A stretch of 64,000 nt of DNA from Micromonospora chaiyaphumensis (GTDB lineage: Bacteria > Actinomycetota > Actinomycetes > Mycobacteriales > Micromonosporaceae), in the NCBI RefSeq assembly GCF_900091435.1, contig NZ_FMCS01000002.1, forward strand, positions 496,001-560,000, written 5' to 3'. The notes beneath the pieces are model-generated. The model was not told where the DNA came from, made no database searches, and saw nothing but the letters and a program-made list of their open reading frames with translations. Below, in pieces: positions 1 through 64,000 of this stretch. The stretch's first letter is position 1. Each line of letters begins with the position of its first letter. Made by a program: the position numbers and the translations under genes.

Positions 1-419
1 TGGAGGTCTTCGACCAGCCGCCGGCCGAGCTGACGGCGGCGACCGGGGTGCCCGCGCGGCAGAGCGGCCGCGACGCGGTGCGGACCGCCGAGAGCGTGCT
101 GCTGCCCGGCGGCAAGGGCGTGCTGGTGCAGACCACGGCCGGGGAGAGCGGCACGGCGGCGGCCGGCTCGACGGTCTACCTGATCACCGCGCAGGGTGTC
201 CGGTTCCCGCTCGGCACCGCCTCGGGCGACGCGAAGAGCGCCCTCGGATACGGCGACGTGACCCCGCTCGCGGTGCCCGCGTCCCTGCTGGCGCTGGTGC
301 CGACCGGGCCGACGCTGGAGCGCGAGGCTGCGATGAACCACTTCGATCCGGGTGCGGTGCCCGGCGGCGGTGCGACGCCCGGGCCGGCCGACGACACGGC
401 CCCGGCGCAGGGCGGATGA
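1..419 (+). CDS. eccB: Type VII secretion protein EccB, C-terminal fragment
   Basis: The gene enters from outside the window and is read in frame from base 3 to the TGA at 417-419. The fragment shows the end of the extracytoplasmic repeat domain of EccB: YLITAQGVRFPL, then a stretch ending PASLLALVPTGPTL, followed by a Gly/Pro/Ala-rich tail. EccB is a core membrane component of the ESX/type VII secretion channel. The two genes that follow look like secreted substrates or chaperone partners, which supports the call. The N-terminal membrane anchor lies upstream of the window and cannot be seen. Confidence 0.88.
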   Translation, partial: EVFDQPPAELTAATGVPARQSGRDAVRTAESVLLPGGKGVLVQTTAGESGTAAAGSTVYLITAQGVRFPLGTASGDAKSALGYGDVTPLAVPASLLALVPTGPTLEREAAMNHFDPGAVPGGGATPGPADDTAPAQGG

Positions 420-536
420 CCTGAACGGGATTGGTCCGAAGTGGATGCGGCTCGATGACGGGTCGCCCCGGCTGGCCCGGTTCGACTAACCTGAACGTGG
501 CCAACGGTTCTCGACGATGACTACGGGGATGCAGCC

Positions 537-908
537 ATGAGCGGGCGCACGACAGTAGACGTACTGTCCTTGGAGGACTTCCACCAGCGGCTCGAGCGCC
601 GGCTGAGCGAGGCGGAGTCGGTGTTGAAGAAGCTCAACACCGAGATGCAGTGCCGGCCGCCGGCACTCGGCACGTTCACCGACGCCACCGACAACTCCCG
701 TCGCTACTCCGAGACGCACCAGAGCTACGTCAACCACGTCGAGCGGTTGCGGCGCGCGATCGTGGCCGCCCAGAAGGCCACCAAGACCATCATGACCAAC
801 TACAAGACCGCCGAGGCACGCAACGCGGCCGCCGCGGCCGACATCGTCGCCGCTCTCTCCGGGCTGACCGAGGCGATGAAGCCGAAGGGAGAGGATCCGC
901 GTGTCTGA
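537..908 (+). CDS. Small helical type VII secretion-associated protein with YxxxE motif
   Basis: A 123-residue, largely helical protein without signal peptide or membrane segment. Residues 10-40 and 62-110 look like two helices of an ESX-type hairpin. Tyr89 to Glu93 (YKTAE) fits the YxxxD/E secretion signal of type VII substrates and sits after the second helix, as in EsxB/EspC-like proteins. It has no WxG turn of its own, but the next gene does, so the pair may form a heterodimer (inference). It starts at ATG 537, 117 nt after eccB, and its last 8 nt overlap the next gene, indicating coupled translation. Confidence 0.72.
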   Translation: MSGRTTVDVLSLEDFHQRLERRLSEAESVLKKLNTEMQCRPPALGTFTDATDNSRRYSETHQSYVNHVERLRRAIVAAQKATKTIMTNYKTAEARNAAAAADIVAALSGLTEAMKPKGEDPRV

Positions 909-2169
909 ATACACCCAGCGCTACGAGCACGTCAGCCACAAGGAGCTCTACCAGGGCGTCAACGCCGGCGACCCGAAGCAGATCGACGGGCTCAGCGCCC
1001 AGTGGACGTCGATGAAGGGCACCCTCGACGACCTCAGCCGGGACCTGACGGGCGACCTCGACGCGCTGCTGAAGACCTGGACGGGCGACGCCGCCCGCGA
1101 GTTCCACCGCCGGCTCAACCTGGTCGCCGACTACTCCGGCAACCTTGCCGAGGGCATGACGGGCATCCGGCAGGGGCTCGACATGATGGCCGGCGAGCTG
1201 CGCACGGCCCAGGCCAAGGCGGAGAGCCCGGAGGAGACCGACGACAACGACAAGCTGCTCTCCGGCGCCGGGAAGGGCTTCCTGGTCGGCGGCCTGCCGG
1301 GCGCGGTGGTCGGCGGCATCGTCGGCCACGAGCAGGACAAGGCCGAGCAGGAGAAGGCGCACCAGCGGATGGTGCAGGTCGTCGCGAAGCTGGCCGAGGG
1401 CTACGACTTCTCGGCCTACGGCCGCATCGTCGTGCCGGAGCCGCCGGATTCGGGGCTCCCGGGTCACGGCGATCCCACGGACCCGACGCTGAAGAGCGGC
1501 CCGTCGGTCGGCACCCCGTCGGCGGGGCCGGGTGTCGGCAGCTTCGGCCCCGCGGCCAACGGCACCGCGACGACCTCGGGCGTGCACCACACCGCCCCGG
1601 GCAGCGGCACCGTGGGCGGCGGCGCGCCGGGCGGTGACACGGCGGGCGGGCAGCCCGGCGCCGGCACCCCGGGCACCATCGGTGCGGGCGGCACGGTCGA
1701 GCCGACCGGCACCTCGCTCGCCGGTGCGGCCCCGCTGACGACGGGCCCGACCACCGGCCTGGCGGGCGGCCCCGGGCTCGGCGGCACCAGCCAGACGCTG
1801 CCGACCGCCGGGGGCGGCGGCTCGCTCTACGGCATGCCCGGCGTGCTGGGTGGCACCGGGTCGCTGGCCAGCTCGGGCGGCGGCTCGGCGACCTCCGGCC
1901 GGGTCGGCGGGATCGGCGCGGAGAGCCGGTCGGCCGCCGGCACCGGCCGCCTCGCCTCCGGCCGCGGCGTGACGATCGAGACGGAGAGCCGCACCACCGG
2001 CAAGGGCGGCACGACCGGGCGGCCCGCCATGGCCAGCCGCAACGGCGTGCTGGGCGCGCGCGGCGACGGGGACGACGAGTCCGAGGGCCGGCTGACCTGG
2101 CTCACCGAGGACGAGATGGTCTGGACCGACGGCGAGGCGGCTCCGCCGCCGGTGCTCGGCGGCAACTGA
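901..2169 (+). CDS. WXG100/PPE-like type VII secretion target with Gly/Thr-rich tail
   Basis: A 422-residue protein starting at GTG 901 behind a good ribosome site (GGGAGAGG, about 889-896). Residues 1-115 are helical with the WxG turn at Trp60-Thr61-Gly62 (LLKTWTGDAAREF), the hallmark of the WXG100 superfamily. A Gly/Ala-rich hydrophobic stretch follows (about 116-142, GKGFLVGGLPGAVVGGIVG). Beyond about residue 180 the chain is low-complexity Gly/Thr/Pro/Ser, ending in an acidic WLTEDEMVW segment. The length and layout recall PPE or LXG-like large substrates. It overlaps the YxxxE protein and ends at a strong terminator, so these look like the last genes of the secretion operon. Confidence 0.8.
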   Translation: MSEYTQRYEHVSHKELYQGVNAGDPKQIDGLSAQWTSMKGTLDDLSRDLTGDLDALLKTWTGDAAREFHRRLNLVADYSGNLAEGMTGIRQGLDMMAGELRTAQAKAESPEETDDNDKLLSGAGKGFLVGGLPGAVVGGIVGHEQDKAEQEKAHQRMVQVVAKLAEGYDFSAYGRIVVPEPPDSGLPGHGDPTDPTLKSGPSVGTPSAGPGVGSFGPAANGTATTSGVHHTAPGSGTVGGGAPGGDTAGGQPGAGTPGTIGAGGTVEPTGTSLAGAAPLTTGPTTGLAGGPGLGGTSQTLPTAGGGGSLYGMPGVLGGTGSLASSGGGSATSGRVGGIGAESRSAAGTGRLASGRGVTIETESRTTGKGGTTGRPAMASRNGVLGARGDGDDESEGRLTWLTEDEMVWTDGEAAPPPVLGGN

Positions 2170-2182
2170 CCGCAGGTTCACG

Positions 2183-2220
2183 ACGGCGCGGCGTCCCCCA
2201 CGGGACGCCGCGCCGTTTCG
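2183..2220 (+). terminator. Intrinsic terminator after the type VII genes
   Basis: Perfect 15-bp stem (2183-2197 with 2202-2216), 4-nt loop, followed by TTTCG. It lies 14 nt after the stop codon of the WxG gene. Confidence 0.85.
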
Positions 2221-2317
2221 CGTCGGGCGGCCCGGTAGGGGTTCGTCCACAGCGAATCGTGGGACGGGTCACGTCGGCCGGGAAGATCGTCGAGCTGCAT
2301 GAGGCGGAACTGACCGA

Positions 2318-2323
2318 TAGGTT
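2318..2323 (+). promoter_or_regulatory. -10 box TAGGTT, leaderless layout
   Basis: TAGGTT is followed by 6 nt and then the GTG start at 2330; there is no Shine-Dalgarno sequence. Confidence 0.55.
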
Positions 2324-2329
2324 GAAACG

Positions 2330-2743
2330 GTGCTGCCCGTAGCGTTCGCCTCGTCCCTCTGGACGGCGACGCTGCGCAGGATCGCCCGCACGGCCGTGAC
2401 CGCACTGGCCGTCATCGCCGGCGTCGCCGGCCCGGCCGCCACGCCGGCCGCCGGCCACCTCCACCCGACCGCGTCGGCCCGCCCGGCCGTCGATCTCCGG
2501 GTCGACGCTCCGGCCACCGGCCCCGTCGACGTGGCCCGGATCGGCCGGCAGGCCACGGAGGCGTCCGGCATCCGGCCCGCCGCCGACTCCCCCGCCCGGC
2601 TCGCGTTCGCCGCGCCGGCCCCGGCCGGTCCGCCGCACCGGGCCGTCGCCGACGTCGCCGCGCCCGCCGCGGGCACGGTCGTCGTGGCCGCCTCCGACCC
2701 CGGCCGGGCCGCCATCGCCCGCCGCGGTCCGCCGCGCGCCTGA
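2330..2743 (+). CDS. Hypothetical secreted or membrane-anchored Ala/Pro-rich protein
   Basis: A 137-residue protein I do not recognise. Codon third positions are strongly G/C, which supports coding in this frame rather than in the long opposite-strand frame. Residues 10-45 hold basic residues followed by a hydrophobic Ala/Val stretch (TAVTALAVIAGVAGPAAT), consistent with a signal peptide ending near AAG. The remainder is Ala/Pro/Arg-rich without recognisable motif or cysteines. The GTG start is set by the leaderless -10 box just upstream. No operon link to neighbours is visible. Confidence 0.55.
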   Translation: MLPVAFASSLWTATLRRIARTAVTALAVIAGVAGPAATPAAGHLHPTASARPAVDLRVDAPATGPVDVARIGRQATEASGIRPAADSPARLAFAAPAPAGPPHRAVADVAAPAAGTVVVAASDPGRAAIARRGPPRA

Positions 2744-2887
2744 CCGTGCCGCCCCCCGGGGTACGCCCCGGCGCCGCCGCACCGCTCCCCGTCGCACCCC
2801 GCCGCTGTCCTGTTCGCGTGCGTCGCGACCCGCCCGTCGACCGGGCCCGACCGCTGACTCCGACCGTTCCACCACGAGGTGCTGGTG

Positions 2888-3724
2888 ATGCAGACCGTCT
2901 TCTCCACCGTCCTGCCCGACGTTCCCCGGGCCGCCGTGATCTGGCTGGCCCTGCTCGCCGTGGCGGCGATCGTGGTCGCCGCCCTGATCGTCCGCCCGGA
3001 CCGGTTCCGGTCGGTGTTCGGCGACCGCATCAGCGAGGCCGCCCGGCCGAGCAGCATCGAACTGGCCGAGCAGGCCCGCGAGCACGCCCGGGAACAGTCC
3101 CGGTACGCGCAGGAGGTGGCGGTGGCCGCGTCCCGGGCGGCGGCGACCGCCGAGCGGCGCCGGGCCGAGTGGTTGGCCGCTCAGGAGGAGGTCGAGGAGG
3201 CGTGGCGGGTGTACGAGGCGGCGGAGGAGGACGTCCGCCGGCTGGCCGCCGCGGCGGCGCTGCCCCTGCCCCGGACCGTCCGGACCCCCGCCGAGTACGC
3301 GGACCGGGAGCGGTGGCTGCACCGGGCGGCGCTGGACGCCCAGTGGCGCAAGGAGATCACGGTGCAGCAGCTCAGCGACATCCTCGGCCACCGGGGCTGG
3401 GATCCGCGCCGGCACCCGGTCGAGCAGGAGCTGCTGCTGCGCCGGCTGGTCCGGGACAACCTCCGGGCCCGCCAGGAGGCCGCCCTGGAGCGGGAGCAGG
3501 CCGCGTGGCGGGCCGCCGAGCTGGCCGCCGCCGCGGCGCGGAGCCTGCGCGACGAGGCGTACGCGGCGACCCGCCCGGCCACCGAGCCGAACTCCTCGCT
3601 GTCCATCGTGGAGCTGACCGGGCCGGAGGCCACCCGTGAGCTGCCGACGTCCACCCGGGCCGCCGAGACGACCCGCGAGCTGACCCCGGTGGCCCGGGGG
3701 CGGGCGGCCGTGCCGGCGTACTGA
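2888..3724 (+). CDS. Hypothetical membrane-anchored coiled-coil protein
   Basis: About 278 residues. I chose ATG 2888 because GAGG at 2876-2879 is 8 nt upstream; GTG 2879 is a less likely start that would overlap this site. Residues about 10-35 form one transmembrane helix (VIWLALLAVAAIVVAALIV). Most of the rest is a charged Ala/Glu/Arg-rich helix, probably coiled coil (about 60-130 and 185-225). The C-terminus is Thr-rich with repeated TRELP/TRELT motifs. Probably a scaffold or envelope-associated protein; no family recognised. Confidence 0.65.
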   Translation: MQTVFSTVLPDVPRAAVIWLALLAVAAIVVAALIVRPDRFRSVFGDRISEAARPSSIELAEQAREHAREQSRYAQEVAVAASRAAATAERRRAEWLAAQEEVEEAWRVYEAAEEDVRRLAAAAALPLPRTVRTPAEYADRERWLHRAALDAQWRKEITVQQLSDILGHRGWDPRRHPVEQELLLRRLVRDNLRARQEAALEREQAAWRAAELAAAAARSLRDEAYAATRPATEPNSSLSIVELTGPEATRELPTSTRAAETTRELTPVARGRAAVPAY

Positions 3725-3754
3725 CGCCTCCGGGCGGAGCTGGCCCGGCTCGGT

Positions 3755-3760
3755 TAGCGT
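3755..3760 (+). promoter_or_regulatory. -10 box TAGCGT, leaderless layout
   Basis: TAGCGT, 6 nt, then GTG at 3767 with no ribosome site. Confidence 0.6.
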
Positions 3761-3766
3761 GATTTC

Positions 3767-4108
3767 GTGTCCCGTGAAGCCTGGGTACTTGTCGTGCTCG
3801 CCGCCGTCGCCGCACTGGCGACGCTGGTCGGGGCGGTGCTGCTCGCCGTCCGGGTGGTCCGCACCCGCCGCATGCTGGGCGCGCTCGGGGTCGGCGGCAA
3901 GGTCGCCTTCTACGGCGCGCTGATCTACACGATCCTGCCGGTGGACGTGCTCCCCGACCCGATCTACCTGGACGACATGGGTGTGCTGGCCGGTGCGCTG
4001 ATCTACCTGGGCCGGCTGGCCGCCAAGCAACGGGCGGCGCAGCGCGCCGCCGGGGACGCGTCGTCGGGAACACTGCCTGCCGCCCCGCCCACCGGCCCCC
4101 GACGGTGA
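3767..4108 (+). CDS. YkvA-like DUF1232 small membrane protein
   Basis: A 113-residue protein with an N-terminal transmembrane helix (about 6-30), then a cytoplasmic stretch and the DUF1232 signature near residues 48-72, where GALIYTILPVDVLPD is followed by an acidic YLDDMG. This LPxDxxPD pattern is typical of YkvA-like proteins, whose function is not established. It ends 5 nt before the converging gene at 4114-4542. It starts at GTG 3767 from a leaderless-type promoter. Confidence 0.78.
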   Translation: MSREAWVLVVLAAVAALATLVGAVLLAVRVVRTRRMLGALGVGGKVAFYGALIYTILPVDVLPDPIYLDDMGVLAGALIYLGRLAAKQRAAQRAAGDASSGTLPAAPPTGPRR

Positions 4109-4113
4109 CGGCG

Positions 4114-4542
4114 TTACTTCTGGTCGAGCCAGAAGCGGCGGGACTGACCGGGCTCGTTGTAGATCAGGTACAACCGGGTGTCCTCGTCCGTCTTCTCGAC
4201 CTGGAGCGGAACCCCGTAGCCGTCGAGGGTGACCATCACATACTGACTCCCGTACCGGTCGGGATTCGACAGGCGCCAGCCGCCCGACCCGCTCCACGGT
4301 GCGGAAAAACGGGCCGGAACCTGAATCTGCACCGGCAGGTTCAGCGCCGCGAAGCCGCTGTCGTCGCGAAGGCTCAGGGACGCGCCGTCGGCGCCGCCCC
4401 AGTCGCCGACCACGTCAGCCGGGATCGCTCGTGGCGCCTCCCGGAGCACGAAGCGGATCGCGACGTACCCACCCAGCCCCAGCAACAGCACCACCACCGT
4501 GGCCGTGGCCGACAGCACCAGAACCAGTCTCCGGCTCACCAT
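4114..4542 (-). CDS. Hypothetical membrane-anchored protein
   Basis: A 142-residue protein with an N-terminal transmembrane helix (RLVLVLSATATVVVLLLGLG), followed by an extracytoplasmic domain containing VGDWGGADGASLSL and WRLSNPDRYGSQY, a beta-rich pattern seen in small actinobacterial exported proteins. No catalytic motif is visible and the family is not recognised. ATG 4542 is chosen; a GTG codon immediately upstream (4545) is an equally possible start. It converges with the DUF1232 gene. Confidence 0.65.
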   Translation of the reverse strand: MVSRRLVLVLSATATVVVLLLGLGGYVAIRFVLREAPRAIPADVVGDWGGADGASLSLRDDSGFAALNLPVQIQVPARFSAPWSGSGGWRLSNPDRYGSQYVMVTLDGYGVPLQVEKTDEDTRLYLIYNEPGQSRRFWLDQK

Positions 4543-4735
4543 CACCCCGATCGCCCGACGCCCGATCCCGCTTCACCAATCCGACGAACACCACCGTATG
4601 AATGTCCCGGGTTCACCCGCTGCCCGCCCGGCGGTGAACAGGGTCACAGCGGACGCACCTCGCGGCGGTGAGGCCGCTTCGCGGCGAACGACCTTCCGGC
4701 GTGTGAGGATCGTGTCGATCGAGGAAGGGGGCGAC

Positions 4736-5158
4736 ATGGCGGGCGACCACCGGCTGGACCCACACGATGAGCGGGTCGCCCGGTTCTTCCGTGACCGCCA
4801 CCTCGCCACGCTGACCACCCTGCGCGCGGACGGCACCCCGCACGTCGTACCCGTGGGGGTCACCTTCGACGCCGACGCGGGCCTGGCCCGCGTGATCACC
4901 TCCGGCACCTCGGCCAAGGCCCGGCACGTCGCCGCGGCGGGCCCGGCGGGCACGCCCGTGGCGGTCTGCCAGCTCGACGGCCGCTGGTGGCTGACCGTGG
5001 AGGGCCGGGCGGTGCTGCGCCGCGATCCGGAGTCGGTGGCCGAGGCCGAGCGGCGGTACGCCGCCCGCTATCGCACCCCGCGTCCGAATCCGGAGCGGGT
5101 GGTCATCGAGATCGCCGTGACCCGCCTCCTCGGCAGCCTTCCCACCGGCACCGACTGA
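4736..5158 (+). CDS. PPOX-class flavin/F420-dependent oxidoreductase family protein
   Basis: A 140-residue split-barrel protein of the pyridoxamine-5'-phosphate-oxidase-like superfamily. ATG 4736 follows GAGGAAGGGG (4721-4730). FFRDRHLATLTTLRADGTPHVVPVG is the usual first strand pair of the family (quoted in parts: HLATLTTLRADGTPHVVPV), followed by a phosphate-contacting KARHVAA stretch, VAVCQLDGRWWLTVEGRA and a basic RYRTPRPNPERVV segment. Actinobacterial members of this size are often F420-dependent, but cofactor choice cannot be decided from the sequence. It stands alone. Confidence 0.82.
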   Translation: MAGDHRLDPHDERVARFFRDRHLATLTTLRADGTPHVVPVGVTFDADAGLARVITSGTSAKARHVAAAGPAGTPVAVCQLDGRWWLTVEGRAVLRRDPESVAEAERRYAARYRTPRPNPERVVIEIAVTRLLGSLPTGTD

Positions 5159-5439
5159 CCCACCCGTCACCGCGCCGGCGACCCGCCCGCGCCCGATGTC
5201 CGGTTAAACCGTGACGACCGCCACCTGCGGAAATCGGGGCCGGCAGCGGCCCGTTGCACCTCTCGTACGAGCGAAACCAACGAGCGATACCAGCGAGCGG
5301 GCGGCAGGCCCGCCGCCCCCGGTGAGCGAGCGGGGCCGCGCCCTGGAGCGCACCGAGAATCCCCGAGGCACGCCGAGCGCCACTCCCGGTGCCGCGTCTC
5401 CGGACCCCGGCGACGTCTACCCCCGAATGGAGCTTCGAC

Positions 5440-6060
5440 ATGAACTCGATCTTCCGTAAGAGCATGCTGTCCGTCGCCGGCCTCATGGTGTGCGGCGGGA
5501 CCGTCGTCGGTCCGGCTGTCGCCGCGCAGGCCGCGCCGGCGACCGCCGGCAAGGGCAAGGGCGAGCGCAGCGCCGGCTACGAGTACGAGGCGCAGCCGAA
5601 CTTCTTCTACTGCGGCCCCGCCTCGACCCGGATCGCCCTGTCGGCCGAGGGCAAGGAGGTCAGCCAGGACGAGCTGGCCGCCAAGCTGGGCACCACCGAG
5701 AACGGCACCGACTCGGCCATCGACATCACCCGGGTGCTGAACGAGTACACGGGTGGCAAGTACAAGACCACCGAGATCCGGGACGACGTGGCCACCAAGG
5801 AGCAGGTCGAGCGGCTGCGGGCGGACGTCCGGGCCGCCGTGGACCAGGGCCGGCCGGTCGTCGCCAACATCCTGGGCGGCGCGCTGGACATCGACGGTGT
5901 CGAGCACAGCTACCCCGGCCACTACCTGACCGTGGTGGAGTACAAGGACGACGGCAACACGGTGCTGATCGCCGACCCGGCCAGCCCGAACGAGCCGACG
6001 TACTGGATGGACGTGACCGAGCTGGCCAACTGGATCGCCGGCCGCGGTTACAGCTCCTGA
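5440..6060 (+). CDS. Secreted C39-like papain-fold cysteine peptidase
   Basis: A 206-residue exported protein. ATG 5440 begins a signal peptide (MNSIFRKSMLSVAGLMVCGG, then a cleavage region near AAQAAPA around residue 32). The mature part matches the C39-like family: Cys58 in NFFYCGPAS is the nucleophile, His161 in YPGHYLTV and Asp179 in LIADPA complete the triad. There is no membrane or ABC domain, so this is a free-standing peptidase rather than a bacteriocin exporter. Its target is unknown. It is monocistronic and ends at a terminator. Confidence 0.85.
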   Translation: MNSIFRKSMLSVAGLMVCGGTVVGPAVAAQAAPATAGKGKGERSAGYEYEAQPNFFYCGPASTRIALSAEGKEVSQDELAAKLGTTENGTDSAIDITRVLNEYTGGKYKTTEIRDDVATKEQVERLRADVRAAVDQGRPVVANILGGALDIDGVEHSYPGHYLTVVEYKDDGNTVLIADPASPNEPTYWMDVTELANWIAGRGYSS

Positions 6061-6070
6061 CCGAGCATCG

Positions 6071-6108
6071 AAGGGCCGGTCTCCCCGAGCGGGAGGCCGG
6101 CCCTTTCC
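6071..6108 (+). terminator. Intrinsic terminator after the C39-like gene
   Basis: 15-bp stem (6071-6085 with 6091-6105) with one G-U type pair, 5-nt loop, then TTTCC. It begins 10 nt after the stop codon. Confidence 0.85.
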
Positions 6109-6133
6109 GTCTCCGGCCCCGGGGCGGCCCCGT

Positions 6134-6139
6134 TAGAGT
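6134..6139 (+). promoter_or_regulatory. -10 box TAGAGT, leaderless layout
   Basis: TAGAGT, 6 nt, then GTG at 6146 without a ribosome site. Confidence 0.6.
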
Positions 6140-6145
6140 CTGACC

Positions 6146-6820
6146 GTGCCGCGACCGGTGATCTTCGACCTGTTCCACACCCTGGTGCCCGGTGGGGACC
6201 CCGAACGGGACCGGGTGGTCGGTGAGATGGCGCTGATGGTGGGGGTGGAGCCGGCCGCGCTGGTCGAGGCGTACCACGCCACCTGGCGGGACCGGATGAC
6301 CGGCTGGGACGCCGCGGAGACCGTACGCGTCCTGGCCCGGCGGCTCGGCGGCACGCCCACCGAGGAGCAGGTGGCCCGGGCGGCCGCGCACCGCCGGGAG
6401 CTGGCCCGGCGGCTGCTGGGCCGTGTCCGGCCGTCGACCCTGGCGGTGCTGGACGCGCTGCGTGCCGACGGCCACCCGATCGGGCTGGTCAGCAACGCCA
6501 CCGCGGAGACCGCCGAGGCGTGGCCGTCGACCGGCCTGGCCCGCCGCTTCGACGTCTCGGTCTTCTCCAGCGACGTGGGCCTGGCCAAGCCCGACCCGGC
6601 GATCTACCGGCTCGCGGCCGAACGCCTCGGTGTCGCGCCGGGCGACTGTGTCTTCGTCGGCGACGGCGCGGACGGCGAGTTGGCCGGCGCCGCGGCGGTC
6701 GGCATGACGGTGGTCCGGACGACCGAGCACAACGACACCGACCCGAGCTGGGCCGGCCGGGCGCTGACCGCCCTCGGCGAGCTGCCCGACCTGCTCCACG
6801 AGCCGGCCCGGGGGCGCTGA
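6146..6820 (+). CDS. HAD-superfamily hydrolase, haloacid-dehalogenase-like
   Basis: A 224-residue HAD protein. The nucleophile Asp8 sits in VIFDLFHTL; the usual second Asp of the DxD motif is Phe10, as in haloacid-dehalogenase-like members, so phosphatase activity is uncertain. A helical cap spans about residues 20-90. Motif II is GLVSNAT, motif III is LAKPDPAIY, and motif IV is VFVGDGADGE. The substrate is unknown. It is a single gene with its own leaderless promoter and converges on the alkaline phosphatase gene. Confidence 0.83.
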   Translation: MPRPVIFDLFHTLVPGGDPERDRVVGEMALMVGVEPAALVEAYHATWRDRMTGWDAAETVRVLARRLGGTPTEEQVARAAAHRRELARRLLGRVRPSTLAVLDALRADGHPIGLVSNATAETAEAWPSTGLARRFDVSVFSSDVGLAKPDPAIYRLAAERLGVAPGDCVFVGDGADGELAGAAAVGMTVVRTTEHNDTDPSWAGRALTALGELPDLLHEPARGR

Positions 6821-6825
6821 CCCGG

Positions 6826-6860
6826 CGGCGCCCTCCCGCCACGGGGACGGGAGGGCGCCG
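6826..6860. terminator. Bidirectional terminator
   Basis: 13-bp perfect stem (6826-6838 with 6848-6860) and 9-nt loop between two convergent stop codons. Confidence 0.75.
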
Positions 6861-6871
6861 GGAGCCGCCGG

Positions 6872-8134
6872 TCAGTGGGTGAGGATCTGGGCCAGCACCT
6901 CGTGCACGTGGGTGTTCGGGTGCTTGCCGGTGAACTGCTCGGCCAGCGGCCCGTACGCGGTCACCGGCACGTCGGCGCCGGTGTGGCCGCTGGTCGTCCA
7001 GTCCAGCTTGAAGCTCTGGCTGCTGCCCTTGATCGCGAAGGGACCGTCCTCGGCCGAGATGCCGTCACCGGACTCGTCGGAGGCGTCGGTGTCCTCGACG
7101 GTCAGGCCGCCGCACTCGTGGTCGCCGGTCACCACGACGAGGGTGTCCGGGTGGCCGGCCGCGTAGTTGCGGGCGACCGCGACGGCCTTCTCCAGCTCGC
7201 CGAGCGCCTGGAGCATCCGGGTGCCGTTGTTGTTGTGGGCGAACTCGTCGATGCCCTCCTCCTCGACGAGGAGGAAGAAGCCCTTCTTGTTCGTCGACAG
7301 GGTCGAGAGCGCCTTCTCGGTCATCGTGGCCAGGCTGGCCGGCGGGGCGTACACGTCGCCCTGGCCCTCGGGCCGCTGCTGGAACAGCTCCTCGTTGCCG
7401 AAGAGGCCGAGCAGCTTGCCGCCCTTGGCGGCCTGGAGCTCGGCGGCCGTGGAGACGTACCGGTAGCCCTTGCTCTTCGCCTCGGCGATCAGGTCGCCCT
7501 TGGTGCCCTTGCTGGCCTCGGACGGGTCCTCGGCCGGCTGGTCGGGGTACGCGCCGGCGGTGCCGGCCGGCAGCCACCAGTCCTCGCCACCGCCCAGGAT
7601 CACGTCCGGCCGGGTGACCTCCAGGTACTGCCGGGCGATCTCGTCCTGCTTGCCGCGGTCGGCCGTGTTGGCGAAGAAGGCCGCCGGGCTGGCGTCGGTG
7701 ACCTGGGCGGTGGTGACCAGGCCGGTGGACTTGCCGGCCGCCTTGGCCTGGGCGCCGAGGACGGGCAGCGGGTTGCCGTCCACGTCGACGCTGATCGCGC
7801 CGTTGTAGGTCTTCTCGCCGGTGGCCCAGGCGGTCGCCGCGGCGGCCGAGTCGGTGATCGGCGTCTTCGGGTCGTGCGGGCTGGTGGTGAGCTGGCCGGA
7901 GTAGGGCAGCTTGTCCATGGTGAGCTGGCCGTCGAGGCCGGCCAGGTAGAGGCGGGCCGCCTCGCGCTGGGCGGCGGCCATGCCGTCGCCGTTGATGAAG
8001 ATGACGTTGCGGGCCTTGCCCTTCGCCACGCCGGCGTCGGCGGCGGTGATCGGGTTGGCCAGGCTCAGTCCGGCGGCGGCCACTGCCCCGGCGACGACGG
8101 GGGCCAGCAGCCAGCGGCGGGAACGGAATGTCAC
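6872..8134 (-). CDS. Secreted PhoA-type alkaline phosphatase
   Basis: A 420-residue exported metalloenzyme that hydrolyses phosphate monoesters. GTG 8134 is preceded by AGGAGG. The N-terminus (MTFRSRRWLLAPVVAGAVAA) is a signal peptide with paired arginines. Family motifs: FINGDGM with metal ligand Asp50, DSAAAATA with nucleophile Ser96, VEEEGIDEFAHNNN for metal ligands, VTGDHECGGL, and TSGHTGADVPV near the end. The length is normal for the family. I looked for GTTCACC-type PhoP boxes in the 200 bp upstream and saw none, so classical Pho control is not supported. It is monocistronic. Confidence 0.92.
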   Translation of the reverse strand: MTFRSRRWLLAPVVAGAVAAAGLSLANPITAADAGVAKGKARNVIFINGDGMAAAQREAARLYLAGLDGQLTMDKLPYSGQLTTSPHDPKTPITDSAAAATAWATGEKTYNGAISVDVDGNPLPVLGAQAKAAGKSTGLVTTAQVTDASPAAFFANTADRGKQDEIARQYLEVTRPDVILGGGEDWWLPAGTAGAYPDQPAEDPSEASKGTKGDLIAEAKSKGYRYVSTAAELQAAKGGKLLGLFGNEELFQQRPEGQGDVYAPPASLATMTEKALSTLSTNKKGFFLLVEEEGIDEFAHNNNGTRMLQALGELEKAVAVARNYAAGHPDTLVVVTGDHECGGLTVEDTDASDESGDGISAEDGPFAIKGSSQSFKLDWTTSGHTGADVPVTAYGPLAEQFTGKHPNTHVHEVLAQILTH

Positions 8135-8268
8135 GGGTTTCCTCCTGGCGGATGGAACGTTTGCAGGCCCCACGCAACCGCAGCCACCGGCCGGGCAGTT
8201 GGCCGGCGGATTAACGGGCGGCGGCCGTTGCCGGGACTTTTGTCGCCCGAGGCAACGGCAATCCGGCT

Positions 8269-8293
8269 GGTTCGGCCGACCGCACGGGGGTAG
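8269..8293 (+). promoter_or_regulatory. Stress-sigma (SigB/SigF-like) promoter candidate
   Basis: GGTT (8269-8272), 15-bp spacer, GGGTAG (8288-8293), 47 nt before the hemerythrin ATG. This matches the GNNT-N14-16-GGGTA form of actinobacterial general-stress promoters. Confidence 0.45.
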
Positions 8294-8340
8294 TGGCCCA
8301 GGCAAGCCGTTCCGCAACCCACCGGTAAGGGGCTACCAAG

Positions 8341-8934
8341 ATGACCGACGTACAGACGGAACGGGACGTCGTCGACGTCCTGATGACCGACCACCGCGAG
8401 GTCGAGGCGATCTTCGTCGAGCTGGAGAGCCGGCAGGGCACCCCGGAGCACCGGCGCCGGCTCGCCGACGTGGTGATCGCCGAGCTGGTCCGGCACTCCG
8501 TGGCCGAGGAGGCCTATGTCTACCCGGCCGCCCGCAAGGCGCTCCCCGACGGCGACCAGCTCGCCGAGCACGAGATCGCCGAGCACTCCGACGCCGAGCG
8601 CACCATGAAGGAACTCGAGTCGCTGGATCCCTCCGAGCCGCGCTTCGACGAGCTGCTGACCCAGCTCACGGCGACCATCCGCCACCACGTGCAGGACGAG
8701 GAGGCCGACCTCTTCCCGCGGCTGCGCGCGGCCTGCGCCCGCGAGGAGCTGGTCGAGCTGGCCGGAAAGGTCGAGGCCGCGAAGAAGTCGGCGCCGACCC
8801 GCCCGCACCCGGCGGCGCCGGACCACCCGCCGGCCAACAAGCTGCTCGCCCCGGGCACCGGCCTGGTCGACCGGATGCGGGACGCGCTCAGCGGCCGGCC
8901 CACCTCCATGCGGGAGCTGCGCGAGAAGAACTGA
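8341..8934 (+). CDS. Hemerythrin HHE-domain protein
   Basis: A 197-residue cytoplasmic protein. Residues about 8-135 form the four-helix hemerythrin fold with iron-binding residues in TDHREVEAIF, LVRHSVAEEAYVYP, EHEIAEHSDAE and IRHHVQDEEADLFP. The C-terminal 60 residues are Pro/Lys-rich (TRPHPAAPDHPPANK) and end in a short amphipathic segment. Such proteins bind a di-iron centre and are linked to oxygen or oxidative-stress responses in actinobacteria. A SigB-like promoter upstream agrees with a stress role (inference). It is monocistronic. Confidence 0.88.
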   Translation: MTDVQTERDVVDVLMTDHREVEAIFVELESRQGTPEHRRRLADVVIAELVRHSVAEEAYVYPAARKALPDGDQLAEHEIAEHSDAERTMKELESLDPSEPRFDELLTQLTATIRHHVQDEEADLFPRLRAACAREELVELAGKVEAAKKSAPTRPHPAAPDHPPANKLLAPGTGLVDRMRDALSGRPTSMRELREKN

Positions 8935-8946
8935 CCCACCGACCGA

Positions 8947-8981
8947 GGCGGCCACGCTCCCTGCCCGGGGGCGTGGCCGCC
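8947..8981. terminator. Bidirectional terminator
   Basis: Perfect 11-bp stem (8947-8957 with 8971-8981) between the convergent hemerythrin and Lrp genes. Confidence 0.75.
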
Positions 8982-8989
8982 GCCGCGTG

Positions 8990-9445
8990 TCAGGGGGTCT
9001 GGGGGTACGGGTCGAGCGGTCGCTCGAAGAAGCTCTCCAGCACCACCACGGTCTGCGTGCCCGTGACGCCCTCGACCTGGAACAGCCGGCGCAGGCTGGC
9101 CTGGAGCTGCTCGGGCGTGCCGACCCGGATCTTCACGAGCAGCGAGGCCGGGCCGGCGATCACGTGCGCCTCCTCCACCTCGGGCAGCGCGGCGAGCGCC
9201 TCGCGGGTGGGCCGGTCGCCCATCCAGGCGTTCGCCTCCACCAGAACGAACGCCAGCACGCCCCGGCCGACCGCGGCCGGGTCGACGTCCACCGTGGTCC
9301 GCCGGACCACCCCCTGCTCGCGCAGCTTGCGCACCCGCTCGTGGACCGCGCCGGTGGAGAGCCCGACCTGCCCGGCCAGCGCCGCGTACGACTGGGTGGC
9401 GTCGTGTTGCAGCGCCGCGAGCAGCTTCCGGTCCACATCGTCCAC
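8990..9445 (-). CDS. Lrp/AsnC-family transcriptional regulator
   Basis: A 151-residue regulator. GTG 9445 is preferred because GGAGG lies 7 nt upstream; a GTG at 9451 directly abuts that site. Residues about 3-60 are the winged HTH (LDxxLLxxLQ start, then YAALAGQVGLSTGAVHERVRK as the recognition segment). Residues 65-145 are the RAM ligand-binding domain (ALPEVEEAHVIAGPASLLVKI). It is divergent from the SMP-30 gene and a palindromic site lies between them, so that gene is its likely target. Confidence 0.88.
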   Translation of the reverse strand: MDDVDRKLLAALQHDATQSYAALAGQVGLSTGAVHERVRKLREQGVVRRTTVDVDPAAVGRGVLAFVLVEANAWMGDRPTREALAALPEVEEAHVIAGPASLLVKIRVGTPEQLQASLRRLFQVEGVTGTQTVVVLESFFERPLDPYPQTP

Positions 9446-9457
9446 GACCACGCCTCC

Positions 9458-9515
9458 GTTCGGTGTTCTGCCTCACGGCTGATTCTCGTTCGGCCATGTT
9501 AGCGTCATGCCGAAC
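9458..9515. promoter_or_regulatory. Lrp/SMP-30 divergent control region with GTTCGG palindrome
   Basis: Perfect 7-bp inverted repeat GTTCGGC (9488-9494) and GCCGAAC (9509-9515), with a further GTTCGG at 9458-9463. A -10-like TAGCGT sits between the arms, so binding would overlap the promoter of the 9542 gene. Assignment to the Lrp protein is inferred from position. Confidence 0.45.
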
Positions 9516-9541
9516 ATCAGTCACGGGCGGAGGCGGTCGGC

Positions 9542-10444
9542 ATGGATCGGTTCAGGACGCGTTTCGAGGTGCGGGACGAGCGGTTCCGCCGGGTCAACGG
9601 CGACGAGTGGACGGAGTGCCTCTGGACCGGCGGCCGCTGGCTGGAGGGGCCGGCCTGGTTCCCCGCGGGCCGTTACCTGGTCTTCAGCGACATCCCCAAC
9701 GACCGGCTGCTGCGCTGGGACGAGACCACCGGGGCGGTCGGCGTGTTCCGCCAGCCGGCCGGCTACGCCAACGGGCACACCGTCGACCGGCGGGGACGGC
9801 TGGTGAGCTGCGAGCAGGGCGGGCGGCGGGTCACCCGGACCGAGGCCGACGGCACCGACACGGTGCTCGCCGAGCGCTGGCGCGGAAAGCGGCTGAACAG
9901 CCCCAACGACGTGGTCGAGCACTCCGACGGCTCGATCTGGTTCACCGACCCGAGCTACGGCATCGACAGCGACTACGAGGGCCACCGGGCCGAGAGCGAG
10001 ATCGGCGGCAACCACGTCTACCGGGTCGACCCGCACGACGGCGAGGTGCGCCGGGTCGCCGACGACTTCGGGCAGCCGAACGGGCTGGCGTTCAGCCCCG
10101 ACGAGTCGCTGCTCTACGTGGTCGACACCCGGGCGAAGCACCTGCGCCGGTTCGCCGTGACCGAGGGCGGCACGCTGCGCGGCGGCGAGGTCTTCGCCAC
10201 CTGCGACGCGGGCTCCTTCGACGGCGTACGCCTCGACGAGGCCGGCCGGGTCTGGGCGGCCGCGCACGACGGGCTGCACTGCTTCGACCCGGACGGCACG
10301 CTGCTCGGCAAGCTGCACCTGCCGGAGGTGGTCGCCAACTTCACCTTCGGCGGCCCGAAGCGCAACCAGCTCTACATCTGCGCCTCCAGCTCGCTGTTCA
10401 GCCTGCGGGTCAACGTCAACGGGGCGCGATACCCCGGCCGGTGA
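9542..10444 (+). CDS. SMP-30/gluconolactonase/LRE-family protein
   Basis: A 300-residue six-bladed beta-propeller of the SMP-30 family, which contains sugar lactonases and related metal-dependent esterases. Metal-ligand motifs are visible: Glu35 in LEGPAWF, Asn in RLNSPNDVV, and Asp in the FSPDESLLYVVD segment; GSIWFTDPSYG is also typical. ATG 9542 follows GGCGGAGG at a normal distance. It is divergent from the Lrp regulator. The likely role is sugar-lactone or similar catabolism, but the substrate cannot be assigned. Confidence 0.86.
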   Translation: MDRFRTRFEVRDERFRRVNGDEWTECLWTGGRWLEGPAWFPAGRYLVFSDIPNDRLLRWDETTGAVGVFRQPAGYANGHTVDRRGRLVSCEQGGRRVTRTEADGTDTVLAERWRGKRLNSPNDVVEHSDGSIWFTDPSYGIDSDYEGHRAESEIGGNHVYRVDPHDGEVRRVADDFGQPNGLAFSPDESLLYVVDTRAKHLRRFAVTEGGTLRGGEVFATCDAGSFDGVRLDEAGRVWAAAHDGLHCFDPDGTLLGKLHLPEVVANFTFGGPKRNQLYICASSSLFSLRVNVNGARYPGR

Positions 10445-10447
10445 CGG

Positions 10448-10681
10448 TCAGCCCTCCGGGGCGATCCGCCGGAGGCTCTCCTCCTCGGAGACCACGATCG
10501 CCTCGACGGGGCAGGACTCCGCCGCGTCGAGCACCGACTCGTCGGCGGCGATCCGCTCGGCCACCGGCCGGGACAGGCCGTCGACCAGCACGAAGTGCCG
10601 CGGCGCCACCCCGGCGCAGATCCCCGAGCCGATGCAGCGGGTCGGGTCGACGTGCAGCCGCCACTCGATCTCTCCGCTCAT
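10448..10681 (-). CDS. [3Fe-4S] ferredoxin, probable P450 redox partner
   Basis: A 77-residue ferredoxin of the short actinobacterial type. Three cysteines are visible: Cys16-x5-Cys22 (CIGSGIC) and Cys57 in ESCPVEAI, a pattern that binds a 3Fe-4S cluster. It lies 25 nt downstream of the P450 stop on the same strand, the classic P450-ferredoxin arrangement, so it very likely delivers electrons to that enzyme. No ferredoxin reductase is encoded in this window. Confidence 0.9.
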   Translation of the reverse strand: MSGEIEWRLHVDPTRCIGSGICAGVAPRHFVLVDGLSRPVAERIAADESVLDAAESCPVEAIVVSEEESLRRIAPEG

Positions 10682-10706
10682 GCGCCCTCCCCCGTCCCGG
10701 CCCGGG

Positions 10707-11912
10707 TCACCAGGCCACCGGCATCGCCACGAGGCCCCGCACCAGCAGGCCGCTCTTCCAGGTCAGCTCCTCCACGGGCACGGCGAGCCGGAGGCCCGGG
10801 GCCCGGTCGAGCAACGTCTCCAGCACCACGCGCAGCTCCATCCGGGCCAACTGCGCGCCGACGCAGTGGTGCACGCCGTGCCCGAAGCCGAGGTGCGGGT
10901 TGACCTGGCGGGTCAGGTCCAGCCGGTCGGCGTCGGCGAAGACGGCGTCGTCCCGGTTGGCCGCCGCGATGTTGACCACCACCGGTTCGCCCGCCCGGAC
11001 CAGCACCCCGCCCAGCTCGACGTCCTCGGTGGCGTAGCGGGGGAAGGCCGCCGTGGCGCCGAGCGGGATGAACCGCATCAGCTCCTCGACGGCGACCGGG
11101 ACCAGCTCCGGCCGGTCCCGCAGGGTGTCCCAGGCGCCGGGCGTGGTGAGCAGGACGTACACCATGTTGGGGATCTGGGTCACGGTGGTCTCGTGGCCGG
11201 CGGCGAGCAGCCCGGCGGCGAGGGTGACCAGCTCCTCCTCGGTGAGCCGGTCGGCGTTGTCGTCGCGCGCCCGGACCATGGCGCTGAGCAGGTCGTCGGT
11301 GGGTTCCACCCGGCGCCGGGCGACCAGCCCGCCCATGTAGGCGAGCAGGTTGTCGACGTACTGCTGGGCCAGCTCCGGCTCCAGCGACGTGGTCGAGACG
11401 ATGGCCTCGGACCAGGTGTGGAACCTGTCCTGATCGGACACCGGCACGCCGAGCAGGTCGCAGATCACCCGGATCGGCAGCGGCGTGGCCAGGTGCGCCA
11501 CCAGGTCGGCGGGCGGTCCGGCGGCGAGCAGGCCGTCGACCAGCTCGTCGGCGACCGCCCGGGTGCGCGGCCGCAGTTCCTCGACCCGGCGCGCGGTGAA
11601 CGCCTTCGCCACGAGCCGGCGGAGCCGGGTGTGCTCCGGCGGGTCCATCGAGAGGATCCCGGTCTCCTGCTGGCGCGGGGTGTTCCGCGGCTCGTCGCGG
11701 CCGACCGACGCGGCCCGGCTGAACCGGGGGTCGCCGAGCACCGTCTTCACGTCGGCGTGTCGGGTGGCCAGCCAGGCCGGCTCGCCGTAGGGCAGTTGGA
11801 CCCGGACCAGCGGCTGCTCGCGCAGCTCGGCGTAGCGGGCGTCCAGGTCGAGCCGGACAGGGGCGTTGAACGGGTAGCGCTGCGGGATGGTCGCCTGGGA
11901 AGTGTCGGTCAC
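10707..11912 (-). CDS. Cytochrome P450 (CYP107-like class)
   Basis: A 401-residue soluble P450. I use GTG 11912, giving an N-terminus VTDTSQATIPQRYPF; ATG 11984 would add 24 Arg/Pro-rich residues atypical for bacterial P450s. Motifs: I-helix oxygen-activation AGHETT, ExxR in the K-helix (PVAVEELMRF), and the heme-thiolate loop FGHGVHHCVGAQLAR with its proximal cysteine. It forms an operon with the ferredoxin downstream. There are no biosynthetic cluster genes around it, so it is probably a stand-alone monooxygenase of unknown substrate. Confidence 0.92.
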   Translation of the reverse strand: MTDTSQATIPQRYPFNAPVRLDLDARYAELREQPLVRVQLPYGEPAWLATRHADVKTVLGDPRFSRAASVGRDEPRNTPRQQETGILSMDPPEHTRLRRLVAKAFTARRVEELRPRTRAVADELVDGLLAAGPPADLVAHLATPLPIRVICDLLGVPVSDQDRFHTWSEAIVSTTSLEPELAQQYVDNLLAYMGGLVARRRVEPTDDLLSAMVRARDDNADRLTEEELVTLAAGLLAAGHETTVTQIPNMVYVLLTTPGAWDTLRDRPELVPVAVEELMRFIPLGATAAFPRYATEDVELGGVLVRAGEPVVVNIAAANRDDAVFADADRLDLTRQVNPHLGFGHGVHHCVGAQLARMELRVVLETLLDRAPGLRLAVPVEELTWKSGLLVRGLVAMPVAW

Positions 11913-12052
11913 CGGCTGGCTCGCTCTCGTCCACGGCACCGCGGGCGGTGCGGGTCGACTCCGCACGACTCGACGCTGAGTCATGCCCCGACTGCGGATG
12001 GTAGCGAGAGTGGTCGATGAAGACCAGAGGGCGATTCCGGTCTTCGGGACGA

Positions 12053-12089
12053 CGATCCCGGGCCGCCCGCGCGGGACGGCCCGGGATCG
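12053..12089 (-). terminator. Terminator after the antitoxin-like gene
   Basis: Perfect 13-bp stem (12053-12065 with 12077-12089), 11-nt loop, 9 nt beyond the stop codon at 12098. Confidence 0.7.
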
Positions 12090-12097
12090 GAGCCCGG

Positions 12098-12280
12098 TCA
12101 GCGGCCGGTGTCGCCCTGACCGGTCCGCTGCTGGGCCATGTCCACGCCCTTGTCGATCTGCTGGTCGTACTTGCCCTGGGTCCGCTTGTCGGCCATGTCG
12201 CCGCCCTTCTCGATCCCCTGGTCGACCTGCTTGTCGTGCTTGTCGGCGAAGTCCTTGGCCTTGTCCATGAAGTCACTCAT
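12098..12280 (-). CDS. Small antitoxin-like (MT0933/Rv0909-type) protein
   Basis: A 60-residue highly charged helical protein starting MSDFMDKAKDFADKHDKQ, with GGGAGAA ribosome site. Two halves resemble one another (DKQVDQGIEKGGDMA and DQQIDKGVDMAQQ), i.e. an internal duplication. The sequence resembles the family annotated as antitoxin in mycobacteria (Rv0909-like). No toxin partner is next to it, so the antitoxin role is doubtful here. A SigB-like promoter upstream suggests a stress-associated protein instead (inference). Confidence 0.72.
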   Translation of the reverse strand: MSDFMDKAKDFADKHDKQVDQGIEKGGDMADKRTQGKYDQQIDKGVDMAQQRTGQGDTGR

Positions 12281-12309
12281 GTCGGTTCTCCCTTCGATAC
12301 CGTGAATGC

Positions 12310-12334
12310 CTTCCCTGGCGCCGGCGGCACAAAC
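12310..12334 (-). promoter_or_regulatory. Stress-sigma-like promoter candidate for the antitoxin-like gene
   Basis: On the minus strand GTTT (12334-12331), 15-bp spacer, GGGAAG (12315-12310), about 30 nt before the ATG. Confidence 0.4.
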
Positions 12335-12358
12335 TCACCCCGTCCCATGGGTGCCCGG

Positions 12359-12384
12359 GTGTCGGATTCGCGTGCGTCGGGTAC
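12359..12384 (+). promoter_or_regulatory. Stress-sigma-like promoter candidate for the AI-2E gene
   Basis: GTGT (12359-12362), 16-bp spacer, GGGTAC (12379-12384), 25 nt before the GTG at 12410. It is back to back with the antitoxin-like gene's candidate promoter. Confidence 0.4.
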
Positions 12385-12409
12385 CAACGGCCACGATCGA
12401 GGAGGCGAC

Positions 12410-13513
12410 GTGGACGAGGACGCTGGAACGCCGCAGCCGGCGGCACCGGGCCGAGCGGCGGGCCCGCGGCAGGCTTGGGCCGGGCTGCCCTGGCCGGTAC
12501 GGACGGCGGTCACCTGGGGCGCCTGTCTCGTGGTGGTGGTCGCCGCGCTCTGGCTGCTCGGGAAGATCGCGGTGCTGCTGGCCCCGCTAGCCGTGGCGCT
12601 GGCCGGCACGCTCTTCCTCACCGCGCTGCTCGACCCGGTGCTGCTGCGGCTGCGCCGGCTCCGGGTGCCCCCGGCGCTGGCCGCCCTGCTCAGTGTCCTG
12701 CTGCTGCTCGGCGTCCTGGTCGGCGTCGGCGCGCTGGTGTGGAACCTGACCGCGAGCCAGTTCGGCGAGCTGAGCCAGCAGCTCGACCAGGGTCTGGAGC
12801 GCAGCCGGGACTTCGTCACCTCCAGCCTTCCCGTCACGGACGAGCAGCTCGACCGCCAGATCGAGCAGATCCGGAACGGGCTGAGCGGCAGCGCCCCCGA
12901 CCCGGTCGCCGGGGCCCGCACCGCCGCCGAGGTGGCCGGTTCACTCCTGCTGGGCCTCGTGCTGCTCTTCTTCCTGCTCAAGGACGGCCGGTCGATGTGG
13001 CACTGGGTGCTGCGCCGGATGACCGGGCCGCGCCGCGACGTGACGGCCGAGGCGGGCCGGGCCGGCTGGCGGACGCTGGGCGCGTACAGCCGGGGCACGA
13101 TGATCATCGCGGCGATCGACGCCATCGGCATCGGGCTGGCGCTGGTGCTGCTGCGCGTCCCGCTGGCCCTGCCGCTCGCGCTCATCACCTTCCTCGGCGG
13201 CTTCGTGCCGATCATCGGGGCCACCGTGGCCGGTGCCATCGCGGTGCTGGTCGCCCTGGCCGCCAACGGCCCGACCACCGCCCTGCTCACCCTCGCCGCG
13301 GTGATCGCCGTGCAGCAGATCGAGGGCAACCTGCTGGAGCCGCTGGTGATGAAGCGGCAGGTGCAGCTCCACCCCGCCGTCATCCTGGTGGTGGTCACCG
13401 CCGGCACGCTGGTGGCCGGCATCGCGGGTGCGTTCGTCTCGGTGCCCATCGCCGCGGTCACCTGGCGGGTGCTGGACACCGTGCAACGCCACCGCGCGGC
13501 CCTGCCCGACTGA
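12410..13513 (+). CDS. AI-2E family transporter (PF01594-type permease)
   Basis: A 367-residue polytopic membrane protein. GTG 12410 follows GGAGG at 12401-12405. After a short Pro/Ala-rich cytoplasmic start, helices occur at about 37-60, 62-80, 85-110, then a soluble segment with SQFGELSQQLDQGLERS (about 120-170), and further helices at about 185-205, 238-300 and 320-350. The FLGGFVPIIGATVAG and QQIEGNLLEPLVMKR motifs are diagnostic of the family. Members include TqsA/YdgG-like exporters, but most have unknown substrates. Confidence 0.86.
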   Translation: MDEDAGTPQPAAPGRAAGPRQAWAGLPWPVRTAVTWGACLVVVVAALWLLGKIAVLLAPLAVALAGTLFLTALLDPVLLRLRRLRVPPALAALLSVLLLLGVLVGVGALVWNLTASQFGELSQQLDQGLERSRDFVTSSLPVTDEQLDRQIEQIRNGLSGSAPDPVAGARTAAEVAGSLLLGLVLLFFLLKDGRSMWHWVLRRMTGPRRDVTAEAGRAGWRTLGAYSRGTMIIAAIDAIGIGLALVLLRVPLALPLALITFLGGFVPIIGATVAGAIAVLVALAANGPTTALLTLAAVIAVQQIEGNLLEPLVMKRQVQLHPAVILVVVTAGTLVAGIAGAFVSVPIAAVTWRVLDTVQRHRAALPD

Positions 13514-13537
13514 CCCGCCCGGCCGCCCGGCCGCGGA

Positions 13538-14200
13538 TCAGGCCGGGTGCGGCTGGCGGAGGTGGGTGGTGAACCAGGCCCCCGCCTGGTCGGCCACCTG
13601 CTCCAGGGTGCCCGGCTCCTCGAAGAGGTGAGTGGCCCCGGGCACGATCCGCAGCTCGGCGACCTCGCCCAGCTCCGACCGGGCCTGCTCGTTGAGCACG
13701 ATCACCTGCTCGTCGAGCCCGCCCACGAGCAGCAGCGTCGGTGCGCGCACCGCCGACAGCGAGCTGCCGGCCAGGTCCGGCCGGCCGCCGCGCGAGACCA
13801 CCGCACCGACCTGCTCGGGCCGGGCGGCCGCGGCGACCAGGGCGGCGGCCGCGCCGGTGCTGGCCCCGAAGAGCCCGATCGGCAGCCGGCCCAGGGTCGG
13901 CTCGGCGGCCATCCAGTCCACGATCGCGGCCAGCCGCTCGGCGAGCATCCCGATGTCGAAGCGCAGCTCGGCGGTGACCGCGTCCCGCTCGTCCTCCTCG
14001 GGGGTGAGCAGGTCGACCAGCACGGTGCCCAGCGCCCGCCCGTTGAACTCGTGCGCCACCGCCACGTTGCGCGGGCTGTGCCGCGAACTGCCGCTCCCGT
14101 GCGCGAACAACACCACCCCCACGGCCCCCGACGGCACGATCACGTCCGCGACCAACCCGCCGTCCACGACCGGCACGCTCACCTCACGCGTGTCCCCCAT
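13538..14200 (-). CDS. Alpha/beta hydrolase (dienelactone-hydrolase-like)
   Basis: A 220-residue cytoplasmic hydrolase. The oxyanion/HG motif is LFAHGSGSS, the nucleophile elbow is GASTG with Ser114, and Asp163 (VGGLDEQV) and His191 (PGATHLFEEPG) complete the triad. The pattern fits the dienelactone-hydrolase-like proteins that are often fused or adjacent to phosphoribosyltransferases, but no such partner is here. ATG 14200 follows GGGAGG. The substrate is unknown. Confidence 0.85.
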   Translation of the reverse strand: MGDTREVSVPVVDGGLVADVIVPSGAVGVVLFAHGSGSSRHSPRNVAVAHEFNGRALGTVLVDLLTPEEDERDAVTAELRFDIGMLAERLAAIVDWMAAEPTLGRLPIGLFGASTGAAAALVAAAARPEQVGAVVSRGGRPDLAGSSLSAVRAPTLLLVGGLDEQVIVLNEQARSELGEVAELRIVPGATHLFEEPGTLEQVADQAGAWFTTHLRQPHPA

Positions 14201-14298
14201 AACCCCACACCTCCCGCCCGCTCATACCCACCGGCGCGCTGATCATGAAGTTGGCGGGCCGGAAAGCGTCGGCGGGCTTCGGGGATGGCCGCGAGGGT

Positions 14299-14329
14299 TT
14301 GCCTTGACGTCGGCGGCAAGGTTTAGCGT
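14299..14329 (+). promoter_or_regulatory. MerR-type promoter with operator dyad in a 19-bp spacer
   Basis: A -35-like TTGCCT (14299-14304) and -10 TAGCGT (14324-14329) are separated by 19 bp, the stretched spacer typical of MerR-regulated promoters. The dyad CCTTG-N10-CAAGG (14302-14321) lies in this spacer. The regulator gene starts 44 nt downstream. Confidence 0.6.
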
Positions 14330-14373
14330 GACGGTGGTCAGGGGGCGAGCAGGCAGGTTGGGGGGCGGGTGGG

Positions 14374-14766
14374 GTGCGGATCGGAGAGTTGGCCGAGCGG
14401 GCCGGGACCAGCACCCGGACCCTGCGCTACTACGAGTCGCAGGGGCTCGTGTGCCCGCGTCGGTCGGCGAACGGCTACCGGGTCTACGACGAGGCGGAGC
14501 TGCGCGTCGTGCACGAGATCCGGGCGCTGCTGGCGGTGGGCTTCGGGCTGGACGACATCCGGCCGTTCGTGGCCTGCCTGCGGGCCGGCAACAGCTCCGG
14601 CGACGTCTGCCCCGACTCCGTGGCGGTGCTGCGGCGCAAGCTGGCCGAGGTGGACGACTACCTCGACCGGCTCGGTGCGGTCCGTCACCAGTTGCACGAC
14701 CAGCTCGCCCGCGCGATCGCCCATCGGGAGGAAACATGCCTCAGGACACGCAGCAGGGCCGACTGA
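14374..14766 (+). CDS. MerR-family redox-type transcriptional regulator
   Basis: A 130-residue regulator. Residues 1-70 are the MerR winged HTH (MRIGELAERAGTSTRTLRYY, with NGYRVYDEAEL). A dimerisation helix follows at about 83-112. Cysteines at 27, 68, 79 and 122 include a Cys68-x10-Cys79 pair located where MerR proteins bind metals or sense thiol redox. Its 3' end overlaps the thioredoxin gene by 31 nt, so both are translated from one mRNA. It probably autoregulates the dyad upstream and senses thiol or metal stress (inference). Confidence 0.88.
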   Translation: MRIGELAERAGTSTRTLRYYESQGLVCPRRSANGYRVYDEAELRVVHEIRALLAVGFGLDDIRPFVACLRAGNSSGDVCPDSVAVLRRKLAEVDDYLDRLGAVRHQLHDQLARAIAHREETCLRTRSRAD

Positions 14767-15083
14767 CCCCGGTCACCGACGAGACCTTCGCGGCCACCGT
14801 GCTGGCCGCCGACCGGCCCGTGGTGGTCGACTTCTGGGCGGAGTGGTGCCCGCCCTGCCGCCCGGTCTCCAAGCACCTGGCGGAGCTTGCCGAGGAGTTC
14901 GGCGACGCCCTGCGCTTCGTCACCGTCAACTCGGACGAGAACCCCCACAGCACGCGCGCCTACCAGGTGATGTCGATGCCCACGATGCTGGTGTTCCGGG
15001 ACGGCCAGGTGGTCGGCTCCATCGTCGGCGCCCGGCCGAAGAACCACCTGCGGCTGAGCTTCGCCCGGCACCTCGAGGCGTGA
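14736..15083 (+). CDS. Thioredoxin
   Basis: A 115-residue thioredoxin. ATG 14736 follows GGAGGAAAC inside the end of the MerR gene. The active site is WCPPC (Trp37-Cys38 to Cys41) rather than the standard WCGPC, a variant found in several actinobacterial thioredoxins. The cis-proline is in SMPTMLVF and the C-terminal glycine pair is near VGSIVGARPK. It reduces cytoplasmic protein disulfides using a thioredoxin reductase encoded elsewhere. Coupling to a cysteine-bearing MerR suggests inducible expression. Confidence 0.93.
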   Translation: MPQDTQQGRLTPVTDETFAATVLAADRPVVVDFWAEWCPPCRPVSKHLAELAEEFGDALRFVTVNSDENPHSTRAYQVMSMPTMLVFRDGQVVGSIVGARPKNHLRLSFARHLEA

Positions 15084-15144
15084 GCCGGCCCGGATCGGGA
15101 AGGCGCGGGGTGACCACGGACCCCGACGGATCGCGAGGATCGTG

Positions 15145-15324
15145 ATGGCGAAACAGGACAGGTCCCGGGAACAGGGCCTCACCGACCAGGAACGCCGCAA
15201 ACAGGAACTGAAGCAGTCGCCGGACTGGGCGGACCGCGCCTCCGTGGCCCGCACCGCCGACGACGCGCGGGCGACGGCTCCGCGTGACGCCGGCGGCCGA
15301 CCGTCCAACGGCCGCCAGTTCTGA
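15145..15324 (+). CDS. Hypothetical small charged protein
   Basis: A 59-residue, highly charged, probably disordered protein (MAKQDRSREQGLTDQERRKQ at the start, GGRPSNGRQF at the end). ATG 15145 has GAGGA a few bases upstream. It follows the thioredoxin gene by 61 nt on the same strand and ends 12 nt before a strong terminator, so it may share that transcript. No family recognised. Confidence 0.55.
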   Translation: MAKQDRSREQGLTDQERRKQELKQSPDWADRASVARTADDARATAPRDAGGRPSNGRQF

Positions 15325-15336
15325 GGTACGCCACGA

Positions 15337-15372
15337 CGAAGCCCCGGCCCGCGCATGCGGGTCGGGGCTTCG
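15337..15372. terminator. Bidirectional terminator
   Basis: 16-bp stem (15337-15352 with 15357-15372), one G-U type pair, GCAT loop. Its right arm ends one base before the stop codon of the convergent GH65 gene. Confidence 0.85.
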
Positions 15373-15373
15373 C

Positions 15374-17746
15374 TCAGCTCAGGTTCTCGGGCAGGTGCAG
15401 CAGGGGCGCCCGGCCCGGCGGCTGCTCCGGCTGCGGCCCGGACGGGTGCGCCGGCGGCACCGGCACGGTGACCGGCTGGGCACCCGTGATCCGGATCGGC
15501 TCACCATGGTGGCGCAGCTCCACGACGGTGTCCGGCCCTCCGCTGCGCAGCGAGTAGGTGGTCTGGTGCGGCCGGACGTCGACCCGCAGCCGCATCCCGC
15601 GCCACTGGAGAGCGAACTCCAACCGGCCCAGCCGGCTGGGGAGCCGGGGCGAGAAGGAGAGCGTCCCGTCGTGGTCGCGCAGGCCGCCGAAGCCGGCGAC
15701 CAGGGCGATCCAGGCCCCGGCGAGCGAGGCCATGTGCACCCCGTCGCGGGTGTTCTCGTTCAGGTCGTGCAGGTCCATGAGCGCGGCCTCGCGCAGATAG
15801 CGGTGGGCCAGCTCGGGGTGGCCCACCTCGGCCGCCATCACGGCCTGGGTGCAGGCGCTCAGCGAGGAGTCCCGTACGGTCCGCCGCTCGTAGTAGTTGA
15901 AGTTGCGCACCTTCTCCGGGCCGGTGAACGCGTCACCCCGCCAGTGCATGGCGAGCACCAGGTCCGCCTGCTTGACGACCTGCTTCCGGTACAGGTCGAA
16001 GTACGGGTAGTGCAGCAGCAGCGGGTACTTCTCCGGCGGGGTGTGCTCGAAGTCCCACTCCTGCAAGCGGGTGAAGCCCTCCACCTGCCCGTGCACTCCG
16101 AACTCCGGGTCGTACGGGAGGTGCATGGCGTTCGCGGCGTCCCGCCAGGCGGCCGCCTCCTCCTCGGTGACGCCGAGGTCCTGGGCCTGGTCGCGGTGCC
16201 GCATCGCGCAGTCCGCGGCGGTGAGCAGGTTCCGCTGTGCCATGAGGTTGGTGTAGACGTTGTCGTTCTTGACAGCGGTGTACTCGTCCGGGCCGGTCAC
16301 CCCGTCGATGTGGAACCGGCCGGTGCGGTCGTGGTGGCCGAGCGAGCGCCACAGCCGGGCCGTCTCGACCAGCAGTTCCAGCCCGATCTCCCGTTCCAGC
16401 GCGTCGTCGCCGGTGACCAGCACGTAGCGGCGCAGCGCGTCGGCGACGTCGGCGGCGATGTGGAACGCGGCCGTCCCGGCCGGCCAGTACGCCGACGACT
16501 CCGGCCCCTCGATGGTCCGCCAGGGGAAGGCGGCCCCGGAGAGATTCAACGTCCGGGCGCGCTCCTGCGCCTGGGCGAGGGTCGAGTAGCGCCAGTGCAG
16601 GGCGTCCCGCACCGCTCCGGGCTGCGTGTAGGTGAGCACCGGCAGCACGAACATCTCGGTGTCCCAGAAGGCATGGCCGTCGTACCCCGGGCCGGTGAGG
16701 CCCTTGGCGGCGATGGGCCGGCGTTCCGCGCGGGCGCCGGCCTGGAGCACGTGGAAGAGGCCGAACCGGACCGCCTGCTGCACCTCCGGGTCGCCCTCCA
16801 CCCGCACGTCGGCGGCGTCCCAGAACTCGTCGAGGTATTCCCGCTGCTCCCGGCGCAGCCCGTCCCAGCCGTCCAGGCGGGCCGCGGCCAGCGCCGCACC
16901 GACCTGGTCGCGCAGCGCCGGCAGGGACCGCCGGCTGGACCAGCCGTACGTCAGGTACTTGACGACCCGCAGCGTCTGGCCGGGCTTGAGCACGCAGCCG
17001 ATGGTGGTGCGGACCCAGTCCTCGTAGCCCTCGGACTCGATGGTGGTGCGCTCCGGGGCCTCCACGTCGTGGGCCATGGCGGCGGCGACCCGCAGGCCGC
17101 TGACCTTGGTGCGGTGGATGAGCAGGCCGCCGTCGTCGGTGGTCAGCTCCTCCTCGGCCTGCAGCGGCGATTCGAGGACGGCGGCGACGCGGGGATCCTT
17201 GCTCTGCGGCGGGAGCGTCTCGTTGGCGACCAGCTCGGACTGGACGATGAGCCGCAGCGGCCCGTCGAGCGCCTCGACCTCGTACTGGATGGCGGCGACC
17301 GCCCGCTGGGTGAACGACACCAGCCGGGTGCTGCGGACCTTCACGTCCCGGCCGGCGGGCGAGCGCCAGTGCAGCTCGCGGTGCAGGGTGCCGGCGCGCA
17401 GGTCGAGGACCCGCTCGTGGGAGATGAGTTCGCCGTACCGGACGTCGAGCGGCTCGTCGTCGACCAGCAGCCGGAGCAGCTTGCCGTTGGTCACGTTGAC
17501 GACGGTCTGCCCGGACTCCGGGAAGCCGAAGCCGGCCTCCGCGTAGGGCAGGGGGCGCAGCTCGTAGAAGGAGTTCAGGTAGGTGCCGGGCAGGCCGTGC
17601 GGCTCGCCCTCGTCGAGGTTGCCGCGCAGCCCCACGTGGCCGTTGGACAGGGCGAAGACCGACTCGGACTGGGCCAGCACGTCCGTGTCGAGCCGGGTCT
17701 CCCGGACGTGCCACGGCTCGACCGGGTACGCCCGCTCCCGGATCAC
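15374..17746 (-). CDS. Glycoside hydrolase family 65 disaccharide phosphorylase
   Basis: A 790-residue cytoplasmic enzyme with full GH65 layout: beta-sandwich (about 1-270), linker, (alpha/alpha)6 barrel (about 320-690), C-terminal beta domain. The general acid is Glu488 in VTGPDEYT, followed by the NDNVYTN motif; [17 protein letters not shown] (about 348-364) and the late KQADLVLA segment shape the active site. GH65 enzymes phosphorolyse trehalose, maltose, kojibiose or nigerose to beta-glucose 1-phosphate; the exact sugar cannot be told. GTG 17746 overlaps the phosphoglucomutase stop by 4 nt. Confidence 0.9.
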
Positions 17747-18492
17747 GCGTGCGCCCCGGTCAGCAGCTCCGACAGGTCGGTGACCACCACGTCGGCGCCG
17801 TGCGCGCGCAGGTCGTCGGCCTGGCCGACCCGGTCGACACCGACCACGTACCCGAAACCGCCGGCCTTCCCGGCCGCGACGCCGGCCAGCGCGTCCTCGA
17901 AGACGGCTGCATTCGCCGGCTCGACCCCGAGCATCTGCGCGCCGGCCAGGAAGGTGTCCGGGTGGGGCTTGCCGCGCAGCCCGCGCTCGCGAGCCACCAG
18001 CCCGTCCACCCGGGCCTCCAGCAGCGGGTCCAGCCCCGCGGCGGCGACCACGTCCCGGCAGTTGGCGCTGGCCGAGACCACCGCCCGGCGCAGCCCGGCC
18101 CGGGCGGCCGCCTCCAGGTAGCGCACCGAGCCCTCGTAGACCTCGACGCCGTCGGTGTGGATCCGCTTGAGCAGGATGACGTTCTTCCGGTTGCCCACCC
18201 CGTTGACGGTCTCCGCCTCGGGCGGGTCGTCCGGCGACCCCTCGGGCAGGGTGATCCCGCGCGAGGCCAGGAAGGAGCGCACGCCGTCGGCCCGCGGCTT
18301 CCCGTCCACGTACCGGTTGTAGTCCGGGCCCGGGTCGAACGGGCGGAACGGCTCGCCGGTGGCCACCGCGCGCGCCTTCAGGAACGCGTTGAACGTCTCG
18401 GTCCAGGCGGCGTTGTGCACCTTGGCGGTCTGCGTCAGCACGCCGTCCAGATCGAAGAGACAGGCGGTCACCTGCGCGGGTAGACCCAGCAT
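17743..18492 (-). CDS. Beta-phosphoglucomutase-family HAD enzyme
   Basis: A 249-residue HAD protein of the beta-phosphoglucomutase class. Asp14 (nucleophile) and Asp16 (acid/base) lie in [10 protein letters not shown]. The cap domain has [11 protein letters not shown] and motifs II-IV appear as [16 protein letters not shown] and VFEDALAGV. It would convert beta-glucose 1-phosphate from the adjacent GH65 phosphorylase to glucose 6-phosphate, completing disaccharide use without spending ATP on one glucose. It is the first gene of the two-gene operon, with a leaderless-type promoter. Confidence 0.9.
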
Positions 18493-18498
18493 TGCCTG

Positions 18499-18504
18499 AA
18501 TCTA
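18499..18504 (-). promoter_or_regulatory. -10 box TAGATT, leaderless layout
   Basis: TAGATT on the minus strand, 6 nt, then ATG at 18492. It drives the phosphoglucomutase-GH65 operon. Confidence 0.6.
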
Positions 18505-18539
18505 TCCAGGGCACCGGCCGGGCAAACCCGATTCGGACG

Positions 18540-19007
18540 TCAGCGGTTCGGGCGGAGTGTCCAGATCACCGTGAGCCCAGAGGTCACGGTGCCGTCCTCG
18601 GTGCCGATCTCCACCTCGACCGGGAACTCCGGCCGCTGGCCGGCGTCCAGCTCGGCGACGACCTCGGCCGGGGTACGCCCCAGCCGCGCCGTCGCCAGCA
18701 CCGGCCCGAGGGCGACCTTCTGGTAGCGGATGGTGGCGGTCACGGCCAGCGGTACGGCCCGGTCGAGCACCTGCCCGAACGCGGCGAGCACCACCGCGCC
18801 GGAGGCGGTCTCCCCGAGGGTGAACATGGCGCCCGCGTGCGGGCCGCCGACGTGGTTGTGGTGCTCCGGGACATCGGGGAGCCGGACCACGGCGCGGACC
18901 CCGCCCGCGGCCTCGGGGGCCACCTCGACGAATTCGATACCGAGCGTGCGGGCGAACGGCACGGCCTCCAGCAAACCGGCCGCAACCTGGCGAGAGTCGA
19001 TGGACAT
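18540..19007 (-). CDS. Hotdog-fold thioesterase (DUF4442/PaaI-like)
   Basis: A 155-residue single hotdog domain. The helix motif HNHVGGPHAGAMFTLGETAS (about 49-68) and the strand with YQKVALGPV are typical of the DUF4442/PaaI-like acyl-CoA thioesterase group. Substrate not deducible. It stands 47 nt upstream of the phosphoglucomutase gene on the same strand but has its own leaderless promoter, as does that gene, so an operon is not implied. Confidence 0.78.
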   Translation of the reverse strand: MSIDSRQVAAGLLEAVPFARTLGIEFVEVAPEAAGGVRAVVRLPDVPEHHNHVGGPHAGAMFTLGETASGAVVLAAFGQVLDRAVPLAVTATIRYQKVALGPVLATARLGRTPAEVVAELDAGQRPEFPVEVEIGTEDGTVTSGLTVIWTLRPNR

Positions 19008-19013
19008 GCCCAG

Positions 19014-19019
19014 ACGCTA
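19014..19019 (-). promoter_or_regulatory. -10 box TAGCGT, leaderless layout
   Basis: TAGCGT on the minus strand, 6 nt, then ATG at 19007. Confidence 0.6.
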
Positions 19020-19265
19020 CTCGGCAGTAACTTTCCCGGCAAGGGCCGCCTCGGTCTGCAGCAGCCCCGGAACCACCAGCGGTTGGAAGCTGCGCAGCGC
19101 GGTCGCCTCCTGCTCGTTGGTCACCCACTCGCCGCCGAGCCACTCCCGCGTTCCCCGTTCACCGGTCAGCCGCTCCACTCGACCGATGAGGTCACTGTGC
19201 GTGCACGGCCCCCGGTCTCACCCTGAGTAATGCCTCCGGCCGACCCTGGGAAAGCCCTTCCGCCG

Positions 19266-19391
19266 CCTTTGCTCTGCAGCCATCCATGCATCACACGCTT
19301 GAGCTGCTGCTTCTCTCCGGCGCCCCGACGCTCCCCTGGGTCATCGCGGTCACTCAGCGCAAGTGCTGCGTCCGTGGCTGCAGAGCAAAGG
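19266..19391. repeat. 126-bp element bounded by perfect 17-bp inverted repeats
   Basis: CCTTTGCTCTGCAGCCA at 19266-19282 is repeated exactly in reverse complement at 19375-19391, enclosing 92 bp. It occupies the centre of a gene-free stretch of about 510 bp (19008-19519). A minus-strand open frame (19166-19507, 113 codons) runs through it, but its coding potential is doubtful and I treat the element as a repeat. The form suggests a MITE- or REP-like mobile palindrome. Confidence 0.6.
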
Positions 19392-19519
19392 CGCGGACGA
19401 GGTCCTCCCCGGGTGGGGCGGCGCGTCACGTAGCGTGACCCGCGGCGGATGAACGACGTCTCGTGCAGCACGCGGTCGCCGGCCGGCGCCACGGCGGGAA
19501 ATCCCACGGGCGAAGCCCG

Positions 19520-20827
19520 TCAGCGCCAGCCGACGTCGATCCGGTCGCCGCGCTCGTCGAAGAAGTGCAGGGCGTCCATCCGCACCTGGACGGTGAGCGG
19601 GTGGCCCGCCGACACCGCCGGGTACGGCGCCAGCCGCACGGCCAGCTCCGCGGGACGCCGGTGGTGCCGGCCCGGGTCGGGCAGCACGCTGGTCCGGTTC
19701 CCGCTGCCGCTCGGCGCCGCGGAGACCGGTGCGTCCGCCGAGCGCCCCGCGATCCGCTGCATGACCTGACCGAACCGGCGCAGGCCGCGCTGGCCGGGGG
19801 CGCTGCTCTCCCCCCGGCTGCCCATCTCGTCCACCACGATGGCCGTGGCGCCGATGTCGAGGAAGGCCAGCGACTCGTGGCCGTGGTGCTCCAGATAGCG
19901 GATCCGGCCGTGGAGCACGTCGCCGGCGGTGTCCGGGGTGACCGGGGTGAGCGCCTCCGCCCGCATGCCGACCACGATCCGCTCCCCGTGGTAGTGCGCC
20001 ACGGCCCGACTGCGGATGTCGTCCCAGGGCAGGTAGAGCGCCTGCTCGCCGAGGTTCAACGTCACGTACCGGTCGAGGTGGACGTAGACCGACGCCTCCA
20101 GCAGGTTCATCCGCGGGCTGCCGAGGAACGCGGCGACGTAGAGGGTGGCCGGGCGCCCGTACACCTGGGTGGGTGTGCCCACGTCCTGGAGCACGCCCTT
20201 GCGCATGATGGCGACCCGGTCGGCCATGGTCAGCGCCTCGGCCTGGTCGTGCGTGACGTAGATGGTGGTGACGCCCAGCTCGCGGGTCAGGCCGGAGATC
20301 TCGGCGCGCAGCTCGGCGCGGAGGCCGCTGTCCAGGTTGGAGAGGGGCTCGTCCATGAGGAACAGGCCGGGCCGGCGCACTATGGCCCGCCCCATGGCCA
20401 CCCGCTGCCGCTGGCCGCCGGAGAGCTGGCTGGGCTTGCGCGCGAGCACGTCGCCGATGCCCAGGGCGCTCGCCACGTCCTGGATCCGCTCGCCACGCGG
20501 CCCGGGCTCGATGCCGGAGAGCCGCAGCGGGAAGCCGATGTTGTCACCGACGGTCATGTGCGGGTAGAGCGCGAAGTCCTGGAAGACCATGGCGATCTTC
20601 CGCTCCCGGGGCGGCAGGTCGTTGGCCACCTCGCCGCCCAGCATCACCGCGCCCGAGGTGGGATCCTCAAGCCCGGCGACCATTCGCAGCACGGTGGACT
20701 TGCCGCAGCCCGAAGGGCCGAGCAGCACCATGAACTCGCCGTCGTTGACGTCCAGATTGATGGTGTCCACCGCGACTGTCCCGTCCTGGAACACCTTGGT
20801 GACATCCTTGAGCGCGACGGTGGTCAC
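19520..20827 (-). CDS. Sugar ABC transporter ATP-binding protein (UgpC/MalK/MsmK type)
   Basis: A 435-residue ATPase. GTG 20827 follows GGGGAGG. Walker A is GPSGCGKST (38-46), Q-loop FQDFALYP, signature LSGGQRQR, Walker B LFLMDEP, H-loop VTHDQ. The C-terminal 190 residues form the TOBE/MalK regulatory domain (VGMRAEALTPV) with a Ser/Gly/Arg-rich insertion about residues 345-395. No permease or binding protein is nearby, so it probably serves several sugar importers elsewhere, as MsmK does in Streptomyces. The last residues reach the edge of the repeat-bearing gap. Confidence 0.9.
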   Translation of the reverse strand: MTTVALKDVTKVFQDGTVAVDTINLDVNDGEFMVLLGPSGCGKSTVLRMVAGLEDPTSGAVMLGGEVANDLPPRERKIAMVFQDFALYPHMTVGDNIGFPLRLSGIEPGPRGERIQDVASALGIGDVLARKPSQLSGGQRQRVAMGRAIVRRPGLFLMDEPLSNLDSGLRAELRAEISGLTRELGVTTIYVTHDQAEALTMADRVAIMRKGVLQDVGTPTQVYGRPATLYVAAFLGSPRMNLLEASVYVHLDRYVTLNLGEQALYLPWDDIRSRAVAHYHGERIVVGMRAEALTPVTPDTAGDVLHGRIRYLEHHGHESLAFLDIGATAIVVDEMGSRGESSAPGQRGLRRFGQVMQRIAGRSADAPVSAAPSGSGNRTSVLPDPGRHHRRPAELAVRLAPYPAVSAGHPLTVQVRMDALHFFDERGDRIDVGWR

Positions 20828-20984
20828 CGTCTGCCTCCCCAGCTCTCGGCCGAACCCGGGAATGACTGTGACCAGGATCATGGCCTCCGCACATCGGGTA
20901 AACGTGCCATGTTCAGCTCGTGAAAGAACCATTAATGAGATTGGCGGTCTTCCATCGGTAAAGCGACCGCTCAGTAATGACTTT

Positions 20985-23177
20985 TCAGGCCGGTTCGTCC
21001 AGAAAGACCCGGCGGACCACCCGCTCGGCGGCGTGCCCGTCGTCCAGCGCGCAGAACCGGGCCCGGAACCGCTGCCGGGCCTGCTCGGCCGCCGTTCCGC
21101 GTACCGCGCCGCTGCGGAACAGGTCGAGCAGCCCGGGAAAGTCGACAGCCACCGCGCCGGGCGGCTCGGCGAGCAGGTCGAAGTAGACACCCCGGGAGAC
21201 GCGGTACGCGTCCCAGTCCGGCGCGTAGACCACGATCGGCCGGTCCAGCACGCCGTAGTCGAACATCGCGGAGGAATAGTCGGTGACCAGCACGTCCGCG
21301 GCGAGGTAGAGGTCCTCCACCCGGTCGTACCCGCTCACGTCCAGCACCGCGCCGTCGGACACGCCGCGCAACTGCCGCTCCCGGTCGTGGAAGTAGTGGC
21401 TGCGCATCAGCAGCCGGCCCGACGGGCCGAGCACGTCACGCAGCCGGTCCGGGTCGAACGGCGGCCGCCAGCCGGGCAGGTGCTCCCGGTGGGTCGGCGC
21501 GTAGAGCACCACGTACTCGTCCGGGCCGATGCCCAGCCCCGCGCGGGCCTGGCGGCACTCCTCGTCGGTGGCCAGGGCCAGCCGGTCGTTGCGCGGGTAG
21601 CCGACCTCCAGGGTGGTGTAGTCGGCCGGATACGCCCGCTCCCACATCTGGGTCGAGAAGCTGTTCGAGCTGACGCTGTAGTCCCAGCGGTCCACCCGGC
21701 GCAGCAGGTTCGCGAAGTTCATCCCCATCGCCCCGACCGGATAGCGCTGCTGGTCCAGCCCCATCACCTTGACCGGGGTGCCGTGGTGGGTCTGGACGTG
21801 CACGGCGCCGGGCCGCTTGCGGACGAAGTCCGGGAAGTTGACGTTGTTGACCAGCCAGCGGGCGCGGGCCAGCACCCGGTAGTAGTCCGGGGTGCCGGCC
21901 ACCACGTACTCCACGCCGGGCGGCAGCCCGGCCACCCGGTCCCGGCGGACGATCCAGACGCCGCGCACCTGCGGGGCGAGCCGGCGGGCGGCCGTGTAGA
22001 TGGCGGCCGGGTTGCAGGAGTAACCCCGGTACCAGTAGGCGGCGTAGACGGCGAGCGTCGGGTCGAGCGGCCGGTGCAGTTCGGCCCGGTAGTACTCACG
22101 CAGCGCCGCGTCCCGGGCCCTGCGGGCGTTGCGCCGGGCCACCGGCAGCACCCGCCGCTTGGCCCGCCGGGCCGAGCGCCGGGCCCGCTCCCCGGCCTGA
22201 TGGGCGGCCCGGAGGGCGGTGAACACCCGCCACCGCCCGGTTGCCACGAGCCGGTGCTTCACCCCCTCCAGGCCGGGCGGGACCGGGTAGCCCTCGGGCG
22301 GCAGGAAGCGCACGTAATCCGCGTGGATCTGGGCGAAGAACGGCGGCCGCAGCTCGGGGGCGATCCGCTGGCCGTTTCCCAGCACGGTCAGGTAGTGCCA
22401 GATCATCCGCTCGAAGACGGCCGGGCGCAGCCCGTCCACCACGGCCGGACCCCACTGGTCCATGAGCCGGAACACCCGGTGCCACTGGGCGAAGACCTCG
22501 AAGTGCCGGTCGCCGCGGGTGCGGGTGATCGCCCCGGTGCGGCGCTGCCGGTAGTTGAGGCAGACCCGGTTCAGCACGCCGATCCGCTCGGCGGCCAGCA
22601 GCACGGGATAGCTGAACGAGACGTCCTCGTACCAGCCGGGCGCGAAGCGCAGCCCCTGCCCGACCAGGAAGTCCCGGCGGACCAGGCGATTCCAGGCGGT
22701 GTGCAGCAGCCGCAGGGTCTCCGGCCGCTCCCGCAGCCGGAAGGTCGCCTCGCCGGGCGGCTCCGGGAACACGTCCCGCATGGCACTGCGGGTGCCGACG
22801 TTGTTCCAGTGCGCCCGGACGTGGTCCACGATCAGGACGTCGGGGCGGGTGGCGCGGAGCCGGTCGGCCACGTGCGGCAGGCAGCCGGGGACCAGCCAGT
22901 CGTCGCCGTCCACGAACCAGACGTACTCGCCGGTGGCCCGGTCCAGCCCGATGTTGCGGGCCGGACCGAGCCCGACGTTCTCGGCGAGCCGGACCGGGTG
23001 GACCCGGGGGTCGCGTTCGGCGTACTCGACCAGGATCTCGCCGCTGTCGTCCGGGGAGGCGTCGTCGATCCCGATCACCTCGACGTCGTCGAACGGCTGG
23101 TCGAGGATCGAGTCGAGACACTCCCGGAGGTAACCCTGCACCTTGAAGGCCGGTACGACGAAGCTGATCAGGGTCAT
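20985..23177 (-). CDS. Bifunctional GT2 glycosyltransferase / CDP-glycerol glycerophosphotransferase
   Basis: A 730-residue cytoplasmic enzyme. Residues 1-230 are a GT-A family-2 glycosyltransferase (FVVPAFKVQGYLREC start, DDASPDDSG, catalytic VDGDDW at about 89-94). A basic Arg-rich linker follows (about 320-370). Residues about 375-725 are a TagF/TarF-type glycerophosphotransferase with HHGTPVKVMG, APTHRE, and TDYSSAMFDYGVL near the end. It would assemble a wall teichoic acid-like glycerol-phosphate polymer. It is the last gene of the export operon, 16 nt after the CDP-alcohol transferase gene. Confidence 0.87.
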   Translation of the reverse strand: MTLISFVVPAFKVQGYLRECLDSILDQPFDDVEVIGIDDASPDDSGEILVEYAERDPRVHPVRLAENVGLGPARNIGLDRATGEYVWFVDGDDWLVPGCLPHVADRLRATRPDVLIVDHVRAHWNNVGTRSAMRDVFPEPPGEATFRLRERPETLRLLHTAWNRLVRRDFLVGQGLRFAPGWYEDVSFSYPVLLAAERIGVLNRVCLNYRQRRTGAITRTRGDRHFEVFAQWHRVFRLMDQWGPAVVDGLRPAVFERMIWHYLTVLGNGQRIAPELRPPFFAQIHADYVRFLPPEGYPVPPGLEGVKHRLVATGRWRVFTALRAAHQAGERARRSARRAKRRVLPVARRNARRARDAALREYYRAELHRPLDPTLAVYAAYWYRGYSCNPAAIYTAARRLAPQVRGVWIVRRDRVAGLPPGVEYVVAGTPDYYRVLARARWLVNNVNFPDFVRKRPGAVHVQTHHGTPVKVMGLDQQRYPVGAMGMNFANLLRRVDRWDYSVSSNSFSTQMWERAYPADYTTLEVGYPRNDRLALATDEECRQARAGLGIGPDEYVVLYAPTHREHLPGWRPPFDPDRLRDVLGPSGRLLMRSHYFHDRERQLRGVSDGAVLDVSGYDRVEDLYLAADVLVTDYSSAMFDYGVLDRPIVVYAPDWDAYRVSRGVYFDLLAEPPGAVAVDFPGLLDLFRSGAVRGTAAEQARQRFRARFCALDDGHAAERVVRRVFLDEPA

Positions 23178-23193
23178 CCCGGCCGGCCCTCCG

Positions 23194-25125
23194 TCAGCCC
23201 GGCGAGCGGTCACCCCCACGGGCGCGGGCCGGCAGGACCACCCAGGCGAGGACCACGCTCGCGACAAAAACCACGAGAAGGTACGCACCGAGTGTAGCTA
23301 GAGCGATGCTCGCAATTCCGGCGATTGAGCCGATGGTCAGCAGCGCCGAACGCCCCTCCCAGCCCACCGTGGCGGCGTGCAGCGGCGGGGCGGCCTGCCG
23401 CTTCTCCAGCCGGGCCGTCAGGTCGTAGTGGTGCAGGGTCAGCACGAAGACGTACCCGAAGATGAGCCACGGCGACACCCGCCCGGCCACCCCGACGGCG
23501 ATCGCGAAGAGATACTCCCCGGCCCGCAACGCCGCCGGGACCAGCCAGTCCAGCGGCCCGTCGTGCGCGGCCCGCGCGCCGTGCGCCCCGCCCAGCAGGA
23601 CGACGAACGCGAACGCCACCGCCCAGCCGGGCAGGTCGTCCCCGGCGCGGACGGCGAGCAACGCCCACAGCAGCAGGCCCGTCGCACCGAGCGCGCCGAG
23701 CACCGCCAGCACCAGCGGCTGCCGCACCGCCGGCAGCCGCCCGGGCGCCGGTAGCGTCCGGGCCAGCGGCCCGTCGTCGCGGTGCAGGCCGGTGTCGACG
23801 CTGCTCATGACCGGCACCCGCATCCACCGCGCCCGCAGGGTGCGCAGGCCCCCGGTGTACGCGAACGCCAGCACCCCCCACACCAGCACGGCGCAGAGCG
23901 CCACGAGCGGCCCGAACAGCGCGGCGGCCACCGCCATGAGCGCCCACCGCTCGCCGATCGGGAAGACCACCGTCCGCTTCAGCCAGTAGGACACCGAGCC
24001 GGTGTCCGCCTGCACCTTCGTCGAGGCGGCGTTCAGCTTCCCGCCGATGCCGCCCGTGTCAGCCGTCGCCGCACGGGGGCGGCGGGCCGCCTCGTCGTGC
24101 AGCACGCCGTACCAGGTGTCGGTCATGTGCCGCACGGTCTGGAGGGTCATGGCGGCGATCGCCAGCGCCCAGCCGTAGCGGAAGCCGGCATGCGTGGCCC
24201 CGTAACCGAGACCCGCGTAGACCACGTACTCCTTGGCCCGGTCGGCCATCGTGTCGAGCCAGCCGCCCCAGGCGCTGAAGTGCCGGGTGTAGCGGGCCAG
24301 CTGGCCGTCCACGCAGTCGAGCACGAAGCCCAGGTAGAGCAGGACCGCGCCGGCCACCAGCGCGGGCCGACCGCCGGCGCCGAAGAGCACCGCCGCGGCC
24401 ACCGCGAAGGCCACCGAGATCATGGTGACCGCGGTCGGGCCCAGCCCGATCCGGGCGGCCGCCTTCACCACGTACGGGGACCAGGTGCTCACGAAGAACG
24501 TGGTGAAGAAGTCGTCGCGCTCCTTCACCGACAGCCGCAGCTCGGCCCGGTCCTCGTCGACCGCCGCCACGGCGGCCTGCGCCGCCGCCAGTTCCGCCGG
24601 GTCGCCGACCCGGTGCGCCACGAGCAGGCGTACCCGGTGGGCGAAGGTCAGCGTGCCGCAGCCGGCCAGCTCGGCGAAGAGACGGTCGACGCCGCCCCCG
24701 GCCGCGCTCCGGGCCGCGGCGGCGAGGGCCGGCAGGTCGGCCGGACCGACCCGCAGCGCGCCGCCGAACACGCCGGTCGCGCCCGCCGGGTCGTCCACCG
24801 CCACCACCTGGCCGCGCTCCTCGCGGACCGTCGCCTGCCCGGCGGCCGGCGGATCGGTGAGCACCAGGGCCACCGTCGGCCCGACCGGGCTGGTGGCCAG
24901 ATGCTTGAGTACGGCCGTGTGCGCCACCAGGTCGGCCCCGCTGACCAGCACCGGCCCGGTGGCGGCGGCCACCAGGTCGGCCAGCTCGGACAGGTCGGCG
25001 GCCACCCGCACCTCGTCCGCCCCGGCCCGGCGCCACTGCCCGGCGAGCCGGTCGGCCAGGCGCTCCCCGGCCTCGGTGGTCAGGCCCGCCGCCGGCCCGG
25101 CGGCGAGCACGATCGCGAGCGTCAC
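23194..25125 (-). CDS. CDP-alcohol phosphatidyltransferase fused to nucleotidyltransferase-like domain (DUF5941 type)
   Basis: A 643-residue membrane protein. Residues 1-180 begin VTLAIVLAAGPAAG and look like a MobA/IspD-type nucleotidyltransferase fold, lacking the basic G-x-G-T-R-M loop, so it may be degenerate. The CDP-alcohol transferase motif is complete at 270-295: Asp270, Asp273-Gly274, Ala277-Arg278, Gly287, Asp291, Asp295. Ten or so membrane helices follow to the C-terminus. It likely makes or transfers a phospho-alcohol for the polymer. Its GTG overlaps the ATPase stop by 4 nt. Confidence 0.83.
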   Translation of the reverse strand: MTLAIVLAAGPAAGLTTEAGERLADRLAGQWRRAGADEVRVAADLSELADLVAAATGPVLVSGADLVAHTAVLKHLATSPVGPTVALVLTDPPAAGQATVREERGQVVAVDDPAGATGVFGGALRVGPADLPALAAAARSAAGGGVDRLFAELAGCGTLTFAHRVRLLVAHRVGDPAELAAAQAAVAAVDEDRAELRLSVKERDDFFTTFFVSTWSPYVVKAAARIGLGPTAVTMISVAFAVAAAVLFGAGGRPALVAGAVLLYLGFVLDCVDGQLARYTRHFSAWGGWLDTMADRAKEYVVYAGLGYGATHAGFRYGWALAIAAMTLQTVRHMTDTWYGVLHDEAARRPRAATADTGGIGGKLNAASTKVQADTGSVSYWLKRTVVFPIGERWALMAVAAALFGPLVALCAVLVWGVLAFAYTGGLRTLRARWMRVPVMSSVDTGLHRDDGPLARTLPAPGRLPAVRQPLVLAVLGALGATGLLLWALLAVRAGDDLPGWAVAFAFVVLLGGAHGARAAHDGPLDWLVPAALRAGEYLFAIAVGVAGRVSPWLIFGYVFVLTLHHYDLTARLEKRQAAPPLHAATVGWEGRSALLTIGSIAGIASIALATLGAYLLVVFVASVVLAWVVLPARARGGDRSPG

Positions 25126-25865
25126 CGCTGCGTCGCGCTGGCGTACGCCTGCAGCGCCTCGTCGATCGTCCCGTCGACGGTCAACCGCCCGGCGTCGAGG
25201 TAGAGCCCCCGACGGCAGAACCGGGTGAGGTCCTTGTCGTTGTGTGACACCAGCACCAGCGTGCGCCCTTCCGCGAGAAGTCGCTCGATGGTCGCATAGC
25301 ACTTCGCGCGGAACTCCGCGTCCCCGACCGCGGTCACCTCGTCCACCAGCAGCACGGGGTGCGGCAGGTGGGCGATCACCGCGAAGCCCAGCCGCACCTT
25401 CATCCCCGACGAGTAGTGCCGGACCGAGGTGTCGATGGCACGTTCCACCTGCTCACCGGCGAACGAGACGATCTCGTCGAAGTGCCGCCGGAGGTACGCC
25501 GACGACAGCCCGTGCAGCCCGCCCACCAGGTAGAGGTTCTCCCGGCCGGTCAGGTCGCCGGAGAAACCGGCGGAGAGTTCCAGCAGCGGTGCGACCCGGC
25601 CGTGCACCCGGATCGCGCCCTCGTCGGGGATCAGCACCCCGGCGATCAGCCGCAGCAGCGTGCTCTTGCCGGTGCCGTTGCGCCCCACCACGCCGACCGT
25701 CTCGCCCGGCTCGATCCGGAACGAGACGTCCCGCAGGGGCCAGAACCGGCCGGCGTCCGGGTCGCGGGAGCCCCGGTGGATGAGCAGTTCCCGCAGCCGG
25801 AGCTGGCGGCGGCGGTTGCGGACGAACCGGATGCCGAGCCCGTCCGCCTCGATGATCGCCGCCAT
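25122..25865 (-). CDS. Polysaccharide/teichoic-acid ABC exporter ATPase (TagH/Wzt-like)
   Basis: A 247-residue ATPase. Walker A is GRNGTGKSTLLR; the signature is YSSGMKVRLGF, the YSSGM form characteristic of TagH/RfbE/Wzt exporters; Walker B is VLLVDEVTAVGD; the H-loop is LVSHN. The C-terminal carbohydrate-binding extension of some Wzt proteins is absent. It pairs with the permease directly upstream (stop and start codons adjacent) to export a lipid-linked polymer. Confidence 0.92.
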   Translation of the reverse strand: MAAIIEADGLGIRFVRNRRRQLRLRELLIHRGSRDPDAGRFWPLRDVSFRIEPGETVGVVGRNGTGKSTLLRLIAGVLIPDEGAIRVHGRVAPLLELSAGFSGDLTGRENLYLVGGLHGLSSAYLRRHFDEIVSFAGEQVERAIDTSVRHYSSGMKVRLGFAVIAHLPHPVLLVDEVTAVGDAEFRAKCYATIERLLAEGRTLVLVSHNDKDLTRFCRRGLYLDAGRLTVDGTIDEALQAYASATQR

Positions 25866-26693
25866 TCACAGTTCCTTGAGCACGGCCGGTTCGAGGCGGC
25901 GGAACGACCACCAGCCGACCGCGAACACCAGCAGGCTGCCCGCCACGGTGACGGTGAGCAGCCGGGCGTCGGGGAACTCGTCCGGGTACCAGATCGCGTG
26001 GTGCAGCTGGAAGATCCCGACCAGCGGGTTCAGCTCGTACGCGATCTTCAGCCAGGCCGGCATGCCCGAGTCCCGCACCAGGTTCAGCGGATAGATGATC
26101 GGGGTGGCGTAGAAGAGCACCCGGATGATCAGCCGCATGAAGCGCTCGATGTCGCGCATCAGCACGTTGCCCGCCGACAGCAGCAGCGCCAGCCCCACCA
26201 GCAGGACGAACTGCACCGCCACGGCCAGCGGCAGCGCGAGCAGGTTCCAGCCGGGGTGGATCCGGCCGTGCGCGGCGTAGAGGATCGCGATGGCGGCCAG
26301 GATGGGCAGGCCGGCGAGGTACTCGGCGAACCGGCCGGTGACCCGGCCGATCGGGAAGACCTGCCGGGGCAGGTTCATGGTGGTGATGAGCCGGGACTGC
26401 CCGGTCAGCGCGTTGGTCGCCTCGGTGAGCGCCGAGCTGGCCCACATCCAGGCGAAGATCCCGGTGATCAGGAACAGCGGGTACGACCCGGCCGCGTCGC
26501 CCAGGTGCCGCCGGGTCGCGCCGGAGTAGAGCACGCCGAAGACGAACCAGTAGATCAGGCCCATGCCGAGCGGCTCGATGAGCGACCAGAGGTAGCCCAG
26601 CACGGACTGCTGGTATTTCACCGCGAGATCGCGCCGGACCAGGATGCGCAGCGAGGTGCGGGCGGACCAGAGCGCGGCGACGCCGGACGTCAC
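25866..26693 (-). CDS. Polysaccharide/teichoic-acid ABC exporter permease (TagG/Wzm-like)
   Basis: A 275-residue permease. GTG 26693 is chosen because GAGGA lies about 8 nt upstream; GTG 26747 would add 18 residues and has its purine tract abutting the codon. The ABC-2 family start is visible (LVRRDLAVKYQQSVLGYLWS), followed by six membrane helices and the conserved NPLVGIFQLHHAIWY segment near residue 225. It is the first gene of the four-gene export operon and partners the ATPase downstream. Confidence 0.9.
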   Translation of the reverse strand: MTSGVAALWSARTSLRILVRRDLAVKYQQSVLGYLWSLIEPLGMGLIYWFVFGVLYSGATRRHLGDAAGSYPLFLITGIFAWMWASSALTEATNALTGQSRLITTMNLPRQVFPIGRVTGRFAEYLAGLPILAAIAILYAAHGRIHPGWNLLALPLAVAVQFVLLVGLALLLSAGNVLMRDIERFMRLIIRVLFYATPIIYPLNLVRDSGMPAWLKIAYELNPLVGIFQLHHAIWYPDEFPDARLLTVTVAGSLLVFAVGWWSFRRLEPAVLKEL

Positions 26694-26757
26694 CGTCCCA
26701 TCCTCGCCCCGGGTGTCCCGGCCCGGCGCACGGACGCGCCGGGTCACCCCTTCGGGT

Positions 26758-28128
<1,371 letters not shown>

Positions 28129-28432
28129 GGCTGCACTTTCCTCGCCGTCGTCCCCGTCGTGCGGGTCCGGCCCGGTGTGTGCCGCTCCCCGGTTCCGGGA
28201 GGCGGCGGGCGGCACCCGGGGTGTGGGCGCCCGACCGGCGAGCCTACCCTCCGCGCCTGCCGTCAACCCACCGTCACCGGCTGGCCGGCCGGTGAATCGG
28301 TCATGGACCGCCGGGGTAAAGCACCTACGGGTTCCCGGGTCGCCGATCCTCCTCGGGGCCGAGGGCGGGACGTGCACCCGTTCCTACCGTGGAATCAGCG
28401 CGGCGGATCGCCGCAGAAGTGGGAGTTCGACG
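28129..28432. other. Divergent intergenic region, sdaA / PspC gene
   Basis: A 304-bp gap between divergent genes. It contains an imperfect hairpin around 28171-28220 (GTGCCGC and GCGGCAC arms) and a GGGTAA box near 28313 that could be part of a stress-type promoter for the PspC gene, though no clear -35 was found. No open frame with convincing codon use and no riboswitch-like structure was seen. Confidence 0.35.
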
Positions 28433-28642
28433 ATGAGTCGCAAACTGGTCCGGCCCCGCCAGGGGCGCGTGTTCGCCGGCGTCTGCGCCGGCCTGGCCCA
28501 GCGGTTCGGCATGTCCGCCGGCCTGGTCCGGCTGCTGTTCCTGCTGTCGCTGCTGTTGCCCGGCACCCAGGTGATCGTCTATCTGATCCTCTGGGTCCTC
28601 ATGCCGAACGAGGATCGCTACCTCGCCACCATCCGCCACTGA
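28433..28642 (+). CDS. PspC-domain membrane protein
   Basis: A 69-residue protein starting at ATG 28433 after GGGAG. The PspC pattern is complete: KLVRPRQGRVFAGVCAGLAQ, FGMSAGLVRLLF, then one long transmembrane helix (LLLPGTQVIVYLILWVLMP). PspC proteins are envelope-stress sensors or effectors; short single-domain versions like this are common in actinobacteria. It converges on the DUF5666-like gene. Confidence 0.88.
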   Translation: MSRKLVRPRQGRVFAGVCAGLAQRFGMSAGLVRLLFLLSLLLPGTQVIVYLILWVLMPNEDRYLATIRH

Positions 28643-28667
28643 CCCGCCCGGCCGGGCCGGCGGACCG

Positions 28668-29279
28668 CTACTTCGCCGGCCCGGTCACGGTGGTCGCGGC
28701 GACCGTGCCGGCGGAGTTGGCCCCCTCCACGGTGACCGCGTCGCCGGCCTTCAGGTCCTTCAGCGCCCCGTCCCTGGCGAGCTTGATCGCGGTGTCACCG
28801 CTGGTCCGTACGGTCACCACGGTGCCGTCCGCGGTCTCCACGTAGAGGGTCGTGCCGTCGACGAGCTTCACCGTGCCGGTGGTGGTGCTCGCGCCGCCGG
28901 CGCCCGAGTTGCCGGTGTTCGGCGCGGCACCGCCCGGCGCCCCGGTCGGCATGCCGGCGGCCGCCGGTCCGCCCGGAAAGCCGAAGCCGCCCGCTCCCCG
29001 CTGCCCACGGCTGGCCGCGGTGGCCGGCCCGGCAGTCGATTCACCGTACGACTTCTGCACCTGGACACCGCCGAGGAAGCCGCCGGTCACGAGTACCAAC
29101 GCCCCGAGGTAGAGAGTTCCCCGGTTCCACCAGCGCCGGCCCGCCGCCGCGGCCAGGTCGCCCGCGAGCCCGTCGCCGCTGCCGGATCCGTCGGCCGGCG
29201 GTGTCAGATCAGGGCCCGGCCCGTCGGCGCCGCGGTGAACTCCCCGCCCCTGACGGCCCCACTTCACTGCTCTGGTCAT
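28668..29279 (-). CDS. Membrane-anchored DUF5666-like protein of the efflux operon
   Basis: A 203-residue protein; ATG 29279 follows GGGGAA. One transmembrane helix (about 51-73, NRGTLYLGALVLVTGGFLGG) separates a short cytoplasmic part from an extracytoplasmic Gly/Ala/Pro-rich linker and a C-terminal small beta domain (about 138-200: TVKLVDGTTLYVETADGTVV, then KDLKAGDAVTVEG), resembling DUF5666. It follows the MacB-like permease by 16 nt and is the last gene of that operon, so it may be an accessory envelope factor for the transporter. Confidence 0.72.
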   Translation of the reverse strand: MTRAVKWGRQGRGVHRGADGPGPDLTPPADGSGSGDGLAGDLAAAAGRRWWNRGTLYLGALVLVTGGFLGGVQVQKSYGESTAGPATAASRGQRGAGGFGFPGGPAAAGMPTGAPGGAAPNTGNSGAGGASTTTGTVKLVDGTTLYVETADGTVVTVRTSGDTAIKLARDGALKDLKAGDAVTVEGANSAGTVAATTVTGPAK

Positions 29280-29295
29280 GGTCACTTCCCCGAAG

Positions 29296-30519
29296 TCACT
29301 CGTAGCGGAGCGCGTCGATCGGCCGGAGGCCGGCGGCGCGGCTGGCCGGGACACTGCCGAAGAACAGCCCGATCGCGACCGAGACGCCGAGTGCCAGCGC
29401 GATCGAACTCGGCACGATCACCGGCTTGACGCCGACGACGGTGAACCGGCTGCCGATCAGCGCCGCCGCCACGCCCAGGCCACCACCGGTCAGGCTGAGC
29501 ATCGTCGCCTCGGCCAGGAACTGGGTGAGGATCACCCGGCGGGGTGCGCCCAGGGCCTTGCGAATGCCGATCTCCCGGGTCCGCTCGGTCACCGTGACCA
29601 GCATGATGTTCGTGATGCCGATCCCGCCGACCAGCAGGCTGATCCCCGCCACGGCGCCGAGCAGGACGGTGAAGGTGTCCGCCGTCTCGGACTGCGTCTC
29701 CAGCAGCTGGGACGCGTTCTGGATCCGGTAGGGGCTCGAATTCGGGTTCGAGCCGTTCCCGGAGCCGGTGGTGGAGACCTTGAGTCGCTGGTCGAGGATC
29801 GTGGCGATCTGCGCCTGGGCCTCGTCCACCCGGTCCGAGCCGGCGGCCTCGACGACGACGGAGCTGACCGGGCCGTACCCCGTCAACGTCTGCTGCACAG
29901 CGGTCAACGGCGCGATGGCGACGTCGTTGGCGTCCTGGAAGCCGGACGACGAACTCTTCTCCTCGAGTACGCCGACCACGGTGAACAGCGAGCCGCCGAC
30001 GGTCACCTCCGCGCCGACCGGCTCGACACCGGGGAAGAGTTCCTCGGCGACGGTCCGCCCGATCACCAGCACCCGCCGGCCCTGCGCGACGTCCTCCTCG
30101 GTGAACGCCGTACCGGTGCCGACCGGCGTGTTCGACGCACCGAAGTACGTCGGGTAGGTGCCGACGAACTGCTGCACCGAGTGGTCGGCACCCTGGTACG
30201 TGATGGTGGCCGAGGCGCTGACCACCGGCGACACCGACCGCACGTCCGGGGCCAGGACGGGATCCCGGAGCGCCTCGGCGGTCTCCACGGTGATCGCCGT
30301 GCTGCTGGCACCGCCGCGCGACGTGCTCTGCACCGTGAGCGTGTTGGTGCCCAGAGCGGCGATCCGGTCGGTGATCTGCTTGGCCGAGCCGTTGCCGACC
30401 GCGACCAGCAGGATCACCGCGCCGACGCCGATGAGGATGCCGAGCGTGGTCAGCGCCGAGCGCAGCTTGTTGGCGGTCACCCCGCGGACGGCGAACCGCA
30501 GGATCTCGAACAGATTCAC
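29296..30519 (-). CDS. MacB-type ABC transporter permease
   Basis: A 407-residue permease of the FtsX/MacB class: one N-terminal helix (LRSALTTLGILIGVGAVILLVA), a large extracytoplasmic domain (about 50-275), and three C-terminal helices with ITNIMLVTVTERTREIGIRKALGA, the hallmark of the family. The ATPase is a separate protein, as usual in Gram-positives. Its ATG overlaps the ATPase stop by 4 nt. With the adaptor and ATPase it would form a tripartite-like mechanotransmission exporter for peptides, drugs or lipoproteins. Confidence 0.9.
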   Translation of the reverse strand: MNLFEILRFAVRGVTANKLRSALTTLGILIGVGAVILLVAVGNGSAKQITDRIAALGTNTLTVQSTSRGGASSTAITVETAEALRDPVLAPDVRSVSPVVSASATITYQGADHSVQQFVGTYPTYFGASNTPVGTGTAFTEEDVAQGRRVLVIGRTVAEELFPGVEPVGAEVTVGGSLFTVVGVLEEKSSSSGFQDANDVAIAPLTAVQQTLTGYGPVSSVVVEAAGSDRVDEAQAQIATILDQRLKVSTTGSGNGSNPNSSPYRIQNASQLLETQSETADTFTVLLGAVAGISLLVGGIGITNIMLVTVTERTREIGIRKALGAPRRVILTQFLAEATMLSLTGGGLGVAAALIGSRFTVVGVKPVIVPSSIALALGVSVAIGLFFGSVPASRAAGLRPIDALRYE

Positions 30520-31322
30520 GGGATTCGCTCCATCGTGGCGGTCGGCTGGTCGAGCATCCGATCCGCACCGCCAGCCCCGGCCGGACCGTCCTGGCGAACG
30601 TCGGCGGAGATCTGCCCGTCGAAGAGCTTGATCAGCCGCCGCGCCCGGCTGCCCACCTCGGGCTCATGGGTGATCAGCACGATCGTCCGGCCGGCGGCGT
30701 TCAGCTCGTCGAAGATCGTCAGCATGTCCGCCGTCGAGCGGCTGTCCAGGTTGCCCGTGGGCTCGTCGGCGAGCACCAGCGCCGGCTCGGTGACCAGCGC
30801 CCGAGCTACCGCGACGCGCTGCTGCTGGCCGCCGGAGAGCTGGTTGGGCTCGTGGCCGGCCCGGCCGGCCAGGCCCACCATGTCCAGCGCGGCGAGCGCC
30901 CGGCGGCGGCGTTCGGCCGCCGGCACCCCGGCGTACGCCAGCGGCAGCTCGACGTTGGCCAGCGCGCTGGTCCTCGGGATCAGGTTGAACGCCTGGAAGA
31001 CGAAGCCGATCAGCCGGTTACGGACCAGCGCGAGCTGACGGTCGTTGAGCCGGCTGACGTCCACCCCGTCCAGCAGGTACCGGCCGGAAGTCGGCACGTC
31101 CAGACAGCCGACGATGTTCATCAGGGTCGACTTGCCGGATCCGGACGAGCCCATGATCGCCACGTAGTCGCCGCGTTCGACGACCAGGTTCACGCCACGC
31201 AGCGCGTGGACGGCCGCCTCGCCCTCGCCGTACACCTTCGTCAGTTCGCGGACGTCGAGCACCGGCGGGTGGCCGGACCCGGTCGACCGGTCATCCGCAC
31301 CGTTCCCCAGTGGCCCGATCAT
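30516..31322 (-). CDS. MacB/LolD-type ABC transporter ATPase
   Basis: A 268-residue ATPase. After a 20-residue N-terminal extension the domain begins LDVRELTKVYGEGEAAVHAL. Walker A is GSSGSGKSTLMN, the family-specific GFVFQAFNL Q-loop follows, signature LSGGQQQRVA, Walker B LVLADEPTGNLD, H-loop LITHE. These are diagnostic of the LolD/MacB branch. It overlaps both neighbours by 4 nt (adaptor upstream, permease downstream). Confidence 0.93.
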   Translation of the reverse strand: MIGPLGNGADDRSTGSGHPPVLDVRELTKVYGEGEAAVHALRGVNLVVERGDYVAIMGSSGSGKSTLMNIVGCLDVPTSGRYLLDGVDVSRLNDRQLALVRNRLIGFVFQAFNLIPRTSALANVELPLAYAGVPAAERRRRALAALDMVGLAGRAGHEPNQLSGGQQQRVAVARALVTEPALVLADEPTGNLDSRSTADMLTIFDELNAAGRTIVLITHEPEVGSRARRLIKLFDGQISADVRQDGPAGAGGADRMLDQPTATMERIP

Positions 31323-32539
31323 CGGCCCGCCCTGCCGCCGTTGATGCCGCCGCCGGTGAATCCGCCGCCACCCGGGAACCCGCCGCCCGGCGGGCCACCG
31401 CCGGGGAAACCGTTGTTGCCGTTGGTGCTGGTCGAGGAGGTCTTCAGGACGACCTGCTCCCCGACCTCCAGGCCGGACGTGATCTCCACGGCCTGGTCGC
31501 CCGTCAGCCCGACCTCGACGGTCCGGGTCACCTGTCGGCCGTTCTGCAGCACGGTCACGGTGTGCCGGTTGCCGACGGTCGTCAGTGCGGCCGAGTTGAC
31601 GTAGACGACGTCGTCCACCTGGCCGACCGTGGCCGACACCTCGACCGTCTGCCCGGCACGTACGCCGTCCGGCAGCCGGTCCAGGCTGAACACCACACCG
31701 TAGGTCACCACGTTGTTCGAGGTGCTCGCGTTCGGGTCGATCGAGGTCAGCTTGCCGGTGGCGGTCGCACCCGCCAACGCGTTCCAGGTGACGGTCGCCG
31801 CCTGGCCGACCTTCAACTTCGTCGCGTCCGCCTCGGCGACAGAGGCGGAGACCTCCAACCTGTTCAGGTCGGCAAGTTCGATGAAGCCGCCGGACGAGCC
31901 GCTCGACGACGAGGTGGAGCTGCTGTTGGTGGATCCGCTCGGCGCGCTGCCCCCGGAACTCCCGTTGCTGCTGCCGCTGGACCCGCCGCCGGAGGAACCG
32001 CCGACGCTGCCGTTGACCGCCACGACCGTACCGGCCATCGGTGCCTTGAGGACGCTGCCGTCAACCGCCTCCTGCGCCTCTTCGACCGCCAGCTCGGCGC
32101 TGGTCACCTGCGCCTCGGCGTCCGTCGTGTCGCTGTCGGCGTCGGTGGCCCGGTCGAGCGCCGCCTCGGCGGCGTCCAGATTCGCCTCGGCGGCCGTGAG
32201 CTGCCGCTTTGCCGAGGACGGATCCACCCGGGCCAGTACCGCACCCTTCTTGACCACGTCACCGACCTTGACCCGGATCTCGCTGACCGTGCCGGCGGTG
32301 GCGAACTCGGCGCTGGCCGTGACGGCGCTGCGCACGGTGCCGGAGGCGGAGACGGTGGAGGTCACCCTGCCCTGCGCGACGGCGACGGTCCGGGTGCCGG
32401 CGCTGCCCGCGGCGGCGCTGGACTCCGGCTTGACGAAGATGGTGTAGGCCCAGGTTCCGCCGGCGGCGATCGCCACCCCGAGTACGGCGTTGACGAGCAC
32501 CGCGGGGCGGCGCACGGAGGGCAGACGTCGCACAGGCAT
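31319..32539 (-). CDS. HlyD/MacA-type periplasmic adaptor with Ser/Gly-rich insert
   Basis: A 406-residue membrane-fusion protein. One N-terminal helix (about 12-33), a lipoyl-like half (VSEIRVKVGDVVKKGAVLARV), a short alpha-hairpin (about 115-165, many Ala/Glu), the second lipoyl half (VLKAPMAGTVVAVNGSVGG), then about 45 residues almost purely Ser/Gly/Asn before a beta-barrel. The C-terminus is Gly/Pro/Phe-rich (PGGGPPGGGFPGGG). It starts the efflux operon at ATG 32539; four phased repeats lie 22 nt upstream. Confidence 0.88.
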   Translation of the reverse strand: MPVRRLPSVRRPAVLVNAVLGVAIAAGGTWAYTIFVKPESSAAAGSAGTRTVAVAQGRVTSTVSASGTVRSAVTASAEFATAGTVSEIRVKVGDVVKKGAVLARVDPSSAKRQLTAAEANLDAAEAALDRATDADSDTTDAEAQVTSAELAVEEAQEAVDGSVLKAPMAGTVVAVNGSVGGSSGGGSSGSSNGSSGGSAPSGSTNSSSTSSSSGSSGGFIELADLNRLEVSASVAEADATKLKVGQAATVTWNALAGATATGKLTSIDPNASTSNNVVTYGVVFSLDRLPDGVRAGQTVEVSATVGQVDDVVYVNSAALTTVGNRHTVTVLQNGRQVTRTVEVGLTGDQAVEITSGLEVGEQVVLKTSSTSTNGNNGFPGGGPPGGGFPGGGGFTGGGINGGRAGR

Positions 32540-32561
32540 GGCGCTCAGCCTGGACCGCCGG

Positions 32562-32605
32562 GCTCGGAGCGAACCCGGGGTTAGCTCGGAGCAGGCTGGG
32601 AACCG
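32562..32605. promoter_or_regulatory. Array of four 11-bp phased repeats upstream of the MacA-like gene
   Basis: Units start at 32562, 32573, 32584 and 32595 (GCTCGGAGCGA, ACCCGGGGTTA, GCTCGGAGCAG, GCTGGGAACCG). The first and third share nine identical bases 22 bp apart. The array ends 22 nt before the adaptor ATG and overlaps the 3' end of the kinase gene. 11-bp phasing is the signature of tandem OmpR/PhoB-type regulator binding. Confidence 0.6.
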
Positions 32606-34161
32606 TGACCGCCGGCCCGGTCCCGGGCCGGCGCGGGACCGGCCGCGCCGACCGGCAGCAGGACCCGGAAGGTGGCGCCCCGACCCACGCCGGTGACCAG
32701 GCCGACCCGGCCGCCGTGGCTCTCCACGATCGCCGCCACGATGGCCAGGCCGAGCCCGGATCCGACCCCCCGGCCGCGGGTACGGCTGGCGTCGACCCGG
32801 TAGAGCCGCTCGAAGACGCGGCCGGCGTGCTCCGCCGGGATGCCCGGACCGGTGTCGGCGACCTCCAGCACCGCCAACCCGGCTGCGTCCAGTCGACCCA
32901 CCCGGACGGTTATCTCCGCCTCGGGTGGGGTGTGCTGCAGCGCGTTGGCCACCAGGTTGGTGGCCACCTGGCGGAGCCGGTGTTCGTCGCCGTGCACGGT
33001 CACCGGCTCGAACCCGCCGTCCTCGGGGCCGCCGTCTGCGTGTCCACTCTCCCCGGCACGCATGGTGGCCAGCCGGACCGGCCGGTCGGGCACCCGGGCA
33101 TGCGCGTCCCGGACGGTGTCGGCGGCGATCGCGAGCAGGTCGACCGGCGCACGCCGCTGCGGGCGGTGCAGATCCAGCCGGGCGAGCAGCAGCAGATCTT
33201 CGACGAGCACACCCATCCGGGCGGCCTCCGCCTCGATCCGGCTCATCGACTCGTCCAGCAGGGGGCCGGGCGGCGCACCACCCCGGCGGTACAGCTCGGC
33301 GAAGCCGCGGATCGAGGTGAGCGGCGTACGCAGCTCGTGGGAGGCGTCCGCGACGAACTGCCGCAGTCGCTGCTCGGAGGCGCTACGCGCGGCCATCTCG
33401 GCACCGATCCGGTCGAGCATGACGTTCAACGCGATGCCGAGCCGGCCGGGCTCGGTGTGCGGGTCCGTGTCCTCGACCCGGCGGGACAGGTCACCCGCGG
33501 TGATCTCCGCCGAGATCGATTCCATCCGCGTCAACGGTCGCAGCCCGATGCGCACCACCGAGGCCGCGACGAGGACGAGCACCAGGACCACGAGCAGCAT
33601 CACCGCGCCGTCGATGAGCAGCAACCCGTCGGCTGTCGCCTCGACGTCGCGCAGGGACTGCCCGGCGACGGCCAGCCCGCCGTCTCCGGTGGGTACGACG
33701 ATCACTCGCCAGTCGCTCCCGCCGTCCTCCGCGTCGACTGTGAACGGCCGCCGGTCGACGGCTCGCGCCAGCAGCTCGGCATGGCCGGGCAACTCCGGCG
33801 GCGAGAGATCCTCGGCGGAGAGCAGGCCAGGCAGCGCGGTGCCGTCCGCGCGGTAGATCAGCACCGCCTGTCCCGGGCCGCCGCCCGGGGGCCGTCCGGG
33901 TCGGGCGAAGCCCTGTCCCAGGTCGGGCGGGATCCCGTTCTGGTAGATCCGGGCCATGCGCGCCAACTGTTCGTCGACCCGGTCGGTGAGATAGGACCGG
34001 AGCAGCACCAGACCCGCGGTGTTCGCCACGATCAGGGCCACTGCGGCGAGTGTCGCGATCACCACCACCAACCGGGACCGCAGCGTCCAGTGACCCCACC
34101 GGCGCGGGAGTGGCAGCCGCCGCACCATGGCGGCAGCCGCCGGGCCCGGCGCCCGGCTCAC
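32581..34161 (-). CDS. Two-component sensor histidine kinase
   Basis: A 526-residue membrane kinase. A helix at about 31-54, an extracytoplasmic sensor of about 130 residues with a Gly/Pro/Arg-rich part, a second helix (about 180-203), then HAMP (VRIGLRPLTRMESISAEI). The phosphoacceptor His is in ADASHELRTPLTSIRGF; ATPase boxes are NLVANALQHTP, DTGPGIP and GSGLGLAI. GTG 34161 overlaps the regulator stop by 4 nt. It probably senses envelope stress and controls the flanking efflux genes (inference). Confidence 0.92.
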   Translation of the reverse strand: MSRAPGPAAAAMVRRLPLPRRWGHWTLRSRLVVVIATLAAVALIVANTAGLVLLRSYLTDRVDEQLARMARIYQNGIPPDLGQGFARPGRPPGGGPGQAVLIYRADGTALPGLLSAEDLSPPELPGHAELLARAVDRRPFTVDAEDGGSDWRVIVVPTGDGGLAVAGQSLRDVEATADGLLLIDGAVMLLVVLVLVLVAASVVRIGLRPLTRMESISAEITAGDLSRRVEDTDPHTEPGRLGIALNVMLDRIGAEMAARSASEQRLRQFVADASHELRTPLTSIRGFAELYRRGGAPPGPLLDESMSRIEAEAARMGVLVEDLLLLARLDLHRPQRRAPVDLLAIAADTVRDAHARVPDRPVRLATMRAGESGHADGGPEDGGFEPVTVHGDEHRLRQVATNLVANALQHTPPEAEITVRVGRLDAAGLAVLEVADTGPGIPAEHAGRVFERLYRVDASRTRGRGVGSGLGLAIVAAIVESHGGRVGLVTGVGRGATFRVLLPVGAAGPAPARDRAGGHGSQPAPS

Positions 34162-34886
34162 TCGTCCGTCGTCCGCGGCAGGCGCAGCGTGTAGCCCACC
34201 CCGCGCAGCGTGTGGATCAGGGGCGGGTCCCACCTGTCGATCTTCTTGCGCAGGTAGTAGACGTACGACTCGACGATCCGGCCGTCGCCGCCGAAGTCGT
34301 AGCCCCACACCCGGTCCATGATCTGTGCCTTGCTGACCACCCGGCCGGCGTTGAGGAGCAGGAAGCGCAGCAGCTTGAACTCGGTGGGGGACAGCTCGAT
34401 CAGCCGGCCGTCACGGCGCACCTCGTGGGCGTCATCGTCGAGTTCCAGGTCGGCGTAGCCCAGCACACCGCTGTCCGGATCGACCCGGCTCCGCCGGAGG
34501 ATGGCCCGGATGCGCAGCACCACCTCCTCCAGACTGAACGGCTTCGTGACGTAGTCGTCCGCGCCGGCGGTGAGTCCCGAGATCCGGTCTTCGACCGCGT
34601 CCCGCGCGGTCAGGAAGAGCACCGGTACCTGCCGGCCGTTGGCCGTGGCCCGCAGCCGCTGCGCCACGGCGAAGCCGTCGAGGTCCGGCATCATCACGTC
34701 GAGGACCACGAGATCCGGCTCGAACTCGGCGACGCTGGTCAGCGCCTCCCGCCCGCCGTTCGCCACCCGTACGTCAAAGTCGATCAGCCGCAGTGTGGCC
34801 GACAACAGGGCGGATATGTTCGGCTCGTCGTCCACCACGAGCACCCTGGCCGGCCGCCGGGCCTGCTCCCCTGCCAGTTGGCGCAC
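34158..34886 (-). CDS. OmpR/PhoB-family response regulator
   Basis: A 242-residue regulator. GTG 34886 follows AGGAGG at normal distance; longer in-frame starts are unlikely. Receiver: Asp19/Asp20 acidic pair, phosphoacceptor Asp63 in VLDVMMPDLDG, Thr in FLTAR, Lys in YVTKPF. Winged-helix DNA-binding domain about 145-238 with LSPTEFKLLRFLLLN and RVWGYDFGGDGRIVESYVYYLRKK (in parts). It pairs with the downstream kinase. Its probable operators are the two 11-bp repeat arrays in front of the flanking adaptor genes. Confidence 0.93.
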   Translation of the reverse strand: MRQLAGEQARRPARVLVVDDEPNISALLSATLRLIDFDVRVANGGREALTSVAEFEPDLVVLDVMMPDLDGFAVAQRLRATANGRQVPVLFLTARDAVEDRISGLTAGADDYVTKPFSLEEVVLRIRAILRRSRVDPDSGVLGYADLELDDDAHEVRRDGRLIELSPTEFKLLRFLLLNAGRVVSKAQIMDRVWGYDFGGDGRIVESYVYYLRKKIDRWDPPLIHTLRGVGYTLRLPRTTDE

Positions 34887-35005
34887 CGCTCTCCTCCTCG
34901 CCTCGGATCCCGGAGAATCTCTATCGGCGTCGGCTGAGAGCCACCTATGAATTACCCCTGCTCCCGCTGAGGCTCGGTGGGCGGTCGGCGCGTCGGTGCC
35001 GGCGG

Positions 35006-36334
35006 TCACCCGTTGACGACCACCTGATCACCCTCCGCGAGACCGGCGGTGATCTCCGTGTACTGGTCACCGCGTACGCCGACGGTGACCTGCCGGGACT
35101 CGGTGCCGACAGCCGTTCGGAGCAACACCGTGCCGGCGTCGCCGGTGATCGCCCCCACCGCCGTGACGGGCACCCGGAGCACACCGGACACCGACTGGAT
35201 CTTGACGCGGACGTTCGCGCTCTGCCCGACCAGGGTCCCCGTCGGCACGTCGACGAAGTCGAGAAGGGCGCCGTACCGGACCATCTGCCCGTCCGTCGTA
35301 CCGACCGGGTCCACCTGGGAGACCGTGGCCGCGAACTCCTCGCCCGGGCGGTCGGCGAGGGTGACCGTCGCCGCGAGACCGACCGCGAGCCGCCCGGCGT
35401 CCGCCTCGGGAAACTTCGCCGACACCGCCATGCCGGCGACATCGCCCAGGGTGATGAAGGTGCCGCCGTCGCTGACCCTGCCGCCCACCGCGCCCGCGAC
35501 CGACAGCACCTTGCCGGCCAGCGGCGCCGTGATCGTGGTACCGGCCAGTGCCTCCTCCGCCTCCGCCACGGCCAGCCGAGCGCTGGTCAGCTGCTGCTGC
35601 GCCCGCAGCACCGGGTCGGTGCCGGTGGCGCCCGACTGCCCGGCGCCCGACTGCCCGCCACGGCTCGGGCAGGTCGCCCCGCTGTCGCCGCCAGGCGCCG
35701 ACGGGCCGGAGCGGCCCGGCTGTCCGGCCGGGTCACGGGTGGGGGTCGGGCCGGCCGGGCTGGGCTTCGCGGTGGGCGTCGGCGACACCGTGGGCCTCGG
35801 GGACTGCGTGGGCGTGGCGGACGAGGCAGGCGTGGGGGACGCCGGGACCGTTGTGGGCGCCACCGCCAGCACCACCGCCGCCCCGCCGCCGCTGGCGGCA
35901 ACGGGGCAGGTGTCGACGGACTGGTCGTCCTGGCTGGCCTCGGCGGTGTCGAGTGCCGCTTCCGCCTTGTCCAGCGCCTGCTGGGCGGAATCCACCCGGT
36001 CCCGGGCATCGGTGGCGTCGATCAGTGCCAACACCTGGCCGGCCTGCACCTCGTCACCCGCGCGGACCCTGACCTCGCTGACCGTGCCGGCCGTGCCGAA
36101 GCTGAGGCTCCGGGTCTGCGCCGGTTGCAGCGCACCCGTCGTCGCCACGGCCAGCGTGACGTCCCCCCGGTCCACGCGAACGGTCGTCGGCGCTTCGGGC
36201 GACCGCGACTCCCCCGTCAACGCGTACGCCGTGGTCGACGCGAGCACTCCGACCACCACGACCAGGCCACCGGCGGTCCACCGCGCCCGCCGGTCACGTC
36301 CCAGCCGCCGCAACGCACTCAGACCGATCCCCAT
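35006..36334 (-). CDS. Orphan HlyD/MacA-type adaptor with Cys-flanked Pro/Thr-rich hairpin tip
   Basis: A 442-residue membrane-fusion protein: N-terminal helix (about 20-40), first lipoyl half (VSEVRVRAGDEVQAGQVLAL), alpha-hairpin strand (about 110-140), then some 100 residues of Pro/Thr/Ser/Gly low complexity replacing the hairpin tip, bounded by TCPVA and TCPSR cysteines. The returning helix (QQQLTSARLAVAEAEEAL), second lipoyl half (TITAPLAGKVLSV) and barrel domains follow. It is not next to its own ATPase/permease, so it may share the MacB-like pair at 29.3-31.3 kb. The regulator gene lies 119 nt downstream. Confidence 0.85.
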   Translation of the reverse strand: MGIGLSALRRLGRDRRARWTAGGLVVVVGVLASTTAYALTGESRSPEAPTTVRVDRGDVTLAVATTGALQPAQTRSLSFGTAGTVSEVRVRAGDEVQAGQVLALIDATDARDRVDSAQQALDKAEAALDTAEASQDDQSVDTCPVAASGGGAAVVLAVAPTTVPASPTPASSATPTQSPRPTVSPTPTAKPSPAGPTPTRDPAGQPGRSGPSAPGGDSGATCPSRGGQSGAGQSGATGTDPVLRAQQQLTSARLAVAEAEEALAGTTITAPLAGKVLSVAGAVGGRVSDGGTFITLGDVAGMAVSAKFPEADAGRLAVGLAATVTLADRPGEEFAATVSQVDPVGTTDGQMVRYGALLDFVDVPTGTLVGQSANVRVKIQSVSGVLRVPVTAVGAITGDAGTVLLRTAVGTESRQVTVGVRGDQYTEITAGLAEGDQVVVNG

Positions 36335-36356
36335 GGCGAGGAGTCTGCGGGCAGCG

Positions 36357-36400
36357 CCTCGCAGTTCCCTCGGCCAAACCTCGGAGTTGCCTCAGAGGCA
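36357..36400. promoter_or_regulatory. Array of four 11-bp phased repeats upstream of the orphan adaptor gene
   Basis: Units CCTCGCAGTTC, CCTCGGCCAAA, CCTCGGAGTTG and CCTCAGAGGCA start at 36357, 36368, 36379 and 36390, each 11 bp apart and each beginning CCTC. The array ends 22 nt before the adaptor ATG, exactly as in the array at 32562. A single CCGAGG unit in the opposite orientation (36431-36436) faces the lipoprotein gene. Confidence 0.7.
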
Positions 36401-36539
36401 GCGGGCCGGAACGGCGCCGCGCGGCGAATTCCGAGGCAGCTACCAGCTTCGTCCGACGTGGCCCGGAGGTGGCCCGGGTTGCCTGGATCGACGCCGCGGA
36501 AGCCGGACGGACCCGGGGCGCCACACAGAGGAGGTTTCG

Positions 36540-37127
36540 GTGCTGAACCGGCGAGCGCGATGGGGCCTGGCCCTGGCGACGGGATGTGCCGCGTTGTTCG
36601 TGACAGCGGCGTGTGGTGGATCGGACGACGGCGCGGCGGGCGACGGCACGCCGGGGGCCGGTGATCCGGCCGGCGGCTTCGCCGCGTACGCGAGTTGCCT
36701 CAAGGAACAGGGCATCGACCTCCCCGACAATCTGCCGACCGGTCGGCCGTCCGGCCAGCCCCGGCCCGACGGTTCGGGGCGGCCCTTCCCGTCCGGCACG
36801 CCGTCGCCCGGCTTCTCCGGCCGACCGGGCGGTGGGCGCGGTGGACCCGGCGGGGGCATGGACCGGTTCCGCCCGGACGGGGTCGACGACGCGGCCTGGC
36901 AGAAGGCGCAGGATGCCTGCCGTTCCGCGCTGCCCACCGGCGGGCCGGGCGGGAACCGCGGGCCCGGGCAGAACGGCGGGCAGGGCACGAACACGGCGTA
37001 CGCCAACTGTCTCGCCGACCGGGGCGTACAGCTGACCGCCGGCCAGAACACGTCCGACGCGAAGGTCGCCGAGGCCCTGACGGCGTGCAAGGCGCTCAGC
37101 CCCGCCCCGTCCCCCGCGGCGAGCTGA
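36540..37127 (+). CDS. Putative lipoprotein with duplicated AYxxC modules
   Basis: A 195-residue exported protein; GTG 36540 follows GAGGAGG. The signal peptide ends in VTAAC (Cys25), a lipobox. The mature part has two similar modules: AYASCLKEQGIDL followed by WQKAQDACRSALP, and AYANCLADRGVQL followed by VAEALTACKALSP, each with a cysteine pair about 60 residues or less apart, separated by Gly/Pro/Arg-rich linkers. No family of known function. It is divergent from the orphan adaptor and shares its control region. Confidence 0.75.
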   Translation: MLNRRARWGLALATGCAALFVTAACGGSDDGAAGDGTPGAGDPAGGFAAYASCLKEQGIDLPDNLPTGRPSGQPRPDGSGRPFPSGTPSPGFSGRPGGGRGGPGGGMDRFRPDGVDDAAWQKAQDACRSALPTGGPGGNRGPGQNGGQGTNTAYANCLADRGVQLTAGQNTSDAKVAEALTACKALSPAPSPAAS

Positions 37128-37131
37128 CCAG

Positions 37132-37170
37132 TGCGCCACCCGCCCCCGTGGGACCGGGGCGGGTGGCGCA
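37132..37170. terminator. Bidirectional terminator
   Basis: Perfect 15-bp stem (37132-37146 with 37156-37170), 9-nt loop, between convergent stop codons. Confidence 0.85.
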
Positions 37171-37177
37171 GATGGCG

Positions 37178-37942
37178 TCAGGTCGCCGTGTAGGTGACCG
37201 TCACCTTCTCGTAGCCGAGGGAGCGGAGCAGGCCCTCCAGCATCTTGCGCGTGTTCTCCTCGGCCCGGGCGGTGAGCCCGCTGTCGCGGGCGGCCGCCGT
37301 GATCCGGTCCTCGGCGAGCTGGTAGACCTGCTGCTGCCGGTTGGGGTCGCCGCCGACCAGGTCGTTCAGCCGGTTGATGAGGCCGCGCTGCTCGGCGAAG
37401 ACGTAGCTCTTGTCCATGTCCAGGTCGGTCTCGCCGAGCTGCGGCGCGGGCAGCTTGATCTCGACGGACTTGCCGTCGTCGGAGACCACCACGGCCCCGT
37501 CGGCGATCTTGGCGAAGTCGACGTAGGCCTCGATGCGGCCCGCCCCCACGAAGAGTGTGCGCTCGTTGAGCAGGAAGTCGGGCACGTTGCGCCGGTCCTT
37601 CTGCACGTCGACCACCACCTGGAAGTTGCCCTCGGCAGCCACGTAGCGGCTCAGGTCGCGGATCGACTTGAGCAGCGGCGGCTGGCTGCGGTCGGTCTGC
37701 TCCTTGGCGAACGGGTTGCGGAAGTCCGGCAGCAGGCCGGTCGCCTGCACGCCGAGCAGCACCACCACGGCCAGCGCTGCCGCGCCGAGCACCCAGAGCA
37801 GGCCGCGGGCCGGGGCACCGGGCGACGCCGGGCCAGCGGGCCGGGGGTCGGACGGGACGTCCGACCGGGCCCGGAGGGACTCGCCGGTCGGGTATTCCGG
37901 AAACTCCCTGGTGGGCTCGTTGATGTCACCGTCGCGGGCCAT
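37178..37942 (-). CDS. DUF4230-domain membrane protein
   Basis: A 254-residue protein with a 45-residue Pro/Arg-rich cytoplasmic N-terminus, one transmembrane helix (about 48-68, LLWVLGAAALAVVVLLGV) and an extracytoplasmic DUF4230 domain (about 88-250: LLKSIRDLSRYVAAEGNFQV, then GAGRIEAYVDFAKI). Function of the family is unknown. ATG 37942 follows GAGGGG. It is monocistronic and converges on the lipoprotein gene. Confidence 0.85.
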   Translation of the reverse strand: MARDGDINEPTREFPEYPTGESLRARSDVPSDPRPAGPASPGAPARGLLWVLGAAALAVVVLLGVQATGLLPDFRNPFAKEQTDRSQPPLLKSIRDLSRYVAAEGNFQVVVDVQKDRRNVPDFLLNERTLFVGAGRIEAYVDFAKIADGAVVVSDDGKSVEIKLPAPQLGETDLDMDKSYVFAEQRGLINRLNDLVGGDPNRQQQVYQLAEDRITAAARDSGLTARAEENTRKMLEGLLRSLGYEKVTVTYTAT

Positions 37943-38042
37943 CGCCCCTCACCGTCCTCGTCCGACACATCGACTGAGAATGACGGTACGGCCACCGTGC
38001 GACAGTCGCTCGTCGAGCGACCCGAACGGGTGAATCCGCAGC

Positions 38043-39203
38043 TCAGGCGAACGCGGAGAGCCCGGTGAGCCGCTGCCCGATGACCAGCTGGTGGATCTCC
38101 GAGGTGCCCTCGTACGTCAGCACGCTCTCCAGGTTGTTGGCGTGCCGCATCACCGGGTACTCGCCCGAGACGCCGTTCGCGCCCAGGATGGTGCGGCACT
38201 CCCGGGCGATGGCCAGGGCCTCCCGCACGTTGTTCAGCTTGCCCACGCTGACCTGGTCGGGGCGCAGCTTCCCGGCGTCGGCCAGCCGGCCCAGGTGCAG
38301 CGCGAGCAGCAGACCCTTGTTCCACTCGACCGCCATGTCGGCGAGCTTGGCCTGGGTGAGCTGGAAGCCGGCCAGCGGCCGGCCGAACTGGGTCCGGGTG
38401 GTCGCGTAGGACAGGGCGGTGTCCAGGCAGTCCCGGGCCGCGCCGAGCGCACCCCAGACGATCCCGTGCCGGGCCTCGGTGAGGCAGCTCAGCGGCGCCT
38501 TGAGCCCGATCGCCTCGGGCAGCCGGGCGTCCGCCGGCAGCCGCACGTCGTCGAGGGCGATCTCGCCGGTCAGCGACGCGCGCAGCGACATCTTGTGCCG
38601 GATCTCCCGCGCCGTCACACCGGGCGTGTCCATGGGTACGGCGAAGCCGCGGACGCCCTCGTCGGTGCGCGCCCAGATCACCCCGACGTCGGCGATCGGG
38701 GCGTTGGTGATCCACAGCTTGCTGCCGGTGAGGATCCAGTCGTCCCCGTCGCGGCGGGCGCGGGTGGCCATCGAGGCCGGGTCGGAGCCGTGGTCCGGCT
38801 CGGTCAGCCCGAAGCAGCCGATCGCCTCGCCGGCCGCCATGGCGGGCAGCCAGCGCTGCTTCTGCTCCTCGCTGCCGAAGCGCCAGATGGCGTACATGGC
38901 CAGCGAACCCTGCACGGAGACCAGCGAGCGGATGCCGGAGTCGCCGGCCTCCAGCTCCAGGCAGGCCAGCCCGTACGCGACGGCCGACGCGCCGGCGCAG
39001 CCGTAGCCGGTGAGGTGCATGCCCAGCAGGCCGAGCTTGCCGAACTCGCGGGCCAGCTCGCGGGCCGGGACGTGGCCGTTCTCGTACCAGCCGGCGACGT
39101 GCGGGCGGACCCGGTCGTCGACGAGCTGGCGCACGACGGCGCGGATCTGACGCTCCTCCTCGCTCAGCGACGCGTCGATGTCCAGCAGGTCGAGAGGGGT
39201 CAT
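38043..39203 (-). CDS. Acyl-CoA dehydrogenase, glutaryl-CoA dehydrogenase-like
   Basis: A 386-residue flavoenzyme. The FAD-binding FGLTEPDHGSDPASM and WITNAPIADV motifs and the catalytic glutamate in LTYEGTSEIHQLVIGQ are clear. SYATTRTQFGRPLAGFQLTQ and GANGVSGEYPVMRHANNLES match glutaryl-CoA dehydrogenases, which convert glutaryl-CoA to crotonyl-CoA in lysine and tryptophan breakdown. No other genes of that pathway are adjacent. It has a leaderless-type promoter and stands alone. Confidence 0.9.
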   Translation of the reverse strand: MTPLDLLDIDASLSEEERQIRAVVRQLVDDRVRPHVAGWYENGHVPARELAREFGKLGLLGMHLTGYGCAGASAVAYGLACLELEAGDSGIRSLVSVQGSLAMYAIWRFGSEEQKQRWLPAMAAGEAIGCFGLTEPDHGSDPASMATRARRDGDDWILTGSKLWITNAPIADVGVIWARTDEGVRGFAVPMDTPGVTAREIRHKMSLRASLTGEIALDDVRLPADARLPEAIGLKAPLSCLTEARHGIVWGALGAARDCLDTALSYATTRTQFGRPLAGFQLTQAKLADMAVEWNKGLLLALHLGRLADAGKLRPDQVSVGKLNNVREALAIARECRTILGANGVSGEYPVMRHANNLESVLTYEGTSEIHQLVIGQRLTGLSAFA

Positions 39204-39209
39204 GGCGTC

Positions 39210-39215
39210 ACCTTA
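39210..39215 (-). promoter_or_regulatory. -10 box TAAGGT, leaderless layout
   Basis: TAAGGT on the minus strand, 6 nt, then ATG at 39203. Confidence 0.6.
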
Positions 39216-39234
39216 ACGAAGACTCAGGGGCGCG

Positions 39235-39540
39235 TCACTCGCCCTGACCGCTGAGCACCAGCACCCGGGCGTGGATCTGGTTGCGCTGCTGGAGCGCCGC
39301 GCGCAGCGCCCGGTGCAGGCCGTCCTCCAGGTAGAGGCCGCCGTTCCACTGCACCACGTGCGGGAAGAGGTCGCCGTAGAAGGTGGAGTCCTCGGCGAGG
39401 AGCTTGTCGAGCGCCAGCTCCCGCTTGGTGGTGATGAGCTGGTCCAGCCGCAGCGGGCGCGGCGGGATCTCGGCCCACTGCTTGAGCGTGAGGTTGTGCT
39501 CCGGGTAGGGACGCCCGTCCCGGACCGCCCTGAAGATCAC
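39235..39540 (-). CDS. Conserved small protein with ParB/Srx-like DGLHR motif
   Basis: A 101-residue cytoplasmic protein. GTG 39540 follows a GGGAGGGGAG tract. The centre carries LDQLITTKRELALDKLLAED, and the second half WNGGLYLEDGLHRALRAAL, where DGLHR corresponds to the DGxHR nucleotide-binding motif of ParB/sulfiredoxin-like domains. The usual second basic or catalytic segments are not obvious. I infer a small ParB-like fold protein of unknown role; proteins of this sort have been misnamed as arsenate reductase in some annotations. Confidence 0.65.
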   Translation of the reverse strand: MIFRAVRDGRPYPEHNLTLKQWAEIPPRPLRLDQLITTKRELALDKLLAEDSTFYGDLFPHVVQWNGGLYLEDGLHRALRAALQQRNQIHARVLVLSGQGE

Positions 39541-39671
39541 GGCACGCTCCCCTCCCCCCGGCCGGGCTGTTGATGTCGGTGCCAGCCTAGCCGCACCCGC
39601 CACACCGCGTTTTACTCCCTCATGTCGGGTTCGCTACCGCCGGTACCCAGCCCGGACGCGCTGAACCACCC

Positions 39672-40274
39672 TCAGTTCCAGCGGCCCCGCCGGACCACCT
39701 CGTCCACCGGCCGGCGGCCGCGCCGCAGCGACGGCGACCGGTGGTCGGGTGCCCGGTAACCTACCGTGATAGCGCCGATCGGGTGGTACTCCGCCGGCAC
39801 ACCGAACGCCTCCCGGTACGCCCCGATCCGCTGCGGCGGGATGCCGAAGAAGCACGCGCCCAGCCCCTCGTCCACCGCCGTGAGCAGCATCAGCAGGGCG
39901 GCGAAGCCGGTGTCGACGTGCCAGTAGGGCACCGGCCAGCGGTCCTCGGAGCGGTCCGCCCAGCCCTTGTCCGGCTCGGCGTATCGGTCCAGGTACGCCG
40001 AGCGGTTGGCGTGCGGCACCACGATGAGCGGGGCCTTGCGCATCCCGGCCAGCCAGCGTTCCCGGCCGCCGCCGCCCGGGCTGGCCGCCGCCCAGAACCG
40101 GTCCCGGTCCGCCGGCTCCTCCAGCACCAGGAAGCCCCAGCCCTGGGCGAACCCGGCCGACGGCGCCCGCACGGCGTGGTCCAGCAGCCGGTCCACCACC
40201 TCGGGCGGGACGGGGCGGTCCGGGTCGTAGTTGCGGACCATCCGGCGGCGCCGGACGACCTCGGCGAACTCCAC
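39672..40274 (-). CDS. Nitroreductase-family flavoprotein
   Basis: A 200-residue FMN-dependent oxidoreductase. GTG 40274 lies 2 nt after the aldose-epimerase stop. Family signatures: FAEVVRRRRMVRNYDPDRPV at the start with the RRxxR FMN-phosphate contact, RAPSAGFAQGW, the dimer-interface segment with TGFAALLMLLTAVDEGLGACFFG, and the final IGAITVGYRAPD. The substrate is unknown; such enzymes reduce nitro compounds, quinones or cofactors. It is translationally coupled to the epimerase gene. Confidence 0.87.
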   Translation of the reverse strand: MEFAEVVRRRRMVRNYDPDRPVPPEVVDRLLDHAVRAPSAGFAQGWGFLVLEEPADRDRFWAAASPGGGGRERWLAGMRKAPLIVVPHANRSAYLDRYAEPDKGWADRSEDRWPVPYWHVDTGFAALLMLLTAVDEGLGACFFGIPPQRIGAYREAFGVPAEYHPIGAITVGYRAPDHRSPSLRRGRRPVDEVVRRGRWN

Positions 40275-40276
40275 GC

Positions 40277-41206
40277 TCAGGCCCCGGGCCGGATGCCCCA
40301 GGCGCCCCGCCAGGTCTGCCCGGGGGCCAGCGTGATGAGGTCCCGGCCCGAGCGGAACGCGTCGGCCGGGCAGGTCATCGGCTCGACCGCCACCGAGCGC
40401 CGGTGCCGCTCCCCGGTGAGGGTGTCCCCCGTGAAGACCTGCCACCAGCCGAACTCGCCGTCGGCCCAGATGTGCACCGCGGCCGAGCCGTCCGGGGCGG
40501 CCAGGGTCACCGACGAGCCGCCGTCGGCGTCCCGCACCACGTCGCCGAAGGCCAGGTCGAGCACCGCGGCGCCGATCGCGCGGGGCTCGCTGTAGTCGTA
40601 CTCGGTGCCGGCCACCCCGGTCGCGGCCACCGGCAGCAGCCGGTTGTCCAGCAGCACCCGGGTCCGCCCCGGCACCCGCATGGTCAGCTCGTCCACGCCG
40701 ACCTTGGGCAACTGCAGGTAGGGGTGGACGGAGAAGCCGAACGGGGCCGGCTCGCCGGACAGGTTCGTGACCTCGTGCTCGGCGCGCAGGCCGTCCGCAC
40801 CGACGCTCCACCGGCTCCGCAGCCGCAACGCCCACGGGTAGCCGGGGCTGGGCGGCAGCTCGTAGCCGATCGTGACGCTGTCCGGCGACTGCTCGACGAG
40901 CTGCCACCGCACCCAGTTGACCAGGCCGTGGATGGCGTTGTGCCGGGCCGGCTCGGTCAGGTCGAGCTGGAACGACCGGTCGCCGAAGGTGTACGCGCCG
41001 TCCCGGATCCGGTTCGGCCAGGGGGCCAGCACGTGACCGGCCGAACCGGGGCAGAGCTCGTCCGCCTCGTACCCGTCGAGGTAGTCGGTCCCGTCGTGCC
41101 GGTAGGCCCGCAGGCCACCGCCGACCTCCACCACGACGGCCTCGTGGCCGTCGGCGGCAATGGTCCACTGTGCCCCCGACGGGGACGGGCGCGCGTCGGT
41201 CTCCAT
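40277..41206 (-). CDS. Aldose 1-epimerase family protein
   Basis: A 309-residue beta-sandwich mutarotase. Motifs: LAPWPNRIRDGAYTFGD (Asn-Arg contact), HNAIHGLVNW with one catalytic His, PFGFSVHPYLQLP with the second His, and a late active-site segment around SVAVEPMTCPADAF with the catalytic Glu. It interconverts alpha and beta anomers of hexoses. It begins from a leaderless-type promoter and is followed 2 nt later by the nitroreductase gene. Confidence 0.9.
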   Translation of the reverse strand: METDARPSPSGAQWTIAADGHEAVVVEVGGGLRAYRHDGTDYLDGYEADELCPGSAGHVLAPWPNRIRDGAYTFGDRSFQLDLTEPARHNAIHGLVNWVRWQLVEQSPDSVTIGYELPPSPGYPWALRLRSRWSVGADGLRAEHEVTNLSGEPAPFGFSVHPYLQLPKVGVDELTMRVPGRTRVLLDNRLLPVAATGVAGTEYDYSEPRAIGAAVLDLAFGDVVRDADGGSSVTLAAPDGSAAVHIWADGEFGWWQVFTGDTLTGERHRRSVAVEPMTCPADAFRSGRDLITLAPGQTWRGAWGIRPGA

Positions 41207-41213
41207 GTCGGCG

Positions 41214-41219
41214 ACCTTA
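41214..41219 (-). promoter_or_regulatory. -10 box TAAGGT, leaderless layout
   Basis: TAAGGT on the minus strand, 7 nt, then ATG at 41206. Confidence 0.55.
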
Positions 41220-42521
41220 GCCCGTCCGGTCCCGCTCGCCCGCCCCGGCGGCCCGGTAGCGGAGCAGGGCCGGGAAGACCGTCACGAGCAGCACCGCGAG
41301 CACGGCCGAGGCGATGCCGCCGCCCACCATGGCGATGGTGGTGCCGGAGGCGGCGGCCATCGCGCCGGCCCGGAGGTCGCCCAGGCGCGGGCCACCGGCG
41401 ACCACCACCGTGTTGACGCCCTGGAGCCGGCCGCGCATCCGGTCCGGCGCGTAGATCAGCAGCATCGACTGCCGCAGGGTCGCGCTCACCAGGTCGGCGG
41501 CGCCGGCCAGGCCGAGCAGGGCCACCACCAGCCAGAGCTGGCGGGCCAGGCCGGCGGCGGCGATGGCCACGCCCCAGCCGACCACGGCCACCACCAGCAC
41601 GACCCCCTGCCGGCGCACCCGGCCGATCCAGCCGGAGGTGAGGCCGCCCAGCATCGCGCCGATGGCGATGGCGCTGTAGAGCCAGCCCACCGCCGCCCCG
41701 CCGCCGAACCGCTCGTGCGCCAGCTCGGGGAAGAGGGCCCGGGGCATGGCCAGGATCATGGCGATCAGGTCGATGGCGAAGGAGAGCAGCAGCACCGGCG
41801 TGGTGGCCAGGTAGCGCAGCCCGTCGACGATGCTGGCCAGCCCCGCCTTGCGCGGGGTGGCGGCACCGTCGGGATCGGGCTCGGGCGGCATGGCCGGCAG
41901 CCGCAGGGTGGCCCAGAGCGAAACGGTGAACAGCAGCCCGTCGACGCCGTACGCGATCGGCAGCCCGATGTCGGTGCGCCAGGTGGCGAAGATCAGGCCG
42001 GCGGCGAGCGGCCCGAAGACCGAGGTCGCCGTGAACGTGGTGAAGTTCAGCGTGCTGGCCGCCGGCACGAGGTCGGCCGGCACCAGGCGGGGCAGGATGG
42101 CGCTGCGGGTCGGCGAGGTGATCGCGAACGCGATCGACTGCACCGCGACCAGGACCAGCAGCAGCACCGGGCTGCCCACCCGCAGCAGCGACTGGAGCAG
42201 CAGCGCCAGCGTCGACGCCCAGAGCAGGGCGCCCCCGCCCAGCAGGACCCGCCGCCGGTCCCGGGCGTCGGCGACCGCGCCGCCCCACAGCCCGAAGACC
42301 AGCAGCGGCACGAAGCCGGCGATCCCGAGCAGGCCGACCCAGAACGAGCCGCCGGTCAGGTCGAACATCTCCACCGGCACGGCCACGGCGGTGAACTGGA
42401 AGCCGAACATCGCCACGGCGTTGCCGAGCCACACCCGCCGGTACGCGGGCACGCCCAGCGGCCGCAGGTCGATGGCCCAGCGGCGCGCTCCGCGCGGCCG
42501 GGCCTCCTTCACCCCCGTCAC
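41217..42521 (-). CDS. MFS transporter (enterobactin-exporter EntS-like)
   Basis: A 434-residue transporter with about twelve membrane helices. [22 protein letters not shown] opens helix 1 and [18 protein letters not shown] is the loop 2-3 motif A; the fold resembles the EntS/MFS_3 group. A charged loop with [14 protein letters not shown] separates the halves at about residue 200. GTG 42521 overlaps the pdxH stop by 4 nt, so the genes are co-translated. The substrate is unknown; a link to vitamin B6 is not implied by sequence. Confidence 0.86.
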
Positions 42522-43177
42522 GGGGCGAGCCGCTCGATCGCCCAGGCGCCGTCCCCGGTACGCCGGAACCGCAGCCGGTCGTGCAGCCGGCTGGCCCGGC
42601 CCTGCCAGAACTCCACCGTCTCCGGCCGCACCCGGAACCCGCCCCAGTTGGGCGGGGCAGGGATCTCCGCCACGTCGGCGAAGCGCTCGGCCGCCGCCCG
42701 GTACGCCGCGTCCAGCGCCGCCCGGTCCGGCACCACCCGGGACTGGGTGCTCGCCCAGGCGCCGAGCTGGGAGCCGCGCGGCCGGACGGCGAAGTACGCC
42801 TCGGTCTCGGCCCGGTCGACCCGGGTCACCCGACCGGTGACCGTCACCTGCCGCTGCATCGGGAACCAGGGGAAGACCAGGCTGGCCCACGGGTTGGCGG
42901 TCGCCTCGCCGCCCTTGCGGGAGTCGTAGTTGGTGTAGAAGACGAACCCGTCCGGGTCGTACCCCTTGAGCAGCACGGTGCGGCCGCTCGGCCGCCCGTC
43001 GGCGTCGGCCGTGCCGACCACCATGGCGTTCGGTTCAGGCAGCGGATGCGCCACCGCGTCGGCGAACCAGCGGGCGAACTGGGTGTGCCAGTCCGGCGCG
43101 AGATCCGATTCGGAAAGGCCCAGGTCGGCGGCGTACTCGTTACGCATGCCGGCCGGGGCGGGTGTGTCGCCCGTCAC
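42518..43177 (-). CDS. pdxH: Pyridoxamine 5'-phosphate oxidase
   Basis: A 219-residue FMN enzyme that oxidises pyridoxine/pyridoxamine phosphate to PLP. GTG 43177 has GGGAGAGGG upstream; a longer reading to 43291 adds 38 unconserved residues. Conserved: MRNEYA start, [76 protein letters not shown], and the C-terminal [16 protein letters not shown] with [10 protein letters not shown]. Length matches family. The MFS gene is coupled downstream. Confidence 0.94.
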
Positions 43178-43421
43178 TCTCGTCGTCCCTCTCCCGGGGA
43201 TGCCGGCGTCCCCCGACGCTGGCCAGGCCCCACCACCCAGTCTTCTCCAGCCCGTGAGCTTGTCCACCGGCGGGGATGTCATGTGGCGCACAGTCGCTGC
43301 GGGTCGCGAATCCGGTTACCGAGCAGGCAAGATGTTCCGAACACATCCCTGAGGGGTCGCCCGAGCCGCGGGCCCGTCCAGCCCGCGCGGCCACCACCAC
43401 CGCCGGAAGCCAGGAGACGAC

Positions 43422-45904
<2,483 letters not shown>

Positions 45905-45909
45905 TCAGC

Positions 45910-45959
45910 TGATCACGGTGGGTGGTCGTCGGGGCCCCGACGACCACCCACCGTGATCA
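45910..45959. terminator. 50-bp perfect palindrome downstream of serC
   Basis: Bases 45910-45934 are the exact reverse complement of 45935-45959, with no spacer. It begins 6 nt after the serC stop. As RNA it would give a stem of about 23 bp with a small loop, so it probably terminates serC transcription. It lacks a long T tract. As DNA it can form a cruciform. Confidence 0.75.
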
Positions 45960-46092
45960 TCGTTGCAGCTCAGTCGCGACATGCCGAGTGTCGCATCCCC
46001 CAGCTTCGGGTAGATGAGCGTACGGTGGTCCGAGACGCCCGGGTGGCCGGCTCGTGGCGTGACGGCCAGCGAAGCGGGACGGAGGCAAGCCC

Positions 46093-47181
46093 ATGCGCCC
46101 AGTACGCTTCGTCGCCCTCTCCGAGGACGGCCAGGCTCTGGTGCTCGCCGACGAGGTCGGGCGCCTGCTCGCCCTGCCGATCGACGAGCGCATCGCCTCG
46201 GCACTGCACGCCGAGCCGGGCGCGCCCCCGCTCGCCGTGGTGCCGAGCGCCGCCGATCCGACGCCGTCGCTCTCCCCGCGCGACATCCAGGCCCGGATCC
46301 GCTCCGGCGAGTCCGCCGAGGACGTCGCCCGCATCGCCGGCGTGCCGGTCGACCGCGTCCTGCGCTACGCCGGCCCGGTGCTCCAGGAGCGGGCCATGCT
46401 CGCCCAGCACGCCCGGCGCACCCGACTCAAGGGCGCCGAGAAGCCCACCCCGCTGGCCGAGGTGGTCAACGGCCGGCTGGCCCAGCACGGGATCGACACC
46501 GAGAAGATCTCCTGGGACGCCTACCGCCGCGACGACGGCACCTGGCGGATCATCGCCACCTGGCCGTCGGGCAAGGCCACGGCGCAGGCGGTCTGGGATC
46601 TCGACAAGACCCGGCAGAACGTCAGCCCGCACGACGACATGGCGCAATACCTGTGCGCCGAGCGTCCCACGCCGATCCTCGGTCAGGAGCCGGCGCCGGA
46701 GCGGGGCGGTCACGCGCTGCCCGGCCCGTCGCGCGGCGAGCCGAGCCGGGGCGGGCACGGCCTGCCGTCGCCCGGCGAGCACGCCCGTCCGGGGCGGGAC
46801 CCGATCCGTGCCGGCCGCGACGCGCTGCTCGCCTCGCTGGACCGGCCGCTCGGCGGCACGTCCGGTCGTGGCCTGGACACCCGCTCCCCGGCCGCGCTGG
46901 CCGGGTCCGACGCACCCCGCCAGCGGGCGGTCACCGGGGGCGCGGCCGCGCTGCTCGGCGGCGGCCAGGGCTCCGCGTTCGACGACGACTCGGACGCGCC
47001 GAAGGAGATCCCGGCCGTGCCGTCGCTGGCCGTGCTCCGGCCGCGCCGCACCGGCGCCCCGGCGGCGACCGGTGGCACCGGCACCGAGTCCACCGAGGCC
47101 GGTGGCAAGCCGCGCAAGCGCCTGCCGAGCTGGGACGACGTCCTCTTCGGCACCGGTCCGGCGGCCCGCGAGTCCTCCTGA
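46093..47181 (+). CDS. sepH: Septation protein SepH (DUF3071)
   Basis: A 362-residue cell-division protein that in Streptomyces and mycobacteria binds FtsZ and promotes filament assembly. ATG 46093 follows ACGGAGG. The conserved N-terminal domain (about 1-175) contains MRPVRFVALSEDGQALVLAD, the HTH-like SPRDIQARIRSGESAEDVAR, VLRYAGPVLQERA, and a WDAYRRDDGTWRII segment. The C-terminal half is Pro/Gly/Arg-rich and disordered, ending in the conserved RLPSWDDVLFGTG peptide. Confidence 0.94.
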   Translation: MRPVRFVALSEDGQALVLADEVGRLLALPIDERIASALHAEPGAPPLAVVPSAADPTPSLSPRDIQARIRSGESAEDVARIAGVPVDRVLRYAGPVLQERAMLAQHARRTRLKGAEKPTPLAEVVNGRLAQHGIDTEKISWDAYRRDDGTWRIIATWPSGKATAQAVWDLDKTRQNVSPHDDMAQYLCAERPTPILGQEPAPERGGHALPGPSRGEPSRGGHGLPSPGEHARPGRDPIRAGRDALLASLDRPLGGTSGRGLDTRSPAALAGSDAPRQRAVTGGAAALLGGGQGSAFDDDSDAPKEIPAVPSLAVLRPRRTGAPAATGGTGTESTEAGGKPRKRLPSWDDVLFGTGPAARESS

Positions 47182-47191
47182 CCAACCGTCC

Positions 47192-47243
47192 GTCCACCCT
47201 GGCAACGGCGAGGCACTCTAAGTGCCCGCGTGCCAGGGTGGAC
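47192..47243 (+). promoter_or_regulatory. Nested hairpin between sepH and the aldo/keto reductase start
   Basis: Outer arms of 13 bp (47192-47204 with 47231-47243) are perfect; an inner GGCAC/GTGCC pair (47212-47216, 47222-47226) stacks inside. The outer right arm contains the purine-rich CAGGGTGG just before ATG 47246 and ends 2 nt before it. It could terminate sepH transcription or hide the ribosome site of the next gene. Confidence 0.5.
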
Positions 47244-47245
47244 CC

Positions 47246-48232
47246 ATGGAGTACACGAACCTGGGACGCACCGGCCTGTCGGTGAGCCGGCTCTGCCTCG
47301 GCACCATGAACTTCGGGCCGCAGACCGACGAGCCGGACAGCTTCGCCATCATGGACCGGGCGCTGGAACACGGGATCAACTTCTTCGACACCGCGAACGT
47401 CTACGGCTGGAAGCTCGGCGAGGGTGTCACCGAGCAGATCATCGGCCGCTGGTTCGCCCAGGGCGGCGGGCGCCGCGACCGGGTCGTCCTGGCCACCAAG
47501 GTCTACGGCAAGATGGGCGAGTGGCCCAACGATCAGGGCCTGAGCGCCCGGCACATCATCCGGGCCTGCGAGGACTCGCTGCGCCGCCTCCAGACCGACA
47601 CCATCGACCTCTACCAGATGCACCACATCTCCCGGACCACGCCGTGGGAGGAGATCTGGCAGGCCATGGAGACCCTGGTCGCCCAGGGCAAGGTCCTCTA
47701 CGTCGGCTCGTCCAACTTCGCCGGCTGGCACATCGCCCAGGCGCAGGCGGCGGCCGGCCGCCGCAACTTCCTCGGCCTCGTCTCCGAGCAGTGCATCTAC
47801 AACCTCCTGACCCGGCACGTCGAGCTGGAGGTGGTCCCGGCCGCGCAGCACTACGGGCTGGGCATCATCCCCTGGTCGCCGCTGCACGGCGGGCTGCTCT
47901 CCGGGGTCATCCGCAAGATGGCCGAGGGCGGCGCGGCCCGCGGCACCACGGGCCGGGCGGCCGACGCGCTGGCCGAGCACCGGACCACCATCGAGGCGTA
48001 CGAGAAGCTCTGCGCCGACCTGGGGCACGACCCGGCCGACGTGGCGCTGGCGTGGCTGCTTTCCCGGCCGGGCGTGACCGCCCCGATCGTCGGCCCGCGC
48101 ACCATGGACCAGCTCGACCGTAACCTCGGCGCGCTGGACGTGAAGCTCGACGAGGCCACGCTGGAGAAGCTCGACGAGCTCTTCCCGCCGGTCGGCAACG
48201 GCGGTCCGGGGCCGGAGGCCTGGGCCTGGTGA
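47246..48232 (+). CDS. Aldo/keto reductase
   Basis: A 328-residue NADPH-dependent TIM-barrel reductase. ATG 47246 begins MEYTNLGRTGLSVSRLCLGT, the standard family start. The catalytic tetrad is visible: Asp in FFDTANVYGW, Tyr in that segment, Lys in VVLATKVYGK, His in LYQMHHISRTTPW. Cofactor-binding motifs near the end are TAPIVGPRTMDQLDRN. It resembles the AKR11/YajO-like group acting on aldehydes or sugars. It follows sepH but a hairpin separates them. Confidence 0.92.
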   Translation: MEYTNLGRTGLSVSRLCLGTMNFGPQTDEPDSFAIMDRALEHGINFFDTANVYGWKLGEGVTEQIIGRWFAQGGGRRDRVVLATKVYGKMGEWPNDQGLSARHIIRACEDSLRRLQTDTIDLYQMHHISRTTPWEEIWQAMETLVAQGKVLYVGSSNFAGWHIAQAQAAAGRRNFLGLVSEQCIYNLLTRHVELEVVPAAQHYGLGIIPWSPLHGGLLSGVIRKMAEGGAARGTTGRAADALAEHRTTIEAYEKLCADLGHDPADVALAWLLSRPGVTAPIVGPRTMDQLDRNLGALDVKLDEATLEKLDELFPPVGNGGPGPEAWAW

Positions 48233-48236
48233 CCCG

Positions 48237-48276
48237 CTGACCGGGCCGGCCGGGCCTTCCCTGCCGGCCCGGTCAG
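48237..48276. terminator. Bidirectional terminator
   Basis: Perfect 14-bp stem (48237-48250 with 48263-48276), 12-nt loop. The right arm includes the stop codon of the convergent thpR gene. Confidence 0.8.
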
Positions 48277-48851
48277 ATCGGCCAGGCGGCGAGGCGGTCG
48301 TAGGTGGGGCGCGGCCCCGGGTGGCTGCGCATCAGGATTAGTTCGCCGGCACTCCACTCGGGGCCGAGGTATTCGTGCAGGGTCTCCCGGTCGGCGAGCA
48401 CGTCGGCGCGGTCGATCCGGTCGCCGGGGCGGGCGATGGTCAGGTGGGCCCGGAACGGCTTCTCGTCGTGCGGCAGCCGGGCCCGGCGCAGCCCGGACCG
48501 GATCAGCCGGGCCAGCACGGCCAGCCCGTCGACCTCGCCGCGCACGTCCACCCACAGCACGGTGAACCGGCCGCGCCCGAAGCTGCCCCCGCCGCCGAGC
48601 CGCAGCCGCGGCGAGCTGCCCCGTGCCTCCCGGAAGGTCTGCGCGGCCAAGCCGAGCGCGCTCTCCACGTCGACCAGCCGGTCGTCGGGCACGTCACCGA
48701 GGAAGGCCAGGGTGAGGTGGGCGTTGGCCGGGTCGGCCAGCCGGACGTTGGTGCCGGCCGCCGCGGCGGCCCCGGTGCGCAGCCGGGCGACCTGGGCGCT
48801 CAGGTCGTCGACCGCCGGCTTCGGCGGGTAGACCGCGACGAAGAGCCGCAC
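48273..48851 (-). CDS. thpR: RNA 2',3'-cyclic phosphodiesterase (2H family)
   Basis: A 192-residue 2H-phosphoesterase. The two catalytic HxT motifs are intact: His45-Leu-Thr47 in AHLTLAFLGD and His136-Leu-Thr138 in AHLTIARPGD. The MRLFVAVYPP start and WSAGELILMRSHPG end are typical of ThpR/LigT, which hydrolyse 2',3'-cyclic phosphates of RNA. It starts 3 nt after the stop of the upstream membrane-protein gene and is probably co-transcribed with it. Confidence 0.9.
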   Translation of the reverse strand: MRLFVAVYPPKPAVDDLSAQVARLRTGAAAAAGTNVRLADPANAHLTLAFLGDVPDDRLVDVESALGLAAQTFREARGSSPRLRLGGGGSFGRGRFTVLWVDVRGEVDGLAVLARLIRSGLRRARLPHDEKPFRAHLTIARPGDRIDRADVLADRETLHEYLGPEWSAGELILMRSHPGPRPTYDRLAAWPI

Positions 48852-48854
48852 CGC

Positions 48855-49364
48855 TCAGCGGTGTCGCTGGTGGTGGCCCGGGCGGGCGGCGGGCAGCGTG
48901 AGCCCGGCGGCGTGCAGGAGGCCCTCGACGCGTACCCGTTCGATCTCCCGGTCGACGCCGTCCAGCTCGGCCAGGTGCTCGGCGATGCCGAGTGCGGCGC
49001 AGGCGGCCCGCAGCCGTTCGTCGTACGCGTCGATGACCGCGCCGTGCCACACCACCGAGCGGTCGGCGGCGGCGAGCCGGTGGCCGCCGAGGCGGCGCAG
49101 GTCGACGGCGAGCTGTTCCAGCGGGCGGCGGTTCTCCCGGTCGAACTCGGTGAGGTCGATGTCGCGGGTGAGCGACTCGGCCTCGATGGCCCGGTCCAGC
49201 CGCGCGATGGTGCGGCGTGTCCGCCGCCGCTCCCGCCATTCCGCCCAGCCGCAGGCCACCCGGTCGAGGATCTCGTCGGCGCAGAAGACCAGTGCGAAGA
49301 GAGCGGGCAGGCAGCAGACGGCGAGGATCGCCAGCACCAGCAGTAGTCCCCGCCCCACTCCCAC
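48855..49364 (-). CDS. Hypothetical membrane-anchored helical protein
   Basis: A 169-residue protein beginning at GTG 49364. One N-terminal transmembrane helix (GLLLVLAILAVCCLPALFALV) is followed by a basic Arg-rich turn (EWRERRRTRRTIARL) and a mostly alpha-helical cytoplasmic part (about 50-155) with many Glu/Arg pairs. No known domain. Third-position G/C bias favours this frame over the overlapping alternative at 48800-49366. It is the first gene of a probable two-gene unit with thpR. Confidence 0.65.
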   Translation of the reverse strand: MGVGRGLLLVLAILAVCCLPALFALVFCADEILDRVACGWAEWRERRRTRRTIARLDRAIEAESLTRDIDLTEFDRENRRPLEQLAVDLRRLGGHRLAAADRSVVWHGAVIDAYDERLRAACAALGIAEHLAELDGVDREIERVRVEGLLHAAGLTLPAARPGHHQRHR

Positions 49365-49370
49365 ATATCG

Positions 49371-49376
49371 ACGCTA
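49371..49376 (-). promoter_or_regulatory. -10 box TAGCGT, leaderless layout
   Basis: TAGCGT on the minus strand, 6 nt, then GTG at 49364. Confidence 0.6.
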
Positions 49377-49434
49377 AGCCTCGTTGTCGCCGCCCGCCAC
49401 CCGATTGGCGAGATCCGGACGCGAATGAATGAGG

Positions 49435-49468
49435 AAGGACCGGTACCCGCGGGCGGGAACCGGCCCTT
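49435..49468 (-). terminator. Terminator after the MFS gene
   Basis: 16-bp stem (49435-49450 with 49453-49468) with two non-Watson-Crick positions, beginning about 16 nt beyond the stop codon at 49484. Confidence 0.6.
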
Positions 49469-49483
49469 CGGGTGGTCGACGGG

Positions 49484-50770
49484 TCACTCGGCTCCGGGCG
49501 ACACCACGTAGAAGCGCGGCATGGGCAGCACGCGCAGCCGCAGCCGGGCGCCGGAGCGGCGCAGCTGCCAGGTGAGCGCCAGCAGGGCGGCGGCCAGCGA
49601 GATCAGGCCACCGATCCAGATGCTCGCGCCGGCGCCGAACGTCTCGGCCACCCAGCCGATGATCGGCGCGCCGACCGGGTTGGTGCCCAGGAAGACGAGC
49701 ACCCACAGCGCCATGACCCGGCCCCGGAAGGCTGCGTCGACGCCGAGCTGGACCCGCTGGTTGGCGGCCTGCGCGAAGAACACCATGAAGAACCCGGTGG
49801 GCAGCAGCAGCGCCACCACCAGCCAGTACGACCCCGCGAGCCCCACCAGCGTGCCGAAGCTGGCACAGCCGACGGCCGCGCCGAGCACCAGCCACACGGT
49901 GGGCCGGCTGCGCCGCCCCGTGCCGGCCAGGGCGCCGACCAGCGCGCCGACCGCCAGCGCGGTGGTGAACAGGCCGAACGAGGCGGCACCCGTCTTGAAC
50001 ACGGTCTTGGCCAGCGCGGCGAGGGTGAGCTGGAAGTTGAACAGGGTCATCCCGACCACCGACATGAGCGCCATCGGCAGCAGGATGTCGGGGCGGCGCG
50101 CGACGTACCGGAGGCCGTCCACGACCTTGGCCTGGTCGCGCTCGCCGGCCGGCGGGAGGTCCTTGCGGTACAGCTCGTCGGTGCGCATCCGGACCACGTT
50201 GACCAGCGGGGCGATCGAGCTGAACGCGGTGATCAGGAAGACCGGGCCGACGTCGAAGGCGGCGATGGCCAGGCCGGCGACGGCCGGGCCGAGGATCCGG
50301 GCCGAGTTGAAGGTGGCCGCGTTGAGCGAGAGCGCGTTCGGCAGCAGCGGCATGCCGACCAGTTCGGAGACGAACGCCTGCCGCACCGGGGTCTCCACCG
50401 CGTTGAACACCCCGAGCAGGGCGGCGAACGCGAAGACGTGCCAGAGCTGCACCAGCCCGGTGACCACGAGCAGGCTCATGGCCAGCGCCAGCACGGTCCA
50501 GAAGATGTTGGCGACGAAGAGCAGCATCCGCTTGTCGTAGCGGTCGGCGAGGCGGCCGGAGATCAGCGTCAGCAGCAGCACCGGGGTGAACTGGAGCGCC
50601 GTGACCACGCCGAGCGCGGTCGCGGAGTTGCCGCTGAGGTCGAGGACGAGCCAGTCCTGAGCGATGTACATCATCCAGACGCCGATCAACTTGATCAGCT
50701 GCCCGGTGGCGAAGAGTCGGTAGTTGCGGACTCGTAGGGACTGGAACATCGTGCTCAACTTGGCCTGCAC
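49484..50770 (-). CDS. MFS transporter
   Basis: A 428-residue exporter-type MFS protein with about twelve helices. GTG 50770 has GAGGAGG 10 nt upstream; ATG 50749 (MFQSLRVRNYRLFATGQ) is an alternative. Conserved: RNYRLFATGQLIKLIGVWM, MYIAQDWLVLDLSG, loop motif GRLADRYDKR, and SARILGPAVAGL in helix 5. The family (MFS_3-like) contains multidrug and siderophore exporters. The MarR gene lies 76 nt upstream on the same strand and may control it. Confidence 0.88.
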   Translation of the reverse strand: MQAKLSTMFQSLRVRNYRLFATGQLIKLIGVWMMYIAQDWLVLDLSGNSATALGVVTALQFTPVLLLTLISGRLADRYDKRMLLFVANIFWTVLALAMSLLVVTGLVQLWHVFAFAALLGVFNAVETPVRQAFVSELVGMPLLPNALSLNAATFNSARILGPAVAGLAIAAFDVGPVFLITAFSSIAPLVNVVRMRTDELYRKDLPPAGERDQAKVVDGLRYVARRPDILLPMALMSVVGMTLFNFQLTLAALAKTVFKTGAASFGLFTTALAVGALVGALAGTGRRSRPTVWLVLGAAVGCASFGTLVGLAGSYWLVVALLLPTGFFMVFFAQAANQRVQLGVDAAFRGRVMALWVLVFLGTNPVGAPIIGWVAETFGAGASIWIGGLISLAAALLALTWQLRRSGARLRLRVLPMPRFYVVSPGAE

Positions 50771-50846
50771 TCTAGGTGCGCCTCCTCGCGGTCAGGTACG
50801 CCTCATCCACAGCGGACGAAGCGGACCGCGGGACGCGGGTACCCGC

Positions 50847-51296
50847 TCAGGCGCGAGCGATGCCCTGCAGGATGTCGGCGGCACGTCGCAGCGTGTCGCG
50901 TTCCTCCTCGGTCAGGGCGGCCAGCCGACTGGCCAGCCACTCGTTGCGGGCCCGCTCGAACTGGTCGAGCACGGCCCGTCCCCCCTCGGTAGCCGCCAGG
51001 ATGACCTGCCGTCCGTCGGTCGGGTGGGGGGTCCGCTGCACGAGGCCGCGGTCCTCCAGCTTCGCAACGATCTTCGTCATCGTGGGCGGCTGCACCCGCT
51101 CGATGTCGGCCAGCTCCCGGGGTGTCAGGGCGCCCGCCAGGTTGAGGCTGGTGAGCGCCGAGAGCTGGGTGACCGTGAGGTCGCCGACCGGTCGGGCCTG
51201 CCGGACCCGCCGGTTGAGTCGGGTGATCGCATCACGCAGCTGAGGGGCCAGCTGCGCCGGTGGCACGCGTTTCGCCGTCACCGTCCGCTCCGTCAC
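50847..51296 (-). CDS. MarR-family transcriptional regulator
   Basis: A 149-residue winged-HTH repressor. The recognition region is TPRELADIERVQPPTMTKIV and the wing DRGLVQRTPHPTDGRQVI carries the DxR motif. Helices at both ends form the dimer interface. GTG 51296 is chosen; a palindrome overlaps its promoter, consistent with autoregulation. The MFS exporter follows on the same strand, the usual MarR-efflux pairing, so it likely responds to a compound pumped by that exporter (inference). Confidence 0.9.
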   Translation of the reverse strand: MTERTVTAKRVPPAQLAPQLRDAITRLNRRVRQARPVGDLTVTQLSALTSLNLAGALTPRELADIERVQPPTMTKIVAKLEDRGLVQRTPHPTDGRQVILAATEGGRAVLDQFERARNEWLASRLAALTEEERDTLRRAADILQGIARA

Positions 51297-51298
51297 AC

Positions 51299-51313
51299 TA
51301 GTTAGCTTAACTA
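51299..51313 (-). promoter_or_regulatory. MarR-gene promoter and palindromic operator
   Basis: Inverted repeat TAGTTA-N3-TAACTA (51299-51313) overlaps a minus-strand -10 box TAAGCT (51309-51304), which is 7 nt before the GTG. It fits a leaderless, self-repressed promoter. Confidence 0.6.
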
Positions 51314-51367
51314 ATGAGCCTGGCTAACGACATGCGATATGACCAGGCTCACCAGGGGTCAGAGGGG

Positions 51368-52849
51368 TCAGGGCAGCACGGACTCGATCGGCCCGCGCAG
51401 GAAGTAGAGAATGAACAGCGCCGCCACCCCGTACAGCAGGGGGTGGACATCGCGGACCTTGCCCTTCGCCAGCTTCAGCAGCACGAAGGTGATCACGCCG
51501 GCGCCGATGCCGTTCGAGATCGAATAGGTGAAGGGCATGAGCACGATGGTGAGGAACGCCGGGATGGCGATCTCGTAGTCGGTCCAGTCGATGGTGCGCA
51601 CCGCGGTCATCATGAGGAACCCGACCACCACGAGCGCCGTCGACGCGGCCTCGAACGGCACCACGGCCGACAGCGGCGCCAGGAACATGGCCAGCAGGAA
51701 CAGGCCGCCGGTGACCAGGTTGGCCACCCCGGTCCGGGCGCCCTCCGCGACCCCGGCGGCACTTTCGATGTACGACGTGTTGCTCGACACCGAGGCCGCG
51801 CCACCCGCGGCGGCGGCGATCGAGTCGACCAGCAGGATCTCCCGCGCCCGCGGCGGGGTGCCCCGCTCGTCGAGCATGTCGCCCTCCTGGCCGATGGCGA
51901 CCATCGTGCCCATGGTGTCGAAGAAGTCCGTGATCAGCAGGGTGAACACGAACATCAGCGGGACCAGCCAGCCGACCCGGGTCCACGAGTCCAGCACGTT
52001 GAAGTTGCCGAGCAGCGAGAGGTCGGGGATGTCGACCACCTTCTTCGGCAGCTCCGGCACGTTGAGCGCCCAGCCCTTGGGGTTCGGCTTCCCGTCGACG
52101 AACGACGGGCCGATGTTGCCGACGGCCTCCACCACGATCGCCAGCACCGTGGAGACGAGGATGCCGATGAGGATCGCCCCGCGCACCCGGCGTACCACCA
52201 GCACCAGGGTGAGCAGCAGGCCCACCACGAAGACCAGCAGGGGCCAGCTGACGATCTTGCCGCCGATGCCCAGCCCGACCGGCACGGTCGTGTTCGCCAC
52301 GTCCGGCACCCGCCGGACGAAGCCGGCGTCGACCAGGCCGATGATCGTCAGGAAGAGGCCGATGCCCACGCCGATCGCCGTCTTGAGCTGGGTCGGCACC
52401 GAGCGGAACACCGCCGTACGCAGCCCGGTGAGCACCAGGATGCCGATCAGCACACCCTCGATCACCACGAGGCCCATGGCGTCCGCCCAGGTCATCTGCG
52501 GCGCGATCTCGAACGCGACCAGCGCGTTGACGCCCAGCCCGGCGGCCAGCGCGATCGGGAACCGGGCCACCACGCCCATGAGGATGGTCATGACGCCCGC
52601 GACCAGCGCGGTGGCCGCCGCCAGCGCCGGGATGGCCAGTTTGCGCCCGTCGCCGTCGACCGCGCTGCCCAGGATCAGCGGGTTCAACACCACGATGTAC
52701 GCCATCGTGAAGAACGTGGCCAGCCCGCCCCGGACCTCCCGGCCCGGCGTCGACCGGCGGGCGGAGATCTCGAAGAAGCGGTCGAAGGCGTTACGCGGGT
52801 GCGCGGGATCGGGTGGAGTGCCGTGGTCGGGCGGCGGCGCTATCGCCAT
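51368..52849 (-). CDS. NCS2/AzgA-type purine (guanine/hypoxanthine) permease
   Basis: A 493-residue permease. ATG 52849 follows GAGGAC. Fourteen membrane segments are expected. AzgA/PbuG-branch motifs: GGLATFFTMAYIVVLNP in helix 1, ALAAGLGVNALVAFEI in helix 3, TDFFDTMGTMVAIGQEG in helix 8 and SSNTSYIESAAGVAEGARTG in helix 10. It would import adenine, guanine or hypoxanthine with protons. No riboswitch is visible in the 89 bp upstream. It stands alone. Confidence 0.91.
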   Translation of the reverse strand: MAIAPPPDHGTPPDPAHPRNAFDRFFEISARRSTPGREVRGGLATFFTMAYIVVLNPLILGSAVDGDGRKLAIPALAAATALVAGVMTILMGVVARFPIALAAGLGVNALVAFEIAPQMTWADAMGLVVIEGVLIGILVLTGLRTAVFRSVPTQLKTAIGVGIGLFLTIIGLVDAGFVRRVPDVANTTVPVGLGIGGKIVSWPLLVFVVGLLLTLVLVVRRVRGAILIGILVSTVLAIVVEAVGNIGPSFVDGKPNPKGWALNVPELPKKVVDIPDLSLLGNFNVLDSWTRVGWLVPLMFVFTLLITDFFDTMGTMVAIGQEGDMLDERGTPPRAREILLVDSIAAAAGGAASVSSNTSYIESAAGVAEGARTGVANLVTGGLFLLAMFLAPLSAVVPFEAASTALVVVGFLMMTAVRTIDWTDYEIAIPAFLTIVLMPFTYSISNGIGAGVITFVLLKLAKGKVRDVHPLLYGVAALFILYFLRGPIESVLP

Positions 52850-52926
52850 CGGGTCCTCACATATTGATCGACCGGGTGTCGCGCGCATCGTCCCAGATCA
52901 CTCGCGGGCAGGGAAGGACGATCGCG

Positions 52927-52932
52927 TACGCT
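52927..52932 (+). promoter_or_regulatory. -10 box TACGCT, leaderless layout
   Basis: TACGCT, 6 nt, then GTG at 52939. Confidence 0.6.
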
Positions 52933-52938
52933 GGGCGG

Positions 52939-53199
52939 GTGCCCCAGGAGGAACCGCCGCGGCCCGAGCCGCTCGACCCGCCGATGGTGCCGTTCGCCGT
53001 CGCCGGGCTGATCGCCTGGGCGGTGGCCGGGCTGGTGCTGCTGCTCTTCTTCCGCGACTGGCTCACCGCGCACGGGCACCAGAACTGGCTCTGGACCTGC
53101 CTGGCCGGTTTCCTGTGGGGCTTTCCCGGCCTGGCCGTGATGATGCGGCACGACGCCAACCGGCGCCGCCGCCGGGCCGCCACCGCCCGCCAGGGCTGA
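52939..53199 (+). CDS. DUF2530-domain small membrane protein
   Basis: An 86-residue protein with two transmembrane helices: PFAVAGLIAWAVAGLVLLLF and WLWTCLAGFLWGFPGLAVMM, ending in a basic cytoplasmic tail (NRRRRRAATARQG). This is the DUF2530 layout, an actinobacterial family of unknown function that often neighbours the DUF3027 gene, as here. GTG 52939 is fixed by the leaderless -10 box. It converges on the DUF3027 gene. Confidence 0.82.
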   Translation: MPQEEPPRPEPLDPPMVPFAVAGLIAWAVAGLVLLLFFRDWLTAHGHQNWLWTCLAGFLWGFPGLAVMMRHDANRRRRRAATARQG

Positions 53200-53226
53200 T
53201 CCCGTCAGGCCGTCAGGGCTGATCCG

Positions 53227-54066
53227 TCAGGGGTGACCGTAGGGCTCCGCCGGCTCGGCCGCCTCGACCGAGCCCGGGGCCCGGCTCACCGACACCGCTT
53301 CCACCGCGCTGTCGTCGTAGACCGTCGGCAGCTCGTCCACCGGGGTCTCGGCCGCCTCGATCAGCGTCTCGGAGTGCGCGCCGCAGCCGTGGTCGGCGCT
53401 GACCACCCGGCCGTCGTCGGGGGCGTAGAAGTTGCCGCAGGCGCCGAAGGCCTGCCGCATCGCTCCGGCCAGCGGCAGGTAGAAGCCACAGGTGCCGCAG
53501 CGGGCGGCGGCCGGCGCGGCCACCGAGATCGCGGCGTCGGGGCCGTGGTCGCCGTCGTACCAGCGCTGGGCCGCGTCGGCGCGGCCCTCGCGGGACAGCA
53601 CCCGGGCCCGGCCGAGGCCCAGCTCCCAGGCGGTCTCCTCGACGGCCGGGTCGTCGGAGAGCAGGTAGCCGGGGGCGAGCCGCTCGTCGTCGGCCGGGGT
53701 GGGCAGCAGGTCGCCGGGGCCCAGGTCGCCCGGCTTGAGCCGCTCCTGCCAGGGCACCCAGCCCGGGGCGAGCAGCGCGTCGGAGCCCGGCAGCAGCACC
53801 GTCTCGCAGATGGTGACCGTGCGGCTGCGCGGCACCCGGGTGACCGTGACGGCCCAGCGCCAGCCCCGGTAGCCGGCCAGGCGGCACTCGAAGTAGTGGG
53901 TCACGAGCCGGTCGCCCTCGGCGACGGCCTGGAGGTGCTCGCCGACGTCGGCGGGGTCCACCTCGGTGATGGCGGCGCGGGCCACGTCGACGGCGGCGGC
54001 GCACACCTGGTCGAGCCGGGGAGCGCGGGCGGAGGCGGGCCTGGTCACCGGACCATTGTTCCCCAT
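53227..54066 (-). CDS. DUF3027-domain protein
   Basis: A 279-residue actinobacterial protein of unknown function. ATG 54066 is used; GTG 54048 (VTRPASARAPRLDQ) is an alternative start. It contains HYFECRLAGYRGWRWAVTVTR, VLLPGSDALLAPGWVPWQER and a late cysteine cluster (RCGTCGFYLPL, ACGNFYAPDD, HGCGAHSE) that could bind a metal ion, followed by an acidic tail. Conservation with the neighbouring DUF2530 gene suggests a shared, unknown process. Confidence 0.85.
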   Translation of the reverse strand: MGNNGPVTRPASARAPRLDQVCAAAVDVARAAITEVDPADVGEHLQAVAEGDRLVTHYFECRLAGYRGWRWAVTVTRVPRSRTVTICETVLLPGSDALLAPGWVPWQERLKPGDLGPGDLLPTPADDERLAPGYLLSDDPAVEETAWELGLGRARVLSREGRADAAQRWYDGDHGPDAAISVAAPAAARCGTCGFYLPLAGAMRQAFGACGNFYAPDDGRVVSADHGCGAHSETLIEAAETPVDELPTVYDDSAVEAVSVSRAPGSVEAAEPAEPYGHP

Positions 54067-54153
54067 GCCCACGGTCGGGTGACAGGGACTCCCCGGAGTC
54101 GTTCTCTCCGGGTGATGCGGCACGCGTGGATCAGATGGGCGAGGATGGGACGC

Positions 54154-55755
54154 ATGCCGCTGTCCTCCCGCTCCGGCCGGTCCGTCCTCGGGCGGACCGT
54201 CGGCACCGGCATCCGTGCCACCCGCCTGCTGCTCCGGGGCTCGTTGCACGGCGGCCGCTGGATGACCCGGCGGGCCGGCACGGCTCGGGCCCGCAGCGCC
54301 GGCAACGAGGTCGGCATGGTCCGCCTCTTCGACCTGCACGCCCTCTCCTGCGCCGGGGACACCCTGATCGCCATCGGGCTGGCCGGCACGATCTTCTTCG
54401 ACGTCCCGCTGGGTGAGGCGCGCAACAAGGTCGCGCTCTACCTGCTGGTGACCATGGTCCCGTTCGCCATGCTCGCCCCCGTGGTCGGTCCGCTGCTGGA
54501 CCACTTCCGGCACGGCCGCCGCTACGCGCTCGCCGCCACCATGCTGGGCCGGGCCTTCCTGGCCTGGCTGATCTCCGACTACATCGGCGGCTTCGGGCTC
54601 TATCCCGCCGCGTTCGGGGTGCTCGCCCTCTCCCGGGCGTACGGGGTGGCCCGCTCGGCCGCGGTGCCCCGGCTGCTGCCCGAGGGGCTCGGGCTGTCGC
54701 AGGTGGGCGCCCGGGCGAGCGTCTACGGCACGGTGGCCGGCGCGCTGGTCGCCCCGATCGGGCTCGCCGCCTTCTGGCTCGGACCGCAGTGGCCGCTCCG
54801 GGTCGCCTCCGTGATCTTCCTGATCGGCATGGTGATCTCGCTGCGGCTGCCGCCGCGGGCCGACTCGGAGCCGCCGGAGCGGGTGCCCCGGCCGTTGCGG
54901 GCGCTGCGCCGCCGGGACGGGGAACGCCCGCTGGGCCGGGGCCGTCCCGCCGGCCGGCTGGTGATCGCCACGCTGATCGGGGCGGCGGCGCTGCGCGGGC
55001 TCTACGGCTTCCTCCTGCTCTTCCTGGCCTTCGCGATCAAGGCCGGCGACCTGACCACCGACTTCTTCGGCCGGGACCTGGGCGCCCAGGGCGCGCTCGG
55101 CCTGGTCGGCGGCGCCCTGGCGGTGGGCACCTTCCTGGCCACCGCGATCGGCACCCGGCTGCGCATCCACCGCCCGGCCGCGATCCAGTCCAGCGGCACG
55201 GTCATCGTGGCCGGGGTGGCGGTGCTGGCCGCGCTGAAGTTCTCGCTGCCCATGGTGGCGCTGCTCTGCCTGGTCGCCTCGATGATGAGCGGGATCGCCA
55301 AGCTCGCGGTCGACGCCTCGATCCAGGAGCGGATCCCGGAGCGGCTGCGGGCCAGCTCGTTCGCCCACTCGGAGACCGCGCTCATGCTGGCCTTCGTGGC
55401 CGGCGGCGGGCTCGGCCTGGTCCCGTTCACCGGCCCGGTCGGCGTGGCGGTCGCCGCCTGCGTGGCCGCGCTGGTGGCCGCCCGCGGCGTGCTGGTGGCC
55501 ACCCGGCTGCGCAGCGAGCACCTGGTCGGCCGCCCGCTCGGCGACGACGAGTTGGCCACCGAGGCGGGCACGGAGTTCGACGACCCCGCCCCCACCTCCC
55601 CGGCCCCGCACCGCGCGGACCCGCCGCAGCACCCGGCCGACGACGAGGGGCTGGCGCCACCCGGCTTCCACATCTACCGCCCCTCCTCCTCCGTCGGCGG
55701 ACCGGGCGGCAGCGAGGAGGAGAACCGGCGGGAACCCCGGGGACCGGTGGCGTGA
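54154..55755 (+). CDS. MFS transporter upstream of mqnB
   Basis: A 533-residue membrane protein. ATG 54154 has GAGG 9 nt upstream. After a basic 50-residue N-terminus, EVGMVRLFDLHALSCAGDTL opens the first helix; twelve helices follow to about residue 470, with FGRDLGAQGALGLVGG and VDASIQERIPERLRASSFA in the second half. The last 70 residues are hydrophilic and Pro-rich (APPGFHIYRPSSS). Its substrate is unknown. Its stop overlaps the mqnB start by 4 nt, so it is co-expressed with the menaquinone gene. Confidence 0.82.
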   Translation: MPLSSRSGRSVLGRTVGTGIRATRLLLRGSLHGGRWMTRRAGTARARSAGNEVGMVRLFDLHALSCAGDTLIAIGLAGTIFFDVPLGEARNKVALYLLVTMVPFAMLAPVVGPLLDHFRHGRRYALAATMLGRAFLAWLISDYIGGFGLYPAAFGVLALSRAYGVARSAAVPRLLPEGLGLSQVGARASVYGTVAGALVAPIGLAAFWLGPQWPLRVASVIFLIGMVISLRLPPRADSEPPERVPRPLRALRRRDGERPLGRGRPAGRLVIATLIGAAALRGLYGFLLLFLAFAIKAGDLTTDFFGRDLGAQGALGLVGGALAVGTFLATAIGTRLRIHRPAAIQSSGTVIVAGVAVLAALKFSLPMVALLCLVASMMSGIAKLAVDASIQERIPERLRASSFAHSETALMLAFVAGGGLGLVPFTGPVGVAVAACVAALVAARGVLVATRLRSEHLVGRPLGDDELATEAGTEFDDPAPTSPAPHRADPPQHPADDEGLAPPGFHIYRPSSSVGGPGGSEEENRREPRGPVA

Positions 55756-56402
55756 GCGGACTGCTGGTGGTGACCGCGGTGCCCGCCGAGGCCGACGCGG
55801 TCCGGGCGGGCCTCACCGACCCCACGGTCACCGTCGCGCCGGTCGGGGTGGGTCCCGCCGTCGCCGGCGCCGCCACCGCACGGCTGCTGGCGCTCGCCGA
55901 GGCAGCCGGACGCCCGTACCGGGCGGTGGTCAGCGCGGGCATCGCGGGCGGCTTCGTCGGCCGCGCACCGGTCGGCGGCACCGTCCTGGCCACCCGCAGT
56001 GTCGCCGCCGACCTGGGCGCCGAGTCCCCCACCGGCTTCATCCCGTTGGAGGACCTGGGCATGCCCGCCGAGCTGCTGGGCGGCGGCAGCGTCGTACCCG
56101 CCGACCCCGGCCTGCTGGGCGCCCTCCGCACCGCCCTGCCGGACGCCACCGTCGGCGCGGTACTCACGATCAGCACGGTCACCGGCACCGCCGCGAGCAC
56201 CGCAGCCCTCGCCGACCGTCACCCCGACGCCGTGGCCGAGGCCATGGAGGGGTACGGCGTCGCGGTCGCCGCCACCCAGGCCGACCTCCCCTTCGCCGAG
56301 CTGCGCACGATCTCCAACCCCATCGGCCCCCGCGACCGCGGCTCGTGGCGGATGCGCGAGGCGTTCGCCGCACTCACCGCGGCCGCAGCCGCCCTCCGCT
56401 GA
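55752..56402 (+). CDS. mqnB: Futalosine hydrolase
   Basis: A 216-residue nucleosidase of the MTA/SAH-nucleosidase fold, which cleaves futalosine to dehypoxanthine futalosine and hypoxanthine in the alternative menaquinone pathway. GTG 55752 overlaps the MFS stop. Signatures: VVTAVPAEADAVRAGL, SAGIAGGF, TISTVTGTA, AEAMEGYGVAVAA (MxxE motif) and ELRTISNPIGPRDRGSW. Its last 29 nt overlap the 3' end of the convergent XRE-GNAT gene. mqnD lies 1.6 kb further on. Confidence 0.9.
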   Translation: MSGLLVVTAVPAEADAVRAGLTDPTVTVAPVGVGPAVAGAATARLLALAEAAGRPYRAVVSAGIAGGFVGRAPVGGTVLATRSVAADLGAESPTGFIPLEDLGMPAELLGGGSVVPADPGLLGALRTALPDATVGAVLTISTVTGTAASTAALADRHPDAVAEAMEGYGVAVAATQADLPFAELRTISNPIGPRDRGSWRMREAFAALTAAAAALR

Positions 56403-57258
56403 CCGGCGCCGGCCCTTCGCTTGTGGGCGGTGGCTGCCCGCGGCGGACCGGCCGCTCGAAGCGCAAGGCCGCCGGCCGGCTCGCCTCCAACTCGAATCCG
56501 CAGGCGAGCAGGAAGCTCGCGCCGCCGCTCTCGGCGATCGCGTGCGCCGACCGCACGCCGGCCCGGTCCATCTCCGCCAAAAACGCGGCGACCAGCCGGC
56601 GCCCGATGCCCAGCAAGCGGTAAGCCGGCGCGACGAGCACACCGTCCACCACGATCTGCCGCTGACCCAGCTCGGGATGCCCGATGAGCAGGTCGGAGCT
56701 GCGTTCGTGCGCACGCAGCTCACCGACGAGATCACCATCCGGCAACTCGGCGACGAACCGCCAGGAGGTCGACGGCAGAGCCGGATCGACGTGTCGGCGG
56801 ACCAGGTAGTCGCTGCGCACCCGCTCACGCTGCCGGTCCCGGTCCCGCATGGTGCGATCGAGCCGGAACGTCACGGCCGGCAACTGCGGCCAGCGGTTTG
56901 GTGGCACGTTGAACCAGTGCGCCCACCAGGCACCGGGCCAGTCCTTCGGCTCACGCACCTCGCGGGCGTCCAGGTGGGCGGGGCAGTGCCGCCCCGCCGC
57001 GTCCCGCAGGTCCTCGTGCGGCACCGCCGCCAACTCGCCGGTCACCGGCCCTTCGAGAACGATCCGACCGGCCACGGCACCGAAGAGACGTTCGACGGTG
57101 CGAAAGCTCGGATCCGACGACTGCCCCGACTCGATGCGGGCAATCGTGGCCTGCGGCACCCCGGACTTGCAGGCCAGCTCCCGCTGGCTCAGATCAGCGG
57201 CGCGGCGCAGTGCCCGCAGGGTCGCAGCCAGGTCGGTCACGGACTCGGCGTCGGTCAC
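56374..57258 (-). CDS. XRE-type HTH fused to GNAT acetyltransferase
   Basis: A 294-residue two-domain protein starting at GTG 57258. Residues about 9-65 are a Cro/C1-type HTH (LRALRRAADLSQRELACKSG, then VPQATIARIESG). A middle section rich in Trp/Pro/Arg (about 90-150) is of unknown fold. Residues about 170-275 are a GNAT domain with the acetyl-CoA loop LVAPAYRLLGIGRRLVAAFL (RxxGIG). It may acetylate a small molecule or protein and regulate its own synthesis. The 3' end overlaps mqnB by 29 nt, convergently. Confidence 0.82.
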   Translation of the reverse strand: MTDAESVTDLAATLRALRRAADLSQRELACKSGVPQATIARIESGQSSDPSFRTVERLFGAVAGRIVLEGPVTGELAAVPHEDLRDAAGRHCPAHLDAREVREPKDWPGAWWAHWFNVPPNRWPQLPAVTFRLDRTMRDRDRQRERVRSDYLVRRHVDPALPSTSWRFVAELPDGDLVGELRAHERSSDLLIGHPELGQRQIVVDGVLVAPAYRLLGIGRRLVAAFLAEMDRAGVRSAHAIAESGGASFLLACGFELEASRPAALRFERPVRRGQPPPTSEGPAPVSGGRLRPR

Positions 57259-57309
57259 CGAGCCATGTTGGGGCGCTGCCGCGACCACCCTCAACCCGGC
57301 CTTTCCACC

Positions 57310-57330
57310 TGTGGATAACCATGTGGAAAA
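57310..57330. promoter_or_regulatory. Pair of DnaA-box-like sequences
   Basis: TGTGGATAA (57310-57318) is an exact reverse complement of the consensus TTATCCACA; TGTGGAAAA (57322-57330) differs at one base. Starts are 12 bp apart, about 50 bp upstream of the XRE-GNAT start. Confidence 0.4.
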
Positions 57331-57520
57331 CAGCGGTGGCTGGGGACGGGTGAGGTCGCTGGCGACTACAAACTTGATGACGTGGACGAGTCAGGACCTC
57401 AGGCAGTGCGGCTCCGGTGTGCTCGTTGACAACATCACTGAGGTCCCAGGCGGGTCAGGCCAGGGCTGCTGCGGACGTCACGACCCCGGGCGCACGTGGC
57501 CGGGGGCATGCCCCGACCCG

Positions 57521-57795
57521 TTCACGTCATCAAGTTCCTAGCCGCTGGACAACAGGTGCCCAGGCCGAGCGGTGAGCCGGCGCACCGGCGAACTCGACGC
57601 ACTCGACGCACCGGCGAACCGGCGAACCGGCGGACTCGGCGCAGCGGCGGACTCGGCGCAGCGGCGGACTCGGCGCAGCGGCGGACTCGGCGCAGCGGCG
57701 GACTCGGCGCACCGGCCCCAAAACGCCGACGCCATGCATCGGGCGCACGTTGTCAACGGACTGCCGCGATCCATTCACGTCATCAAGTTCCTAGC
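57521..57795. repeat. 22-bp direct repeats flanking the tandem-repeat tract
   Basis: TTCACGTCATCAAGTTCCTA plus GC occurs identically at 57521-57542 and 57774-57795, 253 bp apart. The inner 14 bp recur inverted at 57371-57386 with one change near the end. Confidence 0.65.
57629..57713 (+). repeat. 17-bp tandem repeat (five units)
   Basis: GGCGGACTCGGCGCAGC repeats head to tail at 57629, 57646, 57663, 57680 and 57697; the fifth unit has one change. Degenerate 9-bp forms (GCGAACCGG-like) precede it from about 57582. Confidence 0.85.
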
Positions 57796-57945
57796 GGCTG
57801 ACGAGAGGTCCCAAGCCGAGGCGGCGAGGCCCACCCAACGCCGGCACGCCGTTGCGGGTCCCGGGGGCTGACGGGCCGACAGGCTCGACAGGTCGCCCGT
57901 CACACCTGGCGGGGTCGGGGTGGCGGGCACCGGATCGGGCGGGGT

Positions 57946-57951
57946 TACGGT
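57946..57951 (+). promoter_or_regulatory. -10 box TACGGT, leaderless layout
   Basis: TACGGT, 6 nt, then GTG at 57958. Confidence 0.6.
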
Positions 57952-57957
57952 GGGGGC

Positions 57958-58788
57958 GTGGCACTCTCTCTGGCGATCTCGCCCTGCCCCAACGACACCT
58001 TCGTCTTCGACGCCCTCGTGCACGGCCGGGTGCCCGGCGCGCCGGCCGTCGAGGTGACCTACGCCGACGTGGACGTCACCAACACGGCCGCCGAGCGTGG
58101 GGCGTTCGACCTCGTGAAGGTGAGCTACGCGGCGCTGCCGTGGCTACTCGACGACTACCACCTGCTGCCCTGCGGGGGCGCGCTGGGCCGGGGTTGCGGT
58201 CCGCTGGTGCTCACCCGCGGCGACCGGACCGACCTGTCCGGCGCGACGGTGGCGGTGCCGGGTGAGCGGACCACGGCGTACCTGCTGTTCCGGCTCTGGG
58301 CTGCCGACCAGGCTCCGGCGCGGATCGAGGTCGTGCCGTTCCACGAGATCATGCCGGGGGTGGCGGCCGGGCGGTACGACGCCGGGCTGGTCATCCACGA
58401 GGCGCGTTTCACCTACCCGCGGCACGGGTTGACCGCCCTGGTCGACCTGGGCGAGTGGTGGGAGGGCGACACGGGGCTGCCGATCCCGCTCGGCGCGATC
58501 CTGGCCCGCAAGGGCGCGGTCGACCCGGTCGAGGCCGCGGCCTGGATCCGCGAGTCGGTGCGGCAGGCGTGGGCCGACCCGGAGGCCAGCCGGGAGTACG
58601 TGCTCGCGCACGCGCAGGAGATGGAGCCCGACGTGGTGGATCGGCACATCGGCCTCTACGTCAACGAGTTCACCGCCGACCTGGGAGAGGCCGGCTTCGC
58701 CGCCGTGGAGGCGCTGCTGGGCCGGGCCGCCGACGCCGGGCTCGTCCCTCAGACCTCCAGCTCGCGCGCCACCGCGTGGACCAGCTGA
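57958..58788 (+). CDS. mqnD: 1,4-dihydroxy-6-naphthoate synthase
   Basis: A 276-residue enzyme of the futalosine menaquinone pathway, acting on cyclic dehypoxanthine futalosine. It begins MALSLAISPCPNDTFVFDAL, the diagnostic MqnD start, and contains NTAAERGAFDLVKVSYAAL, VPGERTTAYLLFRLW, and HEIMPGVAAGRYDAGLVIHE with the catalytic His of the bilobal periplasmic-binding-like fold. Its last 40 nt overlap the convergent cold-shock gene. GTG 57958 is fixed by a leaderless -10 box. Confidence 0.93.
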   Translation: MALSLAISPCPNDTFVFDALVHGRVPGAPAVEVTYADVDVTNTAAERGAFDLVKVSYAALPWLLDDYHLLPCGGALGRGCGPLVLTRGDRTDLSGATVAVPGERTTAYLLFRLWAADQAPARIEVVPFHEIMPGVAAGRYDAGLVIHEARFTYPRHGLTALVDLGEWWEGDTGLPIPLGAILARKGAVDPVEAAAWIRESVRQAWADPEASREYVLAHAQEMEPDVVDRHIGLYVNEFTADLGEAGFAAVEALLGRAADAGLVPQTSSSRATAWTS

Positions 58789-59135
58789 GCGATCTTCTGC
58801 GCGGTCTTCCGGTCCGGGAAGCGGCCCCGGCGCAGGTCCGGCTGGACCTTCGCCTCCAGCACCTTGATCATGTCTTCGACCAGGCCGTGCAGCTCCTCGG
58901 CCGGCCGCCGGCGCAGCTCCGCCACCGAGGGCGGCGCCTCCAGCAGCTTGACCCCCATGGCCTGGGCGCCCCGCCGGCTGTCCACCACGCTGAAATCGAC
59001 CCGCTGGCCGCCCTTCAGGTCGGCGACACCCGCCGGTAGCGCGCCCTTGGGCAGGAATACGTCGCCACCCTCGTCACTGGTGACGAACCCGTATCCCTTG
59101 GCCGCGTCATACCACTTCACTCGACCCGTCGGCAC
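58749..59135 (-). CDS. Cold-shock-domain protein with C-terminal extension
   Basis: A 128-residue protein. Residues 1-66 are a cold-shock OB fold: GRVKWYDAAKGYGFVTSDEG includes RNP1 (KGYGFV), while the RNP2 region reads DVFLPKGAL rather than the usual VFVHFSAI. A helical 60-residue C-terminal domain follows (EELHGLVEDMIKVLEAKVQP, DRKTAQKIAQLVHAVARELE). This CspA-plus-helical form is found in actinobacteria, where it probably binds RNA or single-stranded DNA. Its end overlaps mqnD by 40 nt, convergently. Confidence 0.88.
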   Translation of the reverse strand: MPTGRVKWYDAAKGYGFVTSDEGGDVFLPKGALPAGVADLKGGQRVDFSVVDSRRGAQAMGVKLLEAPPSVAELRRRPAEELHGLVEDMIKVLEAKVQPDLRRGRFPDRKTAQKIAQLVHAVARELEV

Positions 59136-59162
59136 CTGAAACCCCTGCTTCGCTCGGAACCT

Positions 59163-59786
59163 CTACCCCTCCAAGGCTAGCCCGATGATCCGGTCCAGCG
59201 CCCCCGGGAATTCGGTGAGATCATCCAGCACCACGTGCGCTCCGGCGGCGCTCAGCTCATCCCTCGTACAGGGGCCGGTCGCCACTCCCACGCCCGGGAT
59301 TCCCGCAGCTTGCGCTGCGGCCATGTCGGCCACGTGATCGCCCACGTAGAGGGTGGCGCCGTGCTCCCGCAGCGCGGTCGCCTTCTGCTCGGCGAACAGG
59401 TCGCCGGCCAGCTCGTCGACGGCCAGGCCGAGGTGGTCGAGGTGCAGCTTCGCCAGCCGGCCGATCTTGGAGGTCACCACCATGACGCGGCCGCCGCGCG
59501 CGTGCACCGCCTTGATCGCGGCCTCCGCGCCGGGCAGCGGCAGACTCGGGGTGATCGCGTACGCCGGGTACAGCTCGCGGTAGGCGAGGACCGCCTCCTC
59601 GACCTGCTCGGGCGGGAACCAGTGCGCGATCTCGGTGCGCAGCGGCGGTCCGAGGCGGGAAACCGCCAGCTCGGCGTCGACGGGCACACCGGTCTGCGCG
59701 GTCAGCGCCCGGTAGGCGGCCGCGATGCCGGGGCGCGAGTCGACAAGGGTCATGTCGAGGTCGAAGCCGACCATGAGCGAGGGCAT
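59163..59786 (-). CDS. HAD-superfamily phosphatase (Gph-like)
   Basis: A 207-residue HAD enzyme. Asp9 and Asp11 lie in VGFDLDMTLVDSRPG, with a small helical cap (about 17-80). Motif II is VMVVTSKIGRLAKLHL, motif III is in the following LFAEQKATAL region, and motif IV is YVGDHVADM with the two metal Asp residues. It resembles phosphoglycolate-phosphatase-like proteins, but the substrate cannot be set. It lies 27 nt upstream of the cold-shock gene on the same strand and has its own leaderless-type promoter. Confidence 0.85.
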   Translation of the reverse strand: MPSLMVGFDLDMTLVDSRPGIAAAYRALTAQTGVPVDAELAVSRLGPPLRTEIAHWFPPEQVEEAVLAYRELYPAYAITPSLPLPGAEAAIKAVHARGGRVMVVTSKIGRLAKLHLDHLGLAVDELAGDLFAEQKATALREHGATLYVGDHVADMAAAQAAGIPGVGVATGPCTRDELSAAGAHVVLDDLTEFPGALDRIIGLALEG

Positions 59787-59792
59787 GTCGAG

Positions 59793-59798
59793 AACGTA
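59793..59798 (-). promoter_or_regulatory. -10 box TACGTT, leaderless layout
   Basis: TACGTT on the minus strand, 6 nt, then ATG at 59786. Confidence 0.6.
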
Positions 59799-59847
59799 CC
59801 CGTCCGAGGGGCGCGACCGGCCCCGGCCGGGCTAGCGTGGAACGACG

Positions 59848-62316
59848 ATGACCACCTCATTCGCCGACCACCTGCGGACCCTTCCCGACGAGTCCCTGGC
59901 CGCCCTCCTCCAGCTGCGGCCGGACCTCGTCGTACCGGTGCCGGCAGACGTCTCCGCCCTCGCCATCCGCGCCCAGTCGCGGGTCTCCGTGGCGCGGGCG
60001 CTCGACGGGCTGGACCAGTTCACCCTCCAGATCCTGGACGCCGCCCGGCTCACCCGGGATCCGGAGGGCGGCGGCACCGCCACCGAGGCCATCCTGGCCC
60101 TGGCCACCTCCGGCCCGCACCCGCCCGCCCCGGCCGCGGTCCGCGGCGCGGTGAACCGGCTCCGCGCGCTCTTCCTCCTGTACGGGCCGGAGCACGACCT
60201 GCACGTGGTGGGTGGCGTCGACGAGGTGTCCCCGTACCTCGCGGGTCTGGGCCGGCCGGCCGCGGAGCTGGACCCGCGCGCGGCGGCGGTGTGCACGGAC
60301 CCGGCGAAGCTGCGGCGGACGCTGCTGGCCGCGCCGCCCTCGGCCCGGGCGATCCTGGACCGGCTCGCCGCCGGGCCGCCGGTCGGCACCGTGCCCCCGG
60401 GCGCGCTGGAGGCCCCCGCCACCGGCGAGGAGGACGTCCTCCCGCCCGACCTGGTCAACGGCGGGGCGGCGACCGGCTCCCCGATCCGTTGGCTCGTGGA
60501 GCACCGGCTGCTCGTCCGGATGTCGGCCGTCAAGGGCGGCGGCAGCGTCGAACTGCCCCGCGAGGTCGGGCTGCTGCTGCGGCGGGACACCGGCCCGCTC
60601 GGCCCGATGCGCACCACCCCGCCCGAGGTGTCGAGCCCGCCGCGGGAGGCCAAGTCCGTCGACTCGGCCGGCGCCGGGCAGACCATGGAGGTGGTCCGGC
60701 ACACCGAGGCCCTGCTGGAGGCCCTGGCCGCCGAGCCGGCCCCGGTGCTGCGGTCCGGGGGCGTGGGCGTCCGCGACCTGCGCCGGCTGGCCCGCAACCT
60801 CGGGCTGGACGACCCGACCACCGCGCTGCTCTTCGAGGTCGCCTACGCGGCCGGGCTGGCCGGCGAGCTGGACCTGACCGGGTCGGTCACCACCCGGTAC
60901 GGGGGCGACCAGCAGATCCTGCCCACCGGCGGGTACGAGGTGTGGCGGGCCGCCTCACTGGCCCAGCGCTGGGAGCAGCTGGCCCGGGCGTGGCTCATGA
61001 TGACCCGCCAGGTGGGCCTCGTCGGCCAGCGCGACGACCGGGACCGGCCGATCTCGGTGCTCTCGGCCGAGGCCGAACGGGCCGGCGCGCCGGCCGCCCG
61101 GCGGTCCGTGCTCGCCGAGCTGGCCGACCTGCCCCCGGGCACCGCACCGACCCCGGAGGAGGTGCTGGAGCTGCTGGACTGGCGGGCGCCCCGGCGCGCC
61201 CGCGGCCGGGAGGCGGCGCACCGCGAGGTGCTGGCCGAGGCGGCCCAGCTCGGGGTGACCGGGCTCGGGGCGCTGACCTCGTACGGGCGGCTGCTGCTGG
61301 CCGAGCTGAGCGACGCCGACGAGCGGGCCGCCGACCCGCTCGGGCTGCACTCCGAGGCCGAGTCGGGCGAGCCGTCCACCGCCGTCCGCGCGCTGGACGC
61401 GCTGCTGCCCGCACCCGTCGACCACTTCCTCGTGCAGGCCGACCTGACCGTGGTGGTGCCCGGCCCGCCCGACCCGGCGCTCGCCGGCGAGCTGGACGTG
61501 GTGGCCGAGCACGAGTCGGCCGGCGGGGCGAGCGTCTACCGGGTCACCACGGCCAGCGTCCGGCGCGCCCTGGACGCCGGCTACTCGGCCGACGACCTGC
61601 ACGCGCTGTTCCGCCGCCGGTCGCGTACCCCGGTGCCGCAGGGGCTGACCTACCTGGTGGACGACGTGGCGCGCAAGCACGGCGGGCTGCGGGTCGGCTC
61701 GGCCGGCGGCTACGTGCGCAGCGACGACGAGGCGCTGCTCACCGAGGTGCAGGCCGACAGGCGGCTGGAGGCGCTGGCCTTCCGCCGGCTGGCGCCGACG
61801 GTGCTGATCACCCCGTACCAGGTGAACCGGATGCTGACCGCGCTGCGCGACGCCGGTTACGCGCCGGTCGCCGAGGATGCGGGCGGCGCTGCCGTGCTCG
61901 CCCGGCCGAAGACGCGGCGGGCACCGGCCCGGGTGCACGCGGCGGGCCGTACCCTCGACCCGCTCGCGGCGCCGCGGCTGCCGATGCCCCGCCTGCTCGG
62001 CGTGGTCGAGCAGATCCGCCGGGGCGACGCGGCGGCCCGCGCGGCGCGGCGCGCCCCGGACGTGGTCCGGGGGACGGCGCGCAAGGGCCCGGGGCCGGCG
62101 CACACCCACAGCGACGCCCTGGCAGTGCTTCAGCAGGCGGTACGGGACAAGGCGCTGGTCTGGGTCGGCTACGTCGACGCGCACGGGGCAACCGGGTCCC
62201 GGCTGGTCCGGCCGGTCTCGATGGGGGCCGGCTACCTGCGCGCCGAGGACGAGCGCACCGAGATGCTGCACACCTTCGCGCTGCACCGGATCACCGCGGC
62301 GGTGCTGGAGGACTAG
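59848..62316 (+). CDS. Helicase-associated XPB/Ssl2 N-domain protein with WYL-like C-terminus
   Basis: An 822-residue protein lacking Walker A and DEAH motifs, so not itself a helicase. It begins TTSFADHLRTLPDESLAALL, with RAQSRVSVARALDGLDQFTL and winged-helix-like repeats. The central part (about 500-700: DHFLVQADLTVVVPGPPDPA, YRVTTASVRRALDAGYSADD) matches the XPB/Ssl2 N-terminal (Helicase_C_3) domain. The last 75 residues (VRDKALVWVGYVDAHGAT, then SRLVRPVSMG) resemble a WYL nucleic-acid-sensing domain. TAGCGT sits 9 nt before ATG 59848. The XPB helicase gene follows 1.4 kb downstream. Confidence 0.84.
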   Translation: MTTSFADHLRTLPDESLAALLQLRPDLVVPVPADVSALAIRAQSRVSVARALDGLDQFTLQILDAARLTRDPEGGGTATEAILALATSGPHPPAPAAVRGAVNRLRALFLLYGPEHDLHVVGGVDEVSPYLAGLGRPAAELDPRAAAVCTDPAKLRRTLLAAPPSARAILDRLAAGPPVGTVPPGALEAPATGEEDVLPPDLVNGGAATGSPIRWLVEHRLLVRMSAVKGGGSVELPREVGLLLRRDTGPLGPMRTTPPEVSSPPREAKSVDSAGAGQTMEVVRHTEALLEALAAEPAPVLRSGGVGVRDLRRLARNLGLDDPTTALLFEVAYAAGLAGELDLTGSVTTRYGGDQQILPTGGYEVWRAASLAQRWEQLARAWLMMTRQVGLVGQRDDRDRPISVLSAEAERAGAPAARRSVLAELADLPPGTAPTPEEVLELLDWRAPRRARGREAAHREVLAEAAQLGVTGLGALTSYGRLLLAELSDADERAADPLGLHSEAESGEPSTAVRALDALLPAPVDHFLVQADLTVVVPGPPDPALAGELDVVAEHESAGGASVYRVTTASVRRALDAGYSADDLHALFRRRSRTPVPQGLTYLVDDVARKHGGLRVGSAGGYVRSDDEALLTEVQADRRLEALAFRRLAPTVLITPYQVNRMLTALRDAGYAPVAEDAGGAAVLARPKTRRAPARVHAAGRTLDPLAAPRLPMPRLLGVVEQIRRGDAAARAARRAPDVVRGTARKGPGPAHTHSDALAVLQQAVRDKALVWVGYVDAHGATGSRLVRPVSMGAGYLRAEDERTEMLHTFALHRITAAVLED

Positions 62317-62549
62317 TCGCCGTTGCGGCGCAGGGTGCCGACCACCGAGACCGCCAGCAGCAGGGCGAACGCGGCACCGGCCGACTCGCCGACCGAGTCG
62401 ACGAAGCCCTGCCGCTGCACCAGCAACCCGAACAGGAACCAGCCGAAGATGCCGGTGGCGGCGGCCGCGTAGCCGAACAGGGCCGCCGGTGAGACCTCCG
62501 GCTGGCGCGCCCGGTCGTCCTCGGGAAGCACGTCGTGGTCGACCGTCAT
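62313..62549 (-). CDS. Hypothetical two-helix membrane protein
   Basis: A 78-residue protein: 20 acidic, hydrophilic residues (MTVDHDVLPEDDRARQPEVS), then two transmembrane helices (ALFGYAAAATGIFGWFLFGL and GAAFALLLAVSVVGTL) joined by a short polar loop with QRQGFVDS. ATG 62549 follows GGGAGGGG. It overlaps the end of the convergent 822-residue gene by 4 nt. No family recognised. Confidence 0.7.
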   Translation of the reverse strand: MTVDHDVLPEDDRARQPEVSPAALFGYAAAATGIFGWFLFGLLVQRQGFVDSVGESAGAAFALLLAVSVVGTLRRNGD

Positions 62550-62665
62550 CTGCAGCCCCTCCCCCGCACCGTGGTGGACCCGGCCTCCAGCGTGGCACCG
62601 GAGGGGGTCACCCGGACAGGGGATAAAACCCTGAACCGGGCGCGCGGGTCACGGACGGCGGGGTA

Positions 62666-63529
62666 TCAGGTGCCGGGGCGGTGGCCGAAGACGACCACCC
62701 GGGTGCCGACCGAGCCCAGCTCCCAGAGGCGTACGGCGTCGCGGTGCAGCAGGTTCACGCAGCCGTGCGAGCCGATCGAGCCGTTGTGCAGGTAGGTCGT
62801 CGTCTCGTGGAAGCCGATGCCGCCGTTGAACCGCTGCCAGTAGGGCAGCCACACCTCGTACGGGTTGGACCACTCGCGCATGTTCTTCCCGCCGACCGAG
62901 TAGGTGCCGGTCGGGGTGGCGTAGCCCGCCATGCCGGTGCGGGTGACCGTCGGGCCCATGACCACCTTCCCGCCGCGCATGGCCCAGACGGTCTGGTGGG
63001 TCAGGTCGACGCAGAAGGTGGTGCGGGAGCCCGCGTTGCAGCGCCCCGTGTCGGTGTTCGCCAGCCGCTTCGCCACGTCGTACGTGGTGGGGCCGGCGCG
63101 ACCCGTGGCCGGGCTGATGCCGTACCGGAGCTGGAACTTCTTGATCGCGGCGCAGTCGGCGGCCGACTGCTTCCCGTCCACGCTCAGCGTCCCGAAACCG
63201 CCCAGCCGGCTCAGATACGTCTCCACGGCCTTCTGCTGCTCCCCCTCCGGGCACCCGGCGGGCTTGGTCGGCTTCGGCGTGGTCGGCTTGGGCGTGGTGC
63301 GGCTCGGCTTCGGCGTGGCCGGCCGGCTCGGCGTCGCCGTCGGGGACGCGGCCGGCTGCTCCGGCGTGGGCGGCGCGCTCGCCCCCGATGCCTCCTCCGT
63401 CACGCCGACGGGCGCCGGGGCGGCGGCCCCGGTCCCGTCGCCCTGCGGATCGCGCGCGCACGCACCGACGCCGACCAGCACGACCGCTGCCAGGCAGACG
63501 GCCCGGACGGCGAACCGGACACGCTTCAT
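62666..63529 (-). CDS. L,D-transpeptidase lipoprotein with peptidoglycan-binding domain
   Basis: A 287-residue envelope enzyme; ATG 63529 follows GGGAGGG. The signal peptide ends VGAC with lipid-attachable Cys24. A Pro/Thr/Lys-rich linker (about 35-93) is followed by a peptidoglycan-binding fold (about 100-150, IKKFQLRYGISPATG) and a YkuD catalytic domain (about 160-285) with HETTTYLHNGSIG and the active-site SHGCVNL. It would form 3-3 cross-links in peptidoglycan or attach proteins. It is monocistronic and divergent from the XPB gene. Confidence 0.92.
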   Translation of the reverse strand: MKRVRFAVRAVCLAAVVLVGVGACARDPQGDGTGAAAPAPVGVTEEASGASAPPTPEQPAASPTATPSRPATPKPSRTTPKPTTPKPTKPAGCPEGEQQKAVETYLSRLGGFGTLSVDGKQSAADCAAIKKFQLRYGISPATGRAGPTTYDVAKRLANTDTGRCNAGSRTTFCVDLTHQTVWAMRGGKVVMGPTVTRTGMAGYATPTGTYSVGGKNMREWSNPYEVWLPYWQRFNGGIGFHETTTYLHNGSIGSHGCVNLLHRDAVRLWELGSVGTRVVVFGHRPGT

Positions 63530-63702
63530 GGGCCCTCCCCCTGGACAGTTGTCCCGCTTGCTAGACGTACGGGAGCAGTGTGACGTTGCAGGTCCAGCGA
63601 GACTTTTTCCGGACACCTGTCGGCGTGCAACACTGGATGGTCCGCCTTCGGCAGGTCAGCCGCCGTGCGGGCGAGAATTTCCGGCTCTTGGAGAGGACGC
63701 TG

Positions 63703-64000
63703 GCGTGAGCGGTGGACCACTGATCGTGCAGTCGGACAAGACCCTGCTGCTGGAGATCGACCACCCCGACGCCCAGGCGTGCCGGATGGCCATCGCGCCC
63801 TTCGCCGAGCTGGAGCGCTCCCCCGAGCACGTGCACACCTACCGGCTCACCCCGCTCGGGCTGTGGAACGCCCGGGCCGCCGGCCACGACGCCGAGGGCG
63901 TGGTGGACACGCTGATCAAGTACTCCCGCTACCCGGTGCCGCACGCGCTGCTGGTCGACGTGGCCGAGACGATGGACCGCTACGGCCGGCTCCAGCTCGC
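63703..64000 (+). CDS. DNA repair helicase XPB, N-terminal fragment
   Basis: The gene runs off the right edge; 99 codons are visible. GTG 63703 follows GGAGAGG. VSGGPLIVQSDKTLLLEIDH, AIAPFAELERSPEHVHTYRL, LGLWNARAAGHDAEGVVDTL and YPVPHALLVDVAETMDRYGR are the conserved N-terminal region of actinobacterial XPB/UvsW-type superfamily-2 helicases. The motor domains lie outside the window. Confidence 0.9.

Follow-up and report, generated by a model that had tools for sequence, protein, structure and literature searches.

A local PhoP-type regulon predicted from phased operator-like arrays in a MacAB-like transporter cluster of Micromonospora

In Micromonospora chaiyaphumensis, a soil actinobacterium, short repeats at 11-bp intervals stand before two adaptor genes of one transporter cluster, and a response regulator gene lies between them. 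Are the repeats the operators of that regulator, and how far would its regulon reach? The window analyzed is the whole stretch of 64,000 nucleotides that holds the cluster, whose genes are as follows.

36540..37127, forward strand: LIP, a small putative lipoprotein, an open frame with a GTG start and an N-terminal lipobox-like ...LFVTAAC, divergent from A1.
35006..36334, reverse strand: A1, a HlyD/MacA-type periplasmic adaptor (Pfam HlyD_D23 and HlyD_3; RND_mfp).
34158..34886, reverse strand: RR, an OmpR/PhoB-type response regulator (Response_reg and Trans_reg_C), with Arg at PhoP position 212 and Tyr at PhoP position 219.
32581..34128, reverse strand: HK, a sensor histidine kinase (HAMP, HisKA, HATPase_c).
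31319..32539, reverse strand: A2, a HlyD/MacA-type periplasmic adaptor (Pfam and NCBIfam matches).
30516..31322, reverse strand: an ABC transporter ATPase, MacB/LolD-like (Pfam and NCBIfam matches).
29296..30519, reverse strand: an ABC permease (MacB_PCD and FtsX).
28668..29285, reverse strand: the tail gene, a conserved protein and the final gene of the run, with a homologue at 23/25 related clusters.

Judged by its domains, the transporter is MacAB-like but not MacAB. Both adaptors pass the RND_mfp cut-off, the permease combines MacB_PCD with FtsX, as in a MacAB-type system, and MacB is the best match of both ATPase and permease, one half each. All of these MacA and MacB matches nevertheless miss the NCBIfam equivalog cut-offs, with MacA at 99–101 bits against 342 and the MacB halves at 197 and 244 against 966. 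The system also differs from MacAB tripartite efflux in having a separate ATPase and permease, two adaptors and a dedicated two-component system, and, unlike MacAB hosts, its host is expected to have no Gram-negative outer membrane. Neither LIP nor the tail-gene protein has a match in Pfam or NCBIfam; a LIP homologue is found at 21 of the 25 related clusters, and in three more genomes on other contigs.

The initial annotation described the two arrays before the adaptor genes, and its description holds base for base. The four CCTC units before A1 begin at 36357, 36368, 36379 and 36390, in exact 11-bp steps, the pair GCTCGGAGC before A2 lies at 32562 and 32584, offset by 22 bp, and the gap from array to ATG, re-measured in the window, is exactly 22 nt for both adaptors. 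Two arrays had been overlooked, one before LIP and a weaker one before RR, so that the set, written in heptamers, is:

36358..36397, reverse strand, read toward the adaptor: A1 array, CTCTGAG-N4-CTCCGAG-N4-GGCCGAG-N4-CTGCGAG; profile E=7.1e-11 (3.1e-10 with a model lacking the window arrays).
32563..32602, reverse strand, read toward the adaptor: A2 array, TTCCCAG-N4-CTCCGAG-N4-CCCCGGG-N4-CTCCGAG; profile E=9.0e-9 (7.7e-5 with a model lacking the window arrays).
36429..36468, forward strand, toward LIP: LIP array, TTCCGAG-N4-CTACCAG-N4-GTCCGAC-N4-CCCGGAG; profile E=5.9e-8 (8.4e-6 with a model lacking the window arrays).
34934..34973, reverse strand: RR array, the weaker one, GCCTCAG-N4-AGCAGGG-N4-TTCATAG-N4-CTCTCAG, from period-11 scoring of RR promoters.

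Judged from the window sequence alone, the A1 and A2 arrays are mildly unusual: a period-11 score this high occurs at 5 of 63,960 window positions, compared with 1.3 in order-1 Markov sequence. Tandem Repeats Finder, run on the window, called neither array, and both are absent among the families listed by a repeat-family search of it. The A2 array overlaps the final HK codons and its third unit is degenerate, while the LIP array of the window alone is not significant in the period-11 test (459 positions equal or better, 591 expected). The significance of the arrays comes instead from their conservation in relatives.

For this comparison we used 26 clusters, the window and 25 from other genomes of the genus (L003, a duplicate of L106 on the same contig, was excluded from the counts). 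The A2 array, with four heptamers of consensus CTCCGAG at exact 11-bp steps, is present in all 26, and its last heptamer lies 23 nt from the ATG in 24 clusters and 22 nt in the other 2. A1 arrays, assigned via the in-frame start (by hand in L106 and L112–L114), are found in 23/23 loci whose examined stretch includes the A1 start, and the remaining three genomes have A1-array profile matches on other contigs. LIP arrays reach at least 18/28 consensus matches in 20/23 loci and are weak in three (L112–L114). At lag 11 the match fraction is 0.50, 0.52 and 0.57 for the 23 A1, 26 A2 and 23 LIP arrays respectively, against 0.18–0.34 at the other lags from 5 to 19, in stretches that had been preselected by an 11-bp motif score. 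The heptamer columns carry 1.38–1.50 bits and the spacer columns 0.66–0.75, an approximately twofold difference, and the pooled units read CTC(C/T)GAG, with G at position 5 in 232, C in 51 and A in 5 (n=288). At L106 and L119 the array stays beside A2 with HK about 1.3 kb away (a hydrolase reading of the extra frame in these two loci was dropped, since Pfam gives no match), and in G058, left out of the 26, the array persists with a transposase gene in A2's place. The initial annotation had proposed that non-conservation in relatives would speak against its reading; the repeats are conserved.

The regulator was correctly placed in the OmpR/PhoB family (PF00072, E=1.8e-28; PF00486, E=7.6e-26), and among solved structures M. 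tuberculosis PhoP is the closest to it. PhoP is reported to bind direct repeats of 7 bp that must be separated by exactly 4 bp, and thus 11-bp spacing, with greater affinity for arrays of three and four motifs; its box is TCACAGC-N4-TCACAGC (PMC4832192; PDB 5ed4, 3r0j, 9ji3). The present system shares with PhoP the family, the heptamer direct repeats, the 4-bp spacer and arrays of more than two motifs: all 26 A2 arrays are 7-bp direct repeats with the strict 4-bp spacer, and lag 11 alone stands out. The operator itself is spelled differently. The pooled units do not match the PhoP heptamer TCACAGC (C/TTCACAG in the present register), and the cluster operator is therefore a variant of the PhoP box, not a copy. 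In most units the centre A6 C7 has become C/T G, a departure at bases contacted by residue 212. The recognition-helix stretch of RR is in turn the same as that of PhoP except for 211 V->G, 212 N->R, 213 V->I, 219 S->Y and 223 R->K, and the recognition residues Asn212 and Ser219 are replaced by Arg and Tyr in 26/26 cluster regulators, which by these residues do not qualify as one-to-one PhoP orthologues.

The arrays are very probably operators of the cluster's own PhoP-type regulator, acting by the following mechanism. HK would phosphorylate RR, which would then oligomerize in tandem, probably to a tetramer, on the four 7-bp subsites with their 4-bp spacers. A -10-like hexamer lies 10 nt past each array:

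36342..36347, reverse strand: A1 hexamer CAGACT, 7 nt before the ATG, a candidate leaderless geometry.
32547..32552, reverse strand: A2 hexamer CAGGCT, 7 nt before the ATG.
36479..36484, forward strand: LIP hexamer TTGCCT, predicted from position and conservation.
34918..34923, reverse strand: RR hexamer TAGAGA, where the scoring favoured TA at that offset.

The A1, A2 and LIP hexamers have T at position 6 in 72/72 sites but are imperfect relative to TANNNT, with T at position 1 in 0/49 A1 and A2 sites and A at position 2 in 0/23 LIP sites. Because each array ends 10 nt before a weak -10, we propose that it stands in for the -35 element. RNA polymerase would be recruited there, and the A1 and A2 transcripts, the latter presumably also carrying the ATPase, permease and tail genes, would begin at or beside the start codon: the hexamer-to-ATG distance across loci is 7–8 nt for A1 and 6–7 nt for A2, and the criterion taken for a leaderless promoter was a -10 motif about 7–12 nt ahead of a start codon at which transcription itself begins. 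LIP transcription would begin upstream of the gene, whose leader carries a ribosome site of GGAGG type. The proposed arrangement is familiar from E. coli PhoB, another OmpR/PhoB-family protein, whose tandem 11-bp repeats replace the -35 about 10 bp from the -10; the E. coli pho box has another operator sequence and regulates phosphate genes.

Position alone leaves the sign of regulation unfixed, as an array immediately upstream of a -10 could also block polymerase. That RR binds the arrays yet represses, or autorepresses, is nevertheless unlikely, because imperfect hexamers placed exactly 10 nt from the array at A1, A2 and LIP fit activation. M. tuberculosis promoters are described as having a TANNNT -10 and lacking a conserved -35 (PMC3898074), and a weak -10 would therefore presumably need help.

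RR probably governs its own promoter too, by way of the weaker array, of which only the last two units in the window are convincing and which is spelled differently from the other three. At period 11 the real score of the RR promoters is reached by at most 5/100 shuffles in 26/26 cases, and the mean best score is 23.2, compared with 15.5–17.2 at six other periods tried; the result is partly presupposed, because the scoring rewarded units ending in AG and TA in the -10, so that these two features are not independent support. In many relatives the RR-promoter units read ...ACAG, as in PhoP.

How far the regulon would extend was addressed by scanning with a 56-column profile, R1, built from 44 of 69 distinct arrays scoring at least 18, the weak LIP arrays of L112–L114 having been omitted beforehand. 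In the 6.7-Mb genome of the host, only the A1, A2 and LIP sites score at E<=1e-4 (7e-11 to 6e-8), and the next best match is at 0.038; with a model built without the arrays of the window, L097, L110 and L111 the three sites score 3e-10, 8e-6 and 8e-5, and the next 0.016. Six weak candidates that we inspected all lie inside open frames of at least 150 codons, which in GC-rich DNA only suggests that they are coding sequence. Across the genus there are 76 array matches in 27/160 genomes, every one at this cluster, many of these genomes also having contributed training arrays to the profile. At the thresholds applied, the other 133 genomes lack both an array match and an A2 match. Four cluster-bearing genomes (those of L098 and L112–L114) have no LIP profile match at E<=0.001. 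A search for two CTCCGAG units, allowing 2 mismatches, was too loose (78 sites, with 38 in the control) and was set aside for the profile. The PhoP regulon of M. tuberculosis is broad, whereas the strong sites here are confined to their own transporter cluster. The predicted regulon is thus the cluster only, namely the two adaptors, ATPase, permease, tail gene, LIP, RR and HK, and as a prediction this local OmpR-type regulon is well supported.

Could another OmpR/PhoB-type regulator use the arrays, with the local RR acting elsewhere? Two PhoP-type paralogues, C8:92367 and C2:219946, are close (61–62% identical), the former retains both Asn212 and Ser219, and because many relatives have ACAG-type units there, cross-talk at the RR promoter is possible. 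As an account of the arrays this is quite improbable: matches occur solely where the cluster occurs, and both paralogues carry Asn212, the residue of regulators whose upstream pairs mostly have C at position 5. Moreover, a near-PhoP two-unit pattern has 8 sites in the host genome compared with 7 in the reversed control, none of them in the cluster. That the repeats are a chance outcome of GC-rich, coding-constrained sequence is hardly credible, for despite the weak window-only statistics and the overlap with kinase codons, phase and A2 distance are kept in 26/26 clusters, L106 and L119 included, and the array survives beside the G058 transposase gene. The earlier proposal that the regulator between the arrays controls both adaptors is thus strengthened by the PhoP kinship, the co-occurrence of arrays and cluster and the retention of the A2 array; its "perhaps" for the lipoprotein can be raised, because LIP has an array of its own. 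The envelope-stress circuit that it proposed is a conjecture.

With this, a functionally uncharacterized two-component system acquires a predicted regulon resolved to the base, and the prediction is that the lipoprotein works in concert with the pump and the two adaptors. Strong sites being so few and so exact, the system might also find use as a well-insulated switch.

Related regulators suggest how such a private operator may have arisen. A YTCnnAG-type phased pair stands upstream of 51/79 related regulator genes (8 in reversed and 4.3 in shuffled sequence), and period 11 alone stands out, with 51 against 2–14 at other periods; a 3-unit scan of these loci at a high threshold had yielded few arrays, and the two-unit scans upstream of RR were used instead. 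Residue 212 and base 5 have a mutual information of 0.251, uncorrected for phylogeny and reached in 0/2000 shuffles. The 79 regulators form 16 clades, and the N/S/H differences persist inside one of them, while the Arg/Tyr class of the cluster regulators probably has a single origin. We suggest tentatively, and with some doubt, that the residue at PhoP position 212, where the recognition helix begins, sets the YTCnnAG centre (Asn AC; Ser, in one clade, AT; His AG/TG; Arg with Tyr219 CG/TG), that its change gave the module an operator insulated from the PhoP paralogues, and that the layout of array, 10 nt, -10, 6–8 nt and start persisted across actinobacterial families. A strict rule that Arg212 means G was rejected: L006, with Arg212 and Ser219, has a TC-centred pair upstream of its regulator, and the RR-promoter units of cluster members are often ACAG. 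In this natural PhoP-type series the operator centre seems to shift along with a single helix residue, and recognition and insulation from paralogues should therefore be testable with a few point mutants. Among 38 loci of other families with an A2-type adaptor, 19 score below 13.5, though gene starts there are uncertain; the same geometry is found at 19/38 loci at 13.5 or above (about 0.51 expected), and at 14/38 at 14.5 or above (about 0.26 expected).

The local OmpR-type regulon that the initial annotation proposed, from matching 11-bp-phased arrays before two adaptor genes, is well supported at the sequence level: the A2 array is conserved in 26/26 clusters, strong array matches are confined to the cluster, and the response regulator is nearest, among solved sequences, to PhoP. 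The coordinates and spacings of both arrays proved exact on re-check, and in heptamer register each array has four units (consensus CTCCGAG) with 4-bp spacers. The features, in a window that corresponds to G000:C3:496001-560000 of the organism's own 6.74 Mb genome, are:

36334 to 28668, minus strand: gene run of adaptor A1, response regulator RR, sensor kinase HK, adaptor A2, ABC ATPase, MacB_PCD/FtsX permease and a small protein that matches no family
plus strand, divergent from the minus-strand run: LIP, a small putative lipoprotein gene
36358-36397, minus strand: A1 array
32563-32602, minus strand: A2 array
36429-36468, plus strand: LIP array, a third four-unit array, facing LIP
34973-34934: RR array, a weaker array before the regulator gene

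The cluster is also present in Micromonospora maritima (L003, a locus omitted as a duplicate of L106) and was compared across a set of 25 further clusters besides that of the window. An A2 search (E ≤ 1e-90) found this adaptor in 26 of 160 genus genomes, our own included. A1, RR, HK, A2, ATPase and permease occur in 25/25 of the other clusters, the tail gene in 23/25 and LIP in 21/25; in three genomes LIP and the A1 start are on a separate contig. The tail gene (28668-29285) is conserved and the last of the cluster; it has no Pfam or NCBIfam match, and in other families a homologue is frequently located ahead of the regulator gene. Between HK and A2, loci L106 (~6330-7600) and L119 (~5670-6945) have an additional open frame, ~370-390 codons long, whose start resembles a signal peptide; the L106 copy has no Pfam match. 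In L110 (~5310-5540, genome G128) several copies of a ~60-bp GC-rich repeat separate the ATPase gene from the permease gene, and the window has a 17-bp tandem repeat at 57601-57716 (6.9 copies, 92% matches).

Whether the arrays exceed chance is settled by cross-genome comparison rather than by window statistics. Within the window, period-11 self-similarity is as high at 5 of 63,960 positions (1.3 expected), and standard repeat finders show neither the A1 nor the A2 array. Upstream of A2, four units in exact 11-bp steps are found in 26/26 clusters, with the last unit 23 nt from the ATG in 24 of them and 22 nt in 2. The lag match fraction in the arrays is 0.50-0.57 at lag 11, the only raised lag, and ≤0.34 at the others, which is a description and no independent test because the stretches were chosen with an 11-bp motif score. 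In the window the A2 array overlaps the final HK codons. In L106 and L119, where ~1.3 kb separates HK from the adaptor, the array remains beside A2, and in genome G058 (L170:8560-9401) it is intact up to the ATG, followed by a transposase gene (DDE_Tnp_IS240) in A2's place; LIP, A1, RR and HK are still there, and A2, ATPase and permease were not found on the remainder of the fetched stretch. Coding constraint therefore does not explain the A2 array.

The LIP array reaches at least 18/28 consensus matches in 20 of 23 loci, being weak in L112-L114, and in the window by itself it is unremarkable (459 positions score equally, 591 expected). For the RR array, none of the 26 promoters is equalled by more than 5 of 100 shuffles, and period 11 beats the six other periods tried; both results come from one scoring scheme, which rewarded units ending in AG and a TA -10 at fixed offset. 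Many relatives have RR units spelled ACAG, not CGAG.

At the A1, A2 and LIP arrays a gap of 10 nt separates the fourth heptamer from a downstream -10-like hexamer, with T at position 6 in 72/72 sites. Position 2 is A in 49/49 A1/A2 sites and 0/23 LIP sites, and position 1 is T in 23/23 LIP sites and 0/49 A1/A2 sites. From the hexamer to the ATG the distance is 7-8 nt at the 23 A1 sites; at A2 it is 7 nt in 24 sites and 6 nt in 2. M. tuberculosis promoters have a TANNNT -10 whose centre is 7-12 nt upstream of the start, and they lack a conserved -35 (PMC3898074); this pattern, taken with the geometry, suggests that the A1 and A2 promoters are probably leaderless and activator-dependent. The bound regulator would there substitute for the -35 element. 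A parallel for a regulator in place of the -35 is E. coli PhoB.

The closest solved sequences to RR are those of M. tuberculosis PhoP (E ~2e-80), the next other protein being PrrA (1.8e-52). PhoP is described in PMC4832192 as a tandem dimer on 7-bp motifs that must lie exactly 4 bp apart, binding three- and four-motif DNA with higher affinity, and its Asn212 touches A6, C7, A8 and an opposite-strand T within T4-C5-A6-C7-A8-G9-C10. The recognition helix of RR is otherwise close to that of PhoP, but carries Arg212 and Tyr219 (PhoP numbering), as do the cluster regulators in 26/26 cases; the operators diverge chiefly at the positions that correspond to A6 and C7, the cluster units being CTCCGAG and CTCTGAG, with G at position 5 in 232/288. 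Both closest paralogues in the same genome retain Asn212. From these relationships the local RR is therefore most likely the reader of the arrays. The operator is of a known kind, a PhoP-type box, here made up of four units and changed at the centre. Other than the PhoP structure paper, no open-access title was found on the cluster or on a residue-212 operator code, which does not prove absence. The envelope-stress role also proposed in the initial annotation is suggested solely by gene content.

A 56-column profile built from 44 arrays matched the source genome at A1 (7.1e-11), A2 (9.0e-9) and LIP (5.9e-8), with the next best at 0.038; a second model without the arrays of the window, L097, L110 and L111 gave 3.1e-10, 7.7e-5 and 8.4e-6, and its next-best match was at 0.016. 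Six weaker candidates inspected in this genome all lie inside open frames of at least 150 codons, a weak sign of coding in GC-rich DNA. Across the 160 genus genomes there were 76 matches in 27 genomes, two or three apiece and all at this cluster; the 27 are the 26 with A2 plus G058, which, unlike many of the others, supplied no arrays to the profile. With stricter filters, which miss some weak matches, the other 133 had no array match at E ≤ 0.001; G024, G114, G136 and G146 had no LIP-array match at that threshold. The profile did not pick up the RR array, so confinement covers sites of the profile's spelling, and weaker RR-type sites may exist elsewhere.

Beyond the genus we considered 79 related regulator genes (from 80 of at least 595 in one genome-collection scan, L003 dropped). 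A phased YTCnnAG-type pair lies within ~260 nt upstream of 51 of the 79, versus 8 in the reversed control and 4.3 in shuffles, and other periods give 2-14 such genes versus 51 at period 11. The unit centre tracks residue 212: Asn goes mostly with AC, Ser (one clade) with AT, His with AG or TG, and Gly is mixed; the association is significant in a permutation test that ignores phylogeny, and L006 (Arg212, Ser219) departs from it. The Arg/Tyr class of regulators probably has one origin. An A2-type adaptor is present in 37/394 genomes of a class-wide sample (E ≤ 1e-35). When 38 adaptor starts (36 other fetched loci plus L034 and L044) were scored for array, 10 nt, -10, 5-9 nt and start, 14 reached 14.5 (~0.26 expected) and 19 reached 13.5 (~0.51 expected); these high-scoring loci represent few families and are not independent, and the other 19 scored below 13.5. 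The array-promoter layout seems older than the genus, with units spelled differently. Many transporter clusters of one other actinobacterial family (L182-L190) encode a pair of PhoP-type regulators, one placed behind the transporter and the other close to a second, divergent adaptor; residue 212 of these regulators is N or G.
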